This document shows positions 1 to 64,000 of a stretch of DNA of 64,000 bases, piece by piece. Position numbers and translations under genes: made by a program. Where the stretch lies: NCBI GenBank assembly GCA_028583605.1, contig CM053330.1:15711539-15775538 (forward strand), in the 5' to 3' direction. The notes under the pieces were generated by a model that was not told the DNA's origin, did no database searches, and was given only the letters and a program-made list of their open reading frames with translations. The number at the start of each line of letters is the position of its first letter. Position 1 is the first letter of the stretch. This DNA comes from Dastarcus helophoroides. Its lineage: Eukaryota > Arthropoda > Insecta > Coleoptera > Bothrideridae.

Positions 1-135
1 TCCCCATATGTCTTCCAGACGATGACTTAACGTTAATAGGACGAAACGCCGTTGTTGCCGGATGGGGTAAAATTGCGACATCAAATGAATTGATGGGAAC
101 AAATGTATTAAGAAGCGCCACCGTTCCCATATTAG
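1..135 (+). CDS. S1A serine peptidase, penultimate exon (5' end outside window)
   Basis: Reading from base 3 gives about 44 residues with the S1A signature between catalytic Asp and Ser: PICLP, then a segment with VVAGWGK, ending at VPIL. The exon stops at 135 just before GTACAT, leaving one base (phase 1). That base joins the GA at 4539 to make a Gly codon, so this exon and the terminal exon belong to one gene. Known of the family: secreted trypsin-like endopeptidases, often CLIP-regulated in insects. The His and Asp exons must lie upstream of the window. The exact orthologue is not recognised. Confidence 0.9.
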
Positions 136-1684
136 GTACATAAAGTTTTAAGTATCAACAAATAACTTCTTTTTAGATTACCGTTTTAAAGCTTTCTTAC
201 TGTAAATGTATTTGTGTAATTTTTGCGAAATTTGTTTTTCCCAGTAAATTGATTTATGGAATCATTTCATTTCATTACAATAAATTAAATTTGGTATCGT
301 CCTCAATTCCGGAGACAATATGATAACCGTCCTCATCAACTTAAGAAATTTGCATGTTTCACCACCCAGGTGTAATTGTTTTATGTTCATAATTCAGATA
401 CTGCAACAAATACAACGAATGAAAACAAGTAAATTTAAAAATATTTGAAATATTTTGACACCCATGATTATTGTTTACTATTTAAATTAACATTAATTAA
501 CTCATTCTTCGTTAATATAAATGGAAGTAATAAAAGAGAACATCAAAGTAATAATTGACGCAGAGGGATATTAGGCTTATTTGGCAATTACTTTAATTTT
601 ACGAGAGTTTTAAGTAGCAATCATTGCATGTTTATGCAACATTGCGTAAATTAAATGGGAAAACGCCCTCGTTACCTCTTAAAAGCACACTTGAGCGTAA
701 TTTGAACACGAAAGTATCCAAAGAGAATTAAGTGAATAACATTATTTTGGTTAATTCTTCCTTAGATCATATTTCCACCCCACCCCATCTTAAATAATTC
801 ATTCTGGCAATTTCAAAATCATTTTTAAAATAAAGTGAAGAACAATTAGTCGCTTTTACATTTAAATTTCACTTTAATTTCAAATTATTCTTAAAACTTC
901 CTTATTAGGTTTTTTAACATATCTCTAGAGTGCAGTTTTCTTATAACTCATTTTATTTCTAAACCTTTCTGTCATGAGATATATCTAGAATTGTTCCTTG
1001 TTTAGGGATGATTATAGGTGTGATTCAATAATTAAAAAGCACTTTTATTAGGAATTAGTCAATTAATGAACCAGATTCAAGAATACAATGCTAAATTGAT
1101 AATGATCACTCTGCTTTTTTTAAATAATGAAGTGAAAGCTTTCCAAAAAATACGTTGACGTTCTAATCTCTGTCATTTGTCTCTAATTATTAAGTATTCA
1201 GCTTTCTTTTTATTATTTTATTTATGACAACTACGTTATAATTTTAAATTCCTACATATATGTTTCAAAAATAATTAAAAAAAAGCGCAAAACACAATCC
1301 AAGTAACTGGGCTACTTTAACGCAATTCACCGAGAGTAATCGGAGCAAAAGGTTTTTGGAACGTTCAGATCTTCGCCTATTAAGCAAAATATAAGCGCCA
1401 GACACCCCTACCCCCTGATCGATTTTTAGTATACACTTTACGCTTGGATACAATAATATAAATCTCAAAACCGCTTTGCAGTAGATTTTCTAAGCCGACA
1501 ACACTGTACTACTTACGGCACCGATCTCCGGACAAATCAGATGCTTTGTGGATCTCCATGACCCGCAACCACAGACTAGTGGAATGTCAAATCGTTAATA
1601 TTTTTAGGTTACCTTTGGTTAAGTTTAAGGTTAACAAAACTTTCATCTCTATTAATTACAATGTTAATTGTATAGGAAATTCAG

Positions 1685-1713
1685 GGGACAAGATTTGTAT
1701 TTCAATTTTTAGA
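1685..1713 (+). mobile_element. 29-bp Penelope-like terminal fragment
   Basis: The stretch 1680-1710 is identical to 36940-36970, part of the Penelope-like insertion at 36821-37007. It is flanked by AAATTCAG at 1677-1684 and 1714-1721, which may be a target-site duplication. Part of that repeat (TTCAG) also belongs to the family sequence, so microhomology is an alternative. If real, it is an extreme 5' truncation that kept only the 3' terminus. Confidence 0.5.
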
Positions 1714-1799
1714 AAATTCAGTTAAAAGTAATGGTAGAAAACTACTTCAATTTTACTTCTTTTATTTCTATACTGTTATTTATATTATATAAAGTCCCA

Positions 1800-3260
1800 T
1801 TATTCCCTAAAGGAACACAGGGCTCTCACGAATTCTCTCTTGTTGTCTGTTGGCGGCTAGGTTCTTCCCCTCTTTCCAAGATTTCCCCATTTGCCGTTCC
1901 TCTCCAATGATGGTCTTCTCCCAGGTTTGTTTAGGTCCAGCCAATTTCCGTTGTCCTTGCGGGTTCTAGTAGAGTACTTGGCGCATGATGTCTACTCGTC
2001 TATCTCGTAGCGATCCATCTCCTTGCTAATCTGTGCGAGGCGAGATGCCTCATACATTATTGGAATATTCCAGAACCCGACTTTGGTTCACTCTCTTGAA
2101 TTGGAAATAAATTTTTTTGATAAGTTAGTGACATTTGTGGGGGTTTCATAGATCGACAAATTTAAGGCGGATGGGTGACAGCCCTTCGCCCCCTAGAGTC
2201 CTCCTTTCAGTTCCTTGGTCCGCCTCTTCAGGTGTTTCAAAAACATTTCCCCTCTCCCCCTATTGTGTAATATTTATTTTGTTTTCTAGCGGTGTAGTGT
2301 GAGTGTCTGGTAAGTCATTTGCTATGATTCTTCCGTTATTCATTTGCCGTGTTCTTTGCTGAGTCATTTTTATTGTTAATCGGGACGGACCTATCTTTAG
2401 TTTTTTGAGCCGTTTGACCAGTCTACAGGTTTTGTAAGTTTTTCTCCGTTCCGGTTATACTTCATTGTGTTCCCGTTTATGATTATTTTTTGATATTTCA
2501 CATTGACTGTCTTTCCTCTTGCCTTTTCCGCTCTCGCCACATCTCGGAGCTGCTTTTGAATTCCTCTTTCCTTTCTGCTTAACTCTGGTTCAATGAATGT
2601 ATCCCTTCCTTTCAAGACTTTATTCTCTGCTAGAATTTCAATCTTATCTAACCAATATCTTGTTTCCACAACAAACTTATTTCCCCAGATTTTAAGCATT
2701 CTGTTTAGTTCCATTTTAAGTTCTTTTTCAAGCATGCCCTTCAGGCGTTCTTGAAGCTGCATTTTATTTGCTGTATCAATGGAAATCCATGTCATTACTC
2801 GATTGTTACAAATATTTTCGCTTTCCAGCTTCCCCATTCTGTTTTCTGCCTCCTGTAGTCTGCCCACTAGATCCACCTTATCTTTATTTTGTCTTTCTCT
2901 ACTGTTTTCAACCTCGTCCTTAATTCCCTGTATTTCTTTAGCGTTTTGTTGTATTTCCGCTCTTAATCTGGCAATGTTTTCTTTTACATCCTCTACATCA
3001 TTCTTCATTTTCTCGCTGAGGTTAGCTATGTCATCTTTAATCTCTTTTCTTATATTATTTATCAAATTTTTAATTTCCTTCATTTCCAGTTGATCGACTT
3101 TGTTGCTTTTACTTCTGGAGGTTTCCTAACTGTAAGTTGGCTTCTTTTAAAGAATTGTTGTTGATCTGTTGGTGAAAAGTCTTGCTCTGGGACCCGCTTT
3201 TGACCCTTAGAGGTTTCACTGTTCATTGATTCCTCTTGTCTTCTCTGATTTTTATATTAC
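1800..3260 (-). mobile_element. Internally deleted non-LTR retrotransposon (RTE/CR1-like)
   Basis: On the minus strand an ORF1-like coding region (from about 3226 to 2397) is followed at 2075-2010 by the start of an APE-type endonuclease (MYEASRLAQISKEMDRYEID). It then jumps directly to an ORF2 C-terminal tail at about 1970-1810 (GKSWKEGKNLAANRQQ). Almost the whole endonuclease and reverse transcriptase is missing, so the copy cannot be autonomous. Family placement rests on my recognition of the endonuclease start and tail and was not checked by search. Confidence 0.75.
2397..3083 (-). CDS. LINE ORF1-like coiled-coil protein, 228 aa
   Basis: This is an open frame of 228 codons. Residues 1-90 are Lys/Glu-rich heptad-like sequence typical of a coiled coil. 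The C-terminal part (about 155-215) has the charged block FIEPELSRKERGIQKQLRDV followed by ARAEKARGKTVNVKYQK, a pattern I associate with ORF1 proteins of insect non-LTR elements. Upstream, an ATG at 3226 opens a second frame of about 49 codons (MNSETSKGQKRVPEQ...) that ends exactly where this frame begins. The true ORF1 was therefore probably longer and has one frameshift near 3080. Likely role: RNA-binding and multimerising protein of the element. It is not a host gene. Confidence 0.7.
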   Translation of the reverse strand: MKEIKNLINNIRKEIKDDIANLSEKMKNDVEDVKENIARLRAEIQQNAKEIQGIKDEVENSRERQNKDKVDLVGRLQEAENRMGKLESENICNNRVMTWISIDTANKMQLQERLKGMLEKELKMELNRMLKIWGNKFVVETRYWLDKIEILAENKVLKGRDTFIEPELSRKERGIQKQLRDVARAEKARGKTVNVKYQKIIINGNTMKYNRNGEKLTKPVDWSNGSKN

Positions 3261-4538
3261 ACAACTGAAAATATAAATTGACAATTTTACCCTTTAGAAA
3301 ATTATGTGAGAACTTTTTTGCTTCTTATATTTTTCTTGCACATAGCACAGTTCACCACAGTTAAACAATGTCTTAAAAAATAAACAACAGCAAAACAATT
3401 TGGATAATTCAAGAAAAGTACATGGCACCACTAACAGTGCATAAATAATAAATAAGCCATTAAACCTGTTCATAATATATAATATGAAAATTGACTATTA
3501 ATGTTCCTAAAAACTCCGAAGCTTTTACAAATAAAAAAAACAAGATAACATGGCAAGTCCTTTAATATGGCAAAGCAGTGTTTAGGGATTTTTTGATAAG
3601 CGTTGCATATGCAGTCTATATATATTAGAGGTCTGCGCCCGCCACGCGGTTGCTATGTTCCCATTACTTCAAGATGTTTGCAAAACCTGCAGAATAAAGC
3701 ATCAAAATTCGGTGAAATATATAATTTCAAATTGTGATTACCCAAAAACGACTACCGCTAGTAATACTTATATTCTAGTATTTCATTTCCAATATCTCCC
3801 TAAATAATATATACTTTTTTTATCAAAATCTATGAAAAGGTTGGGCAGCAAAAATCTTAGTGTGATATTAAATATCTCGCTTCAGCACCGGCATGACTCA
3901 TTTAATTTTGCAGGTGTTTAGGTAACACTGCTAGTAACATCTAACAGAAATATATAGAAATCCTATACAAAAGCAATTGATCGGTAAAATACCTTAAAAA
4001 CTGCTTTATGTTTTACATTATTAATATTAGATTGAATAGAACATAAAATAATTAAAGGTATCCAGAATTTGAAACAACCAAATGTAAAGACGAAAATAAA
4101 TATTTTTGTTGATAACACAGCGGCTCACACTTTTTGGAGATGCCCTATACATGTGACTATATTTTCCTGAAATTCATTCTTATACAGAGTTAAGGTCTGC
4201 ATGTGAAATGAACTCCTTACTTCTTTATTATAGGACCTATAGATGCCCGACGCACTGTTGCAGGACCCTGTATATTAGTAGAGCGCTAACAAACTAAACA
4301 CTGTCCCACCACAATTTTTAGCATAAGTTAATGTTTAGTATAAAATTAAAATAAATTTTAGATGAACTCACTAAGAAATGATAAGACATCAAAAATTTAA
4401 AAGCAATCTATGGCTTTAACCATTGGTTGTAAACTGCGAAACATTTCACTTTGGAACATACATATGTCTCGTGCCGATCTTCCTACAATTTTATAATGTA
4501 AAATAAGAGGATGTTATTTACTTGCGGTTATGTTTCAG

Positions 4539-4810
4539 GATTTAAGGAATGCATGCTTTGGCATAAAGATAAGCAAATATTTCTGGAACTCCATGAAGAA
4601 ATGTTATGCGCCGGCCACAAAGATGGAAAATTCGATGCCTGCTTAGGAGATTCTGGAGGGCCCTTGATCGTACTTGATAAGGGTAGATGGACGCTCGCGG
4701 GGATAATAAGTGCGGGATTTGGGTGTGGAGAACCTAGTCAGCCCGGAATATATCATAATATTCCAGTGACAACGAATTGGATTAAATCTATTATTAAACT
4801 ATTTCCTTAA
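4539..4810 (+). CDS. S1A serine peptidase, terminal exon with catalytic Ser
   Basis: The exon follows TGTTTCAG and continues in phase from the exon ending at 135. It encodes about 90 residues and stops at TAA 4808-4810. It contains MLCAG, then DACLGDSGGPL: the catalytic Ser195 motif with Asp six residues earlier (Asp189), which predicts trypsin-like cleavage after Arg/Lys. Downstream, IISAGFGCG and QPGIY supply the expected Gly216 and Gly226 of an open specificity pocket. It ends with the usual C-terminal helix (TNWIKSIIKLFP). The domain looks intact. Substrate is unknown; the gene is the upstream neighbour of a second serine peptidase on the same strand. Confidence 0.93.
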
Positions 4811-4877
4811 AGTAGTGTAAGCCTGAATGTTTTTGTTGATTTTAAATATAATATATATTTATTATTGTTGTGTACTT

Positions 4878-4883
4878 ATTAAA
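4878..4883 (+). terminator. Candidate polyadenylation signal (ATTAAA)
   Basis: ATTAAA lies 68 bp after the stop codon of the first serine peptidase. It is the common variant of AATAAA. In such AT-rich DNA the motif also occurs by chance, so this is only positional support. Confidence 0.4.
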
Positions 4884-4970
4884 TTATTGTTAGTAACTAT
4901 CTCTTATATGAAAACCTTTGCATTTCAATTCCATTACTCTTTATCACAAGTTGTTTGCAACATAATTATT

Positions 4971-5046
4971 GCCAAGTGAAAAGCCTCGTAATCTCGGGAA
5001 AATTACCACCAAATGATCAACCTGTAATGGAAACGACGAATGGAGC
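4971..5046 (+). repeat. Short coding-like relic, inverted partner of 5727-5805
   Basis: Translated on +, this stretch gives CQVKSLVISGKLPPNDQPVM. The minus strand of 5727-5805 gives CQVKKYGISGKLPPYDQPLI. The two lie in opposite orientation about 700 bp apart, just downstream of the first serine peptidase. The protein family is not recognised. Confidence 0.5.
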
Positions 5047-5559
5047 CATATATACTTATTATTGATCTAATGCCGTCTGTTTGTAGTGGTCTTCATAAAG
5101 TAGCCTGTTTTTAAGGTCCCGCATCTTAAAAGGAAAAAAGGAAAAAACGAAACGCTTATAAGCTCACTCTCATGTCGTTTGTCCTTTTGTCCGTCTGTCA
5201 GAGAGGTTTTTCTTGTGTAAGGTAGAAATTTGACGTAGTGTTATTTCTCAATAACCCACACATATGCCACGAATAAAAGATTAGAAACAAAAATAGAAGA
5301 AGAAATAAAATTTTTATTTTATTATTTCGTGGTGATAAAACAACAACGCAACACATCACCATCACATTGAAAACAATAAAAAATGGAAAAAAGTAAGCAT
5401 TTCAGCATCTAAAAGTAGAAAACGTATGTCATCTTACATCATAAGTATTTCTGAATCTATAATACTTTTTTTCTCATCCTTGGCATTTCTTTTTCTTTCT
5501 TGTCCACTTGGCGGTCAAGATAAGAGGCGCCACTGGATAGAAACATACATCAGCCCAAA

Positions 5560-5990
5560 AATTTATCATGCTGGGTGACAGCTCATTCAATAAACTCTTG
5601 CTGTACTTATACTCTGACATCACTAAAAGACGATCCAAGAGCAAGTATTACCATTCGTCGTTGCTGTTAAAAAAGTTGTCTTGAACACGCACAAAATCAG
5701 ACTCTGCATCAATCTGGATTCTGGCTCCATTTGCATTTCTATTAGAGGTTGATCATATGGTGGTAATTTTCCAGAGATCCCGTATTTTTTCACTTGGCAA
5801 GTTCGGAGATATCGCTTGGTGGTTTTGTAATGTAATATTTTATTCAGGTATTCTAGAATAGCTTTGAATTTTTTGCCACAGACCGCACTTCCGAATTTTT
5901 TAGGATTTGCAAGATGTGGGAGATATATTTTCCAAATTTGGGGGTGTTCCCAACTTTCATATTTGTAGATTTTTCTAGGGTGCTTCAAGG
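5560..5990 (-). pseudogene. Unidentified coding relic with frameshifts
   Basis: An open frame on the minus strand (5988-5623) encodes about 121 residues, including YLPHLANPKKFGSAVCGKKF and SGKLPPYDQPLIEMQMEPES. After the last Glu a frame change gives QIDAESDFVRVQDNFFNSND, which is more protein-like, so a one-base frameshift near 5720 is likely. Part of it is duplicated in inverted orientation at 4971-5046. I do not recognise the family; it could be transposon-derived or a processed copy of a host gene. Confidence 0.4.
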
Positions 5991-6683
5991 TACTTTAGAG
6001 AACTTTTCAGCATTTTTTTTTCGTCTCGGGAAGAATTTAAGACTACTTGCTTGAAACATCAACACCTCCACTTCCATAAATGTTGCGATTGACTATAGAA
6101 AAAGTATGTATGTATTTAAAAGGAGACAATTATCACAAAAAAAAATTGAATAAGAAGTCAATATTCATACATAAGAGCATAAGTAAAATTGATTTAATTT
6201 GGTCTCTAGTGCAGTAATTGATATGGAACCCTAATTCCGAGAGCTCGAATCACTCTTGGCTGATCTTTTTGTAATATGTATTGTCCTAATTTTAATCTTA
6301 TTTTTAAATGCTTCAAATCTATATCCTTATCTGTCAGAGAAGTTATTATAAATACTCACCTGGTTAAAGATTTGAAGTTGTGAAAAACTATTTGGGCTAT
6401 GAAAATACAAAAAATAATGATAATTACAAAATAAATGCATGTGACACATTCTAAAAATGATATCGATCTATTTAACGTGCAAAGAACATATGCAAGTAGA
6501 ATACAACCTAGACTGCTAATTCATGCAGCTCTCCAGGCGTGTGTAGGTGAACCATAGGTAGCTGAACTACCAACAGTTGAAACATTGCCACCTAGTGAAG
6601 CGGTGGCTCTCTAGGAAAGTTCCCAGAAGACAAAGATTCTAATGCACAGACCAATAGATTTAAACATTAATTAGATTCGAGGT

Positions 6684-6730
6684 TTGGAAACCAAAAACCG
6701 GTTTCGATCTCGTCAGTTTGGTATATCCAA
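6684..6730 (-). ncRNA. Degenerate hammerhead ribozyme, copy A of 330-bp repeat
   Basis: Read on the minus strand: CTGACGA (6716-6710), then only GATC, then GAAA, palindromic stem III CCGG, then TT. Stem I is perfect (ACCAAA with TTTGGT, then TTGG with CCAA). Compared with copy B, ten bases are missing so stem II has collapsed, and the cleavage triplet is GTT instead of GTC. It is probably inactive. Confidence 0.65.
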
Positions 6731-7013
6731 CTCAAATGCTAACAAATGTTCCGACAAGTAAGTACTAAAGAATCAACCAACGTCAAGCGCGTGACTCTCA
6801 GACTACCGCCACCTATTGGTATGCAAGTAGAATACAACCTAGACTGCAAATTCATGCAGCCCTCCATGCGTGTATAGTGAATCATAAGTAGCTGAACTAC
6901 CAACTGTTGAAACACTGCCACCTAGCGAAGCGGTTGCTCTCTAGGAAAGTTCCCAGAAGACAAGGATTCTAATGCACAAACCAAAAGGTTTAAACATTAA
7001 TTAGATTCGAAGT

Positions 7014-7070
7014 TTGGAAACCAAAGACCGGTTTCGATCTTGTTAGATTTCGTCAGTTTAGTATATCCAA
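7014..7070 (-). ncRNA. Hammerhead ribozyme (type I), copy B of 330-bp repeat
   Basis: Read on the minus strand from 7070: TTGG-ATAT-ACTAAA (stem I 5' side), CTGACGA core at 7056-7050, a 14-nt stem II hairpin (ATCT/AGAT with AACA loop, one A-C mismatch at the core end), GAAA at 7035-7032, palindromic stem III CCGG, then TC. Cleavage is predicted between 7026 and 7025. The 3' side TTTGGT-TT-CCAA pairs back to close stem I. All invariant core bases are present. A 4-nt palindromic stem III suggests cleavage as a dimer, as known for minimal hammerheads in animal repeats. Confidence 0.8.
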
Positions 7071-7823
7071 CTCAAATGTTAACAAATTTCCGACAAGGAA
7101 GTACTAAAGAATCAACGAACGTCAAGCGTGTGACTCTCAGACTATCGCCACCTATTGCTCCAAAGGATCTTTGCACCTATTGATACAATGATTCCGTAAG
7201 AACGGGGGATTTTACATAGTATTTATTTACAAGAAATGAAGATTTAATTTTTTTAAATAAATATTTTAGGAAAAAAGATTTAAAGTTTAATTTGTTTTCA
7301 ATTTTCAAAGAACGCTTTTAAAATGTTTTAAATCTGCACTTTTTTATCTTACCAAACAATTTTGGATTATTATTGTAGACATTATTAATAAATTAATAAT
7401 TTTTCTAATTCCAATTCACTTACACTTAGTTCACATTTAGTTTTTGAAAAATGTTTTAAATTTTTAAGCAAATTACTTAATTTGAAGAAAAAATTAAGCA
7501 AAAACAACTCATTATTTTTAAGATTAATTCTTAAAAATTTAATTCTTCGTTTGTTTTTGTATTGCGGTCCGATTAGATAAGGGATTTCGGCGATTATCTC
7601 CGATTAATTAGTTGTGCCCAGTTTGTCCGTCTAAACTGAATTTCTATTAAGAATACAAAAAGGTTGGTAAAGATTAGAAGTTTAATGAAGATTAATGGTG
7701 GGTCAAGCATTTAAGAACGTTATTAAATATAGTTATTAAACTATTAACCTCTAAGACATTGATTCCACTTTATGAAAATTTGATTCTTATAATGAGTAAC
7801 GTTTACATTATAAATTATAATTA

Positions 7824-8692
7824 CGAGGGTAAATCAAATATGAACCGGAATCTGTTTTTAAAAAATTATTGCTACAAGATACATATATAAAAGTTATTAA
7901 CTATTTTTCCACATAATTTTTTGATTTTGGTATGCATTTTTTCAACGGATTGGGAGTTCTTTTTAATGTCATCATCATAAAAAAAGGGAGGCGTGTTTGC
8001 AGCCAATTGCGCACAAATGTCTCAACATGGAATCGCTCACCTTCTCGAGGTTCTTTCAGGGCCCAAATATATATGATAATCGAATGGTGATAAGTTTGCA
8101 CAATATGGAGGGTGTTCTAATGTTGCCCAATGCATTTCCTCTAATTTTTGATGTGTGTTAGATTTGCTGAGTGGGGGCGGTCATTGTTGTGAAGCAAAAT
8201 CACATTTCTGTCCGAAAAATTTCGCCTCTTTCGTCGATATGCACGTTTTGCTTTATCCAATAGCTGGCAGTAGTAATCATTATTAATCGTACGACGTTTA
8301 TGCAGAAAATCCGCGTGCACATTTCTTTTAAAATATCAAAACACTGTCGCAAGAACCGACGACGTACATGGGGTTCATTTTCCACTTGAGTTCGTCCTTC
8401 CAAAATATTTTTTGCTATTCATACACTTGAGTTTTCTTCAAACAAGTATCCCCAAACTGTGCTTTTAGTCTACGAAGAATTTCGGCGGGATTTACACCTT
8501 CAACGACGCTGCGCAACGTGCGGATGAACCTCTTGCTCACTCATTGTATTTGCAACTGACGAACGGCAAGATTTGTCAGAGCGCAGGAATTCATCTGATA
8601 TCCCCACCTTACATGTCTAAGAGTAAGCGCACACTCCCGACGCCTTCATGGCGACATGATAGAAATTCTGGTTCATATTTGATTTACCCTCG
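7824..8692 (-). mobile_element. Mariner-family element, 869 bp, defective
   Basis: Inverted ends beginning CGAGGGTAAATCAAATATG lie at 7824 and, in reverse, end at 8692. Each is flanked by TA (7822-7823 and 8693-8694), the mariner target duplication. The minus strand encodes transposase fragments between the ends. At 869 bp it is shorter than a complete mariner of about 1.3 kb, and an internal deletion explains this. Confidence 0.9.
7895..8540 (-). pseudogene. Mariner transposase remnant
   Basis: The minus strand gives NPAEILRRLKAQFGDTCLKK and TQVYE then a stop; FLEGRTQVENEPHVRR-type sequence; then INNDYYCQLLDKAKRAYRRK and VILLHNNDRPHSANLT. These match the mariner helix-turn-helix region, linker and second catalytic block. 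The second catalytic Asp (normally HDN before xRPH) reads HNN, so it is lost. The middle of the protein, including the first catalytic Asp region, is deleted, and several frames and stops interrupt the rest. It cannot make active transposase. Confidence 0.85.
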
Positions 8693-8984
8693 TAGTTACC
8701 GTCCTAAAGCATTTGATTCTATTAATCTACTGTATTTCGATTTTTTTATTTTCGTCTAATTTTTAAATTAAAAAAAAATTAGGTTTTGAACTTTTTTTTC
8801 AAAATATTTATATTAAAAAAATTTTAAATTTTGGATATTATCCTGTCAAGGCGTTCATTTTAAAATTTATTTACCTAAAAAATACTAGTTTGATTTTTTG
8901 ATTTGAGGAAATGTCTAAAATATTCTGTGATTAAAACGGAAAATAATTTGTTCGACCTATTCATAGTGTAAGAAGCATGACTGC

Positions 8985-9298
8985 CGAAAATTGTAAGATC
9001 TCTTCTCGTCAAATTAACATCTTATGATCTTCCTCCTGGACTCTGTCATTTGATATCCAATTTTCTCGCTGAACGATCTCTTCAAGTCGTCGTCGATGGC
9101 ACCTAATCCGAGACGTTTTCGATTAATGCAGGGGTGCCTCAGGGGTCTGTCCTGTCTCCTATTATGTTTTTATTACACATAAACGATCTCTTAGCTTCAA
9201 CTTCCAATCCAATATACAGTCACGCAGATGATAGTAACTTGGTGTCATCTTTTTTCTCCGACAAATCATTATCCCTCGCTACTTCAGTTCGACCAAGG
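8985..9298 (+). mobile_element. Jockey-like LINE, reverse transcriptase part (left piece)
   Basis: Frames give KLTSYDLPPGL, VPQGSVLSPIMFLLHINDLL and a YADD-equivalent (SHADDSNLVSS). These match the fuller copy of the same family at 38400-40122. The sequence is interrupted at 9298 by a hAT-ended element and resumes at 12388 in the same order, so the two pieces were one LINE copy before the insertion. Confidence 0.8.
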
Positions 9299-12200
9299 CA
9301 GGGGTCGGCAAACTTTTAAGCTAAAAGAGCCATCCGCAAAGAAAAAATTGATTTCTGATTTTACATCTTATTTCAAAATTAAATCAAATCAGACAAAATA
9401 TGTAACAGGGAGAGACCCCTATGACTCATGTAATCAAACGAAAATATATTCAGCCCAAAAGAACTTTTATTTCCCAAAATTTAGAGCTTTATTTCAAAAT
9501 TTCCCTTTTTCTCGCAAATTCGACTTTTTTAAGTCTTCTCTGTATTCGTCTTTTTTTTTAACTATGTATTTGGACTCATTTTTCCTAAATCTACCTCTCT
9601 TTTCAAAACTCGACAATCTGTGAAAATATTTACTTTTTTTAATTCGACTTACTGAAAGATTCGAATTAATTCTCAAAAATTCATCTTTTGTCGATTTCGT
9701 AATAAAAAAAAGGAAAAATTTAAAGTAGCAATTTGGAGATGGTAAATAAAATAGTTTTTGAAGATTTTGATCTTTTTCTTAAATTTTCTTTTTCGAAATT
9801 TAGATCTATTTTTAAATTTGACTTTTATCTAAAATTATATGTTTTTGACTTTGCACCTTTTTTCTCGAAATTTATATTCTTTTTAAATTTCGTTCCTTTT
9901 CCTATTCACCATTTCCCCCAACTTCTACTGAATATTTAAACTTTTATTTATTTTCAGGAAATTTCGACCTGTTTCGAAAAATTAGGTGTTTTTCTAAATT
10001 CCAAATCTTAACTGAAAATTCAGCATTTTATTATGTTTCTGCAAGCTGCGATTTTATCGACGAAATTCACCTATTTTCTGAATGTTTGATTTTATCTAAA
10101 AATTTGATTTTGTTATTAAAATTTGACCTTTTTTTTAAAGTTCAACACTTTTCTCAGAATTGGAATTTTTAGCCACATTCCTTTTTATTTAGAAACTATT
10201 TTACCAATATTCTCGAAATTCAAATTTTTCTGAAAATTTGATGTTTTTTTTTATTCGTCTTGTTCTAGAAATTTCAAATTTATTCTCAAAATTTAACTTT
10301 CTCTGAAAAACTGCAAATTATTTATTTTCTCCTTCTCTGAAAAACTTCAACTTTTTAAGTTCGACAATTTTTTCTAAGCTTTGACTTTTTTACAATTTCT
10401 CTTTTCGAGATTTAACAATTTTTCACAAAATTCAAATTTGTCTAAAAATTTTAGGTTTTTAAATTTATTCTGGGTTCAAAATTTATATTTTTTGCAATCT
10501 CTTTTTTTTCAAAATTCAAATTTTTCCTGAAATATCAACTTTTATTTCGAATGAAATTCATCTATTTTTGGATCTCAAAATTTGATTTTTTTCTTAAAAT
10601 TTGACTTTCTCTGGGAAATGTTGACCTTTTTTTAAAGTTTAACACTTCTCGAAATTGGAAGTGCTATCAATATTTCCTTTCCTTTCAAAATTTATTTTAT
10701 TTATTTACCAAATTTCTCAAAATTCGATTATCTGAAAATTTGAAGTTTTTTTGATTCCTCTTGTTTTCAGAATTTCAAATTTATTCTCAAAATTTAATTT
10801 TCTCTAGAAAATTGCAAATTTTTATCGAGATTTAAAACTTATTTTAAAATGTTGACTTTTTCCTTGACATTTTTCCTAAAATTTGACTTTTTTCTACTTC
10901 TCTGTCCGACACTTTTTTAAGCTTCCGGTTTATTTTTCCAATTTCTGTTTTATCTGAAAATTTCAAATTTTTCAAATTTGTTTTGGGTTTTAATCTATTG
11001 TGGAAGTTCGACGTTTTTTTCTAAAATGTTGCCCTTATTTGAGTACTTTGGAAAAATTCATATTTTTGTAGTAATTTTGCTAAATTTTTTTCGAAATATC
11101 TTCCTTTTTCTTAAAATTCGGCTTTTTCTGGAAAATTGTAACTTTTTTTTAAACCTAAAAACTTTCCTTGACATTTTCTTGGAACTTTCTTTCAAAATTA
11201 TTTTACAAATGTTCTCAAAAGTCGAATTTATCTGAAAATTTGGATTTTTTTAATTGTCTTGTTCTGGAAATTTCAAATTTATTCACAAAATTTAACTTTC
11301 TCCGTAAAATTGTATATTTTTTGTAAAAATTTAAAACTTTTCTTAAAATTTTGACTTTTTCCTTGAAATTTTTTCTCAAAATTTGACTTTTTCTGGGAAA
11401 TTTTGATCTTTTTTTAATGTTCAACACTTCTCAAAAATTTTCTTGGAATTTTCTTTTGAAATTACTTTATCAATTTTCTTAAATTTATCTGAAAATTTAG
11501 AGTTTTTCTAATTCGTCTTGTTCTCGAGATTGCAAATTTAATTTCAAAATTTAGCTTTCTCTGAAAAATTGCAATTTTTTATCGAAATTTGGAATGTTCT
11601 AAATTTTTCCATGAAATTCTTCCTAAAATTATCTTTTTTTCTTCTTGACTGAAAAACTTCGACTTTTTTAGAGATCGACGAATTTTTCTAAGCTACCAGT
11701 TAATTTTTACAATTTCTCTTTTTGAAATTTTACTATATTTCAAACAATTAAAAATTTCAGGTTTTTAATTTGTCCTGGGTTTCAATTTCTTCTCGAAAGT
11801 CTACTTTTTTTGCTTTTCTAAAATTTTAGATTTTATTGAGAACTTTTGATAAATTCCGTTTTCTCAATTTTTTCGAAAGCTGTTCCTTTTTTTCAATTTT
11901 TTTGAAATCTCTTTTTCTCCAAATTTGGCTTTTTCTGGAAATTTCAGCTTTCATTTTAAACTTTGATATTTTCGGTTTCTGTAAATTCATATTTTTTTCT
12001 CAAAAAACGCAATTCACCTTTTTTTCACGAAATCTCAAGGTTTGGAAAATTTACAATTAAAAAAGTAAAAATCATGTGAAACATTTTTTTATAAATTTCG
12101 ACTCCCCAAGTTGGTCTTTTTCTAGAAATTTCAAATTATATGGGTTTTGTCAAAATGTTTATACAAATCAGTCAAAAATTTCGAAACAATACTTGAAATT

Positions 12201-12387
12201 ATACCTTTTTATGAAAATTAAGTAAAACGTAAAAATTCCTAAAAAACTTTTTTTGGAAATTTCGACTTCTCTAGATTACTTGTTTAATGAATGTCTGGGT
12301 ATCTGCCCGCTCTAGCTTTTATTTATTTATGTTTTTATGGGAATTTAAAAAGCCACAATTTTTTTAAGAGCGGTTCGCCGACCCCTG
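9299..12387. mobile_element. Large hAT-ended non-autonomous element filled with T-rich repeats
   Basis: The left end begins CAGGGGTCGGCAAACTTTT and the right end is its inverse (…CCGACCCCTG). Direct repeats GACCAAGG (9291-9298) and GACTAAGG (12388-12395) flank it: an 8-bp duplication with one mismatch, as hAT elements make. The disrupted Jockey-like sequence continues on both sides, and the paralogous uninterrupted site near 39628 confirms the insertion. The 3.1 kb between the ends holds no transposase. It is an array of degenerate TTTCTCAAAATTTGACTTTT-type units. Confidence 0.85.
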
Positions 12388-13130
12388 GACTAAGGGAACA
12401 GCAGATACGGAGGATTAATCGAGATTTCGAAATCATTCCGAAATTGGGTAAGAAAAATCTGGTCGACTTTGACGCTTCCAAAACTCCGCGGTTTTCTCTA
12501 AAAAAATATCAAGGGATAATGCAACTAACATACTATTGGAAGGTAAAATCCTCCAGAAGGGATATAATCTGTCTATCCTAGGAGAGCATTAACTTCTCTT
12601 GGGACGATCATATGCTAAGTCTGCCTCTCAGAAGCTGGGCTTTCTTTTTACAGCTAAAAAGTACCTCACATCTCATCGGCTACTCACACTATGCAAATCT
12701 CAAGTGAGGCCAACACTAAAATATTTTTCTCATGTTTGGAGTTCAGCCGCAAAGCATCCTTTAGCTCTTTTGTATTCAATTCAAAAAAGAGCGATTTGCC
12801 TAATTGAAGACGAGAATTTGACCGATTTTCTCAAAACACCAGAGAACAGGCGGATGGAAGATGCTCGCAGGAACTAATAGAATTTATCCCCCAAGGGATG
12901 GATTTTTGAGACATACAAGACAGTCGAAGGCGGCAAATTCCTGTGCGGTCCAACTTAACACAGTGAGGAATTCTGTCTACGAAGATTTTTTTCTATAGAA
13001 CTTCCATGCTATGGAACTCGTTACCGAAAAAAATTTACTCCAAAAATTACAACCTTTCCTTTTTTATGAAGGCGGTTCATCGCCTTCTATCCTTGTTTTC
13101 GCATGCTACTTGCAGTGTTTTGATGGCATA
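12388..13130 (+). mobile_element. Jockey-like LINE, 3' piece after hAT insertion
   Basis: This continues the element at 8985-9298. It encodes ASQKLGFLFTAKKYLTSHRL, then YFSHVWSSAAKHPLALLYSI and QKRAICLIEDENLTDFLKTP, the conserved C-terminal region downstream of the reverse transcriptase. A reading-frame change occurs after the ENRRMEDARRN end of one frame at 12877, and several stops interrupt the rest. The 3' end is near 13130 by comparison with the copy at 32704-33150. Confidence 0.8.
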
Positions 13131-16128
13131 ATTGAACATAAAAAATCATTTATATCATATTTTTGAAAAGTTTTTTAAAACGCTTTTTCGTGGCGTAAAA
13201 AAAATTGTGTTTCCATTTAAAAAGAATTAAAGCTTTGTAATACTGCAAAATGAATCGCCCTCTATACACGGAATATGTTCGATTTATAGGCCACCAAGTG
13301 CTACTCAATGACCATATAAAGTTTTTTTTATGAAGTCCACTTTGTAAGTATAAAAAAATTAGGTGAACACTTTTGGCGCCTCGCACTGTTACACAAATGA
13401 GGGTTTGTCAACTTTCCGCTTTTAATTCTCAAAATGCTCAAACAATTTTAAAAAACAATGTCTATTTTCAATGGAATGGGATTTAAAATGATTTATTACA
13501 AGTAGAGTAGTTCTATTTGAAATTTTAATGTGGGGCTTGATGGGGGTCAAGGGGATGAACATATTACGTTTGATCCTAAAATATTTCTCGGTTTTTTAAT
13601 TTTAGGGGAGTCGAGTTTTCGTTGGGAGATCCTAAATACTTGAGTGTCATAAGAAATAATACGAGTGTTATTTTATACCATTAGGAAATCAGAATGACTC
13701 TACTTTGGTAATTATATATGACTGTTCTGGACTTCGCACACGTAGATTTAAAAAAATCGACATCGCCCAACGGAAGTTGCAATACATAAACAATTCTAGA
13801 TCACCCACAGCAATTTCAGCTTTGAGAGCACTACTTATTTTAAACAAAGCACAGTTTTCCAATAATGTAATCCATTATTCAAATCGTGCCCAGAAGATCT
13901 GTGCAAGTTTGCAAAGTCGACACTATTAGACCAGTGCTGACTTGACGTCTTGCTGATCTAAATAAAGTAAATTGCAAATTTAGAATTTGTCCCTGGATTG
14001 CCATGCATCGCAAAAGAAGAGACACCGCAGTAAAACAATAAGGAAATTAAAATATCGTTTATACGTTTAAAGAGGTGAAACCTTTTCCAATTAAAATTTA
14101 AGCAGGCATCGGAAAGATATCTGACCGAAGAAATTTCGCAAATAAAAGTTTCCATGTCGATTAAATACTTTCACTATATTTGCGCAAAAGAAATGTAACG
14201 AATCGCAGCGAGGCCGTGTGACGTGCCATTTGAGAATATAAAAGAACAATCACATTTAACACATAGATATTTATACTAAAGCGTTTCAATAGCATTGACT
14301 GTAGGTTAAGGTTAAACCGATGACATACTTTCTAGAAGAAAGGTCTAAGTCATCGAGAACGGAATGCAAGAGAAAGCAGCAAATTTATACTTATCGCAGT
14401 AAATACAGCCGGAAGTCAACTCTAATAATGCTGATGCCAATATTAAGAGATTTATTGAACCTGAAGATGACCTTGGCTCTTGCTTTGGTTTGTTTTTCGT
14501 GAGGATAAAAGTGAAAATATTGAGAAATTTTTCTTCTCCGTAAACTAATTATTACAGTTGGAGATGATAAGCAAAATAAGAAAAAAAGACGCTGAGTAAT
14601 TAATTAATTCATTATCGTTCAAATTTCTTTCTGTCGAATCTTTTTCTGTTTTGATCATTCTTAAAGCACGAAAGAACCCAACATTATGTTATCTTTGAAA
14701 AAAGTATTATAGAGATAATGTGATCGTATTTCCAAATATTGGAAATAAAAATCATTTTGCTTCCACTGTGACTATTCCCATAATTCGAAATTTCTTTGAT
14801 GAGGTGCAAAAGTCAAGGTTCAAATCGAAATAAAATTAAGAGGAAAAATGTAAGCATTTCGAGTTTGAAGTAGATATTTAGGGAAAAAGATTTTTTACTT
14901 TAAAAATCACTTCTAACCTAGAAATTTTGAAGTTTCGAACTTAAGAGTAGGTTTATAAAAAGGTAAAGAATACTAGTATTTAACCTCGAAATGTTGCCAT
15001 TTTAAATGTAAATCATAATTTTTTTTTCAATGGTGACTGTATTCGATAAATTTTAATATCTAAAAATTTAGGAATTTCGAAGGTAAAATCTTTCAAGAAA
15101 AAGGAATTTTGGGATTTTCTTTTCTATCATTTTTTTGGTTTTCGTAAGTCTTGCTGATAATTTCTGCTACGGTTCTTAGAACCCTTTGTTTAAAATTTCA
15201 AATTCTCAGGGAAAAATTCAATATTTGAAATCAAATTTTGAAAAACATCTGAGAATAATTTTTTGCCACCAAACGAGTTTTTTTATTCAAAAGTTTGACT
15301 TTTCCTGAAATTTCAACTTTATTTTGAAGTATAGTCTATATAAGTTTTGAGTTGTATTCTGAAATTTTGATTTTTCCAGTAGAACTCGATTTTTTTAAAG
15401 TATAAATATTGCAAGTTGTTCGAAACGGATATATTTTTTATCAGAATTTCAAGTTGACCATTTTGGTATATACAGTGCAATTCAATGATAATTATCCACC
15501 TTAAATAACTAAGTAATTTTTAGGAAAAACGCAAAAACACTTCAATAAGCATATTCTGGGGGATATATTTCGATATATTTATACTGAGTGTAACTGCCAT
15601 CCATGCACCACCAGAACAATTCCTCCCATTTGTTTAAATAAGACCCCCTAAAATGTCGTGAAGTTTTAAATTCTTGATGAGTAGATTTTAAAAATGTATA
15701 ATACTTGGGATCTAAAGTAAATATTTATGAAGGTACAGCTTTTTAAATTTATATTAAACAAGAGTTAATCGAATGGATGAAATATCGCGTCAGCTTCACT
15801 AATCTTATTATCATTTAATTATAAAGGAATAAAGTAGTTGGCATTCAAGCTGATTTGCGTTGACCTGCATATAAGGATATAATCTAGTTTCAAAGGCCTC
15901 TATCCCTAACATTATTTGTGGTAACATATCTGGGAGCAATTTTCGACATTCATCAATAATTCTTTTTATTAACCTATTTATAGATTTTGATTGAGTTAGA
16001 TACATTTTTGTTTTTAAATAACAGAACTAACAGAAAGAAATCCAGGGGGGTGAAATCAGGTTACCTAGGTGGCGACTTCCTGATGGCATCTCTTATCTCC
16101 CTCCAGATATTTAAGTACAGATCGACTT
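13131..16128. other. AT-rich intergenic DNA without recognised genes
   Basis: I find no convincing coding region here. Short frames such as 13705-13929 (+) and 15811-16005 (-) lack family motifs or splice context. Parts of 14800-15450 resemble the degenerate AAATTTCGAA-type repeat seen elsewhere, in mixed orientation. Confidence 0.5.
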
Positions 16129-16144
16129 AAATATATCTTATAAT

Positions 16145-16436
16145 AATAGCTCCCTTGCAGTGCTTTTCAGAGCTATGGGAGATAATAGCAGGTATGAGTT
16201 GCTATTGCTTGGGCCGAACGGCATACGAGGAAGGCAGTGTGACCGGCACTGCGTCTCAGCCACATATTATTACCTCGAGTTACATCCGAGTACTCATTTC
16301 ACCGTAAGGCTGAGTCGACCTTGGAAACCAGAGCGTTTCTTGAAAACGGGCGGTGGATGAAGCCGCCAACGGAAATCGAACACAGCTCTCTTAGTTTGCA
16401 GTCCAGCACTCACACTACTGGACCACGGTCCCCCTA
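16145..16436 (-). mobile_element. tRNA-derived SINE
   Basis: The minus strand from about 16434 begins GGGGACCGTGGTCCAGTAG and contains an A box (TGGTCCAGTAGTG, 16425-16413) and a B box (TGTTCGATTTC, 16382-16372) at tRNA-like spacing, so it has an internal RNA polymerase III promoter. The anticodon-like loop CTGCAAA suggests a tRNA-Cys ancestor. A tRNA-unrelated body of about 220 bp follows. AAATATATCTTATAAT (16129-16144) and AAATACATCTTATTAT (16437-16452) flank it: a 16-bp duplication with two mismatches. Confidence 0.8.
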
Positions 16437-16452
16437 AAATACATCTTATTAT

Positions 16453-17109
16453 TTTGAAAAAATGAATCTTCGGATAGATTTTCGTGATCCTCTAGTGTAT
16501 TATTGGTATTTCTAGTCTACTGGCTTTGGAAAATAACTTTCCCTAAAAGGGTCACTTTCATAGCTTCGTTGCAGTCTACTGTTTCTGGTTTGTGCACTTT
16601 ATTAACCACAGAGCCACAGATCCTATTTCCATAAATTTTTGCACCAATTCTACTTAATTCTGTTACATACTTTTATGTGCTGCTATTTCCAGGGGGAACA
16701 TAATTAAAAAAATTAAATGCTGGTCTTGCCTTATTTCAATCCGCTCTTGGATACTTCGAGCCATTGTAATAATGTATAAATTAATTATGAGCGATAATTT
16801 ATAATGTAAAATACTTAAAACATCGCAATCAAATGGCTTACAAATGTCATTACATTGTTAGTGCTACTTGCCCTTTGAGATTGTAGAATCTTGAAATGCA
16901 TTTATCCATAAGTCACCATCTGTTCACTCTAGGCTCCAAGTATTATATAGTTTTAAAACCTAATTGTCAAGAAAAATTCAAAGCACTAAAAAAAACAGTG
17001 TGACATTTAAATAAAATAGGAGGGGCTGATCTAGGGGTGCAGGTATAACAGTTACACTCAGAAATAATATGGTGAAATATGTAACCCTGACTATGCTTAT
17101 TCACGTGTT
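16453..17109. other. Intergenic DNA, nothing recognised
   Basis: AT-rich sequence with no open frame of note, no inverted repeats that I could see and no similarity to other parts of the window. Confidence 0.4.
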
Positions 17110-19600
17110 TTTGCCGTTTTCCTAAAAATGACGACCTAAAAAGTTATTTATGATGAATAATTTTCATAAAAATGCACCGTAGAATACAAAGAAATTAATA
17201 AAGTGTAAATGAAATTTCTAAAAAAAAATTCAATATGTCGATTTTATGTAATATCGTGTTTTCGACAAAGAAGTGAAATTATGTATGTAGATTTTGGGTG
17301 AAATTAGAAAATTTTGTGGATTTAGAAGTAAAACCGTCGCAGGCAAATAAATATTTTGTTACAAATTCGAAAGTTGGAAATGTTGAAAACGAATCCAAAA
17401 ATCTTGATTAAAAATCAAAATTAACTAATACTGTATTAGATTTTTTTTAGAAAATTTCGAAAAAAATGGCAGTTTGCAAAAACAAAATTTGTATCGAGAA
17501 AATTTTTAAAAGTTAAAATTTCAGTTCTAGATCTCGAAACAAATTTTCTTAACATAGAAACCCCGAAAATAAAAAAGTAAAACTGACCATTTTTGAAAAA
17601 GGTTTCTTCAATTTTCAAATTTTCGTCCAGAATTTAGGAATATACATAAAAGATGAAAGTTTAAGCTTGATATTATGTTCAAATTTTAGAAAGAAATACT
17701 TGAATTTTATTTAAAAAAAATCAAAATCGAAATATCCAGAAAAGATCAAAATTTTGGGTTGAAATTATCAAAAAATTCGAGGGTTATAAAAATAACCCAA
17801 TAATTTAGCATCAAATCTCTTTCTGAAGATTTCCTGAAAACATTGTTCTCAGATTTTTAGATTTCTATTAAGATTTCGATCTAATTTTTTTAAAATAAAC
17901 GAATTTTGCGAAAAAGTCTAAATCTTCAGAAAAAATTCAATTTTAAATGGAAATATCCCGAAACAGATAATATCGAATTGTAAGATAAAAGTAAAAATAT
18001 AGAAAATAAGATGAATTTCGGAAAAGTTTAAATTACCGGAAATCAAATTTTAAAAAAATTAGAAGAAACAAAGACTTCGAAAAAAATTATGATAATTGAA
18101 AATTACGTTGCAATTTTTGGAAAAATATCAAACTTTCTATAAAATATTGCAAATTTCCAATTTTAAAAAGAAAAATGAAGAAGTTGGAATTTTAATAAAT
18201 CATATTAAAAATAAAAACCTAATGTTTCTGAAAAACTTGAGAAACGTTTTTAATTCGAAAAGGTCAACATTCTTAAAGGTCTATTTTTGTAAAAAGTCTA
18301 AATTTTCAGAAAAAAAAACGAGTTTTGAGAAAGAAAATTGCAATTTTCAAAAACACTGTTCCCAAAATTTATAATTTAGTAAAGATGGTGAATTTACAAA
18401 AAATCTTTCTCTCGAAATCCTAAAAAATATTTTTTGCAACATTTTTATTAACATTTCGATTTAATTTAGAGAGAAAAGTGAACATTTTCAGAACCATAAA
18501 ACCATTTGAGCTAGGAGTCGTAATTTGTTGAAAAAAACAAATATTCAGAAAAATGATAAAGTTTGGAAATGAGTAAACTGTTTTGAAAAAAGTCCAAAAA
18601 GTAGAATTTTGAAAATAAAATCAAATTTTCAAAAAAGGACAATTTTTGAGGTACAGGCGAATTTTAGGTAAAGACTTTTTTAGAAAAATTTAAAAATTTT
18701 GAAAATAAAGACGAATTTACCAGGAAAGAGAAAAAATTTATAGAAATATTAAATATCGGATATTGAGACAAAAATCAAGATTTCCTGAAAAAGGCAAACT
18801 TTAGGAAACCAATCAAAATTATAAAAAATCCGAATATAAAAGATCGGCATTTTTAGTTGAATATTCAGAAAAATATCGGATTTTGGAAAAAACGAAATTT
18901 CGAGAAACCTTTGAAATGGACCAACATTTTTGCAGAGAAATTCAAATTTTAAAAAAAAATCGAAATTTACAAAAAAGTGGCCAAACCCAAAAAGATCTTA
19001 ATTCTACAAAAAAAAAAACGTTTAATCTCAGTGAAATTTCGAAATCTTTCAAAAAGAATCAGCTTTTATCAAAATTAAAAAAAGCAAATTTTAAGAAAAA
19101 TATCGAATATTTATTTTCTCTCGACTTCTTAAGTCGGGGGAAGACAGGCGCCCTACCTTACCTCAACGGGAGTCATAAAATGTCAAATATTGTAATATAC
19201 ATCGAAATTTTGACAAACAAGTTGAAACTTCCAAAAATTTGGATTAAAAAAAAGAGTCGAAATTTACAAAAAAATGTTCTACGTAATTTTTGTCTTTTCA
19301 CAAAAATTCCAAAAAATATACCTTTTGAGAAAAAAGAAAATTTTAATAAACAAGCTGAAATTTTCAGAATTAAAAAAGTCGAAATTTTCAGAAAAAATCT
19401 AATTTCGAGAAATTGTGAAATTTCGGAAAAAACCAACGAACTTTTAAATTCAAAATTTAGACAGTTATGTTTAATAAAAGAAGTCGAATTTTATGAATGA
19501 ATGCGAAATTTCAAAACAAAAAGACAAATTTTTTAAAGAAATTTGAGAAAAAGATAGAAATTTCGAAAAAATGTTTCAAGGAAGGGATGAATTCAGAGGA
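17110..19600. repeat. Degenerate A-rich repeat array
   Basis: About 2.5 kb consists of loosely repeated AAATTTTGAGAAAAAGTCG-type units of roughly 20-30 bp. Longer phrases such as 'cctaaaaatatttttcttaac ... gatctaatttagag' recur at intervals of several hundred bp (about 17835, 18420; also 25325 and 26345). It is the complement of the T-rich array inside the hAT element at 9299-12387. Long open frames here (for example 18883-19500) are by-products of low stop-codon density. Confidence 0.75.
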
Positions 19601-19934
19601 ACTGGCAAGTCCCCCAATTGAATAAATATAAATTTTCAGTTTTTTTGGAAAAACTTATGTTTCCGTAATGAAAATAGTTAAAAGGGACCACAGGTCCAGA
19701 CTAAATGACGTACGACTGGAAAGTTCTATGCGAGTGCCTTTGGCAAATTTGGTAAGGAAGCAAGTTAAAATTCACATTAGAGTTTGTTTAAGATTGTTTT
19801 CCCATAATAATTTCCCTCTTTTTATTTCTACTATGTATTTTAATTAGGTAATTTTTTAGTACTTCTGTTATTTTTGTTTTGTTAATAGAATGTTAATAAT
19901 TACTGCTAATCATCTAATTTAGCGTTCATATTTT

Positions 19935-20009
19935 CCTCACATGCGGCCTGCGTAAAATATTTAATCTTGTAGTTGGCCCGCTGTAAAAAATGGTTGCTCA
20001 TCCGTACTG
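19935..20009. mobile_element. Probable hAT-type right terminus
   Basis: The sequence reads GCGGCCTGCG ... TTGGCCCGCTGTAAAAAATGG ... and ends TTGCTCATCCGTACTG at 20009. Its reverse complement starts CAGTACGGATGAGCAACC, resembling the CAGGGATGGGCAAAC-type start of many hAT elements. The candidate target duplication to the right is TAGAGCTT. The matching left end was not located, so the element's extent is unknown. Confidence 0.5.
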
Positions 20010-20164
20010 TAGAGCTTTCAAAAATTTATAGAAAAAATTTCCTAAATTTTCAAATTTACATCGAAAATTTTAGTAAGTAATAAAAATTGAAGTACAAACT
20101 CCGAATACATGACAAGAAGCCAAAATTTCAAAAATAATGTTTGGAATTCCTGCGAGTTTACCTC

Positions 20165-20278
20165 TTTTTCCTAGGGCTAAACGCAAACACTAACTTTTCT
20201 TGGAATGACCAAATCCACCGCTCAGAAACTGGGGTTTTTTTCTCGAGCTAAAAAAAATACTCTACACGCATCAGCTAG
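20165..20278 (+). mobile_element. Jockey-like LINE fragment
   Basis: Across frames the translation gives LNANTNFSWNDQI and AQKLGFFSRAKKILYTHQL, the same region as residues encoded at 39845-39950 and 12595-12690. It ends abruptly at the solo LTR. Confidence 0.7.
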
Positions 20279-20791
20279 TGTCGCGAGTGTAAGGGATTCA
20301 AACTCCACTGTCGATTTCGCAGTTTGTCAATTCTACAACTTATCTTACTCATAGCAACATAGTACTCTTGTTAACATTAGAGCGTGTTGGTAACGAGAAT
20401 CAGGTCAACGCGCCTAAAGCAGTGTTTACTAAGAAATGTTAAATTTTGATACTGTAACGAAATGTCATCATGAAGTTTAGATAAAGAAATTTTCTAGAAA
20501 AATCTGATAAGGGAAAGCGGCCGCGATAATGAAGCAAACGGCAGATAAGCGTTCCAGAAATTTCGGCAAACGATAAGCTTTATCTGCTGGATTTTTCTAG
20601 AACCCGAAAACGGGAACTATATAAACGCGGTCGCCTTTACCTCGAGTTAGTCAGTGTAGGCAGTTAGTTAGTTGGTAATTAGAAGTCAATGAATAAGTTG
20701 GTGAATTGCAATTGTAGTGTCCCGAGTTCAGTTTAGAAATAAAGTGTTTTACAATTCACGTGTTAATCATTCAAAACGATAACGCGCAACA
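20279..20791 (+). mobile_element. Solo LTR of an LTR retrotransposon
   Basis: This 513-bp GC-richer block starts TGTCGCGAGTG and ends CGCGCAACA, giving the usual TG...CA ends and short inverted termini. It contains a TATA box, an arthropod initiator and AATAAA at 20738-20743 in the right order for U3-R-U5. The left border cuts a Jockey-like fragment. I see no target duplication (GCTAG left, ATATT right), so the borders could be a few bases off. No internal retroviral-type genes are present. Confidence 0.7.
20618..20655 (+). promoter_or_regulatory. LTR core promoter: TATA box plus initiator
   Basis: TATATAAA lies at 20618-20625 and TCAGT at 20651-20655, about 33 bp apart, the spacing expected between TATA and the arthropod initiator. 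A G/C-rich stretch (AACGCGGTCGCC) lies between. Transcription would start near 20652 and run rightwards toward the second serine peptidase gene. Confidence 0.65.
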
Positions 20792-20856
20792 ATATTAAAA
20801 CAAAACTTTAGAAAATGAGATGATTTTGCGAAAGATAACGAATTTCCAGAAAAAAA

Positions 20857-21235
20857 GTGTGAATTTACAGATATAAATGTTGAATGTCGAATTTTTGAGA
20901 AAAAGAAATCGTTTAAAGAGATTGGAGTTTATAAAGATCAATTTTAAGAATAGGCCAATTTTTAGAAAAGTGATGAAAAATATTTCCAGAGGAAAGTGTA
21001 AATTTACAGAGATACAAATGTTGAACGTCGAATTTTTGAGAAAAAGAAATCGTTTAAAGAAATTGAAGTTTATAAAAATTAATTTTAAGAATAGGCTAAC
21101 TTTTAGAAAAGTGATGAAGAAAATGTCCAGAAAAAAGTGTAAATTTACAGCGATCTAAATGTTGATTTTTGAATTTTTGGGAAAAAGAAATCGTTTGAGA
21201 ATAGGCCAATTTTTAGAAAAGTGATGAAATTTTGA
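20857..21235 (+). repeat. Tandem repeat, ~140-bp period, 2.6 copies
   Basis: Copies start with GTGTRAATTTACAG at 20857, 20996 and 21137. The third is shortened by an internal deletion. The unit is itself made of the degenerate A-rich motif; the 93-residue frame through it (20877-21158) is a translated repeat and not a gene. Confidence 0.8.
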
Positions 21236-22760
21236 AAATTGAAAAGGAAAACAAATTTTGAAATAAGGTCGAAATTTCAAGAACAACTCAAAATTTGATT
21301 AAACGTTATTAGAAAAAGATTTAGATTCTCTAGAGAAGGTATAAGTAAGATTTTGCAATAAAATTAAAAATTTTGAAGAAAGACAAATATTTTTTTGTGC
21401 TCTTTCTCTTTCCTCTGTCATAAGACGGAGAAAAGAGAACCATCCCTTCATATCCTAGCCCATGAACCGAAAGTTTAATTCTGAGACTTGAAGATAGGTG
21501 AAAAAATTCATCCACCCCATTATAATTATTTTAATGATGAATTTACTCAATAAGTTACTTAGGAATCTGCAATGCATGTTTCATTTATTTTTTTATGTAT
21601 ATTTAACCACCTGCATTAACTGTACAATTCACCTTGTGTTGAATAGATTAATGTTTTGACTTATGGCGTCGCAAAAATATGTTTCAGAATCTCTAGTAAT
21701 GGTAAAACCACAATACTGTGGTAGAACTTTGACAGAATCTCTCCAAACCTTGGAACACAGGCGGATAATTGGCGAATTATTTTTTTTCTGTATTTTCATG
21801 GGAGATGTTCATAAGAACTAACAGGTCTCATCCCCCAAGAACAACATTCTAAAGGCCTACAGGATATTGGAGACAGAAAATGTCTATGTATTCCAGCTTG
21901 GCAGTGCCAATCGCAGACTAACTATTGTGAATAGAATTTGTAGGTAACAGTTGGTCATTTTTGAAGAATCCATCATCCATCATCCGTCAGTGGTATCGTG
22001 GAGTTCTTGTTATGGTTTTAAAAAGTCGATATTCTAAATAACTAGTCCACAAATTAAATTACTAATGACTTTTAAAATAAGGTAGTTTTGGTTATTATTG
22101 GAATGTGTAATCAGCAGCAAATTTAATTTAATTAAAAACATTGCAGTAGCAAAGAACATTACGATAGAGAGTTCATGGTCGATTGTTTTAAGACAGCTTA
22201 CTACGTTAATGTATTACAGAAACCAAATACTATAATAGCTAAAGCAACGCACATAAAACTCTATGCAACTATAAGTTCAAGTCCAAGGCACCATAAAACA
22301 CCTTACGTAACTAAGCGCATATTTAAAAATGGAAAAACTCTTGATTTCTAAGCTAACATTTAAAATTCCCGATGATTATCCATCCGGTATTCAACAAAAA
22401 AGAAAGTTGACATAACAACTTACACTCAACTCTTGCATTTTGATCAAACAAGCGATGAAGACCTTTTACAAATAAAAGAGAAACCTGTAACAAGATAAAG
22501 CAATAATATTCTCACCATCAGATAGCCAGTGGTCTAAAAATTATGAATAAAATTTCTCTCACTGATCTGACTCTCGGTTTTAACTATCAGTCAGACATCT
22601 ACCGTCGATGCTAGTTCTCAAGAACCTTCGCTTCCTGTATCGGGTCTAAAAAAAAGTGATGGTCCTGTATTACCAAATAATCGGTTAGGGTAGCTTTAAA
22701 TTCGAGGAGTTCTTCGTAACGCAGTGAAATCGTAGTATATCATGCTCTAGTTATTCAGTG
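21236..22760. other. Intergenic DNA before first upstream exon
   Basis: 21236-21400 is more of the degenerate A-rich repeat. A short fragment at 21740-21870 (…TLEHRRIIGE… and …QELTGLIPQE…) recalls the Jockey-like 3' coding region but is badly decayed. Nothing else is recognised. Confidence 0.45.
22755..22759 (+). promoter_or_regulatory. TCAGT: initiator or splice acceptor before start A
   Basis: TTATTCAGTGACAATGG directly precedes the coding sequence. TCAGT matches the arthropod initiator but would leave only about 8 nt of 5' UTR. The same bases fit a splice acceptor (TTATTCAG), which would mean a non-coding exon further upstream. The sequence cannot separate these. Confidence 0.35.
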
Positions 22761-22763
22761 ACA

Positions 22764-22842
22764 ATGGAATTATATTATTTTGGTCAATTAGTGCTGTGGT
22801 CTTTAGTAGTACTTTGTGGAGGTTCTGAGAATGAGATTACAG
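22764..22842 (+). CDS. Candidate signal-peptide first exon (start A)
   Basis: ATG at 22764 in good context (GACAATGG) opens 26 codons: MELYYFGQLVLWSLVVLCGG followed by SENEIT. This is a hydrophobic signal peptide with a plausible cleavage site after the Gly/Ser region. The exon ends in phase 1 at GTACTT (22843). That base (G) joins AT at 34492 to make Asp. It is too short to rank as a long frame, so support comes from the signal peptide, the donor and the phase match. It probably provides one N-terminus of the downstream CLIP-like serine peptidase; it could instead start a separate gene. Confidence 0.6.
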
Positions 22843-23773
22843 GTACTTATTTACACTCTGATGACACGGTAATTTGTAAGAAATAAAACAATTAGTTTTT
22901 GCTGACATTCTTTGTCGTTTTGTTTAATTATGTAAGGCAATAAGAAGTGATTTAATGAGGGAATGACACAAATAAAAAGCAAAACATTCAGTTTCAGGTA
23001 CATCTTCATTTTCACTTGATATGCGTCTACCTTATATGGTCGCATTCGCAATTTTTTCGCGACTTCTTTCAAATACTAAATGTGTTGAATTATGAGGACA
23101 AAGTTAATGATTTAGGGCAAATGCATTTCACCGGTGTTAAAGCAATGTGCCTCATTCGATCTCGAAATTAAAATTTTCTCAAACTGTAACAGAACACGTT
23201 GGAAAGTGATGTTTACATCTATAAAAATAGCCACATATCTATTTTCTTTCCAACAAATTAATTACTCTTTTAATGATTGTATTATAAGAACATGAAAATG
23301 TTCTCGGTTTTCTTTATATTGCAGGTCACAATTAGAAAAGTAATTCACGAAGCGTTCTATTAGTATTACGTTGAAAAAAAAAAGAAAAACACGAAAATTG
23401 TGGAAACAAATACATCAATTTTTAGTAAATAAAAAAAGATATGTGTCAGAGGTCTCTCCTATTTCCCTGTTTTTTGATGTATACAACAACATATTCGGTG
23501 TCGACAACAGTTTAAAAGGCATTGAATGTGGGCTTAAGATCACTATAAAAAGAACCAACATTATCACAAATAAGTCTATAATTGAAAACTCATAACTCAT
23601 AGCTTTACTTTTGTTTGATTAGTATCAACAACTTGACGGAATGTAAAGAGCATCCAAATTTAAAGATATTGAAAACCCCCCTCCCCCCTAAATTAAATGA
23701 GAAACATTTAGTAAGTATTTAAAAAGATCTTCCAAGCGTCAGTTTATTACCTCAACAAAGAAATATATTAGAT

Positions 23774-24085
23774 CAGTATTGCCCAAACATTTAGTTTATT
23801 GAGCCAAATCACAAGTTAAAAATTGCAGGCGAGCTCCACTTCGGGACCGGAAAATTGATTATTAAAAAAACGAACATCTTAATTTTTAATATGAAACCTA
23901 ACATTTGCAAGCTATATAGGGAAAAATAAAAATAATTAAGTACACTATCAAAATTTGATGTCCGAAAATAAAACGCTGAACCCCAAAAACCTAATTCAAT
24001 ATTTTTTTTATATATTTACTAGGGGCAAAACTAAAAGCTTCCGCGAGTCGCATGTGGCTTGTGAGCTACGTATTGGGAACTGCTG
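23774..24085. mobile_element. hAT MITE, 312 bp
   Basis: The left end is CAGTATTGCCCAAACATT; the right end, reversed, is CAGCAGTTCCCAATACGTAG, with the GTCGCATGTGGCTTGTGAGC-type subterminal block often seen in hAT MITEs. TATTAGAT (23766-23773) and GGTTAGAT (24086-24093) flank it, an 8-bp duplication with two mismatches. No coding capacity. Confidence 0.7.
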
Positions 24086-24439
24086 GGTTAGATTATAGAT
24101 CTTATAGAAAACGAAAATCGAAATAACAGAAATTCAATGAAAAACGACGTATTATGCATGAGCAATTGGACCTTAAATAAACAAGTTGCAGTTGATCTTT
24201 AATAATGAGGATGTCCAATATTCTCAGTTGTTAGACTACACTACTTTGCATATCCTTGCATCTTTAATAGTTTCCGAGATCCCTGTAGCGGAAATAAAAT
24301 TTGGTTCATCCTGTAAATGTATATTTTCACTCATCTACATAAACTGGGAGATGAATGAATTTCCAGATTTGAGTCAAAATTGCAAAAAAGAGCCTAATTG
24401 TAAGAGATATCAATTAGACAATCGAATAAAAACACTTTT

Positions 24440-25344
24440 TTGGAAAACCTGGAAAAATGTTGAAAATTCGAAAAGAGTCGATATTTCAGAAGCAGAACTG
24501 TATAAAAAAACTCGCTATTTCTATAATAAGAGAGAATTTAAAGAAAAAAAAAATGCAATTTCCGAAAATATTTTTGTCACAATTTTTATATAATTTAAAT
24601 GTTGACATAATCCTGAAATTTACAAGAAACCTTTTTCTCAAAGTTTCCTAAAAATATTATTCCCATAATTTTTAAATTTTCGACCCAATTTGGAAAAAGA
24701 TTGAGTAATTTCGACAAAAATTGAAATTTTCAAAAAAGATCAAATTTTAACTTTACATTTCTAGAAATAAACATCGACTTTTTTTAAGCAAGTCGAAATT
24801 TCGAGAATGTGGAGAATTTAAAGAAACAAGTTTAAATTTCCGGAATGTTAAATTAAAAAAAATATATATATACATATATATATATATACGTATTTTGAGA
24901 AAAAGCCGAATATTAGGAATTAGGATTGAATTTCAATGAAAAAAAAAGGATTTTTGATAAATGCCGTCGTCTACAAAATATTAAAAACTTTAAAGTAAAG
25001 ATACCCTTTGGAGATGAAAAAATTATAACTTTGAGAGTAAAGTTGTAATTTCTAAAAAGACAAATTTTGAGGAAAGAACCTTCTTTTGGGAAACAATAGA
25101 AACTTTTGTAAACCAAATTTCTAACTTTGAAAAGGTTCGAAAAATGTCTAAAATACAAAAAAGGCAAAATTTATAATGGTTAATTTTTGGAAAAAAATTT
25201 TGAAGAAAAAAATGTCCACATAAGTTTTTCTTGAAATTTTTCCTTTCTTATTTAAAGTTTGGCCGCAATATTAAATTTTGAAAATAATTTGAACTTACAG
25301 AATTCTTTTTGTCGAAATCTTTCTAAAATATTTTTCTTAGAATG
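24440..25344. repeat. Degenerate A-rich repeat array (left of retrozyme)
   Basis: Same loose AAATTTTCGAAAAAGTC-type units as at 17110-19600. A short (TA)n run lies at 24864-24890. The array is continuous with 25960-27410 once the inserted element at 25345-25951 is removed. Confidence 0.7.
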
Positions 25345-25359
25345 AAAATTGGAAGTGTA

Positions 25360-25424
25360 TACAACCACCTTACCATGCTGATGAGGCCAAGGAAGGCCGA
25401 AACTAGTCTATGGTTGCGGTTGTA
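25360..25424 (+). ncRNA. Hammerhead ribozyme 1 (type I, left repeat)
   Basis: Order: TACAACC (outer stem I), ACCATG (inner stem I), CTGATGA core at 25378-25384, stem II GGCC-AAGGAA-GGCC, GAAA at 25399-25402, palindromic CTAG as stem III, then TC with cleavage predicted after 25408. TATGGT pairs with ACCATG and GGTTGTA with TACAACC; the ACCTT/TGC internal loop sits where tertiary contacts form in natural type I ribozymes. Every invariant base is present. Confidence 0.9.
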
Positions 25425-25825
25425 CATATTTTCAATTTTAAGCACGTTTAATTGTTTAATTACAGAACATTTGATTGGTCATTTGACAAAACTAGATGAA
25501 AGTAAAGTCACGCCGAGGACGTTTGTATCTATGGATGTTGCGATGCAACCCGTGATACAAGCTTTGCCTCATCTAAGTGAACTTTGCAATTGCAGTCTAG
25601 TTTTCATTAGATTCTAATGAAATTAGATTTCAATTGCATCGTAATAAACTTGTACATATTCGTATATACAAGGCTTATTATCTCAGCAGAGAGTAATGCT
25701 TCAATTAGCATGTGGCGAAAATGTTTGCGTAATAAACAGTTAAAAGTCAATTACAAGTCACCCAATGGAGGTTTGCTCTCTTGGATACTTATACGACTGA
25801 CTAACGGCTTTAAATTGGAAGTGTA

Positions 25826-25890
25826 TACAACCACCGTACCATGCTGACGAGGCCAAGGAAGGCCGAAACTAGTCTATGGTTGCGGTTGTA
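25826..25890 (+). ncRNA. Hammerhead ribozyme 2 (type I, right repeat)
   Basis: Same fold as the left copy, shifted by 466 bp. The core is CTGACGA (25844-25850), with N7 changed from T to C, which the consensus allows. Stem II GGCC/GGCC, GAAA at 25865-25868, stem III CTAG and cleavage predicted after 25874. The internal loop differs by one base (ACCGT). Both copies therefore look functional. Confidence 0.9.
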
Positions 25891-25959
25891 CATATTTTCA
25901 ATTTTAAGCACTTTTAACTGTTTAATTACAGAACATTTGATTGGTCATTTGTTAGAATG

Positions 25960-27410
25960 TTTACTTCTTTATTATTAGCATTTCGTTCTAATTTTGAGAA
26001 AGGAAAAAAAAATATAGAACTTAGAATAAAGTCGTAAAAAAAATACTTTCGAAAAAAGAAACCAGTTTTGGAAAAAAGAAAATATGTTTAAAAAGTCCAA
26101 TTTAAAAATATTAAACACCAATCCTTCGGAAAAATTCAAATAATGTCGAAAATTCAAAATATGTTCAAATTTCTAATCGGACAAATTTTGTGAAAAAGTC
26201 GCAGTTTTGAGAAAAAAATATGAGGAACAAATAGAAATGTCCAAAAGTTTTTATCTCGAAATTTTTCCCTTTTACTGAAAGTTTCACCATAATATTTAAA
26301 CGGAAAGCAGATGAATTTACAGAATTCCTTATCTCGAAATTTCCCAAAAATATTTTTCTTAACATGTTTGCTTTATATTATTACCATTCCGATCTAATTT
26401 AGAGAAAATAAAAGAACTGTAAGAAAATAATATTTCAAGAAAAAGCTAGAAATATTTGTCACAAGAAAACATCCTGTTTTGAGAGAAAAGTGAGAATTTC
26501 GAAAAAAATGAACATTTTCGAAAAAAATTACGGATATAATAGAAATGTGAAATTTCGAATGATTTTTAAAAGACAAACCTAAAAAGTAAAAGTTTGAAAA
26601 TAAAACTGAAATTCCAAAAAAAAAATTTTTAAGCAATAGGCAAACTTGAAGGAAAAGACTAATTTTATGAGAAAAATCAAAATTTCGAGAAAAAATCAAA
26701 CTTTAAAAAACCTCAAATATTAGGAAAATCAATTCTGAAAGGTCAAAATGTTTAAAAATAGACCAATGTTAACAAAAATAACGAAATTTTGAAAAAAGGC
26801 GAAATTTCAGGAAAAAGGTCAAAACCAAAAAAGAAGGAATTAAAAAAAATGTAATTTTTCAAATAAAGCCAAATTTTCAGAAAAAAATCGCATTTTGTGA
26901 ATAAAATCGAAATAAAAAAGCATTTCCAAAGAAAATTCAAAATTCCCCAAAAAAGAGAAATTTTGAGGACAAAGATGAATTTTGAAGAAAAAGACGAAAT
27001 GTCTGGAAAAAGAAATTGAAATTTCGCAGAGAAAATAAGATTTTGAGAAGATAATAAAATTTTAGGAATATTCGTTTATGAAAAGGACGAATTGAAAAAA
27101 TCAAATTTTAAGAAAAAGACGATTTTGAGGAAAAAGTTGAGATTTCAAGGAACATGAGAGAACATTTGAGATAAAGTCGAAATTTCAAAAAAATTCGAAT
27201 TTTGAGAAAAACTTCAGAATTTGCAGAAAGAGACGAATCTCGAAGGAAATTCGATATGTCGAGGAAACGATTGAAATTTCAATAAAGAAGTCGACATTTA
27301 TTAAAAATTTGAATTTCCCAGAGAGAGTCCCATTTCGTCAAAATTTTGAATAAGAGGCCGAATTTTGAGAAAAGGTCGAAATTTCAAGCAAGTCGTCTAA
27401 ATTTCCTGGC
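25960..27410. repeat. Degenerate A-rich repeat array (right of retrozyme)
   Basis: This continues the array at 24440-25344. The phrase near 26341-26402 (aaaaatatttttcttaacatg…gatctaatttagag) is a paralogue of the target site of the retrozyme-like element and serves as its empty-site model. Hydrophobic minus-strand frames (for example 26394-26699) are translated repeat. Confidence 0.7.
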
Positions 27411-27729
27411 TGAATATTTATTTTGTACTAATAGCTTGAATCAAAGAAAAACAAGTTCCTCATGCCCTACCGTGATGTCAGAAAATGTCCAATAATGAAA
27501 TAAACTTTTTAAACTCTTATTGGTCAAAAACATTACCATTAATAGTATTTATTTAATAGTTCGTCGACCCACTTTGGAAATATTTAAATTTTTAGTAATG
27601 AAAATTGACAATATTCTGAAAAAATTTTCGAAATACGACTACATGATATCTAAATGTTTAAAACGTCACCTCGTGGGAGTTTTCAAAAATAGGTTAGTTT
27701 ATTTTACATAGTTAAAATGAAATTATAGC

Positions 27730-28940
27730 ATTATAACAGAAACATGGCCAAGAAGCTCATGACAAAGGCAAAAAATCATGTTGGGATAGAAAATGTGCTC
27801 AAGTAAACTCGATGGTAGAGGGATCTAGATCAAGAGAAGCATGCAATACAATAAACGGAAGAAAGAGAGATACAAATAAAAGAGGCAAAATAAATCCCAT
27901 CCATCTGGAAACATGAAAAGGTTATTATAATGAGCTGTTAACTAAAAACTGACTAGAATATCTTGACACACACCTAGTAGAGGTGAAAAAATGTCTCTAG
28001 AAGAAGTGAAAGCAGCGCTACAGAAAATGAAAAACAATAAAACTCCTGCACCGGGTGATTTACCTATCGAGTTAATCAAATATGCTACCATAGAAGTCCT
28101 AGATATAATTTGCCCAATACTCAACAAATGTTTAGATGCAGACGAGATCCCAAAAGATTGAAAAGCATCCTATTTAAACTCAGTCCATAAGAAAGAAAAC
28201 CGGCGCGAATGCCAGAACTACAGAGGGATAAGTATAACATCATCGATTGGCAAATTATATGAAAGAGTTCTCAAAACCAGTCTTGGAGAGGAAGCTGCAG
28301 ACGTTGAAGATCAGAAAGGACTTAGACCTGGAAGGTCTTACGTGGATAACATCTTCACATTAAAACAGATAGCAGAAAAGAAACTCTTACGAGGGAGAGA
28401 ACTCCATGTCGCCTTTGTAGACCTGCGTAAAGCATTTGACTCGGTTCCCCTCCAAAAACTGTGGATGGCCATGGAACAATCAGGAGCGAGCAAAAGTTAC
28501 ATCCGAGCTACAAAAGCCCTCTACGCAGAGAACCTGGTAACTGTCACAAATAGCAATGCAGTGGCACCTCCATTCTCGCAAACAAAGGGATTAAAACAAG
28601 GCTGCTGTCTCTCTCCTAGCTTATTCAAAATCTATTGGAACATAGCATTAAGACAGTGGACAAAGAAATGCAGCCCCATGGAAATAACAGTAGACAATAG
28701 TCCAATATATACAATTCTTTTGCGGGCGACCAAGTTATCCTGGCCGAAGACGAACAAATGTGACATATATGTTGGACAAGCTTAAGGAGGAATAAACAAA
28801 ATGGGGACTAGAAGTCAACACAGAAAAGACAAAATACATGGTCATAGGAGAAAAGGAGGACGATATAAAAATAGGACAGGGGATAGAAATAAAAAACGTC
28901 GATCAGTACGAATACTTGTGGGTCCTAATAAGATTTTCAA
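27730..28940 (+). pseudogene. LINE reverse transcriptase relic (RTE/CR1-like)
   Basis: In order: EEVKAALQKMKNNKTPAPGD and LPIELIKYA (RT domain 0/1), NYRGISITSSIGKLYERVL, then RPGRSYVDNIFTLKQIAEKK, VDLRKAFDSVPLQKLW (catalytic block A) and KGLKQGCCLSPSLFKIYWN. The YADD region at about 28700-28760 is in another frame, and a tail with EVNTEKTKYMVIGE follows after further shifts. Stops and frameshifts make it inactive. The longest clean frame is 28342-28785. No endonuclease region is seen upstream. Confidence 0.85.
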
Positions 28941-30880
28941 TATCGATGAAATTGTATGAGCTGTAGCTGCCGTGCAAATAACTCAAATTCTTTATCCAAA
29001 TTTATTTTGACATCAACTTGATGCTGCTATAAAATGAAAGAATGTTCACATAACAACAATCGATTTTACTTATTGCTAGTATGCGTCGCAAGAAACGAAA
29101 TTCGGATAAACTAATAATTTATCCTGGCATAGAAAAATGTAGTCTACTTAAGAATAAAAACGGTTGCTCTCTTAAGAATTCAGTACTTTCTAAGTTTTTT
29201 GCCATTTATAATTACAAAATTAATAAATGCCAAAGTAGGATTTTGGGTCATTTATAATTACACAATATGTTTTACAGCAATATTGCGATTGTTTCTGCAT
29301 TTTAATGTGGGTCTCATAAAAGTGTAAATGACATTTTTTTATAATACAGAAACAATAAAGTAACATTATTTGCCATCAAATACATGAATGAGAACCAATA
29401 TTCGCAGACATATAATTTTTGACTAGGGAGATATTTAGATCAGTTTGAATATTATCAGAATAGTTTTAAATTTTTTATTTACTTATTCAGTACCCAACTT
29501 ACTAAAATTTAAAACATTTTTATTTTAGAGATCACATAGTTAATAGAGTGATTATAGCGACAAATAAAAGCAAATAAAACAGAAAAATCTGTTCACCAGC
29601 CTAGCAGGATCTGTCCCAAAAATGTCAATCTATACATTATAAATACTAAATATTAAAGGATGTTCAGAAAATGATTTTTCGTGAATATGCTAATTACCTA
29701 TCACAAGAATTACCTAATAATATTCTTTAATATTTTCTATTCTTGTGATAATATCAAGTGACTCCACCACTTATATCTACAGAGTGTCTTAGTCATTATA
29801 TCAAGAATTTTAGGAGAAGTTAGAGAAAAGGCATGATACGGATACGTGATTAACGTTTTTTTTTTCAGGTGTATTTATTCTAAAGAAAAATATTTTTAAA
29901 TCATAATTTAAACCCCTTTTCTGACTATCTCTGATTCCAAACAGCTTCGACATTTCTAGTTAATGCGATAATTGCGATACAACTTGCAATCGAGACACCA
30001 AAGAAACAAAATATTTAGTTTATGCCTAAAAGATGAAAACGTGCAAATAGCAAGTAATATTTTCGGCTCCGAGAATCCCAAACCAACAATTTTTTGGCAT
30101 GAAAATTAGCCGATAACGATGGCGTTAACTAATTATAAAAAAAGTTAATATGAAATCGCGAATACCATGGTGTATTTTAAAAGGAAAAAGGGGCGAGTGT
30201 TATAAAGTGGCTAAATATCTAGAAATATTTTCTAACCATTACAAAGGTTTTGAATTTGGTGAATGTATGAGGGACAGGGAACAGATAATGCCGCGGGAAA
30301 TTTTAAAACCATGTGTTGTTTATCGACGAACGGCGAATCATCTTTATTTTTTTCGATAAATACCATAACCCTTAAATAGTTCATAAAAATAAGCAATAGA
30401 GTATTGCTTTAAATATACACAGTAAATACCCTATTAGGAAGTTTTATCGTTGGCATACTGACCTAAATGCTGTAATACGCGCAGAAATAAAACCCGGCTG
30501 TTTAAGTATTGACCATTAATTTTGTGGATGCATTATTGTGAGTTTTTATTAGAATCACCGTTTCAGTTTTTGTTAAACCGGTTAATTGTTTTCATGGACA
30601 TTTTACATCATTTATTTTTTCAGAAATTCTGCTAAAGCATATTCGATTATTTTTATTGTAGTTTAAAGCGTATGAAAATACAAATAGTGATACGTAAAAT
30701 TTTGTTGCCCGTTACTTCGGTAATATTCTCTTTTACTAGTCTGCCTTATATCAAAATCTACTAACCCTATAAGCATCTGTTGATGTGCTAAATCGTTTAT
30801 TAGAGTTTTTACGAATCAAATAAGTTCGAGCAAATTTTGGACTGAATTGCTCCTCCGATGATCAAATTGGTTGCAAGTCT
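28941..30880. other. Intron DNA, nothing recognised
   Basis: AT-rich. The short frame 30150-30359 has no recognisable motif and no splice context. No inverted or tandem repeats were noticed. Confidence 0.4.
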
Positions 30881-30884
30881 GCGA

Positions 30885-32703
30885 TGAGAAAGGCAACGGG
30901 AAACCACCTCATTATATTTCCCAGGATATTACAATGAACAATACACCAAACACCAAATGCAACGGTTCTCAGTCCCGGGCACCCCCTTAAGTGGGGAGAG
31001 GGTGCGAAGAATCCGCCAATTCGATACTCTTTAAAAGAAAGCAGAAATTGGAGTGGATAGATGGAACGTCTAAAGCATGTACCAGGCCGGAAAAGCTGCT
31101 AATGTCATACAGGAAATGAGACGGCTAAACATTGATATACTAGGATGCAGTGCGGTAAGATCTCCAGATTCGGGGCACCACATAATACACAAACATCACG
31201 TGTACTATTCAGGAGGCGCTACTCCAACGAACAAGAATGGTGTTGCTCGTTAGTAAGAAGGTTAATAACGCACCCAAGTATTTTATTCCCATATCAGATA
31301 GAATCGCATTGATTAGAGTTAACGACAAACCTATAAACATAAATATAATATGCTATTATGCTCCGGCATCCAACAACTCTGAAGAGGAGATACAGTTATT
31401 TTATAAACAACTACACGAGGCATTAAAATACACAAAAAAATAAGAAATGAATATCATTCTGGAAGACTTAAATGCAAAAGTCACCAAGAGATCTGTAGAT
31501 GAAATACTAGGACACTACGGTCCGGGAACAAGGAATGACAGAGGGGACCGTCTGATTGAGTTTTGCTCGGAAACGGAATTTTCAATAATGAACACCTATT
31601 TTAAGTTGGCACTTAGAAGGCTTTATACGTGAAAATCTCCAGCATATAACCCGAAGAGAATTTTACGAAAACAAATCGACTTTATTATCATAAACAAAAG
31701 GTATAGAAATTCTGTCAAATCGGCTAAAACATATCCTACAGTTGACGTCCACTCAGACCATGTACTCTTGCTGGCAAGAATTAGAGTTCACCTAAATAAA
31801 GTACAGAAAAAAACATCACACAAAGAGACAGACATTCAAACACTCAATAATGAAAATATAAAGAGGAAAACTCAACAAGACCTTAAGAATATGATAACAG
31901 AGACCTCTGAATAGGTCCAAAGTGAACTTGACATCAAAGAAACTTGAAGTAAGTTCAAAGATGCCATTACATCTATTTCCAAAGACAAACTTAAGTCAGA
32001 TAGGAGAAGAAAGAAGCGGGAGTGGATGACTGATGAAATTCTAAACCTAATAGAGAAGAGAAGAATATATAAGAATGTGAACGACACAAAATGCAAAGAA
32101 ACCCACAAACGAATTATCAAGAGAATAAAAGAAGCAAAAGAAACACCATACCCTCAATTAACATGTAACGCTAGTAAAGTAGGGATAATTAAGGATAAAG
32201 GTAACAACTATATTACAGAGAAAGATCAAATATTAAACAGATGGAATGAGAATATGGAGGAACTTTTTGCGGATAAACAAGCAATAGAGATAACCAGAGA
32301 GAACATCTGGACCTGATTTCATACAAGACGGAGTACGCATGGCAATCAAAAAACTAATAAACAACAAATTGCCAGGGCCAGACGAAATACACAGAGAACT
32401 ACTGAAGATACTCGACAATGACCAACTGAAGCTTCTGAAAAAACTACTCAACAAAATATACAAATCCGAGGCAGCTGCCAAAAGAATGGCTTATATCAAC
32501 TTTTATCTCGTTTCCAAAACAAAGAAATGCCATAAAATGCTAAGATCATAGAATAATTAGTTTAATGAGCCATGCTCTAAAGGTCTTTCTGAATATTGTT
32601 CACTCACGCATCTATAAAAAGTTAGAAACAAACATTGCGAAAACATAATTTCGGTTCCAAAACGTTCTAGGTACCGGAGAAGCCCTATTTGGCATACATA
32701 TTC
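30885..32703 (+). mobile_element. RTE/CR1-like LINE, endonuclease and N-terminal RT
   Basis: The endonuclease starts near 31070 (MYQAGKAANVIQEMRRLNID then ILGCS), with VNDKPININIICYYAPASNN, DLNAKV and VDVHSDHVLLLARIRV as later blocks of an APE-type nuclease. A linker (REWMTDEILNLIEKRRIYKN) and the start of the RT domain (INNKLPGPDEIHRELLKILD) follow, up to GTGEALFGIHI at 32703. Several stops and shifts break the frame. The reading is cut at 32704 by a Jockey-like insertion and resumes at about 33160 with QKSKDMG-type sequence. Confidence 0.85.
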
Positions 32704-33150
32704 TGATGTTCTGGAGTTCAGCCCCAAAACACACTTTAGCTCTCTTGGATTCAATTCAAAGAAGAGCGATTCGCCTAATTGATGACGAGAGTCTGACCGA
32801 TTCTCTCGAAACACTAGAGCACAGGCGTATGGTTGGTGACTTGTCTCTTTTCTACAAGTACTATCATGGAAGATGCTCGCAGGAACTAATAGGAATAATC
32901 CTCCCAATGGCAAGATTCTTGAGGCGTACTAGACAGTCGGAGACAGCAAATTCCTATGCGGTCCAGCTTGACACAGTGAGGACTTCTATCTACAAGGACT
33001 CTTTCTTCTATAGAACTTCCAAGTTATGGATCTTGTTACCGAAAGGAATTTTCCCCAAAAATTACAACCTATCCTTGTTTAGGAAGGCGGTTCATCGCCA
33101 TCTATCTTTGTTTCCGCATCCTACCGCAGTGCGTTGAAAGCATAATGGGG
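32704..33150 (+). mobile_element. Nested 5'-truncated Jockey-like LINE
   Basis: A clean frame of 143 residues (32706-33137) gives WSSAPKHTLALLDSIQRRAI, RLIDDESLTDSLETLEHRRM and VGDLSLFYKYYHGRCSQELI, ending at HPTAVR. This is the C-terminus of the same family as 12388-13130 and 38400-40122. It sits exactly between two halves of another LINE's reverse transcriptase, in the same orientation, as expected of a 5'-truncated insertion. The frame is unbroken, so this copy is younger than its host element. Confidence 0.85.
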
Positions 33151-33154
33151 TTAC

Positions 33155-34310
33155 CCTTTGCGAGTGGATTAAACTTAAAAACAAAATCCAAAGACATGGG
33201 GTGTCAACTGCAACATGTACTCGTGCTTTATTGATGTTGAAAAGGGGTTCGATAAAGTTCGCCATCAAAAACTTTTAGAGACGCTTAAAGAATCTGATAT
33301 TGACGATAAAGACATTCGTCTGACTAAAAACGTGCATGCAGATCAACGAGCAACAGTCCACGTGGAACAGGAGGTGTGTCCCGGGGTTCCAAGTAAACAG
33401 AGGCGTCCGGCAAGGCTATATACTCTTCCTACTGCTCTTCAACGCATATTCTGAAAAACTATTTAGGGGGGCCGTACACGATACTGCCGACGTGGTGTCC
33501 ATCAACGAAAAAATCATTAACAAGCTAAATTACGCGGACGACACCGTACTACTAGCGGATAGTGCAGAAGGACTGCAAAGGCTAATAGATCGAGTGACAG
33601 CGATTAGTAATGATTACGGGATGAAACTTAACGCCAAGAAAACGAAAATCTTCATAGTTAGCGAAAACAATATTCCAAGAACACTATTCAATGCAGACGG
33701 TGTAACATTGTAAGAAGCAAGTAAAATCACATACTTAGTTTGTAACCTTAACAAAGATTGGGATCACTCGCAGGAAATTAAAACCCGAATAGAAAAAGCC
33801 AGAAGCATTTTTAACCGAATGAGAAAGAATTTGTGTAGTTCAAGGCTTAACATACATCTTAGGTCCGTGTTTTCGCTGCTATATTTTCTCCATACTGCTA
33901 TATGGCGCGGAAGCATGGACTCAAACTGACGCCTCGTGCAAGCGACTGGAGGGATTTGAAATGTGGTGTTACCGTTGCATGCTCCGAATATCATGACCCA
34001 CCACATTACCAACAACCCTGTGAAGAAACGGATGAGAAAGGGGTCAGAAATTCTAACAACAGTAAAGATCAGGAAAACGCCATATTTGGGGCATATCATG
34101 AGGAAGGAAAAGTATCGTATCCTCCAGTTAATAGTACAGGGTAAGATTGAAGACAGAAGGAGTCCAGGTCGCAGAAGAACATCATGGTTGAAGAATCTCA
34201 AACAGTGGACAGGATTGTCATCTGCAGTATTATTCGGATCAGCCGTTTATAAAGTTACTTGGACAAATGTGATGGCTAACATCCACAGAGGATAAGCACC
34301 AACAGAAGAA
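33155..34310 (+). mobile_element. RTE/CR1-like LINE, catalytic RT and C-terminus (after nested insertion)
   Basis: This continues 30885-32703. FIDVEKGFDKVRHQKLLETL (block A) is in one frame; a one-base shift near 33390 moves to GVRQGYILFLLLFNAYSEKL and LNYADDTVLLADSAEGLQRL (the YADD active site), then NAKKTKIFIVS. After another shift come KTPYLGHIMRKEKYRILQLI and GRRRTSWLKNLKQWTGL, the conserved ORF2 C-terminus, ending AGC/stop at about 34295. Related to the minus-strand element at 49760-52330, which has the same tail. Confidence 0.85.
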
Positions 34311-34491
34311 GAAGCTCCTCTGTGAAAATAAATATACCTAAATTTTTGCGGCTTCTGTCTTTTTTAATACGTACTTAAAATTAACGGTATTGTAGCTTAG
34401 ATACCCTATACTTCGATCCAAAGTTTTAAAATTTTTAATCTCATTTATCGCCGAAAACTTATTTAGTATTAATTTCATTGTTTTGTTTCAG

Positions 34492-34566
34492 ATGGAAGCG
34501 AAGTGGACTTTGACAAAAAAATACTGTTTCCACCCCCAAAGCTAAGATTCTTCGATGAATTAGGCC
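34492..34566 (+). CDS. Second exon of start-A N-terminus
   Basis: The acceptor TTTTGTTTCAG ends at 34491 and the donor GTAAGT starts at 34567. The 75-bp exon takes a phase-1 G from 22842 (GAT, Asp) and leaves in phase 1. It encodes DGSEVDFDKKILFPPPKLRF then FDELG. Spliced to 48842 the next codon is CTG, giving FDELG-LIPQSC. The start-B exon gives FMDMLGR-MIPQSC, and the shared 'F-x-D/M-x-LG' ending supports two alternative N-termini of one secreted serine peptidase. Evidence is splice signals and phase only. Confidence 0.55.
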
Positions 34567-36808
34567 GTAAGTAAAATTGTATAAAAATCCAATTTCTTGG
34601 CCGTGTAGTACAGTACTAGTACGTAGTAATGTACTACGATCCACTTTTCGATTCGATAAACAACGTGGACTAGATGATATATTTTGAGAAACGTACTCGG
34701 GATATGTTTAATCCAAAAGTGCTTGATCCCAAAAGAATAACATTGGCTATGGCTATCAAATGTATCATGTAGATCAACTTTTGATAATCTCCGCCTTCCA
34801 AAGTAATATAAATATATTTTTAATAGTATCAGTTTACCTGGAGAACAAAGTATCTGAAGAGTTATTAGTCATTAAATCATAAAATGAAAGATAATTAACT
34901 TGCAAGAGTTTTTCAATATTATTTTATTAAAAAAACCGCTTTTTACATAAAATATGGTGTGGTTAAAGTTCACCGTTAACCCTTGAATAAATTGACGATC
35001 ATAAAAAAATACGATTTTTGAAAAAAGAGTTTAATGAAAGTAATTTAGTTTATGATGCCAGGAAAAATTAATAAATTATAATAATAATTCCAAAACCTCT
35101 TTAAAGATTAGGTTGAAATTTAAACATATTATTTTTAGACTGTCAAGTCTTATTAATTCTGGAATGTCAGTAAAAGAAGTGTTGGTAGTATTCTCCACTT
35201 ATTCTCCTTAATGACAACCAGAAATTTTACCATGGACGCACTTTAAATGGTATTTTATAACTGAGTAAAGTATATAGGTATCGCAAGAAGCACTTTCCGT
35301 TTAAATTTTCAAAAGGTAGGTAGCTGAAAAATACATGTTTAAATGGCAGTTTACACATAAAAATCGACGTTTCTGGACATAATTCCAAAATAATTTTGTC
35401 ATCAGTTTTATAGGATGCATTCGTTACCTTCGAGAAGCACTGTATTTACAAATTGTGCATGCAGCTTCAACAGTCACATCATTTATTTGTCATTGTCAAA
35501 CTGTCGATGTTGTTTTACACATATTTGTTGAAATTTTAAACGACTGGTGAAATGTTAACTTCACTTGAATAAATCAGTACTTTCGTTGTTTAAATGCTTA
35601 AACAAAACCCAAAAGTCATGTTCTTTATTTATTTTATTATGTATTAATCTACAAAAATCAGAAAGTAGGTCTTAATATCATTTTATCCTCACTGTTACTT
35701 TTTTGAACATGCTAAGTACATATGCAGCATTTATAAAATACAACACATATTATTGTAAAATTTAAATAGTAGAGAAAATAAGCTTAAAACCCACATACAT
35801 AGTGGTATTGAACCCAAGTCGAACAAATAAAATAATATCATTTGTCCGGCGTACTTATTTTCCAATTTCTCCAATAAATCTAACCTGAGTGAAAAGCATA
35901 ATAACTAATTACACACAATATAGAAATCAATTTATTTTGCAACTCTTTGATCGTCAAATATGCGGGTAACACCATAAACGGCCGATGTGTTCATCGTCAA
36001 ATGTCCCAACTTCATTATTGAGCAATACCGGAGATTCCTTTGGTCTAGTTTAATTTTTAAATCTCCACATTGACCGCAAGTGTGTGCGCGTCAACTTGTG
36101 CACTAGTGAAAGCGCTTTGTTTGTTTGACTAATTCAATCTTTCACTTTTACAAGTGCGCCAGTTAGTATCGAAAGCGTGAAGCAGAACATCGCGAGACAT
36201 TGTCTGTGGCACCAAGGCGATGGTTCTTAATCGTCTGATTATCCCATTCTTTGGAAGTTTTATCTTGGAAGGCTCCATCCGTCGATGACGAGGAAGTAGT
36301 TCAGATAATTAGGCTTTTTCATTGTTATATGGTTCAGGGATGTTCTTGCATAATTTTGACTGATGCAAAATTATTACGCAAGCTTCGACTTTTGTCGTGA
36401 ACGAGAACCAAATAATCCTTAAGTGATGACTATAATGTTTCCTCAAAACTGCTGAAATGGAGAATAACAATAAGCTTACTTTTAGTTCCAAAACTCTTAT
36501 CTCAATTATTGGATTCTTATAAAGTCATCGTATATATAATATTACCAAAATTTAATACATTAGTTAGAAAAATTAACAATTTCATAATAAGTTTATGCTA
36601 TGTTAAGGTGACGTTGTCAAAATAGTTTTACTAGCATTTCTCATTAAAATGTTTTTCATGCATCCATATTTTGTTTCGTTAATATTGATCGATTTTGTTT
36701 AATGCATTTCTCTCTGGCTGTTCTTAACTTCCAAAACCGGATTCAAAATTTTGAAATTCATTTACATGACCTGTGACTGTGACTGTTATCAGGCTTATTT
36801 TTTTTGTA
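34567..36808. other. Intron DNA, nothing recognised
   Basis: AT-rich sequence following the GTAAGT donor. No transposon ends or coding motifs were seen. Confidence 0.4.
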
Positions 36809-36820
36809 CAGATCGAAACA

Positions 36821-37007
36821 AAAATTGAAATACAAATATTGTCCCCTGAAACGAAGAAAGATTAAAAAACACAACAAAGGTTATTCTAACGCGTTTCGAT
36901 AGCCAAGCTATCGTCTTCAGAAAGATATCTTTCTTGGTTTCAGGGGACAAGATTTGTATTTCAATTTTTGAAGATAACCAAGGACCAGTCCGTTCCACCA
37001 AAATTAT
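36821..37007 (-). mobile_element. Penelope-like insertion with hammerhead-like motif
   Basis: Direct repeats AGATCGAAACA (36810-36820 and 37008-37018) flank 187 bp. Inside, 36816-36852 and 36936-36970 are inverted copies of CAAAAATTGAAATACAAAT... followed by TTGTCCCCTGAAAC. Between them the minus strand reads CTGAAGAC-GATAG-CTTGG-CTATC-GAAA-CGCG-TTA (about 36920-36885). This is a hammerhead-like core with palindromic stem III CGCG, one extra base before stem II and a weak stem I. Known: Penelope-like retroelements carry such ribozymes in their terminal repeats and can have inverted end copies. No coding part is present. Confidence 0.65.
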
Positions 37008-37117
37008 AGATCGAAACAATCCAAAGCTGTCGAATTTCTTCTGTTAATTATGATAATTCAAACTGTAACAGATCCTGAAGAGTCATCATAGTTATATGAG
37101 CTCTGGAGTAGCAGGTA

Positions 37118-37375
37118 CAGTCGACTCCCGCTAAAGTTGCGCCCGTTAAAGTTGTCTGCTCGTTAAAATTGACAGGATACGATCGCTGAAGTTGCGCGGA
37201 TATTCCCCCACTCTAATTTTCGAACGACGAATTAGACTTTCGAGTTTTAGCGCCACTCAGCCGCACAAGGAGCAATAAAACATATACACTTTTCAACAAT
37301 GATAGGGATTACGGGGAGTAGCAACTTTAACGGTCGATCCAGTCCGGAAAGCGCAACTTTAGCGGGAGTCTACTG
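37118..37375. mobile_element. pogo/Tc1-like MITE, 258 bp
   Basis: The inverted ends read CAGTCGACTCCCGCTAAAGT (37118 on) and, reversed from 37375, CAGTAGACTCCCGCTAAAGT. TA flanks both sides (37116-37117 and 37376-37377). There is no transposase. The CAGT start and TA target suggest mobilisation by a pogo-type transposase. Confidence 0.75.
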
Positions 37376-37377
37376 TA

Positions 37378-38400
37378 CACATTTTGGCAAGCTTTGGATG
37401 TACCCATGTCTTCTTTTCCATGCTCGCTTGCAATCATCATTGTTGTGGTACCAAATACTGGGACTGGGTATGTAACAAAGGTTTTCGAAAAACATCCAAG
37501 CGCAATATAAAAAAATAATAATAAAATATGTTCAAAACATTTATTAAAAATGTTTTTCTTTAGAATTTAACTAAAAAAAAACAACATTTAAATTATTCTT
37601 TAAGTTTCACTGTCTTTGATGGTGCCCAATTTTCTCTTAGCTTGTTGCACCAAGTGCTAGACGATCTGATGATTTATTTTCTGAATTTTTTAATATTCGG
37701 CATCACAACCGTTCTGTCACTTCCATTCTTCCAGCATTTGTTGCAGCTCTTTTTACAAAATATTGCCCAATTAACTTCCACTGAGCATGCCTATGGAACA
37801 TTTGATGGATTATGATTTTTGGTTGCAAAAGTGATCTTGGGAGTCTTTAATCAATCATAACTTCGTAAAATATATAACAAATATGATACGGAATGTTAAA
37901 CTGAGACATTTTTATAGGTTTGTTTTCAGTGTAGCTTCTGTTAGGTACAATACAAAAATAAATTATGATGATGTTCACCATGAAGAGTCCAACAAAGACC
38001 ACCGTGGAAGGCAAGATTAAAATCTCTTATATTAAAATGTTTTTATGCCAGATTCATGAAAAACAATTACTCGAAGGGCTAATACCCTTTCCTCGTGCTT
38101 TCTAGAATTCCATCTTAAATAATATTTTTAATAGAAGTATAGAGTTATATTTTTAATAATAATTGCCCTTGAACCTACGATTCAAACTAAAAATTGATTA
38201 ACCTTTAGGTGTGGACAAAAGGTCTCATAGACCCCTTGAAATACATTTCGTGGCCGCCTGCACCCCAGCGTCAGTAACTTTGAATTAAGTCACCAAAAGA
38301 TCTGTGTAGAAAGCAGTTGTATCTTCGGTGTGTTTTAAACAAACTATGCCTATTCAAAATTATGGCGAAGAAGTTAATAAAACAAAAACATTAAATTATA
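37378..38400. other. Intron DNA, nothing recognised
   Basis: AT-rich sequence without coding signal or clear repeat structure. Confidence 0.4.
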
Positions 38401-40122
38401 TGTAATTATTGATGCTATCAAAGAAGGCATCTTTCCCATGGCAAGAAGTCTGCTTTAACTCAGACAAGCCTCCTTCAGTCGCCGAAACTACTCAAACTGC
38501 CCTGATTGGTATGGAATGCTCTATTCCCCAACCCCAAAAAAGTCTGCCTCCAATAAATCTTGGTTCAGCAAAAAATGTGTTCGGGAACTGTCTCTTGCAA
38601 AAATCACGCATATCGCGGAATAATCCCCCAGTCAAGACTCGGACCACCTTTGTAGATGCAAAAAAAAATTCTAAACAGGTTATTGACGAGAGAAAAAGTG
38701 ATTTCGATCATAGAATGTGCCAGAGGCTTATGAAGTGCCCGAATGGTTCCATATCTTTTTGGAGATTTGCAAAATCGATTGGACCGCTAGCTAACCTGCT
38801 AGCCTTTAATGTTTCCTAAAAATTTCAACCTTGATTCTCGAAACGCAGAATCTCCTATTCTTCTTAAAGTTTGGCACTTCGATGTCTGAAGTTGTTTTCA
38901 GACAACGCCCAGTCAGAAAGATTCTTCTCGAGGATCGACACCTCGATGGCCTTGATGGTATCCCCGCTATTGCTCTCAAGAAGTGCGCTCCACAGTTGAC
39001 TCCTGTCCTAAGCAAATTGTTTACTCTCTCTTATAACAAAAATGTATTCGCATAATATCTGAAAATCTGCTAGGTGCAGCCTGTCCCTAAAAAGAGAAAA
39101 AGCAATCTGGTTAACAACTATCGCCCTATATCTTTATTGCCCGTTATATCTAAAGTGATGGAATAGGTTATCAACATCGAGATTCTTAAATATCTGGAGG
39201 AGAATAGAATCATCTCCGACAGGCAATACGGTTTCAGACAACAACGTTCCACTGATGATCTACTGGCATATGTTACTCATATCTGTAACTCAGCTATGGA
39301 AGGTGAGGCTAAGATTGGGGCATTGGATATCTAAAAGGCCTTCGACAGAGTCTAACACCGATCTTTGCTTGCCAAATTAACATCCTATGGTCTTCCTCCT
39401 GGACTGTCATGTGATATTAATTTTTCTCGCTGACAGATCTCTTCAGGACATTGTCGATGGCATCTCATCCGAGACTTTGCGATTAATGCAAGGGTGCCTA
39501 CTCTGTTTCTGTTACACATAAACGATCTCTTAGCTTCAACTTCCAATCCGATATACAGCTACGTAGATGATAGTAGCCTGGTGTCATTTTTATCTCCAAC
39601 AAATCATTAGGCATCGCTGCTTCAGATCAACTAAGGAAACACCAAAAACAGATGATTAATCAGGATCTCGAAATTATTATGAAATGAAGTAGGAAAACTC
39701 TGGTCGACTTCAACGCTTCAAAAACTCATGCCATGGTTTTCTCTAAGAAAACATCAAAAGATAATGCATCAAACTAATTAATGGACGGTAAAATCCTCCC
39801 GATGGGATCTTACCTGTCTATCCTAGGATCGAAATCGAGCTCTAACTTCTCTTAGGACGATCATATGCGTGCCATTGCCAATTCTGCCTCTCAGAAGCTA
39901 GGTTTTCTTTTTAGAGCTAAAAAGTACTTTACATCTCGTCATCTACTCACATTATACAAAACTCAAGTTAGGCTAACACTAAAATACTGTTCTCATGTTT
40001 GGAGTTCAGCCCCAAAACACACTTTAGCTCTTTTGGATTCAATTCAAAGAAGAGCGATTCGCCTAATTAATGATGAGAGTTTGACCGATTCTCTCGAAAC
40101 ACTAGAGCACGGGCGGATGGTT
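38401..40122 (+). mobile_element. Jockey-like LINE, most complete copy in the window
   Basis: Frames in order: 38409-38819 gives the endonuclease-RT linker (CQRLMKCPNGSISFWRFAKS). 38831-39055 gives LLEDRHLDGLDGIPAIALKK and LTPVLSKLFTLSY. About 39075-39420 gives YRPISLLPVISKVME, FRQQRSTDDLLAYVTHICNS and KAFDRV (block A). About 39490-39600 gives FLLHINDLLASTSN and a YxDD relic. 39865-40110 gives ASQKLGFLFRAKKYFTSRHL through HVWSSAPKHTLALLDSIQRR. Multiple stops and frameshifts make it inactive. The 5' endonuclease is missing and the 3' end is cut at about 40122. Confidence 0.85.
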
Positions 40123-40581
40123 TTCAAAACAGTTTCAGTCCTTTTTACTTGGAAACCCACCATAAAATCTAGCTCTAGTAAATTGTTGCGGGTCCATATC
40201 AGGTATGATATGAAGGGTATGTAAATTGCGGCCGTATTAAAAATGCCCCCTGCTGAGTTTTTAGACAACAAACAATATTAAAACGAATACTAGAGAAATA
40301 TTTTATTTTCACTTACAGTACAACAATATATTGTAATTGTAAGTCATATATGTATGATTACCATGTAAATTGATTTTTCAAAATCTATCACCATTTTCGA
40401 TGCTTTTAAATTTAAATTTGGTTCCTTTGCATTTCTCTACCATTTCTTAAATGCAACTCTTGTGTGATTGAAATGTTTTGTCTTCTAATAGGTAAAAACC
40501 AATAAGGATGTAGTATCCATTTTGAAATGCTTGAATGGAAAAAAGTTGTTTAAAAAAATGTGTACAATATAAAAAAGTCCT

Positions 40582-40648
40582 TGAAACACAGAACTTGTCC
40601 CCTGTGTTTCAATTTTTGAAGATAACCAAGGACCAGTCCGTTCCATCA
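40582..40648. mobile_element. Penelope-like fragment, 67 bp
   Basis: The segment GTGTTTCAATTTTTGAAGAT through GGACCAGTCCGTTCCA matches 36958-36998. AAAAAAGTCCT at 40571-40581 and 40649-40659 flanks it: an 11-bp duplication, the same length as at the larger copy. An internal inverted pair (TGAAACACA…TGTGTTTCA) is also visible. Confidence 0.6.
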
Positions 40649-40659
40649 AAAAAAGTCCT

Positions 40660-42022
40660 ATCCTTGAAAATGGTGATACAAAAACTATTAAACGCTGATT
40701 TGAATCATTAACTGGTGCAAATTTTTAATTTCGGTAAAATATCCTACTTTTTTTTATTTAATCTATTGAGAACATCTTTCAAGTATCTTGGTAGGATCGG
40801 AATTGTTTTCGACTAATATTATAAATAGCCCTTTTAACATTGAAAATGACCAAATATTGTAACAAATTATATTCTTTTCTGGGGATCGTATGTCATAATT
40901 TCGGAAAAGCCATAAAACTATATGAAGTTAATCTTTTTGATTTTTTTTTAATCTGCAGCAGGGGTATAGTTTCGGTCATTTCTGGATATTGCTATATTTT
41001 CATTAGTGGTAATAATATACTATATTTTACCAGTGCAACTTTTTAAAGTACACACGCGTTTTTCTTCCCTCGTAGATTTTAGAACTTCCTTCTTATAATA
41101 TTTATAATTGTCCCCAAGTAATAACTTTTTTCCGCAAGTACTTTCAATCACTTTAATTTCCGAAGTCATACTTGCTTAATCAACAATGAACAGATGAAAT
41201 AATCGATATGGGGACTAACTTAAACTAAATTATTTAATTATTTTTGTTTGTTAACAGCAAAGAAAATATATTTTCAGAGGGGGTAAACTATTAAGGCCAA
41301 TTTAATGATTTACTTCTAGCAAAATGTTTCCACGTTTTCCAGTTTCCAAGCCATGTAATTAGTAAATCGCATAATCATTAGCCCCTGCCAGAAGCTAGAC
41401 TCTCCGCAACTTACATGGTTTGGAATAACTACCTAAATTTATCCGCTGCAAATTATATCTGCTCGCATCCTGTGCATTAAAACTGTAATTTAACGTCAAG
41501 AAACCCTTCTTTGTATTGTAATAGCCCTGTAATGAATAAGCTAATGATTGCAATTTCGTGTTGTCATCTGCAATAATTATTAAGTTGGGGTTGTTGGCTG
41601 CTTGTCCAATCAAGCTTCACAATTTACTGTTGATCCACTCCAGTGTCATTAGCTATAGTCATAAGATTCAAAACTTATCACATTTTAAATTACATGGTCA
41701 GATTAAGGTCCAATTTAGACAATTTAACGCATATTTATGTCGCCCAAATTCCCAGAAACCTTGGCGATTAAAATCGGACAATACAAATCACTTAATTACT
41801 CCATTAGTATTGCTTCTTATAAACATCTCCCGGCGTGTAAAAGAACAGCTTTCACTGCCATCCAACTCTTGCATTCAACGCATCGATACCACAATTCTTC
41901 GTACAACCAGTGACTCCTCGAATATTCGCAGTTTAGTTTCTTCGACACCTCGTGCTACATATTTCACATCCACATGTTGCGCTCCTTCAGAAAAAAACGT
42001 TCTCATATAGTGTAGGTTAAAA
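40660..42022. other. Region upstream of start B
   Basis: No transposon is recognised. From about 41830 the composition becomes less AT-rich, consistent with promoter and 5' UTR of the exon starting at 42023. A stop codon (TAG) lies in frame upstream of that ATG, so the ATG is a true start. Overlapping frames 41395-41613 (-) and 41558-42010 (+) show no motifs. Confidence 0.4.
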
Positions 42023-42203
42023 ATGTCCGCTTGTGTGTTGTGGTGGTCTCTAGTTTTAGTGTTTATCTTAGTGGTGAAATCTGTGATCTCGTTGCCAAAT
42101 GAACGACAGGCTCAAGAGTTGCTGCTACTGGACGCATTGGGAAAAAGGGCCACTGCGGGAAATGTTTTGGAGACGTCAACCTTCATGGACATGTTGGGGA
42201 GAA
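42023..42203 (+). CDS. Signal-peptide first coding exon of CLIP-like serine peptidase (start B)
   Basis: ATG at 42023 opens 60 codons: MSACVLWWSLVLVFILVVKS then VISLPNERQ..., a clear signal peptide with predicted cleavage near VIS-LP. The mature part QAQELLLLDALGKRATAGNV then LETSTFMDMLGR follows. The exon ends in phase 1 at GTACGT (42204). The spare A joins TG at 48842 to make Met, leading into IPQSC of the cysteine-knot exon. An in-frame TAG upstream excludes an internal exon in this frame. Function of this N-terminal stretch: secretion and a short pro-region; no domain recognised. Confidence 0.75.
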
Positions 42204-44373
42204 GTACGTAACTTTGTTAAACTATTTTTAGTAGCTTTAACTCGAAAATTTTTCAAAGTCGCTTTCTGGGTTGTTCTCAAGAATAATTTAATAATTTTTT
42301 TTGTCTTTTTTATTTCTAATCTGAGCATGTGCCAGTTAAATGTGTTTCATAGGAAAAAAACACAAACTGACAAATAAGTAAGGTACATTTTTTTGTAAGG
42401 CCTCTTGACAAGTTTATATTTGTTTTTATATCATCACAACTTGAATATTCTTTGAAAACTGACGCCCCGCAAGGAAAGTATTTTGCTAAATCTGTAAGAT
42501 TAGTAGGTAAGGTTTTTTCATTTTTAGATTAGAGAAAGGATACTATTTTTGACTCATGTTATTATATAAACTGTTGGTAAAAAATGATAATAATGATAAT
42601 GAATTAAGTTTTTTAATATCGAATTTGGACAACAAAGTATTCTCGTATACAATAATAAAATTACTTAAGAACAATTTTATGGTTTAGTTTCTATTAAACA
42701 CTGATGCCAAAGCTATAAATATATGTGTTCAACTTCGCATAATCGATGTAGGCAAACGAGAAGCACCTCTTGACTTTATTTTTCCATAAAAAAATTGCAG
42801 TTGCCTGATAGAAAAATCAAAATCTGTAAAATAGTACAATTAAACATAACAAAAAAATACCACCCACATTTCATAAAAGTCGCATTTTAAAACACATAGT
42901 GAAATATTTAAATTGATTTTATTGGAAAATGGGGAGCCTTCTTTATGTAAAAAGCTTTAGATTATGGTCTTTTTTGCCGGAGTCTACAAAAAGGTGCATA
43001 TAAAAAATTCACAAAAGCGCATAGTGCGTTGTCAACCTCTTAAAAAATCTTTTCAGGAAGTGACTACAAGATACCATTTTATTTGAAACAAGAAATTAGG
43101 GGTTAGTTCTCATCTAATTCGAAGAAGAAATTACAACAATCACTCTGAAAATTTGGAAAACTTTAAACAAAAATCGACATATTTTGGAAATTTCAGTTAG
43201 TTATTTCAGTTGGAATCTCCACCCTGTATTAAAAATACACATATTCAATCGAATTTGCTACATTCATAAATTATTTGAAAATATATCCATCCTTACATGA
43301 TTTAAATAACAAGAAAAAGAGCAATTTTAAAACGATTTCCTAAGCTATCGTTTAAAATAAGATTGTCGATTGTAAAACATTTGAATCACGTAGAGAAGCA
43401 GAATCGGATGGAAAGACAGGATAAAACTGAAATTGCTTAAGGCTTAATATAAAAACTTTTGTAGGAACTTTATTAAAACACCAAAACTTGTAATTAGGTT
43501 TGGGCTTAAGACATTTATTATTCGTTTCCTGTGAAATGAAATGATTATAAGGAGAACAACAAGCGATATGGTTACACAAACTCTTTTTGGGACACACGAA
43601 ATTAATATTTATGCAGCTTTTCTAAAATGAATTTAATATCATACCAGTCCAAGTGACGTTTCGACATTATAACAGCTTCTACCATAAATCGAAAAACGGA
43701 ATCTTTTAAATATATCACGCGTAGAATGGGCTCGTGGGCATAATTTCGGTGCAATTTCTCTGCACCACAGAATAAAAGTGTATCAAATCACTTTATCTAA
43801 ATTATTCAGGAAAAGCAGTTTTATTTGGTTGACACCATCTTTTATAACCAAGGCTCGGATTTTATGCAAATGCATATAATTTGCATATTTTATCAACTTA
43901 GTTCATATGCCGGCATATTTTTGTGAAATTTTAAGATTTTTATATTTCATTCTAAAAGTTCTTCCCCCAAAATTACCTGTATTTGCTAGTGGCTGTTTTG
44001 GGTAGTGCTCTTAGCGACCTGTTATTATTGAAGCTGTTTTGGACATTCCCCAGCCTTTAGATCGGTTTATTACCTCCTTAAAGTTTGAATTAATACCTAG
44101 ATAATAAATTCCAAGAAAAATTGTCAGTATTTTTCCTCAAATGTTGAAAGCAGGGCCATTTACCGCAGTTTAATTTTTCAACTCTATCGGTTGTATGTAC
44201 AAATGTGACTTTTAAGTATTTTTAAGTAACAATGCACATGAAAGATACCTAAAGAGAGTAGTCTTCCCCAACTGCGGATAAAAAAATTTTCCGAACACTG
44301 GATTAGGAAAAATATTTTGCAAAGTTTGCAGCAAAATGGTAAGTAGTAACCCTTTATTTTATTATGAAACCTA

Positions 44374-45011
44374 TTGTTTGATATATTTTTTTTTATTTTC
44401 TCTAAGCTTCCGACTGAAAAGGAATTTGAGATTAAGCAACACATTAAAACTTCTTTACGTCAAAACAAACTACAGAATTCAAAAGTAAACAAAAAACTGC
44501 AAATGTCACTGCTTCAAACAACTGCTTCATTCTCTAGAAGCAATAAAGAGGACAAATTTAATGTGGCTTTATGCAATGCGCTAATTTCTGCCAATATACC
44601 TTTGGCTAAGTTGACCAATGTCAGTTTCATACAATTTTTGGCAAAATACACCAATAAGCAAATACCCGATGAGAGTACTTTACGAAAAAATTATGATAAT
44701 AAAATTTACAAAAAAACAATGCGAGACATCCGTGAAATAATAGCGGACAACTATATTTATTTTTCAGTTGTGGACGATATATCACAAATTAAATTATTGG
44801 AATTTTAAATGCAGACAAATTTGGTGCAGGTTATTTAATAAGTGTAAAAGAACTTGACAAAGCCAACAACGCAACAATATGTAGGTTTGTACAATTTTTT
44901 CTTCCAGCTGATTGTCGATTTGAAAAAGTAGCATTGATGCTAACAGATACTGCCCTTTACATGATGAAAGCAGGTCAAAATCTTAAAATTTTTTACCCCA
45001 ATTTAAGTTAA
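44374..45011 (+). pseudogene. hAT transposase fragment (CGGBP1-related type)
   Basis: The first frame (to 44808) contains EDKFNVALCNALISANIPLA, IPDESTLRKNYDNKIYKKTM and IADNYIYFSVVDD. A stop or shift then separates a second stretch to about 45011: KELDKANNATICRFVQFFLP and LMLTDTALYMMKAGQNLKIF, ending FYPNLS. This is the N-terminal and first catalytic region of a hAT transposase of the type related to the vertebrate CGG-binding protein gene. The C-terminal dimerisation part is missing, so it cannot be active. Confidence 0.75.
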
Positions 45012-45138
45012 TAAAGACCTTACGCAACTGTTTGCAATACAGATTATTCAAATTAAAAAGATTTTTTCTATATTATATATATCAAGCATATAATCGTGCA
45101 TATTTTTGTGAATTATCTGTATATAATGGGGATTTCAG

Positions 45139-45142
<4 letters not shown>

Positions 45143-45180
<38 letters not shown>
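45143..45180. repeat. (AT)19 microsatellite
   Basis: An uninterrupted AT dinucleotide run of 38 bp lies inside the right part of the hAT element; it probably grew from the TGCATATA subterminal motifs. Confidence 0.95.
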
Positions 45181-45182
<2 letters not shown>

Positions 45183-45374
45183 GCATATTTTGATCATTTC
45201 TTGTGCATATGAATCCGAGCCTTGCTTATAACCGTAAGAGTCTAGGTTTTTTTTAAGGAATACTAATAAGAGGTAATTGTGTTTTGCATTTCAAAGAGGA
45301 CTTAATATTAATTTCTTTAGGAAAACGGCAACATTTTTGAAGAAAAAATAAACTTAACACACTTTAATTCACTG

Positions 45375-46310
45375 GTACGGATTTAGTTTTGAAGTCTGTA
45401 CAAATGGACCACCTAATTAAAGAAAGTAAACAAGACATGCAAGAACTACACGTGGGAATGAGGAAACTAAAACCAGTACAAATTCGACAATGCGCATTTG
45501 CAGACGACTTACTAATAATGACTTATACAGAAAAAGGATTGCAGCATAACATAAATACATGGAAGAGTATATTAGAAAAAAACGGGATGAAAATAAATAC
45601 CAAAAAAGCAAAGTTATGTTGATAGCAATGAAACAAGAAAAGATTAACATAAAGATTCAAGATAACGATATCGAACAGGTGACACAATTCAAGTATCTTG
45701 GCACTATAGTAGACAGCAGTGGAAGCCAAGAAAGGGACATAATGGAGAGAACACAAAAAGCCATAAACACATACCATCTGCTAAAAGACGGATTTATCAG
45801 AAAGAAGGAAATTTCAAAGAAAACAAAAATAACAATATTCCATACAATCTTCAGACCTATACTCACGTACGAAAGCGAAACATGGATACTGGAGAGGAAA
45901 ATGAAAAACAGAATACAAGCCATAGAAATGAACCTAAGAACAGTCAAAGGAATCACAAGAAGAGATAAAATAAGGAACACGGACATAAGAGCAGAACTTG
46001 AAACAAGACCAGTATTAGAATATGTTGAACAAAGGCATTTGGCATGGTGGAGATACTTACAACGAATGGAGGATAGCAGATTAGTAAAAAGAGTATGGGA
46101 GGCAAAACCAGCCATCAAAAGGGCATAGAGACAGACCGAAAGAAACCTAGGACAACGTAATAGGAAAAATACTCAGGAGAAAAAAACATACAACAGAGGC
46201 AAAATAATTAGCACAAGATAGAAAAGAGTGGAAAAAATTCCTGGAAAACGTATAGAGGCAAAGACAATAGCTATTATTATTAATCCCGACACCGAAAGGT
46301 AGAAGGGAGA
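45375..46310 (+). mobile_element. RTE/CR1-like LINE, 3' part
   Basis: Begins within the RT domain: RQCAFADDLLIMTYTEKGLQ (FADD active site, 45389-45622), then a +1 shift to 45559-46128 with QVTQFKYLGTIVDSSGSQER and TIFHTIFRPILTYESETWIL, then LAWWRYLQRMEDSRLVKRVW. A stop precedes the final tail. The end carries an ATATATATAC simple run near 46316, a common LINE 3' terminus. 5'-truncated and inactive. Confidence 0.85.
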
Positions 46311-48841
46311 TCAAATATATATATACAAATAAAAATCAAAATTTCTTTCACCTTCTTTTTCAAGACCTCAATTTTAAAATCGAAAATAATAAAAATTAAA
46401 AACTTAACCAAGCAATTTTAGGGATAGTCGAAATTTTAAAAGCCAATTTTTTTTTTAAATTACGTTATTTTTTCTTTACAAATTTCGATTTTTTTTTCAA
46501 AACATTACTCACAAAATTTGTGCTTCAAATTTTCACTTTTTCAACTAAAATTTTAACTGCAATAGACTGTAACCTATTTTTCGCGAACTTTTAAAGCCAG
46601 TTTCTTTCAACACAATTCGTTTTGTTTACTTTAATTATTAATGTATACATTTCAAGATACTATTTTTAAATACAAATTATCAGTTTTTTTTTCACCTCTT
46701 TTCTCCAGATTTCGAGATTTCAGTTTGGTCCTTTACTTTTAACAAAATTTTAATTTTAAACTTATGTTCTGATTATGCTTTTCCATTTCTCAAAACTTAA
46801 AATGAATTTTTATCATTCATCGTTTTCTTAAGTTATAATTAAATTATTTCCTGTGCTTGTTTCTCTCGTAAAAGGGTTGTGTTGAAAATGCCTCTGTATA
46901 AAGTGTTGATTGAAAGAGAGGTAACTCGAAAATTGAATATCTCCTTATTTACTTAATTATAATCCGCAAAATTGCGATAAATAAAAGTGCCATCCCTTTT
47001 TCTGCGTCTGTAAAGATGCTTAAGTTTTTGCCCTAATATTCTTTTCAAAATACAAAACTCATATTTGATAAAGGTAATTAGTATTGCATATCTCCTTAAT
47101 ATTTATTTGACTAAGCCTTGAGACTGAGAAAGATAAATCAATAAATACAGGTGGCCCAAGAAGACTAAATTTGATGTTTTGTTTTTTTTTCTCGGATAAA
47201 TTCAGTCAATTTTATTTGAAAGGAGAACATGTTGTGGAACTAACCAATTATTTTTAAGACTTTAAATAAGAAAAGATCGGAAAGAAATTTTGTTTTTACT
47301 ACTACAGGAAATCTGCAAAAACTAGAATTTATTATAATAGAAACATTCTCGAAATAAAAATTTCTGGTTGAAATCTAAACTTTTAATTTTGAAAGAAAAG
47401 AAAAAATTGGAAGAAAAAAAATTATTTTATTCAAAAAGTAATTTTTGCAAGAAAACTCTGAGAAAAAGTTCAAAGTTTAATTTCGAAATTTTAAGGAAAC
47501 AGTCTTTTAGGATTTTTAAAAAATGTCCAATTTATACAAGCACAATAAACAATCATTTATCAATAAAGTTTCAATTTTTTCGATCATCCATTTTTAAAAA
47601 AGGCCAAGATGAAGTAAGAACTAATCAGGTTATTTACTTTTAGGTAGGCGAACATTTATTAGATTTTTTGCCTAAATGATTTTTTAAAGAGATGTTAGGT
47701 AGTAGGTCTAGAAGCATTCCAATTTTTTCTACCTGAGAGATCCTTAGAACCAGTCTCTTCAGTGAATCTTAAAAGTCCAGAGAACTTAAATACTCTAATA
47801 TTCAAATCCTGGTATAAAATTCCACCATGATTCAAATCCATTTGATTGTGCATTAGAGTATAAAATTCACTTTTTCAGACTGATCATTTCTGCAAAACGT
47901 GAGTGATCGACTGTTGTATCTGTGATCCGATACTAAAGGTTTTAGGACACATGGCCCGCAGCTCCTTTACAGACAAATAGAAGACGCTATACGTGGAAAT
48001 TACATTGATGAATCTACACGGTGGCCCAAAATAATATCCACATTTTTCTTTGCTTGTGATATTATTAGTGCGGAGTTTTTTATGACATTTTTACCACATA
48101 TGCAATACGATATAAGTTTTTGGACAATAGAATCATAAGTACCTATCACAGTTAAAATCAATTTTTATGCAGAGGCCTTTAAAGATATTTGTCACTTTGA
48201 GTGTTCCGCTAAAAGACTAATAATTTAAATACAAATAATTTATTTATTTATTAAAAAGCCTAGCATATTTTGAGTAGTATAACAGTTCCAAACTTTTTTA
48301 AATACTCAGATTTTTGCTAGTTTTATGACAATTTTCTCGAGGTCGAGCACAATATTAAATTTGTACTGGAATGACTCCTATTTTGTCAACAGACAACAAG
48401 TGGGCTTTGAAAATAATATTTAACATAAATAATTGTTCGAATGATTGTTTTATTGCTATGTTAAAATTGAAATGAATATGCTAATGATGTGACCAGATAG
48501 CTAAGGTGATAAAATTTTAATAGAAGCACTTTTATAAGAAAAACAAAATTGGAACTAGAAAAATTGTTATAGAAGTTGCCAACAAAAACTTGGTGTATAA
48601 GGTCTGCCTTTGATTTGTTAAGCCGAACGATGGAGCTTACCAAATAAAAGAAAGTGGATGACCAAAATCTGTAAGGAGTAGAAGGAAATATAAAAATTGT
48701 ACTGCAAAATGTACTACGAAGTCCATGGAAACGGATTCCCAAACTGTGAATGTGATTAATTTTTTACATGGGTCTCATGCATTAACGTTTTTCTTTAATA
48801 AATCACAAAAGATATGTACTTTAATTGATATTTTGTTTCAG

Positions 48842-49030
48842 TGATACCACAGTCTTGTCGATATCGAGGAGTCAAATACGAATGTGGGCTGAGCATCAGT
48901 TGTGTCCTTGGCGGCGGAAGGCCTCTGGATCTCTGCTCCGGCGGCATGATTTGGGCATGCTGCGTAGACCGAGAGACCCAGCACCACACACCTACTCACC
49001 ATTCTGATGTAGGTGTCCTCAATAATGCTA
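48842..49030 (+). CDS. CLIP-like six-cysteine exon of serine peptidase
   Basis: The acceptor ends at 48841 and the donor GTAAGT starts at 49031; phase 1 in and out (189 bp). It encodes IPQSCRYRGVKYECGLSISC, then VLGGGRPLDLCSGGMIWACC and a hydrophilic His/Thr-rich linker. Cysteine spacing is C-x8-C-x5-C-x10-C-x7-CC. The closing CC pair is typical of insect CLIP and Stubble-type disulfide-knot domains, which hold the pro-region and guide activation of S1A zymogens. Both upstream start exons fit its phase. Confident as an exon; the orthologue name is not asserted. Confidence 0.85.
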
Positions 49031-49759
49031 GTAAGTTAAATTAGTGCACAATTTAATAATGGATCAGCTCAGGGCTCGTGGCCATATACGTAAGAAAAGA
49101 ATAATGTTGCATTTACGGTAATGGGCTCTAGTGCTCGCGCGGTTAACCGCTGTCAATTTATTTATAAATCACCCTTTCAGTTTCAGAGAGAAGACCATGT
49201 TGAATCTCCGTTTCATGCATAAATAATATAAATGCCTTTCCAGTTTACGAGAGAGCTTGTAAATACGGATAAAATGTATCTTGCATCTAATTCCTGAATT
49301 TCCCAAGGAAGAGGCGCGTAAATATAAAGAGCGGAGGGTAATTTTGTTCGGCAAACTTCAAGAGTTGAAAAGGGAGAATTATGTGTGTTTCTTTTAGAGC
49401 ATTCCAATTTCCCTACTAAATACTTTTCTAAATAACTTATTTTGTTGATGCTTGTGTTAATAAAAAATGCCAACGTTTTTCCACAAGCTTTTCTGTTAGT
49501 GAAAAAGTAGCTTCCGTTCCTTATTCAATATATTTAATCATTAGTAAAGCGTTTGTCGTTTTCCATTTTTTTTATTAAGTTAATTAAATTTAGATATAAA
49601 TAAAAATATGTTGATGATAACCTAAAAACTCGTATTTCTTTATCGCTTTTATTTAATAAAATAAGAAGTTGAATATTTTATATTTTTATATTCATTTCTA
49701 GATTCTGTTAATATTCCAATATTCCGCATTTAAACAATATTTTTAACTTTTTTCTTCTC

Positions 49760-52330
49760 ATCTGTTTTTATCCTTAACATACACTTCTTCTCCTCTTTCT
49801 GCTTATCCATTAATGGATGTTTGCGAGCACATTTTCCATTACTTCTCTGTCTCTGGCTGTGTGAATGAATGATTGTATATCGCGTATGCCTGTCCACTGT
49901 CTCACGTTCCGCAGCCATGACATTTTTCTTCGCCCTACTCCTCTTTTACCCTTAATCTTACCCTCGATAATTAGATGGAGAATTTGATACTTATTGTTGC
50001 GCATAATGTGACCCAGGAATGCTGTCTTTCTTTTTTATAGTGTTGAAGAGTTCTCAATCTCTATTAAAACGTTTGAGAACCTCCTCGTTTTTTATCCTGG
50101 CTGTCCATGGTATCTTAAGGATTCTACGATATGTCCACATTTCGAATGTTTCTAATTTTTTTATAGCCTTCACTTTTGGGGTCCAGCTTTCCATTCCGTA
50201 CAAGAGTACTGACCAGACATAACACCTCAGAAGTGTCAGGCGAAGACCAAGATCAAAGTCACTTCAACTGAACACTTTTTTAAATTTCAAGAACCCGCCT
50301 CGGGCTTGTTCGATTCTGCACTCAATTCTTTGTCTGATGACAATTTTTGTCTGAAGCCATGTTCTCAGGTATTTAAATCTTGCTACCCGTTCCAAAAGTT
50401 TTCTGTTGTGTGCTAAATCTCCAAATGTCTCTTTTTCTCTTGTGATAATCATGAATTTAGTTTTCTTTGTGTTTATGTCTAGTCCTATGTCCTGGCTACA
50501 TTCTCCTACTACATTGACTAACTGTTGCAGATCATCCATATTATTCGCTACAAGAATTGTGTCGTCCGCATAGCGTATATTATTTATCTAGACTCCATTC
50601 ACTCTGATCCCCTTTCCTTGCCCTCAAGCGACTCTTGAAAGATAGCTTTTGAATACAAATTAAATAAAAGTGGCGATAATATTGACCCTTGCCGCACTCC
50701 TCTACGCCATTAGTTAGTCTTACTTTTGCTGATTGGTGCCTATGTAAGTTTTGATGCGTCGGATGTCTTTTTGATCTAAATCAAGCCTCCTGAGAAGCTG
50801 CATAAGTTTGTGATGTTGTTCTTTGTAGAAAGCTTTCTCGTAGTCCATGAAGCATAGACATAAGTTTTTTCGCTGATCATAACAGTTCTGTATTAGGACT
50901 TGCGTTGCAACTAGTGCTTCTCTTGTGCCCAGCCCTTGCCTAAATCCAAACTGAGAGTTACTTATAGCGTTGTCACACTTTATATACAATCTCCAATATA
51001 ATATTCTTAGAAATATTTTCAAGAAATGACTCATGAGGCTAATAAGTTTGTGTTTTTCACATTTCCGTGCGTTGATCTTCTTTGGCAGAGAGATAAAAGT
51101 AGAAGAGAGCCACTGTTCTGGGTAATGGCCCGTGCCATATATTTGGTCAAATAACTTGTAAAGTACTGCAATGCCTCTCACATCTATAAGTTTGAGTATT
51201 TTTGCTGGTATCCCATCTGGTCCAGCTTTGTTATTTTTGAGATGTCTATAGCCTTTTTTATCTTTTCTTTAGTTATAGAAGGACCATCCATATTGTTCCC
51301 GACTATAGACGTCTTAGTCGGTCTGTTATCATAGAAACGTTTTTCTAGCGTAGTCCTTCCATATCTTACACTTTTCAGAATTCTTAAGGACAATGTGGTT
51401 ATCTTCATTGACTATTATACCTAAGCTCCGTTTTCTAAATAACTAAGGAGTTTCTTCGAGTCTTTTATGAAGGTTAAAATCATCATGTTTATGTTGAAGT
51501 TCTTCTATTCGACTGCATTCTCTTTTGAGCCATTCGTTTTTTACAAACCTGATTTCTGACCTTATCCGTCTTTGCAGATCTCTATACTTGCCTTTATTAT
51601 TTTTGAATTTTCTGCGTTCTTTCATGAGAAGTAGAATTTCATTGGTCATCCATTTTTGTCTTTTATTTCTAGAACTATATCCTAACACATCTTGTGAGGT
51701 GACTTTTAGAGCATTTGCTATTTCTCCCCATGACTGTATCACGTCATCTCCTTCGATTTTGGGAGACAAATTTTGCATCTGCGAATTTAATTGGTTGGCT
51801 AATTCGGTTTTAATTACTGAATCATCTAATTTATCCAATGCCATTAAACGTCTTGGTGTTTCTTTTTTATGCTTCGAGAGCGATATTTTCAATACAGCCA
51901 TGAGTAGTATATGATCGCCTCCTATATTAGCACAAGGATATGTGCACGCTTTTTTATGGAAGAAGCAAATATAGAGTTTATAAGTAGATAATTTATTTGG
52001 TTACAAATTACGTTCTCTGTCTGATCTCTTGGCGACTTCCTACAGATGACGATGGTGATGTTGAAACCAGGTATTAGTCACTGTCATGTTTTCTTCTTGG
52101 CAGAACTATAAAAGATGATCACCTCTTTCATTTCTTGTTCCTAACTCAAACAACTCAATGATGTTTTCGAGTCTACATTTTCCTAGTTTAGCATTTAGAT
52201 CCTCCATGATTATATTGACCTCTTGCTTCTTAGGTAATTTTCGTAGTTCCTTTGTATCAATATACAACTGCTATATCGTGGTCTGCTCCTTTAAATTTTT
52301 GTCCTCTGTATTTAAACTGGAAATTTCTAT
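49760..52330 (-). mobile_element. RTE/CR1-like LINE, nearly full ORF2, broken
   Basis: On the minus strand in order: endonuclease blocks near 52230-51930 (NIIMEDLNAKLGK, then GGDHILLMAVLKISLSKHKK); linker 51901-51443 (KWMTNEILLLMKERRKF); RT 51181-50720 (WLSSTFISLPKKINARKCEK, SNSQFGFRQGLGTREALVAT, FMDYEKAFYKEQHHKLMQLL); a YADD region near 50560; 50539-50264 (LDINTKKTKFMIITREKETF); C-terminus 50004-49810 (GKRGVGRRKMSWLRNVRQWT). Block A reads AFYKE where AFDKV is expected, so a catalytic Asp is lost, in addition to stops and shifts. Confidence 0.88.
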
Positions 52331-52339
52331 CTTCATTTG

Positions 52340-53060
52340 CTATTTAAATTTGAAAAAGGTAATTTTGTAGCTAATTCCAATTTTTCTAAAATTTTGTCTT
52401 TAAACTCTAAATTTCTACTTATTTTTCGAAAGCTTAAAGATTTAACTAGAATATTTGTAATAAATTTTCCGTATTTTGTTAAAAAGTTTGAATTTTTTCT
52501 TAACATTCTAAATTTCCAATTTTAGTTTTAACTTCTTATGTTTGACTCTTCCTTTTAATATTTGTCTTTTTTCTGTAATTCGCTTACTCCTCCAAACTCA
52601 TCTTTTTCGAAATTTCGACTTGATTATCAAAATTCCCCTTTTTAGACTTTCCTTTCAAAAATCGTCGGTTTTTCGAAATTCTATCATTTTTCTTAATATT
52701 TATATTTGTCTTTTTTTGAAAGTCTTGTCTTTCAAATTGATTTTCAAGAAATTTCAAGTAACCTTAATTTCGACTTTTATTCCGAAATAGGATGTTTTAT
52801 GTTTGTGGAAATGTCGAATCTTTCTTCAAAAAATTGGCTTTTGTACAAAATTTTATTTTGCTACCAGAATCCAGAGCTTTAAATTTCAGTAGATGTGTTA
52901 TTTTTGATAAATTTATTTTAAGTCAAAAATTTGTTTTAAACTTTAGCTGTCGATTTATCAATAATTGTTTTTTAGGGTTAGTACCATTCTGCAAAAAGTT
53001 GTCCAATTGTCGTCTTTTCTTGTAATTTTCGGAAGTGTTTTTGATAACTGTTTAATGTTT
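52340..53060. repeat. Degenerate T-rich repeat array
   Basis: Units such as TTTTCGAAATTTCGACTT and TTTTCTAAAATT recur, in the same orientation as the array inside the hAT element at 9299-12387. Several short hydrophobic frames here (52158-53025) are low-complexity by-products. Confidence 0.6.
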
Positions 53061-54234
53061 GAAATTTTCCGTTTAATATCAAAGATGTTTAAGTATCCAT
53101 TTCTTTTTTTGTAATATATACAGGAAGGACCATAGGTAATGGTGCATAGAGCAAGAGTAGATTTTTCGTAAAAAAATATCTACTCCAATCCCGAACATTC
53201 AAGTTTAATGTCAAATTTTCCATTTTCACTTTAAAAAAAAACATTTGAAAATTAAACTAGGAATTTTGAGACAAAGCCTAAATTGGCATATATAATATGG
53301 TAAATTTTTAATTTGGGAATTTCTAGATATTTTGGATTTTTGTCAGCAATTTCGACTTTGATCTTAAATTGTTGAATGGTTTTCTCATAATTTCCAGACT
53401 TATTTTTCATTCGGATTCTTTTTTAATTATGATCCCTTTTTTCATTTCAATTCTTTTTTAATTTTGATTTTAATTTTCATAACTATTTAACGTGCTTGAC
53501 GATTAAAACAGCAACAGATATTAAAAATTCCACAGCGTTTCGATAAATATTTGCTAACACCGGACCAGGTTCTGCATCATAGGCGGTTATACCAGCAATT
53601 TGTGTAGCCATTGTTATGCTAACAAGCTCCATGGATCACAGACAAAATTTTTTTTTAAATGTTCACTTAAGATTTAAAATTGCTTCTATTATAATAAATT
53701 TCATTTTTTTTTCGCAGCATGTTTACCATTTTCCAAATTCGGAGTTTACACTTTTTATTTTTGTTTTTCTAAAATTTGACTTCAGTTTTAGTCTCACATT
53801 TTATTACAGGCGCCAATATTTAAATTTTTTATATTGATTTTTTGACTTAATTGTAAGATTTGCTTTAATTTGAATAGATTCAACTTATTTTAATTTATCA
53901 TAACTTTTCGTCACCGAAAACTTCCACAACAATAAGGATCAGATAATTTTTTTTCTTTTCATCTAAGAAATTTAGAAAAATAGAAGAAAAACTGGCCACC
54001 ATTTTTCTTTTAAATGTCATAATTTTATTTAGGACGCCGCTTTTTGAATTATTCGAAAGCCACCTAGACTTTCTCATTCTAAGAAAGGCAAGAAGTGATG
54101 GGCCCAAAGAATACTTGAAGGAGAGAATGGGTTTTTAAAATACTCTTGGTCCAATTTAAATAAATTTTAAACTTTTGAGGAAAGATATGGTTAATTATTG
54201 AATAGAAATAACAGTTTATGTGGTGAACTATACA
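53061..54234. other. Intron DNA with possible Penelope-like remnant
   Basis: Mostly AT-rich. At 53535-53590 the minus strand contains GAAACGCTG preceded by a TATGATGCAGAACC block, loosely recalling a decayed Penelope-type terminal motif. Nothing else is recognised. Confidence 0.3.
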
Positions 54235-55371
54235 GTGTATCCCAAGATAGAGTACTGAAGGGGGGTTTCTTTTTTTATTTGTGACTATAGGAGAAAAAGT
54301 CATTCTTTATAAAAACTTCTGCTTGAAAATGACATTATTTTTTTATACAGGGAGTTCAGTTATTTGCAAATTCTAATAAATGACCTGGAATAAACTGCTG
54401 TTTTTTTGGTAATATCAAAAAATATTATTGAAATATATGGCTTAAAACTATAGGAAAAGCCTTATTTTCAAATTTTAATTTATTTTTGGAAATTTTTGCA
54501 AATAGAATAGGTCTGAACTAAAATAAACGTGGGCATTATTGCACTCTGGGTTTGTTTTGCTTGCATGACAGTTGTAGTTATTCTACAGACCGCTAGGCGG
54601 CTCTATATCTAGAAATTTGTAGTTACCTAAAAAGACACCACAAAGAATGATTCGAATTATTGAAATAAAATTTATTTTAATCAAACTTGCCAAGGAAAGC
54701 GAAAACGTAAGTCAATTCTTTATTATTAATAAATCAACAATAATATTTGTTTTGATAGGTATCATCTCCAGACAGCACAGAAGAATCAGTATCACCACAA
54801 ATTACAATTGGGAACATTCTAGTGCATACCTAATAAGATCGAAACGGGAATTTGGTTCGTAAACTGTTGATTTGATAAATGTTCAATCTTATCGATCTGT
54901 GCACTAGATTTCAAAAAATAAAACTGCAGGTACGAAATGCGTAGAGAATTATAAATAGAATGAACATTTGCACAGAAGTAGGTGGTAATAACTTTGAATG
55001 ATGATGTTTTAGTTTAATCACTCATTGTTATTATCAAATATCTCTTTATTTGCTTGTGTTTCACCTTGATTTGTAACCTGTTTTGCCTAATTTTTAGAAA
55101 ATTTATCAATATTTTTTCTTTGATCATTTTTCGTCATTACAAACTACATTTCTCAGAAACAATTTTTCGATACCACCAAAAGTAACAACAATTTACTCTT
55201 GGCCATTTTTTGACATGTTTAAATAATTGAACTCCCTGTATAAAAATCTTGAGAAAAAAAGAGTAATTTCCGGTAATTTCAGATCAAGCAGGAGTTTTCA
55301 TAAGGAATGACTTTTTCTCATAAACCCACAAATAAAAAAAAATCCCTTCAGTATTCTATCGTGGTATACGC
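54235..55371. mobile_element. TIR element, 1.14 kb, non-autonomous
   Basis: The left arm (54235 to about 54400) and right arm (about 55190-55371) are inverted copies. Ends read GTGTATCCCAAGATAGAGTA and, reversed, GCGTATACCACGATAGAATA. Matching blocks include GAGAAAAAGTCATTC and TTTTTATACAGGGAGTTCA. The block ACAGGGAGTTCA itself looks like a transposon end, so a second element (about 54349-55245) may be nested. No transposase and no clear target duplication. Confidence 0.65.
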
Positions 55372-55596
55372 GGTAGATATAGGCAATTCCAATTGCAGCA
55401 CTAATTGAGTATTGCAATCTTGCATATGTATGTATTGTGAAATTAGCGAATTTTTCGATTTTTCTGGTTCGACGCTGAGATCGTGATAAATACTCATATA
55501 TCAGGATAAACCAATTTCGGAAGAGGCAAGTTTGGAACAGGTAATATAGAAAAAAAATGATTCTCTCCATCAGTAACTTTCCGCTATCATCTAAAC

Positions 55597-55791
55597 TAGC
55601 TTTCCTCAAACTTTGTTTTGCCCTGACCTAGTTGTCTTTAATACTTCCTCTTCCAGAAGCACTAAACGATTTTGTTAAATATTTTAGTGTATAAATAATG
55701 ACCATTTGCGAGTATGAACACAATTCTGCGACCCGGTATTTTATTTTTGTGACCAGGTACCGGGTCGCGACCCACCATTTGGGAAGTACTG
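55597..55791. mobile_element. hAT MITE, 195 bp
   Basis: The right end reversed is CAGTACTTCCCAAATGGTGG followed by GTCGCGACCC, a common hAT MITE terminus. The left end TAGCTTTCCTCAAACTTTG is a decayed partner. ATCTAAAC (55589-55596) and ACCTAAGC (55792-55799) form an 8-bp duplication with two mismatches. Confidence 0.6.
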
Positions 55792-56443
55792 ACCTAAGCG
55801 ATTGCATTATTATTGTTTACTTCTTGATTATTTACATGCCTCAGTTTATGAAATTGTTATTTATTGAGGATGACATTTTGAGATTGTTATTGGAAGTCTA
55901 TTAACAATATACCTAATACCTTTCCATATGAAAATTAATACATCGATTTGTTTTCACTAGCTGCTTTTTCTCTCAATTTTAAATTACTGTTTTACCATAG
56001 CATAAATTCTTTGGCCGCTTCCACACGAACATTATATATATTTTTCTTTATTTACTTTATTAATTTAACAAAATGTGTTTAAAGTGACAAACTCACAACA
56101 GGAAAATTCCCTACTTACTTGTCCCAAAGCGTATTTAACCTTAATTTACTTAATGAATTTCCTGTTCCTAATTACGTTTATCCTATTAATTTAATTCGCA
56201 TAGTACATAAATAAACCCAACTTTTGCAATTTTCGAAAGCAAACTTTAAATGCAAACATCTAATTATCTCGAGTGCAACTTCTTTGTAATTATTCAAGAC
56301 TCATTAATTTTTTTATGAAGTGGACCAAACGCTTGTCCTTGTCAAGGTTACATTATGCATTACTTAAACAATAACAAGGAATGTGCAATGTAAACTAATA
56401 AATGGTAACATTCACTAACAACAATTAGACACGTATCATCTAG

Positions 56444-56599
56444 TGGGATATTACACGTCAGAAACAGAACAAGCGGACACGAATAATGTGGATAGGCCAC
56501 CGTTTCGACCCTATTACCGCCCTCAGGAGGATCGACCTCCCTCTAACGACATCGACGACTACGACAGACCATTTTACGATGAACCGCCGAATGTGAAGG
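56444..56599 (+). CDS. Pro-rich/acidic linker exon of CLIP-like serine peptidase
   Basis: Phase 1 in and out (156 bp from 56444). Encodes GYYTSETEQADTNNVDRPPF, RPYYRPQEDRPPSNDIDDYD and RPFYDEPPNVKG. Such low-complexity acidic/proline linkers commonly separate the CLIP-like knot from the protease domain. The donor GGTAAC at 56600 is clear. The acceptor could be TATCATCTAG (exon from 56444) or ACACGTCAG (exon from 56462); both keep phase and both have weak pyrimidine tracts. I prefer 56444. Confidence 0.75.
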
Positions 56600-56926
56600 G
56601 TAACTAACATGCTAAAAACGGGGCATCACTAATTTACCTGCTGTACACAAAATGCTGCGGTACTCTTATTGCTTTCGCACTCTGCTTTTATGTATCAATT
56701 TGCTTTTCATTCATGTTTTTTACAGCACTTCACCTTACGCTAAATCCTTTATTTTTGACATGAGTTTAATTAAAAGGTAGCAGCCGTGACACGAATTCGT
56801 TATGTTACAAAGGCACAATTTAGGGAAGGTTTATTAATTAGAAGCACGTAGTGGACCCAAGTTGCATCAAAGGCTGAACAAAATAGGGAATTGTGAAGGT
56901 TTAATGAAATTTCTGTTATTTTGCAG

Positions 56927-57104
56927 GTTGTGGTGAATTGTACACCAGAAGCAACAGGATAGTAGGCGGTCACTCCACTGGATTCGGATCACACCCCTGG
57001 CAAGTCGCATTGATTAAGACGGGATTTTTATCAAAAAAATTGGCCTGCGGTGGAGCCTTACTGAATGAAAGGTGGATAGTGACGGCAGCGCATTGCGTAG
57101 CTAC
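56927..57104 (+). CDS. S1A protease domain exon 1: activation site and catalytic His
   Basis: The acceptor TTATTTTGCAG ends at 56926 and the donor GTAAGT starts at 57105; phase 1 in, phase 2 out. Encodes [15 protein letters not shown]: a Cys that tethers the pro-region, then Arg-Ile-Val-Gly-Gly, the zymogen activation site cut after Arg. Next come [29 protein letters not shown] (the catalytic His57 motif) and VA. All residues expected for an active trypsin-fold N-terminal barrel are present. Cleavage after Arg implies activation by a trypsin-like upstream protease. Confidence 0.93.
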
Positions 57105-58899
57105 GTAAGTAAACTTCTTAGTATAATTTAGTTGAATACGTCAATATTCATGAATTTTTTAAAAACTTGAAAATTAGCTTATTTTGTTTTTTCTGAGTAA
57201 GAGATTGTCCCAAATTATTTTACAGATGTTTACAATGTTTTTGCTCTACGAACAGTTTTTACGAGGATTGATAGATTGTAACAAAATAAAGTCTACTTGG
57301 CTATGAACAAATAAGTGTCAGTCGGGCAGTGGCAATTATTTTCTGTCAAAAGACAGATTTGTTATTTTATCCTATGATTGAAAATTAAGTGTTCTTAAAA
57401 TTAAATCTTTATTGACAATTATTAACCTCATAATATTTAGCAGCTTTCTAGTAACTTAGACACATAATACGTTAATTACAATTATAATTCGTTAGTTACC
57501 TATCATAATACCAAATTCTATTTTAAAAGTTTGTTGATTTTTTTATGTCATCGTTATCCATAATACGATAAAGCTTTGAAAGCAACTCGATTATTAGCAA
57601 TTTAAACAATCTCGGACGTGGCCAGACGACTCGGCTAACGTCTCGTCGCCTGGCAACATCCTTGATTATTATAAATCGCATAACAATCTCGTTACATTAA
57701 TGGCTATAATTCGCTCCCAATTCTGAAGTCTGAATTTGGTAATGTTTTTTATACATCTCTTTAAGTTTGGGATGACTTGTAAAAATGTGAAAATAGAAGC
57801 ATGATAATATTTCTCAAAAATCGTTACAAAAAATGAACCTTGGCTATACTCCAGAACCATAAATAAAATAAATGTATTATATGTATAAGGGATTTTATCC
57901 ACATAAAAAAAATAAAAGCTCAATATCCGTGACAGGAAACCTTCTGGATACATTCTGAAGGAATCTTATTGATTGAATAATTGAAAAAAAGTTTAACAGT
58001 AACAAGACAAGTTTACAAAGCGACAATTACAAAATTTAAAATTATCGTCCGCGGAGTGTTATGCTTCCCTAAAATTATAATGAAAAAGAAACATTTTCTA
58101 AGCCTCATTAACGAGGTCACAAAATTGTAAAACTTATTTACTGTGCCTTACGGATAAGCGATGTTGACAAAACATCACCTCAATTTTAACATCGACAACT
58201 TAAAATTGGTTTAAACAAAAATCCATCTTGAAAGACAGATGTTTTTTGAAAAATTATTCAACACAAAAAATAATTAATTACGCGATTGTTAAGTTTTAAA
58301 AAACCAAACATAAATGATTTCAGGTTTTTTTATAGGACTGCGAATAAAAAAGTTACAGCAGACTTTAGAAAAAGATGTTTTTTTGCTTTTTTCTTAACAA
58401 AATGTAAACAAGTCGGTATTAAATCATTTTCCCAATGCAATGGCGTGTTGATAAGCATAAATTTTGGCAATACTTTACCTATTTGGCCGACTTTCTATGT
58501 CCACTAACGAAGGTACCCATTTTATACCTTTTCAGTGTTCACTGTATAATCCATAGTGTTTAAACATTTTTATTTATATGTTTTTCAACACATGGTTGAA
58601 GCATAATCAGCACTTTACATTATTCGCATACTTCTTTCAGCAGGAACAGAAGATACAACTTAAAATATGTATTTCATTATGCAGCTCAGGGTGAAAAAGT
58701 CTTTTAAAAATTCTCATGTATATGTCTTTGAAACAGCAAAGAAGTCTCTACGGCTTGAACATGATCAATTTATGGAAACTGTAAGCCGTCTCTTCATATC
58801 TTTCCATTTCCATTTCTATTCCCGTTTTTTCCAATTCCCAAATAGCTCATGCATGAAGACGAATCAAAAGTGCACTTCATCATGTTATTTTCTTTGTAG
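57105..58899 (+). other. Intron in the protease domain
   Basis: GTAAGT donor to TTTTCTTTGTAG acceptor, 1.8 kb. I see no transposon ends or coding content in it. Confidence 0.8.
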
Positions 58900-59113
58900 G
58901 ACGACCAATGGTAATATCCGGGTAAGATTGGGGGAATGGGACGTCAGAGGCCAAGACGAGAAATATCCCTACGAGGAATACACTGTGGAGCGGAAGGAAG
59001 TGCATCCAGCATATTCGCCTTCCGACTTTAAAAACGACGTAGCCTTAGTGAAATTAGATAGAAATGTGAGATTTAAGCAGCACATAGTTCCGGTGTGCTT
59101 GCCATCACCAACG
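58900..59113 (+). CDS. S1A protease domain exon 2: catalytic Asp
   Basis: Phase 2 in, phase 0 out (donor GTAAGT at 59114). Encodes [20 protein letters not shown], the conserved LGEWD block, then [20 protein letters not shown] and [14 protein letters not shown], where the Asp in NDVAL is catalytic Asp102. It ends [11 protein letters not shown], the usual border before the exon with the substrate pocket. The reading is intact. The next exon, with GWG and GDSGGP motifs, is not found up to 64000, so the gene continues past the window behind an intron longer than 4.8 kb. Confidence 0.93.
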
Positions 59114-59733
59114 GTAAGTGCTCTCGAAAGTTTCTTAGGCCACAAATTAAAGTTGATCACGCAATTGTTACACTACAGTTAAGGATTGTTTTTACATAAA
59201 CTTTACTGATTTAATAAGTTCTTTTACATACAAATTTATTAGTAGTTTTTTTGCTTGGATGCACCGTAAATTTCTCATTTAGGTAATTAGTATGTTATTT
59301 TAAAAATTCAGGAATTTTAACTTTATATAGGAACACATGGAATGTTTAAGACATTTTAAGTACGTAACAAACTAAAAGCAAGTTTGGAATAAATTCATGT
59401 TTTGAAGAAATAAATAGAAATTCCTAAATGAGAGCAACATTTCTAAAAAAATCATTAACATTTTGAGAGTTTTTTTTAAGTTTCTACCGTTTTCCTCGAA
59501 ACGCTTTAGACTTGATATTCTCATTTTTATGCAAAAGTTTCGAAACTTTTCTCAAAATTTGAACCTCTAACCGACATTTAAAAACATGAATGAATATTTT
59601 CTGAAAGATGTTTAGTTGAAAACTAAAATTCTAATTTTCTTTTCTCAAAATTCCGACCACATAAATTTTGAAAATTCCCAAACTAACTCCTCACTCTAAA
59701 ATAGTTTTAGTTTAAACTTAAAATTTAATGGTG

Positions 59734-61696
59734 CAGGGGGTGTCCACCTAGTGCGGAATAGTAAGATATCGCAGTACTGACTGAAGTTATGAAAAACTTT
59801 TAAAAAGCAAATCCTCCTTTTTGGCAAAACTCTACAAAATTAAAATATGGTGGAGTATACAGGGTGTTTAAATTCCCCTGTGCAGGTACCGACTTAATTT
59901 TTTTAAATAATCATATATCTTCTTGATATCTTCAAAATAAAAGTTTTTCGAATTTCTAATATTTTTTGAGTTATCAAGATGTTTGTGCAAAAACAGCAAT
60001 TTTTTGCGTGGTGTAAAAAGATCTATTACAGCTAGAAGAGACATCATAAATAAATGATTTTCTTAGAAATTACTTACAAATGAGTGTTAATTAAATCCTG
60101 TATTTAGGTTTATAGAATATTATACAGGATGATAAAAAATTAATTCACTTTTAGAGAATTTTGAATGACCAAAACTCGCTTATTTTAACACCTCTTATTT
60201 TCTGTAGTGTTTGAATCGGTGTTCTAATTATCTACAACTTTTATTAAATACTCTTTATGTCAAAAATCACTGGTTATCAAGATATTGTTACTTTTCTTGA
60301 TCAGACGATAAAATTCATCAACTGCTATTAAAATTTCGATAAGCAGGCTTTGCCCAGAGATTGTATTAAGTTTTTACTTGTCTTAATAGTCAAATATCAA
60401 ATAAAAACTGTTGGTTAATCATTTTTAACAGCTTATTCATTATTAAATTTTAGTTGAAAAATTCATCAGCTACAATTAAAGTTTCGACTAGCTGGCTTTG
60501 CCCAAAGATTTTGTTAAATTGTTGCTTGTTTTAATTGCCAGATATCAAATAAAAACCCTTTTACAGCTTATTCATTACAAAATGTATTTTAATTGACTAA
60601 GTAAAAATATTAAAATTAGAAAATTATAAAATACACTACCCGCAGAAGAACACTATTTCCAGGACAATGAAGAATGTTCTACCGGATACCTAATAAATGA
60701 ACACTCTAGCTTCTTGTGATAAGTATTTTTAATTTTGGCTATACATTTTTTAATAAAATGTTATAAATGTTACATGCATCACAAAAAAAGTAAATTTAAA
60801 GCAGTATTATAAAAGATGTTCAAAATGTCTTTCGTTTTCTTCTATGTATTTTTGAATCCTATCGCTTACTTAGATTGTTTCTGATTTCAATTTTCTCACA
60901 TTTTTAATCTTCTGAGAGTTTTTTTATAGTTTATAAACGTCATCTTCGGTAAACTCCAACAGAAAGAAATCGAGGAATAGTAAGTCAAGAGTACTTGCTG
61001 GTGACTAAGTTGCCAATTTTGTACAAAATATTCTCTTAAAGCCTCCTATGTCGAAATTATCTTGGAAGTTGATAAATTTTACAATCTGATCAAGAAAAGT
61101 GAGAATATCTTGATAACCCGTAATTTTTGGCATAGGAAGTATTTAATAAAAGTTGTAGCTAATTGGAAGACCGATTTAACCACTAAAGAAAATAAGGGGT
61201 GTTCTATTTAAAATAAAGGAGCTTTGGTCACTCAAAGTTCTCTAAAAACGAATTAATTTTTTGATCACCCTTTATAATATTTAAAAAACTTAAATACAAG
61301 ATTTAATTAAGCACTTATTTGTGAGTAATTCCTGAAAAAATTATTTATTCACGATGTCCTTTCTAGCCGTAATAGATCCTTTTACACCACGCAAAAAATT
61401 GCTGTTTTTGCACAAATATCTGAATAACTCAAAAAATATTAAAAATTCAAAAAACTTGTTTGTACGACGTAACATTTATTTTTACAGGGAATTAGAAAGT
61501 GTCATAAAAAATATTGGTTGTTATTTAAAGAAATTGAAGTTGGTACCTGCACAGGGAAATTTAAACACCCTGTATACTCCACCATATTTTAATTTTGCAG
61601 AACTTTGGTAAAAAGGAGAAATTGCTCTTTAAAAGTTTTTCGTAACTTCAGTCACTACTGAGATATCTTACTATTCCGCACTAGATGGACACCCTG
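59734..61696. mobile_element. Foldback element with ~600-bp inverted arms
   Basis: The left arm (59734 to about 60347) and right arm (about 61045-61696) are inverted copies of good similarity along their length. Shared blocks include GTGCGGAATAGTAAGATATC at the tips, GTGGAGTATACAGGGTGTTT, CAGCAATTTTTTGCGTGGTG and TTATCAAGATATT. The central ~700 bp includes a direct duplication (about 60310-60425 and 60462-60562). Ends resemble CAGGGTGTCCA. No transposase and no clear target duplication; superfamily unknown. Confidence 0.8.
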
Positions 61697-64000
61697 TATG
61701 TATTTTTATTTTTTCTTTAACGAAGTAACACTTCCTTTTTTATTCAATGGCCCAAATTTCAAAGATCAAAAAACAATGTTCACGTTGTTCTTAAATCCAT
61801 AAATGTCATTAATGCTGATTTTGGTCTCTCTCTCTCTCACTCAACTCAAAATTTACAAGAAAAATTCAGAGATTAAATTCGAAATTTTAAACGAAATTTC
61901 AAGATCAAAACCGTAATTTGAATAAATAGGTTTGAAATTTATCATAACACTTCCTGGACATCACGAGCAAAAGGCGACATTTCAAGTAAAAGTGGACATT
62001 TTTAAAAAACCCAAAATGTTTAGAAAATTTCATGATTTAACGAAGAAATTATAACACTTGAAAAAAATAAAAATAAAACTGCGTATAAATATGAATACTT
62101 CGGAAAGAAATTACAGAGACTGACTTGAGGAATTCAACCCCAAAATTTTTATGACCATTTTATGTGGGTATTGAATTTGTATTTACCGTCGAAAATTAAA
62201 AAGTAACGATTGAATGCAAAATGTAAAGCTAAAGTTATGAGAAAGGAATTGCAATTGAGAGAACCAAACTAAAATGTTTACAAAAAATTAAAATCATCAG
62301 TTTAAAATTAAACATTAAGGAAAAAGCTAAAAAATTAAATAAAACTTTTAAAAATGCAATTGAAAGCTTGCCAAAAAACATTATTTATACTAAAATATTT
62401 TTTTTGGTTTTTGGTAAATGTTTAAAAAAGCAAAAATTTAAACACCAGACTCGCTTGTAGTTTAAGAAAAATGTACAGGACATTCTGGCACTTTGGTGTC
62501 TTTTTCAGATTTTTTAGTAATAGAGATTTTTACAAAATGATGAGTTATTTTAATGCAATATTCAATCTAACATAAAACAAGGTATATACCTACTAGCCCT
62601 ATGTTGCAGAAATGCTTCATTAAAGAGAAGCCTGTATTTGGACTATTTGACAGCAACATTTTTCTTGGAATTTTCAAGCTTTCTTCAGAAATTTTCACTT
62701 TTTTTTATCAAAACTTCGAAAATAACACATATTCAAAGATATAACTTCTCATATAATTCTAAATTTAACCGGAAAATTTTATATTTTTCAGAGATTGTGA
62801 TATTTTGCCAAAGTTATTTTTTATCTAAGTCTCATGTCTCAACTGTAGAACGACTTACTTAAAATTAAATAATTTAAAGTTTTTTTTTGAGATATTTTAA
62901 CTATGCTTTCAAAGTGTTCACTAATTTTTTTGCAACTGTTTTCGTAAAATTTAAATCTTATTATTTTTTCTTTTTTAAACTAAATCAACTTAATATCAAA
63001 CTTGGATTTTTGAGACTTAATTTTTGCGTCATTTGGAACTTAACTTGTTTCGACTTTTTTTCGACATTTACCTCTGGGTTCCAACGCAAATTCTTTACCT
63101 TTTATTATACCATTTCAACTTTAAGTTTCTCGATATGTCGAGAAAATTATTGATTTTTGGATTCTAAATTTTGACATTTTTCTTTTTCTATTTCGTTCAG
63201 CATTTTCACTTTTTTCTTTAAATTCTAAATTTATAATTTACATATATCAAAATTTTTGGCTTTAGATTTAAAATTGTTCCTTTTCATTTATTTTTCGAAA
63301 TGTCTACAATTTTGGGAATTTCAAACTTTTGTCGATAAATTTTGTTTTCTTTCGTGATTTTTATTTATTTATTGATTTTTTTTTTCAATATCTACAAATT
63401 TTTAATTCCAAAACTTTATGATTTTTTCATAAATGTTTTTTTTCTTTCTCTTGTTACCTTAAGATTTCCAGATTCAATTTTTTTCTTCCCAAACATTTAA
63501 AAAGTTAGATAAAAATGTGGTAATAACATGTTTAAAACTAAAAATTTCTATACAGGTTGAAGCAACTTTCATTTCCATTGCAGAGAACTCGGAAACCATT
63601 AGAGATGCGAGGAAGCTTAAATTCGGAAAGTAGTGCAGAATTTAATGCCTAACAATATTCCGCTGAGAAAATAATTGAATTCCAATTTTATTTAGAAAAA
63701 ACTGAAAATCAGCATTTTTAATAATCAGCTGTAACTTGTTTATTTGAAGTCCGATCGAAAAAATCAAAAACCGTACTTAGTTGTTTTTTAGGACTTATTC
63801 ATTAGCGTACGTTAATTTTTTTCTAAATATATCTGTTTCTGAGAAAATAATACATACTTTGTTATTTCTTAGAGAAGCCATATTGATTTTTTTCATTTTC
63901 GAATTTAGCATATTTTTCTAATTAATTTGATGTATGTCATGGCATATTTCAAATGTGGCAAAGTTGGTTAAATAAGGTGGTTTATTATTAAAAAACTAAT
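61697..64000 (+). other. Intron DNA with T-rich degenerate repeat, right edge of window
   Basis: 62640-63540 resembles the degenerate T-rich array (TTTTTCGAAATTTC-type units). 61860-62400 is weakly similar in the A-rich orientation. No exon of the serine peptidase could be found; no GWG or GDSGGP coding motif occurs. Confidence 0.5.

Follow-up and report, generated by a model that had tools for sequence, protein, structure and literature searches.

Insertions of a putative new animal retrozyme family in Dastarcus helophoroides bear the signature of Penelope-like elements

In a stretch of 64,000 nucleotides from contig CM053330.1 of the beetle Dastarcus helophoroides (here called the window), a short segment is inserted between two perfect 8-bp copies of TTAGAATG. 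What kind of element is this, and what moves it? A first-pass annotation had read it as a retrozyme-type retroelement with two hammerhead ribozymes in LTR-like terminal repeats. By sequence reading, the target duplication lies at 25337 to 25344 and 25952 to 25959, and the insertion itself (25345 to 25951, plus strand) is 607 bp long with a GC content of 36.7%. Repeat comparison gave 140-nt direct repeats at 25346 to 25485 and 25812 to 25951, both on the plus strand, offset by 466 and identical at 136 of 140 positions. One of the four differences is in the internal loop of stem I, one is at core position N7, and two are outside the ribozyme; base 25345 (A) belongs to neither the repeat nor the target duplication. 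When the flanks were joined at the duplication, their alignment with a paralogous, element-free unit of the host array (26205 to 26416; 74.8% identity over 218 columns) continued through the junction, and when the insertion was kept in, the same alignment split no more than 6 nt from the insertion borders. Thus, an insertion in a perfect duplication, the 140-bp repeats, and a host array that is continuous without the element were all confirmed.

The insertion amounts to 1.30 copies of a noncoding 466-nt unit, which is too short for the open reading frame of a Penelope-like element (PLE; reverse transcriptase plus GIY-YIG endonuclease), and no stop-to-stop open reading frame of at least 120 amino acids overlaps 25345 to 25951. 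Its RNA-sense 3' end lies at a start point that we call site A, which is where the second repeat stops. The window copy is therefore a one-way array that started at A and extends for 1.30 units, and the apparent LTR is the 0.30-unit overlap. Elsewhere in the window, the host array around the insertion is AT-rich, and a 141-bp tandem repeat of 2.5 copies (20841 to 21196) has AT-rich surroundings with many weak short repeats. Open reading frame fragments matching Pfam RVT_1 at 28162 to 28785, 33324 to 33713, and 50720 to 51268 are probably LINE remnants. A trypsin-like serine protease exon lies at 58664 to 59182, and the best match of 58844 to 59182 among solved structures was prophenoloxidase activating factor.

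Each repeat holds the parts of a type I hammerhead with an extended stem I: CUGAYGA, stem II GGCC/GGCC with the loop AAGGAA, GAAA, palindromic ACUAGU, and a predicted cut after C. In hammerhead 1 (25345 to 25439, plus strand), the core CTGATGA starts at 25378, stem III ACTAGT is at 25402 to 25407, and the predicted cut is after 25408; in hammerhead 2 (25812 to 25904, plus strand), the core CTGACGA starts at 25844, ACTAGT is at 25868 to 25873, and the predicted cut is after 25874. Cut prediction and a circular fold thus delimit a plus-strand unit of 466 nt (25409 to 25874). A strict hammerhead descriptor, scanned over both strands, matched the window at these two places only and matched none of 300 dinucleotide shuffles, and the predicted hammerhead hairpins had z scores of -5.8 (copy 1) and -4.7 (copy 2). 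Folded as a circle, the unit had z scores of -8.0 for the plus strand and -9.1 for the minus strand; for comparison, the mean z score was -0.17 (standard deviation, 1.04) in 21 window segments used as controls, including one that overlaps the element. Neither an Rfam search nor the strict descriptor detected a ribozyme on the minus strand of the unit. These results agree with the annotated pair of intact hammerheads with cuts 466 nt apart and support a retrozyme-type element that could release a 466-nt RNA.

In the whole window, no Rfam family reached its gathering score. The best match was Hammerhead_HH9, with 25.7 and 22.7 bits (E values of 5e-4 and 5e-3 in an 801-base search) against a gathering score of 52. 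The first-pass annotation had proposed that covariance scores below threshold in both copies would speak against the ribozymes, and both copies did score below it. We do not accept this as a refutation, for two reasons: stem III has just two pairs and a 2-nt palindromic loop, and copies of the family share a conserved core. With so short a stem III, a single copy could hardly close it, but ACUAGU is self-complementary, and two copies can therefore share a 6-bp stem III. Such a dimeric mechanism is described for viroid and newt hammerheads (PMC6155905) and has been suggested for PLE hammerheads (PMC7761336).

Next, we examined the family in the genome (538.9 Mb, 50 contigs). A search flagged 2045 first-look places; scoring 40 of them produced 102 matches, which were grouped by hand into 40 sites, and all of these were read. 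Twenty further sites came from a second search (40 scored of 1902 places), whose hits were taken from the top of the list with known sites skipped, so that the family has roughly 1,900 to 2,050 first-look places, 40 of them scored in each search. Among the 60 sites, there were 36 one-way arrays, 23 head-to-head arrays, 1 irregular array (L030), and no tail-to-tail arrays. Total insertion length ranged from 0.64 to 7.43 units (median, 1.59), and the longest single arm had 4.47 units. Intact cut motifs bounded 52 units, which were 465 to 467 nt long, 47 of them exactly 466. The LTR-like layout that had been annotated is therefore not supported as a conserved structure, and the contrast drawn with the tandem form of animal retrozymes is weakened, in that other sites are tandem.

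With circle position 1 defined as the base after the cut, the 5' ends at the 60 sites were scattered over the circle, and the RNA-sense 3' end was the sole fixed border. Allowing for bases shared with the target, 3' ends fell at one of two sites, A or B, with a few up to about 10 nt away. Site A is mostly at circle positions 77 to 82, that is, 77 to 82 nt after the ribozyme cut, and site B is about 200 nt beyond it, mostly at 274 to 280. The conserved border is thus this 3' end alone, in two alternatives, rather than the 140-bp repeats and 8-bp duplication that the first-pass annotation had put forward as element borders. By 3' end, the 36 one-way arrays divided into 31 with A, 4 with B, and 1 with circle position 255, a share of A that is no fair estimate because both queries carried site A, which favored the recovery of A ends. 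Of the 23 head-to-head arrays, 22 combined A with B (P = 6e-6 at even odds), and A+A arrays were as findable as A+B arrays with the queries used. The sole other array (L029) combined B with circle position 453, in hammerhead loop II, and no target duplication was found at it; a later deletion is perhaps the explanation.

Both start sites coincide with predicted hairpins on the plus strand. In the window copy, the site A hairpin (25479 to 25499) has the form TCATTTG-[ACAAAAC]-TAGATGA, and the site B hairpin (25681 to 25692) has the loop AGCA (25685 to 25688). In the predicted circle, A is at the edge and in the first part of its loop, and B is inside the AGCA loop. In eight of nine units that were spot-checked, the A and B motifs lay in predicted hairpins, although the A stem of L035 was shifted; the remaining unit came from the diverged copy L043, and the A and B motif strings were not found in it. 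For comparison, a lizard PLE starts at an AC-rich stem loop 111 to 118 bp into its open reading frame, with its ribozyme cut at +26 (PMC11167929); by our own subtraction, this start is 85 to 92 nt after the cut and resembles the retrozyme hairpin start. The scattered 5' ends also bear on the template. A linear self-cleaved monomer was rejected as template: just 2 of 84 arm 5' ends were within 5 nt of the cut, about the chance number, with queries that favored copies crossing the cut.

Target duplications of at least 8 bp, the shortest length scored, were present at 37 of the 60 sites compared with 2 of 600 mismatched flank pairs, and none was found at the other 23. They were 8 to 15 bp long, most commonly 12, so the 8 bp of the window copy is not a fixed length. 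Duplications flanked 20 of the 23 head-to-head arrays, all 20 of them A+B (the misses were L029, L058, and L071), and 17 of the remaining 37 sites.

We then asked whether each array was copied from one template. For full 466-nt units (47 of the 52 between intact cut motifs, a choice that makes this a sample of little-decayed arrays), the difference was 0.17% inside arrays (23 pairs) compared with 1.51% between sites (1058 pairs). The two arms of head-to-head arrays differed at 39 of 7027 positions (0.56%) compared with 2388 of 163045 (1.46%) for arms of different arrays, and nonmajority bases were common to both arms in 44 of 62 cases in the same array compared with 232 of 1386 (16.7%) in different arrays. 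In 20 of the 23 arrays, the arms had at most three differences. Because they share variants, the arms of an array were apparently copied from the same RNA. A few arrays, with 10 (L054), 6 (L066), 4 (L071), and 3 (L060) arm differences, showed no closer kinship between their arms than with many other arrays. Against one template, 41 of the 42 arms compared from other arrays were closer to the first arm of L066 than its own partner was, and the corresponding counts were 26 of 42 for L054 and 22 of 44 for L060. Where single arms cover a position twice, 153 of 14291 positions disagreed (102 of 13468 without L030, L043, and L067), which exceeds the 0.17% of intact units; we take these disagreements as later mutations.

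To see which parts of the unit are conserved, we counted nonmajority bases at 57 sites (excluding L030, L043, and L067). The hammerhead core and stems had 6 nonmajority calls of 2052 compared with 228 of 23845 elsewhere (Fisher P = 9e-4, ignoring shared ancestry), and positions varying in at least two sites numbered 0 of 36 in the hammerhead and 33 of 430 elsewhere. The most variable of all 466 positions was N7 (19 of 57 sites), a hammerhead core position that is free to vary. Across the 60 sites, there were 122 strictly intact hammerhead strings. The core and stems are more conserved than the remaining sequence, as would be expected under selection on the ribozyme.

At the common variant positions (circle 119, 192, 306, 311, 323, 356, 377, and 417), nearly all have A, with G as the second base. 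Some of these positions are linked, which points to subfamilies. We considered A-to-I editing of the circle because of an excess of A>G over T>C (96 versus 24 at the 57 sites), and we rejected it since the excess stems from positions common to many sites, of which some are linked (356, 377, and 164), and rare variants were equal (15 versus 15).

Given these insertion features, we turned to the PLEs that this genome contains. A GIY-YIG search pointed to 1070 places, of which 150 were scored and yielded 91 matches. Of 15 regions read, 14 had PLE fragments (9 of one family, PLE-1, and 5 of another, PLE-2); the remaining one (L083) encodes another GIY-YIG protein. PLE-2 carries a hammerhead with CTGAAGA, a stem II, GAAA, and palindromic ACGCGU. 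One of its 3' ends, ...GTTTCA(A), is at a predicted hairpin and follows the predicted cut by 62 nt; the other, ...CCATCA, is 37 nt further on (99 nt). PLE-1 ends lie 57 and 93 nt beyond its GAAATACGTATC motif, and its ribozyme core looks degenerate. In all three head-to-head PLE copies with a target duplication readable by eye (L051 of PLE-1 and L079 and L086 of PLE-2), one end was short and the other tailed. A PLE-2 pair in opposite orientation on contig C7 (33907940 to 33908040 and 33910300 to 33910400; L087 and L088) had both ends tailed, and no common flank or target duplication was found for it. As a family, represented by L079, L080, L081, L084, L085, and L086, PLE-2 has a minimal hammerhead and two alternative 3' ends. 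Its 3' end had 2339 first-look places, of which 40 were scored; these held 43 matches, 40 of them 98 to 100% identical, two 87%, and one 96%. PLE-2 is a young and common family. Thus, fixed internal starts, a tail on one inverted end, and a short duplication characterize both the retrozyme and the PLEs of this genome.

By eye, the retrozyme ends at A and B have a final TCA in common with the two PLE-2 ends, which is too short to count as evidence. As an argument against the link with PLEs, the retrozyme had no match better than E 0.3 to the 15 PLE loci except for an old, decayed retrozyme relative in L075 (1424 to 1643; 68 to 74% identity). This relative lies some 480 bp past a PLE-1 copy, and the family is thus older than its young copies. 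The exact string (TTAGG)6 occurs 3565 times forward and 3545 times in reverse in the genome, whereas the backwards control occurs 18 and 117 times. Arthropod telomeres are built of TTAGG, and the counts thus point to an arthropod.

Taken together, these data make it very probable that the element is a nonautonomous animal (non-LTR) retrozyme and that PLE machinery inserts its RNA circle. The sequences establish its anatomy, the two fixed 3' ends, the variable 5' ends, the duplications, the A+B pairing, the variants shared by arms, and the like architecture of PLEs in this genome, whereas we infer ribozyme activity, circle formation, and a PLE as the source of the enzyme. In this model, read-through transcripts would be cut by paired hammerheads, and the released 466-nt RNA would close into a circle of rod-like shape. 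Two PLE activities, the GIY-YIG endonuclease and the reverse transcriptase, would bind this circle and make a staggered target break of 8 to 15 nt. Copying would begin in the loop of a hairpin, in most cases that of site A, and reverse transcription would run from 0.6 to more than 4 times around the circle. At 23 of the 60 sites, the other strand of the break would also have been primed, at site B on the same RNA, to give a head-to-head array. It is about evenly balanced whether two PLE enzyme copies hold one circle at A and B, each leading one strand of a single break, with the tailed and tail-less ends of PLEs reflecting the same division of labor. If so, the inverted architecture of PLEs would be a double-primed reaction on one RNA molecule; however, a lizard PLE in vitro showed no start-site difference between the DNA strands (PMC11167929), which argues against a fixed strand role for the two sites.

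What the template was, and which enzyme copied it, could be explained otherwise. An uncleaved tandem transcript could serve as template and the hammerheads some other purpose: multi-unit arrays could arise in this way as well as from a circle, which counts against the circle, and a lizard PLE in vitro inserts unprocessed RNA, with ribozyme mutants equally efficient (PMC11167929). However, with arms of up to 4.47 units and a median total of 1.59, few source loci could yield such a transcript, and variants are scarcer in the hammerhead core and stems than elsewhere in the unit, so we regard this as unlikely; a circle accounts for the several-unit arms. Less likely still is that a LINE-type enzyme moves the retrozyme. 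LINE twin priming also yields head-to-head inversions, and the window contains reverse transcriptase fragments that are probably from LINEs. Yet the second start in LINE twin priming is variable, whereas here it is fixed (22 of 23), and the starts are internal to the unit, without an end or poly(A). Starts at fixed internal points, a tail confined to one arm, and duplications of such a size are instead features of the PLEs of this genome and of PLEs as described previously (PMC3846280, PMC11167929). For the head-to-head arrays, self-priming of one folded-back cDNA, as proposed for PLE inverted repeats (PMC3846280), would fit arms that share variants. It is nevertheless very improbable, since it predicts A+A arrays, from the template arm's own site, and none of 23 was of this kind; moreover, the arms mostly begin at different circle positions, and their junctions span from a 54-nt overlap to 11 nt of filler.

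Two further readings concern what the element is, and to both we give next to no credence. The window copy alone, with its end repeats and target duplication, looks like a plant-type retrozyme with true LTRs inserted by LTR retrotransposon (Gypsy) machinery. This is refuted by the 5' borders, which vary over the circle so that repeat length is not fixed; furthermore, duplications are 8 to 15 bp instead of a fixed 4, the hammerheads are type I instead of type III, and by reading, ACAAAACTAG after the left repeat is unlike the start of a tRNA binding site and GACTGACTAACGGCTTT before the right repeat is no purine tract. A tRNA scan found none. The other reading, an integrated viroid-like infectious RNA with no genomic element, would suit a 466-nt circle for which folding predicts strong self-pairing of either strand. 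Against it stand the lack of a detected minus-strand ribozyme, the large number of first-look places in the genome, insertions that obey PLE rules, and, as a weak test, zero matches of two exact hammerhead patterns in viral contigs. The patterns likewise had no match in prokaryote genomes, as expected for an animal element.

With a retrozyme circle inserted by PLE machinery as the favored reading, we compared the family with known systems. Dolichopoda cave crickets carry pDo500, a repeat of about 500 bp with a type I hammerhead. Like the present family, it is an insect repeat with a hammerhead, but it is classed as satellite DNA, and among the matches listed no insertion signature was apparent (PMC2837043, PMC2808323). 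For Schistosoma W-element satellites, the account in PMC8490949 gives possible target duplications for one element and, in the parts that concern it, does not mention two-site arrays. Plant LTR retrozymes (PMC4918200) resemble the window copy in having two hammerheads in repeats and an expected unit-length circle. In the plant elements, however, the hammerheads are type III, the fixed-border LTRs measure about 350 bp, the duplications span 4 bp, and there are a tRNA primer site and a purine tract (PMC7761336); none of these features was seen here.

The closest class is that of the animal non-LTR retrozymes of Acropora, Mytilus, and Ambystoma (PMC7229834). As in these, intact type I hammerhead cores stand in each noncoding unit, GC is low (36.7%, against a class limit of 45 to 50%), copies are numerous and range from dimers to multimers, the unit RNA is predicted to be strongly paired, LTRs are absent along with a primer binding site and polypurine tract (the latter two by reading), and duplications exceed 4 bp (37 of 60 sites, 8 to 15 bp). 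The 466-nt unit is just above the class range of about 150 to 450 bp and above the printed unit sizes of 170 to 400 nt, and the 2-bp stem III with a 2-nt palindromic loop is a further difference from the described elements (PMC7229834). So are the head-to-head arrays, whose 3' ends fall at two fixed points; the terms inverted, head-to-head, and orientation do not occur in the main text of PMC7229834. We therefore regard these insertions as a putative new family of animal non-LTR retrozyme bearing the Penelope signature.

In a 2020 review, animal retrozyme repeats are described as having no conserved motif that points to an autonomous partner (PMC7761336), and PLEs had been proposed as that partner on the basis of type I hammerheads in both, tandem copies, and coexistence (PMC7229834). 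Here, the insertions themselves bear the PLE signature, a candidate answer to what mobilizes animal retrozymes. If it is right, the kind of partner is named, and a 466-nt substrate is at hand for tests of PLE integration. Among the matches listed from the open-licence literature, titles and abstract openings contained no report of a link between retrozymes and the Penelope signature. As far as we searched, this link and the two-site, one-RNA form of head-to-head arrays are new, and the element class is known. Arms that apparently come from one RNA but from two distinct start sites also speak against fold-back as the origin of inverted PLE arrays.

PLEs with hammerheads in pseudo-LTRs differ from the retrozyme in that the latter codes for no protein and copies its 466-nt unit several times around, and their second start is 36 to 37 nt from the first compared with about 200 nt in the retrozyme. 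Their described duplications are 8 to 10 bp (PMC3846280, PMC11167929) compared with 8 to 15 bp here. Like the retrozyme, PLEs have stem-loop starts, an optional tail on one inverted end, and head-to-head arms (PMC3846280, PMC11167929), and in PLE-2 of this genome, as in the retrozyme, a hammerhead with a palindromic stem III lies shortly before an internal start.
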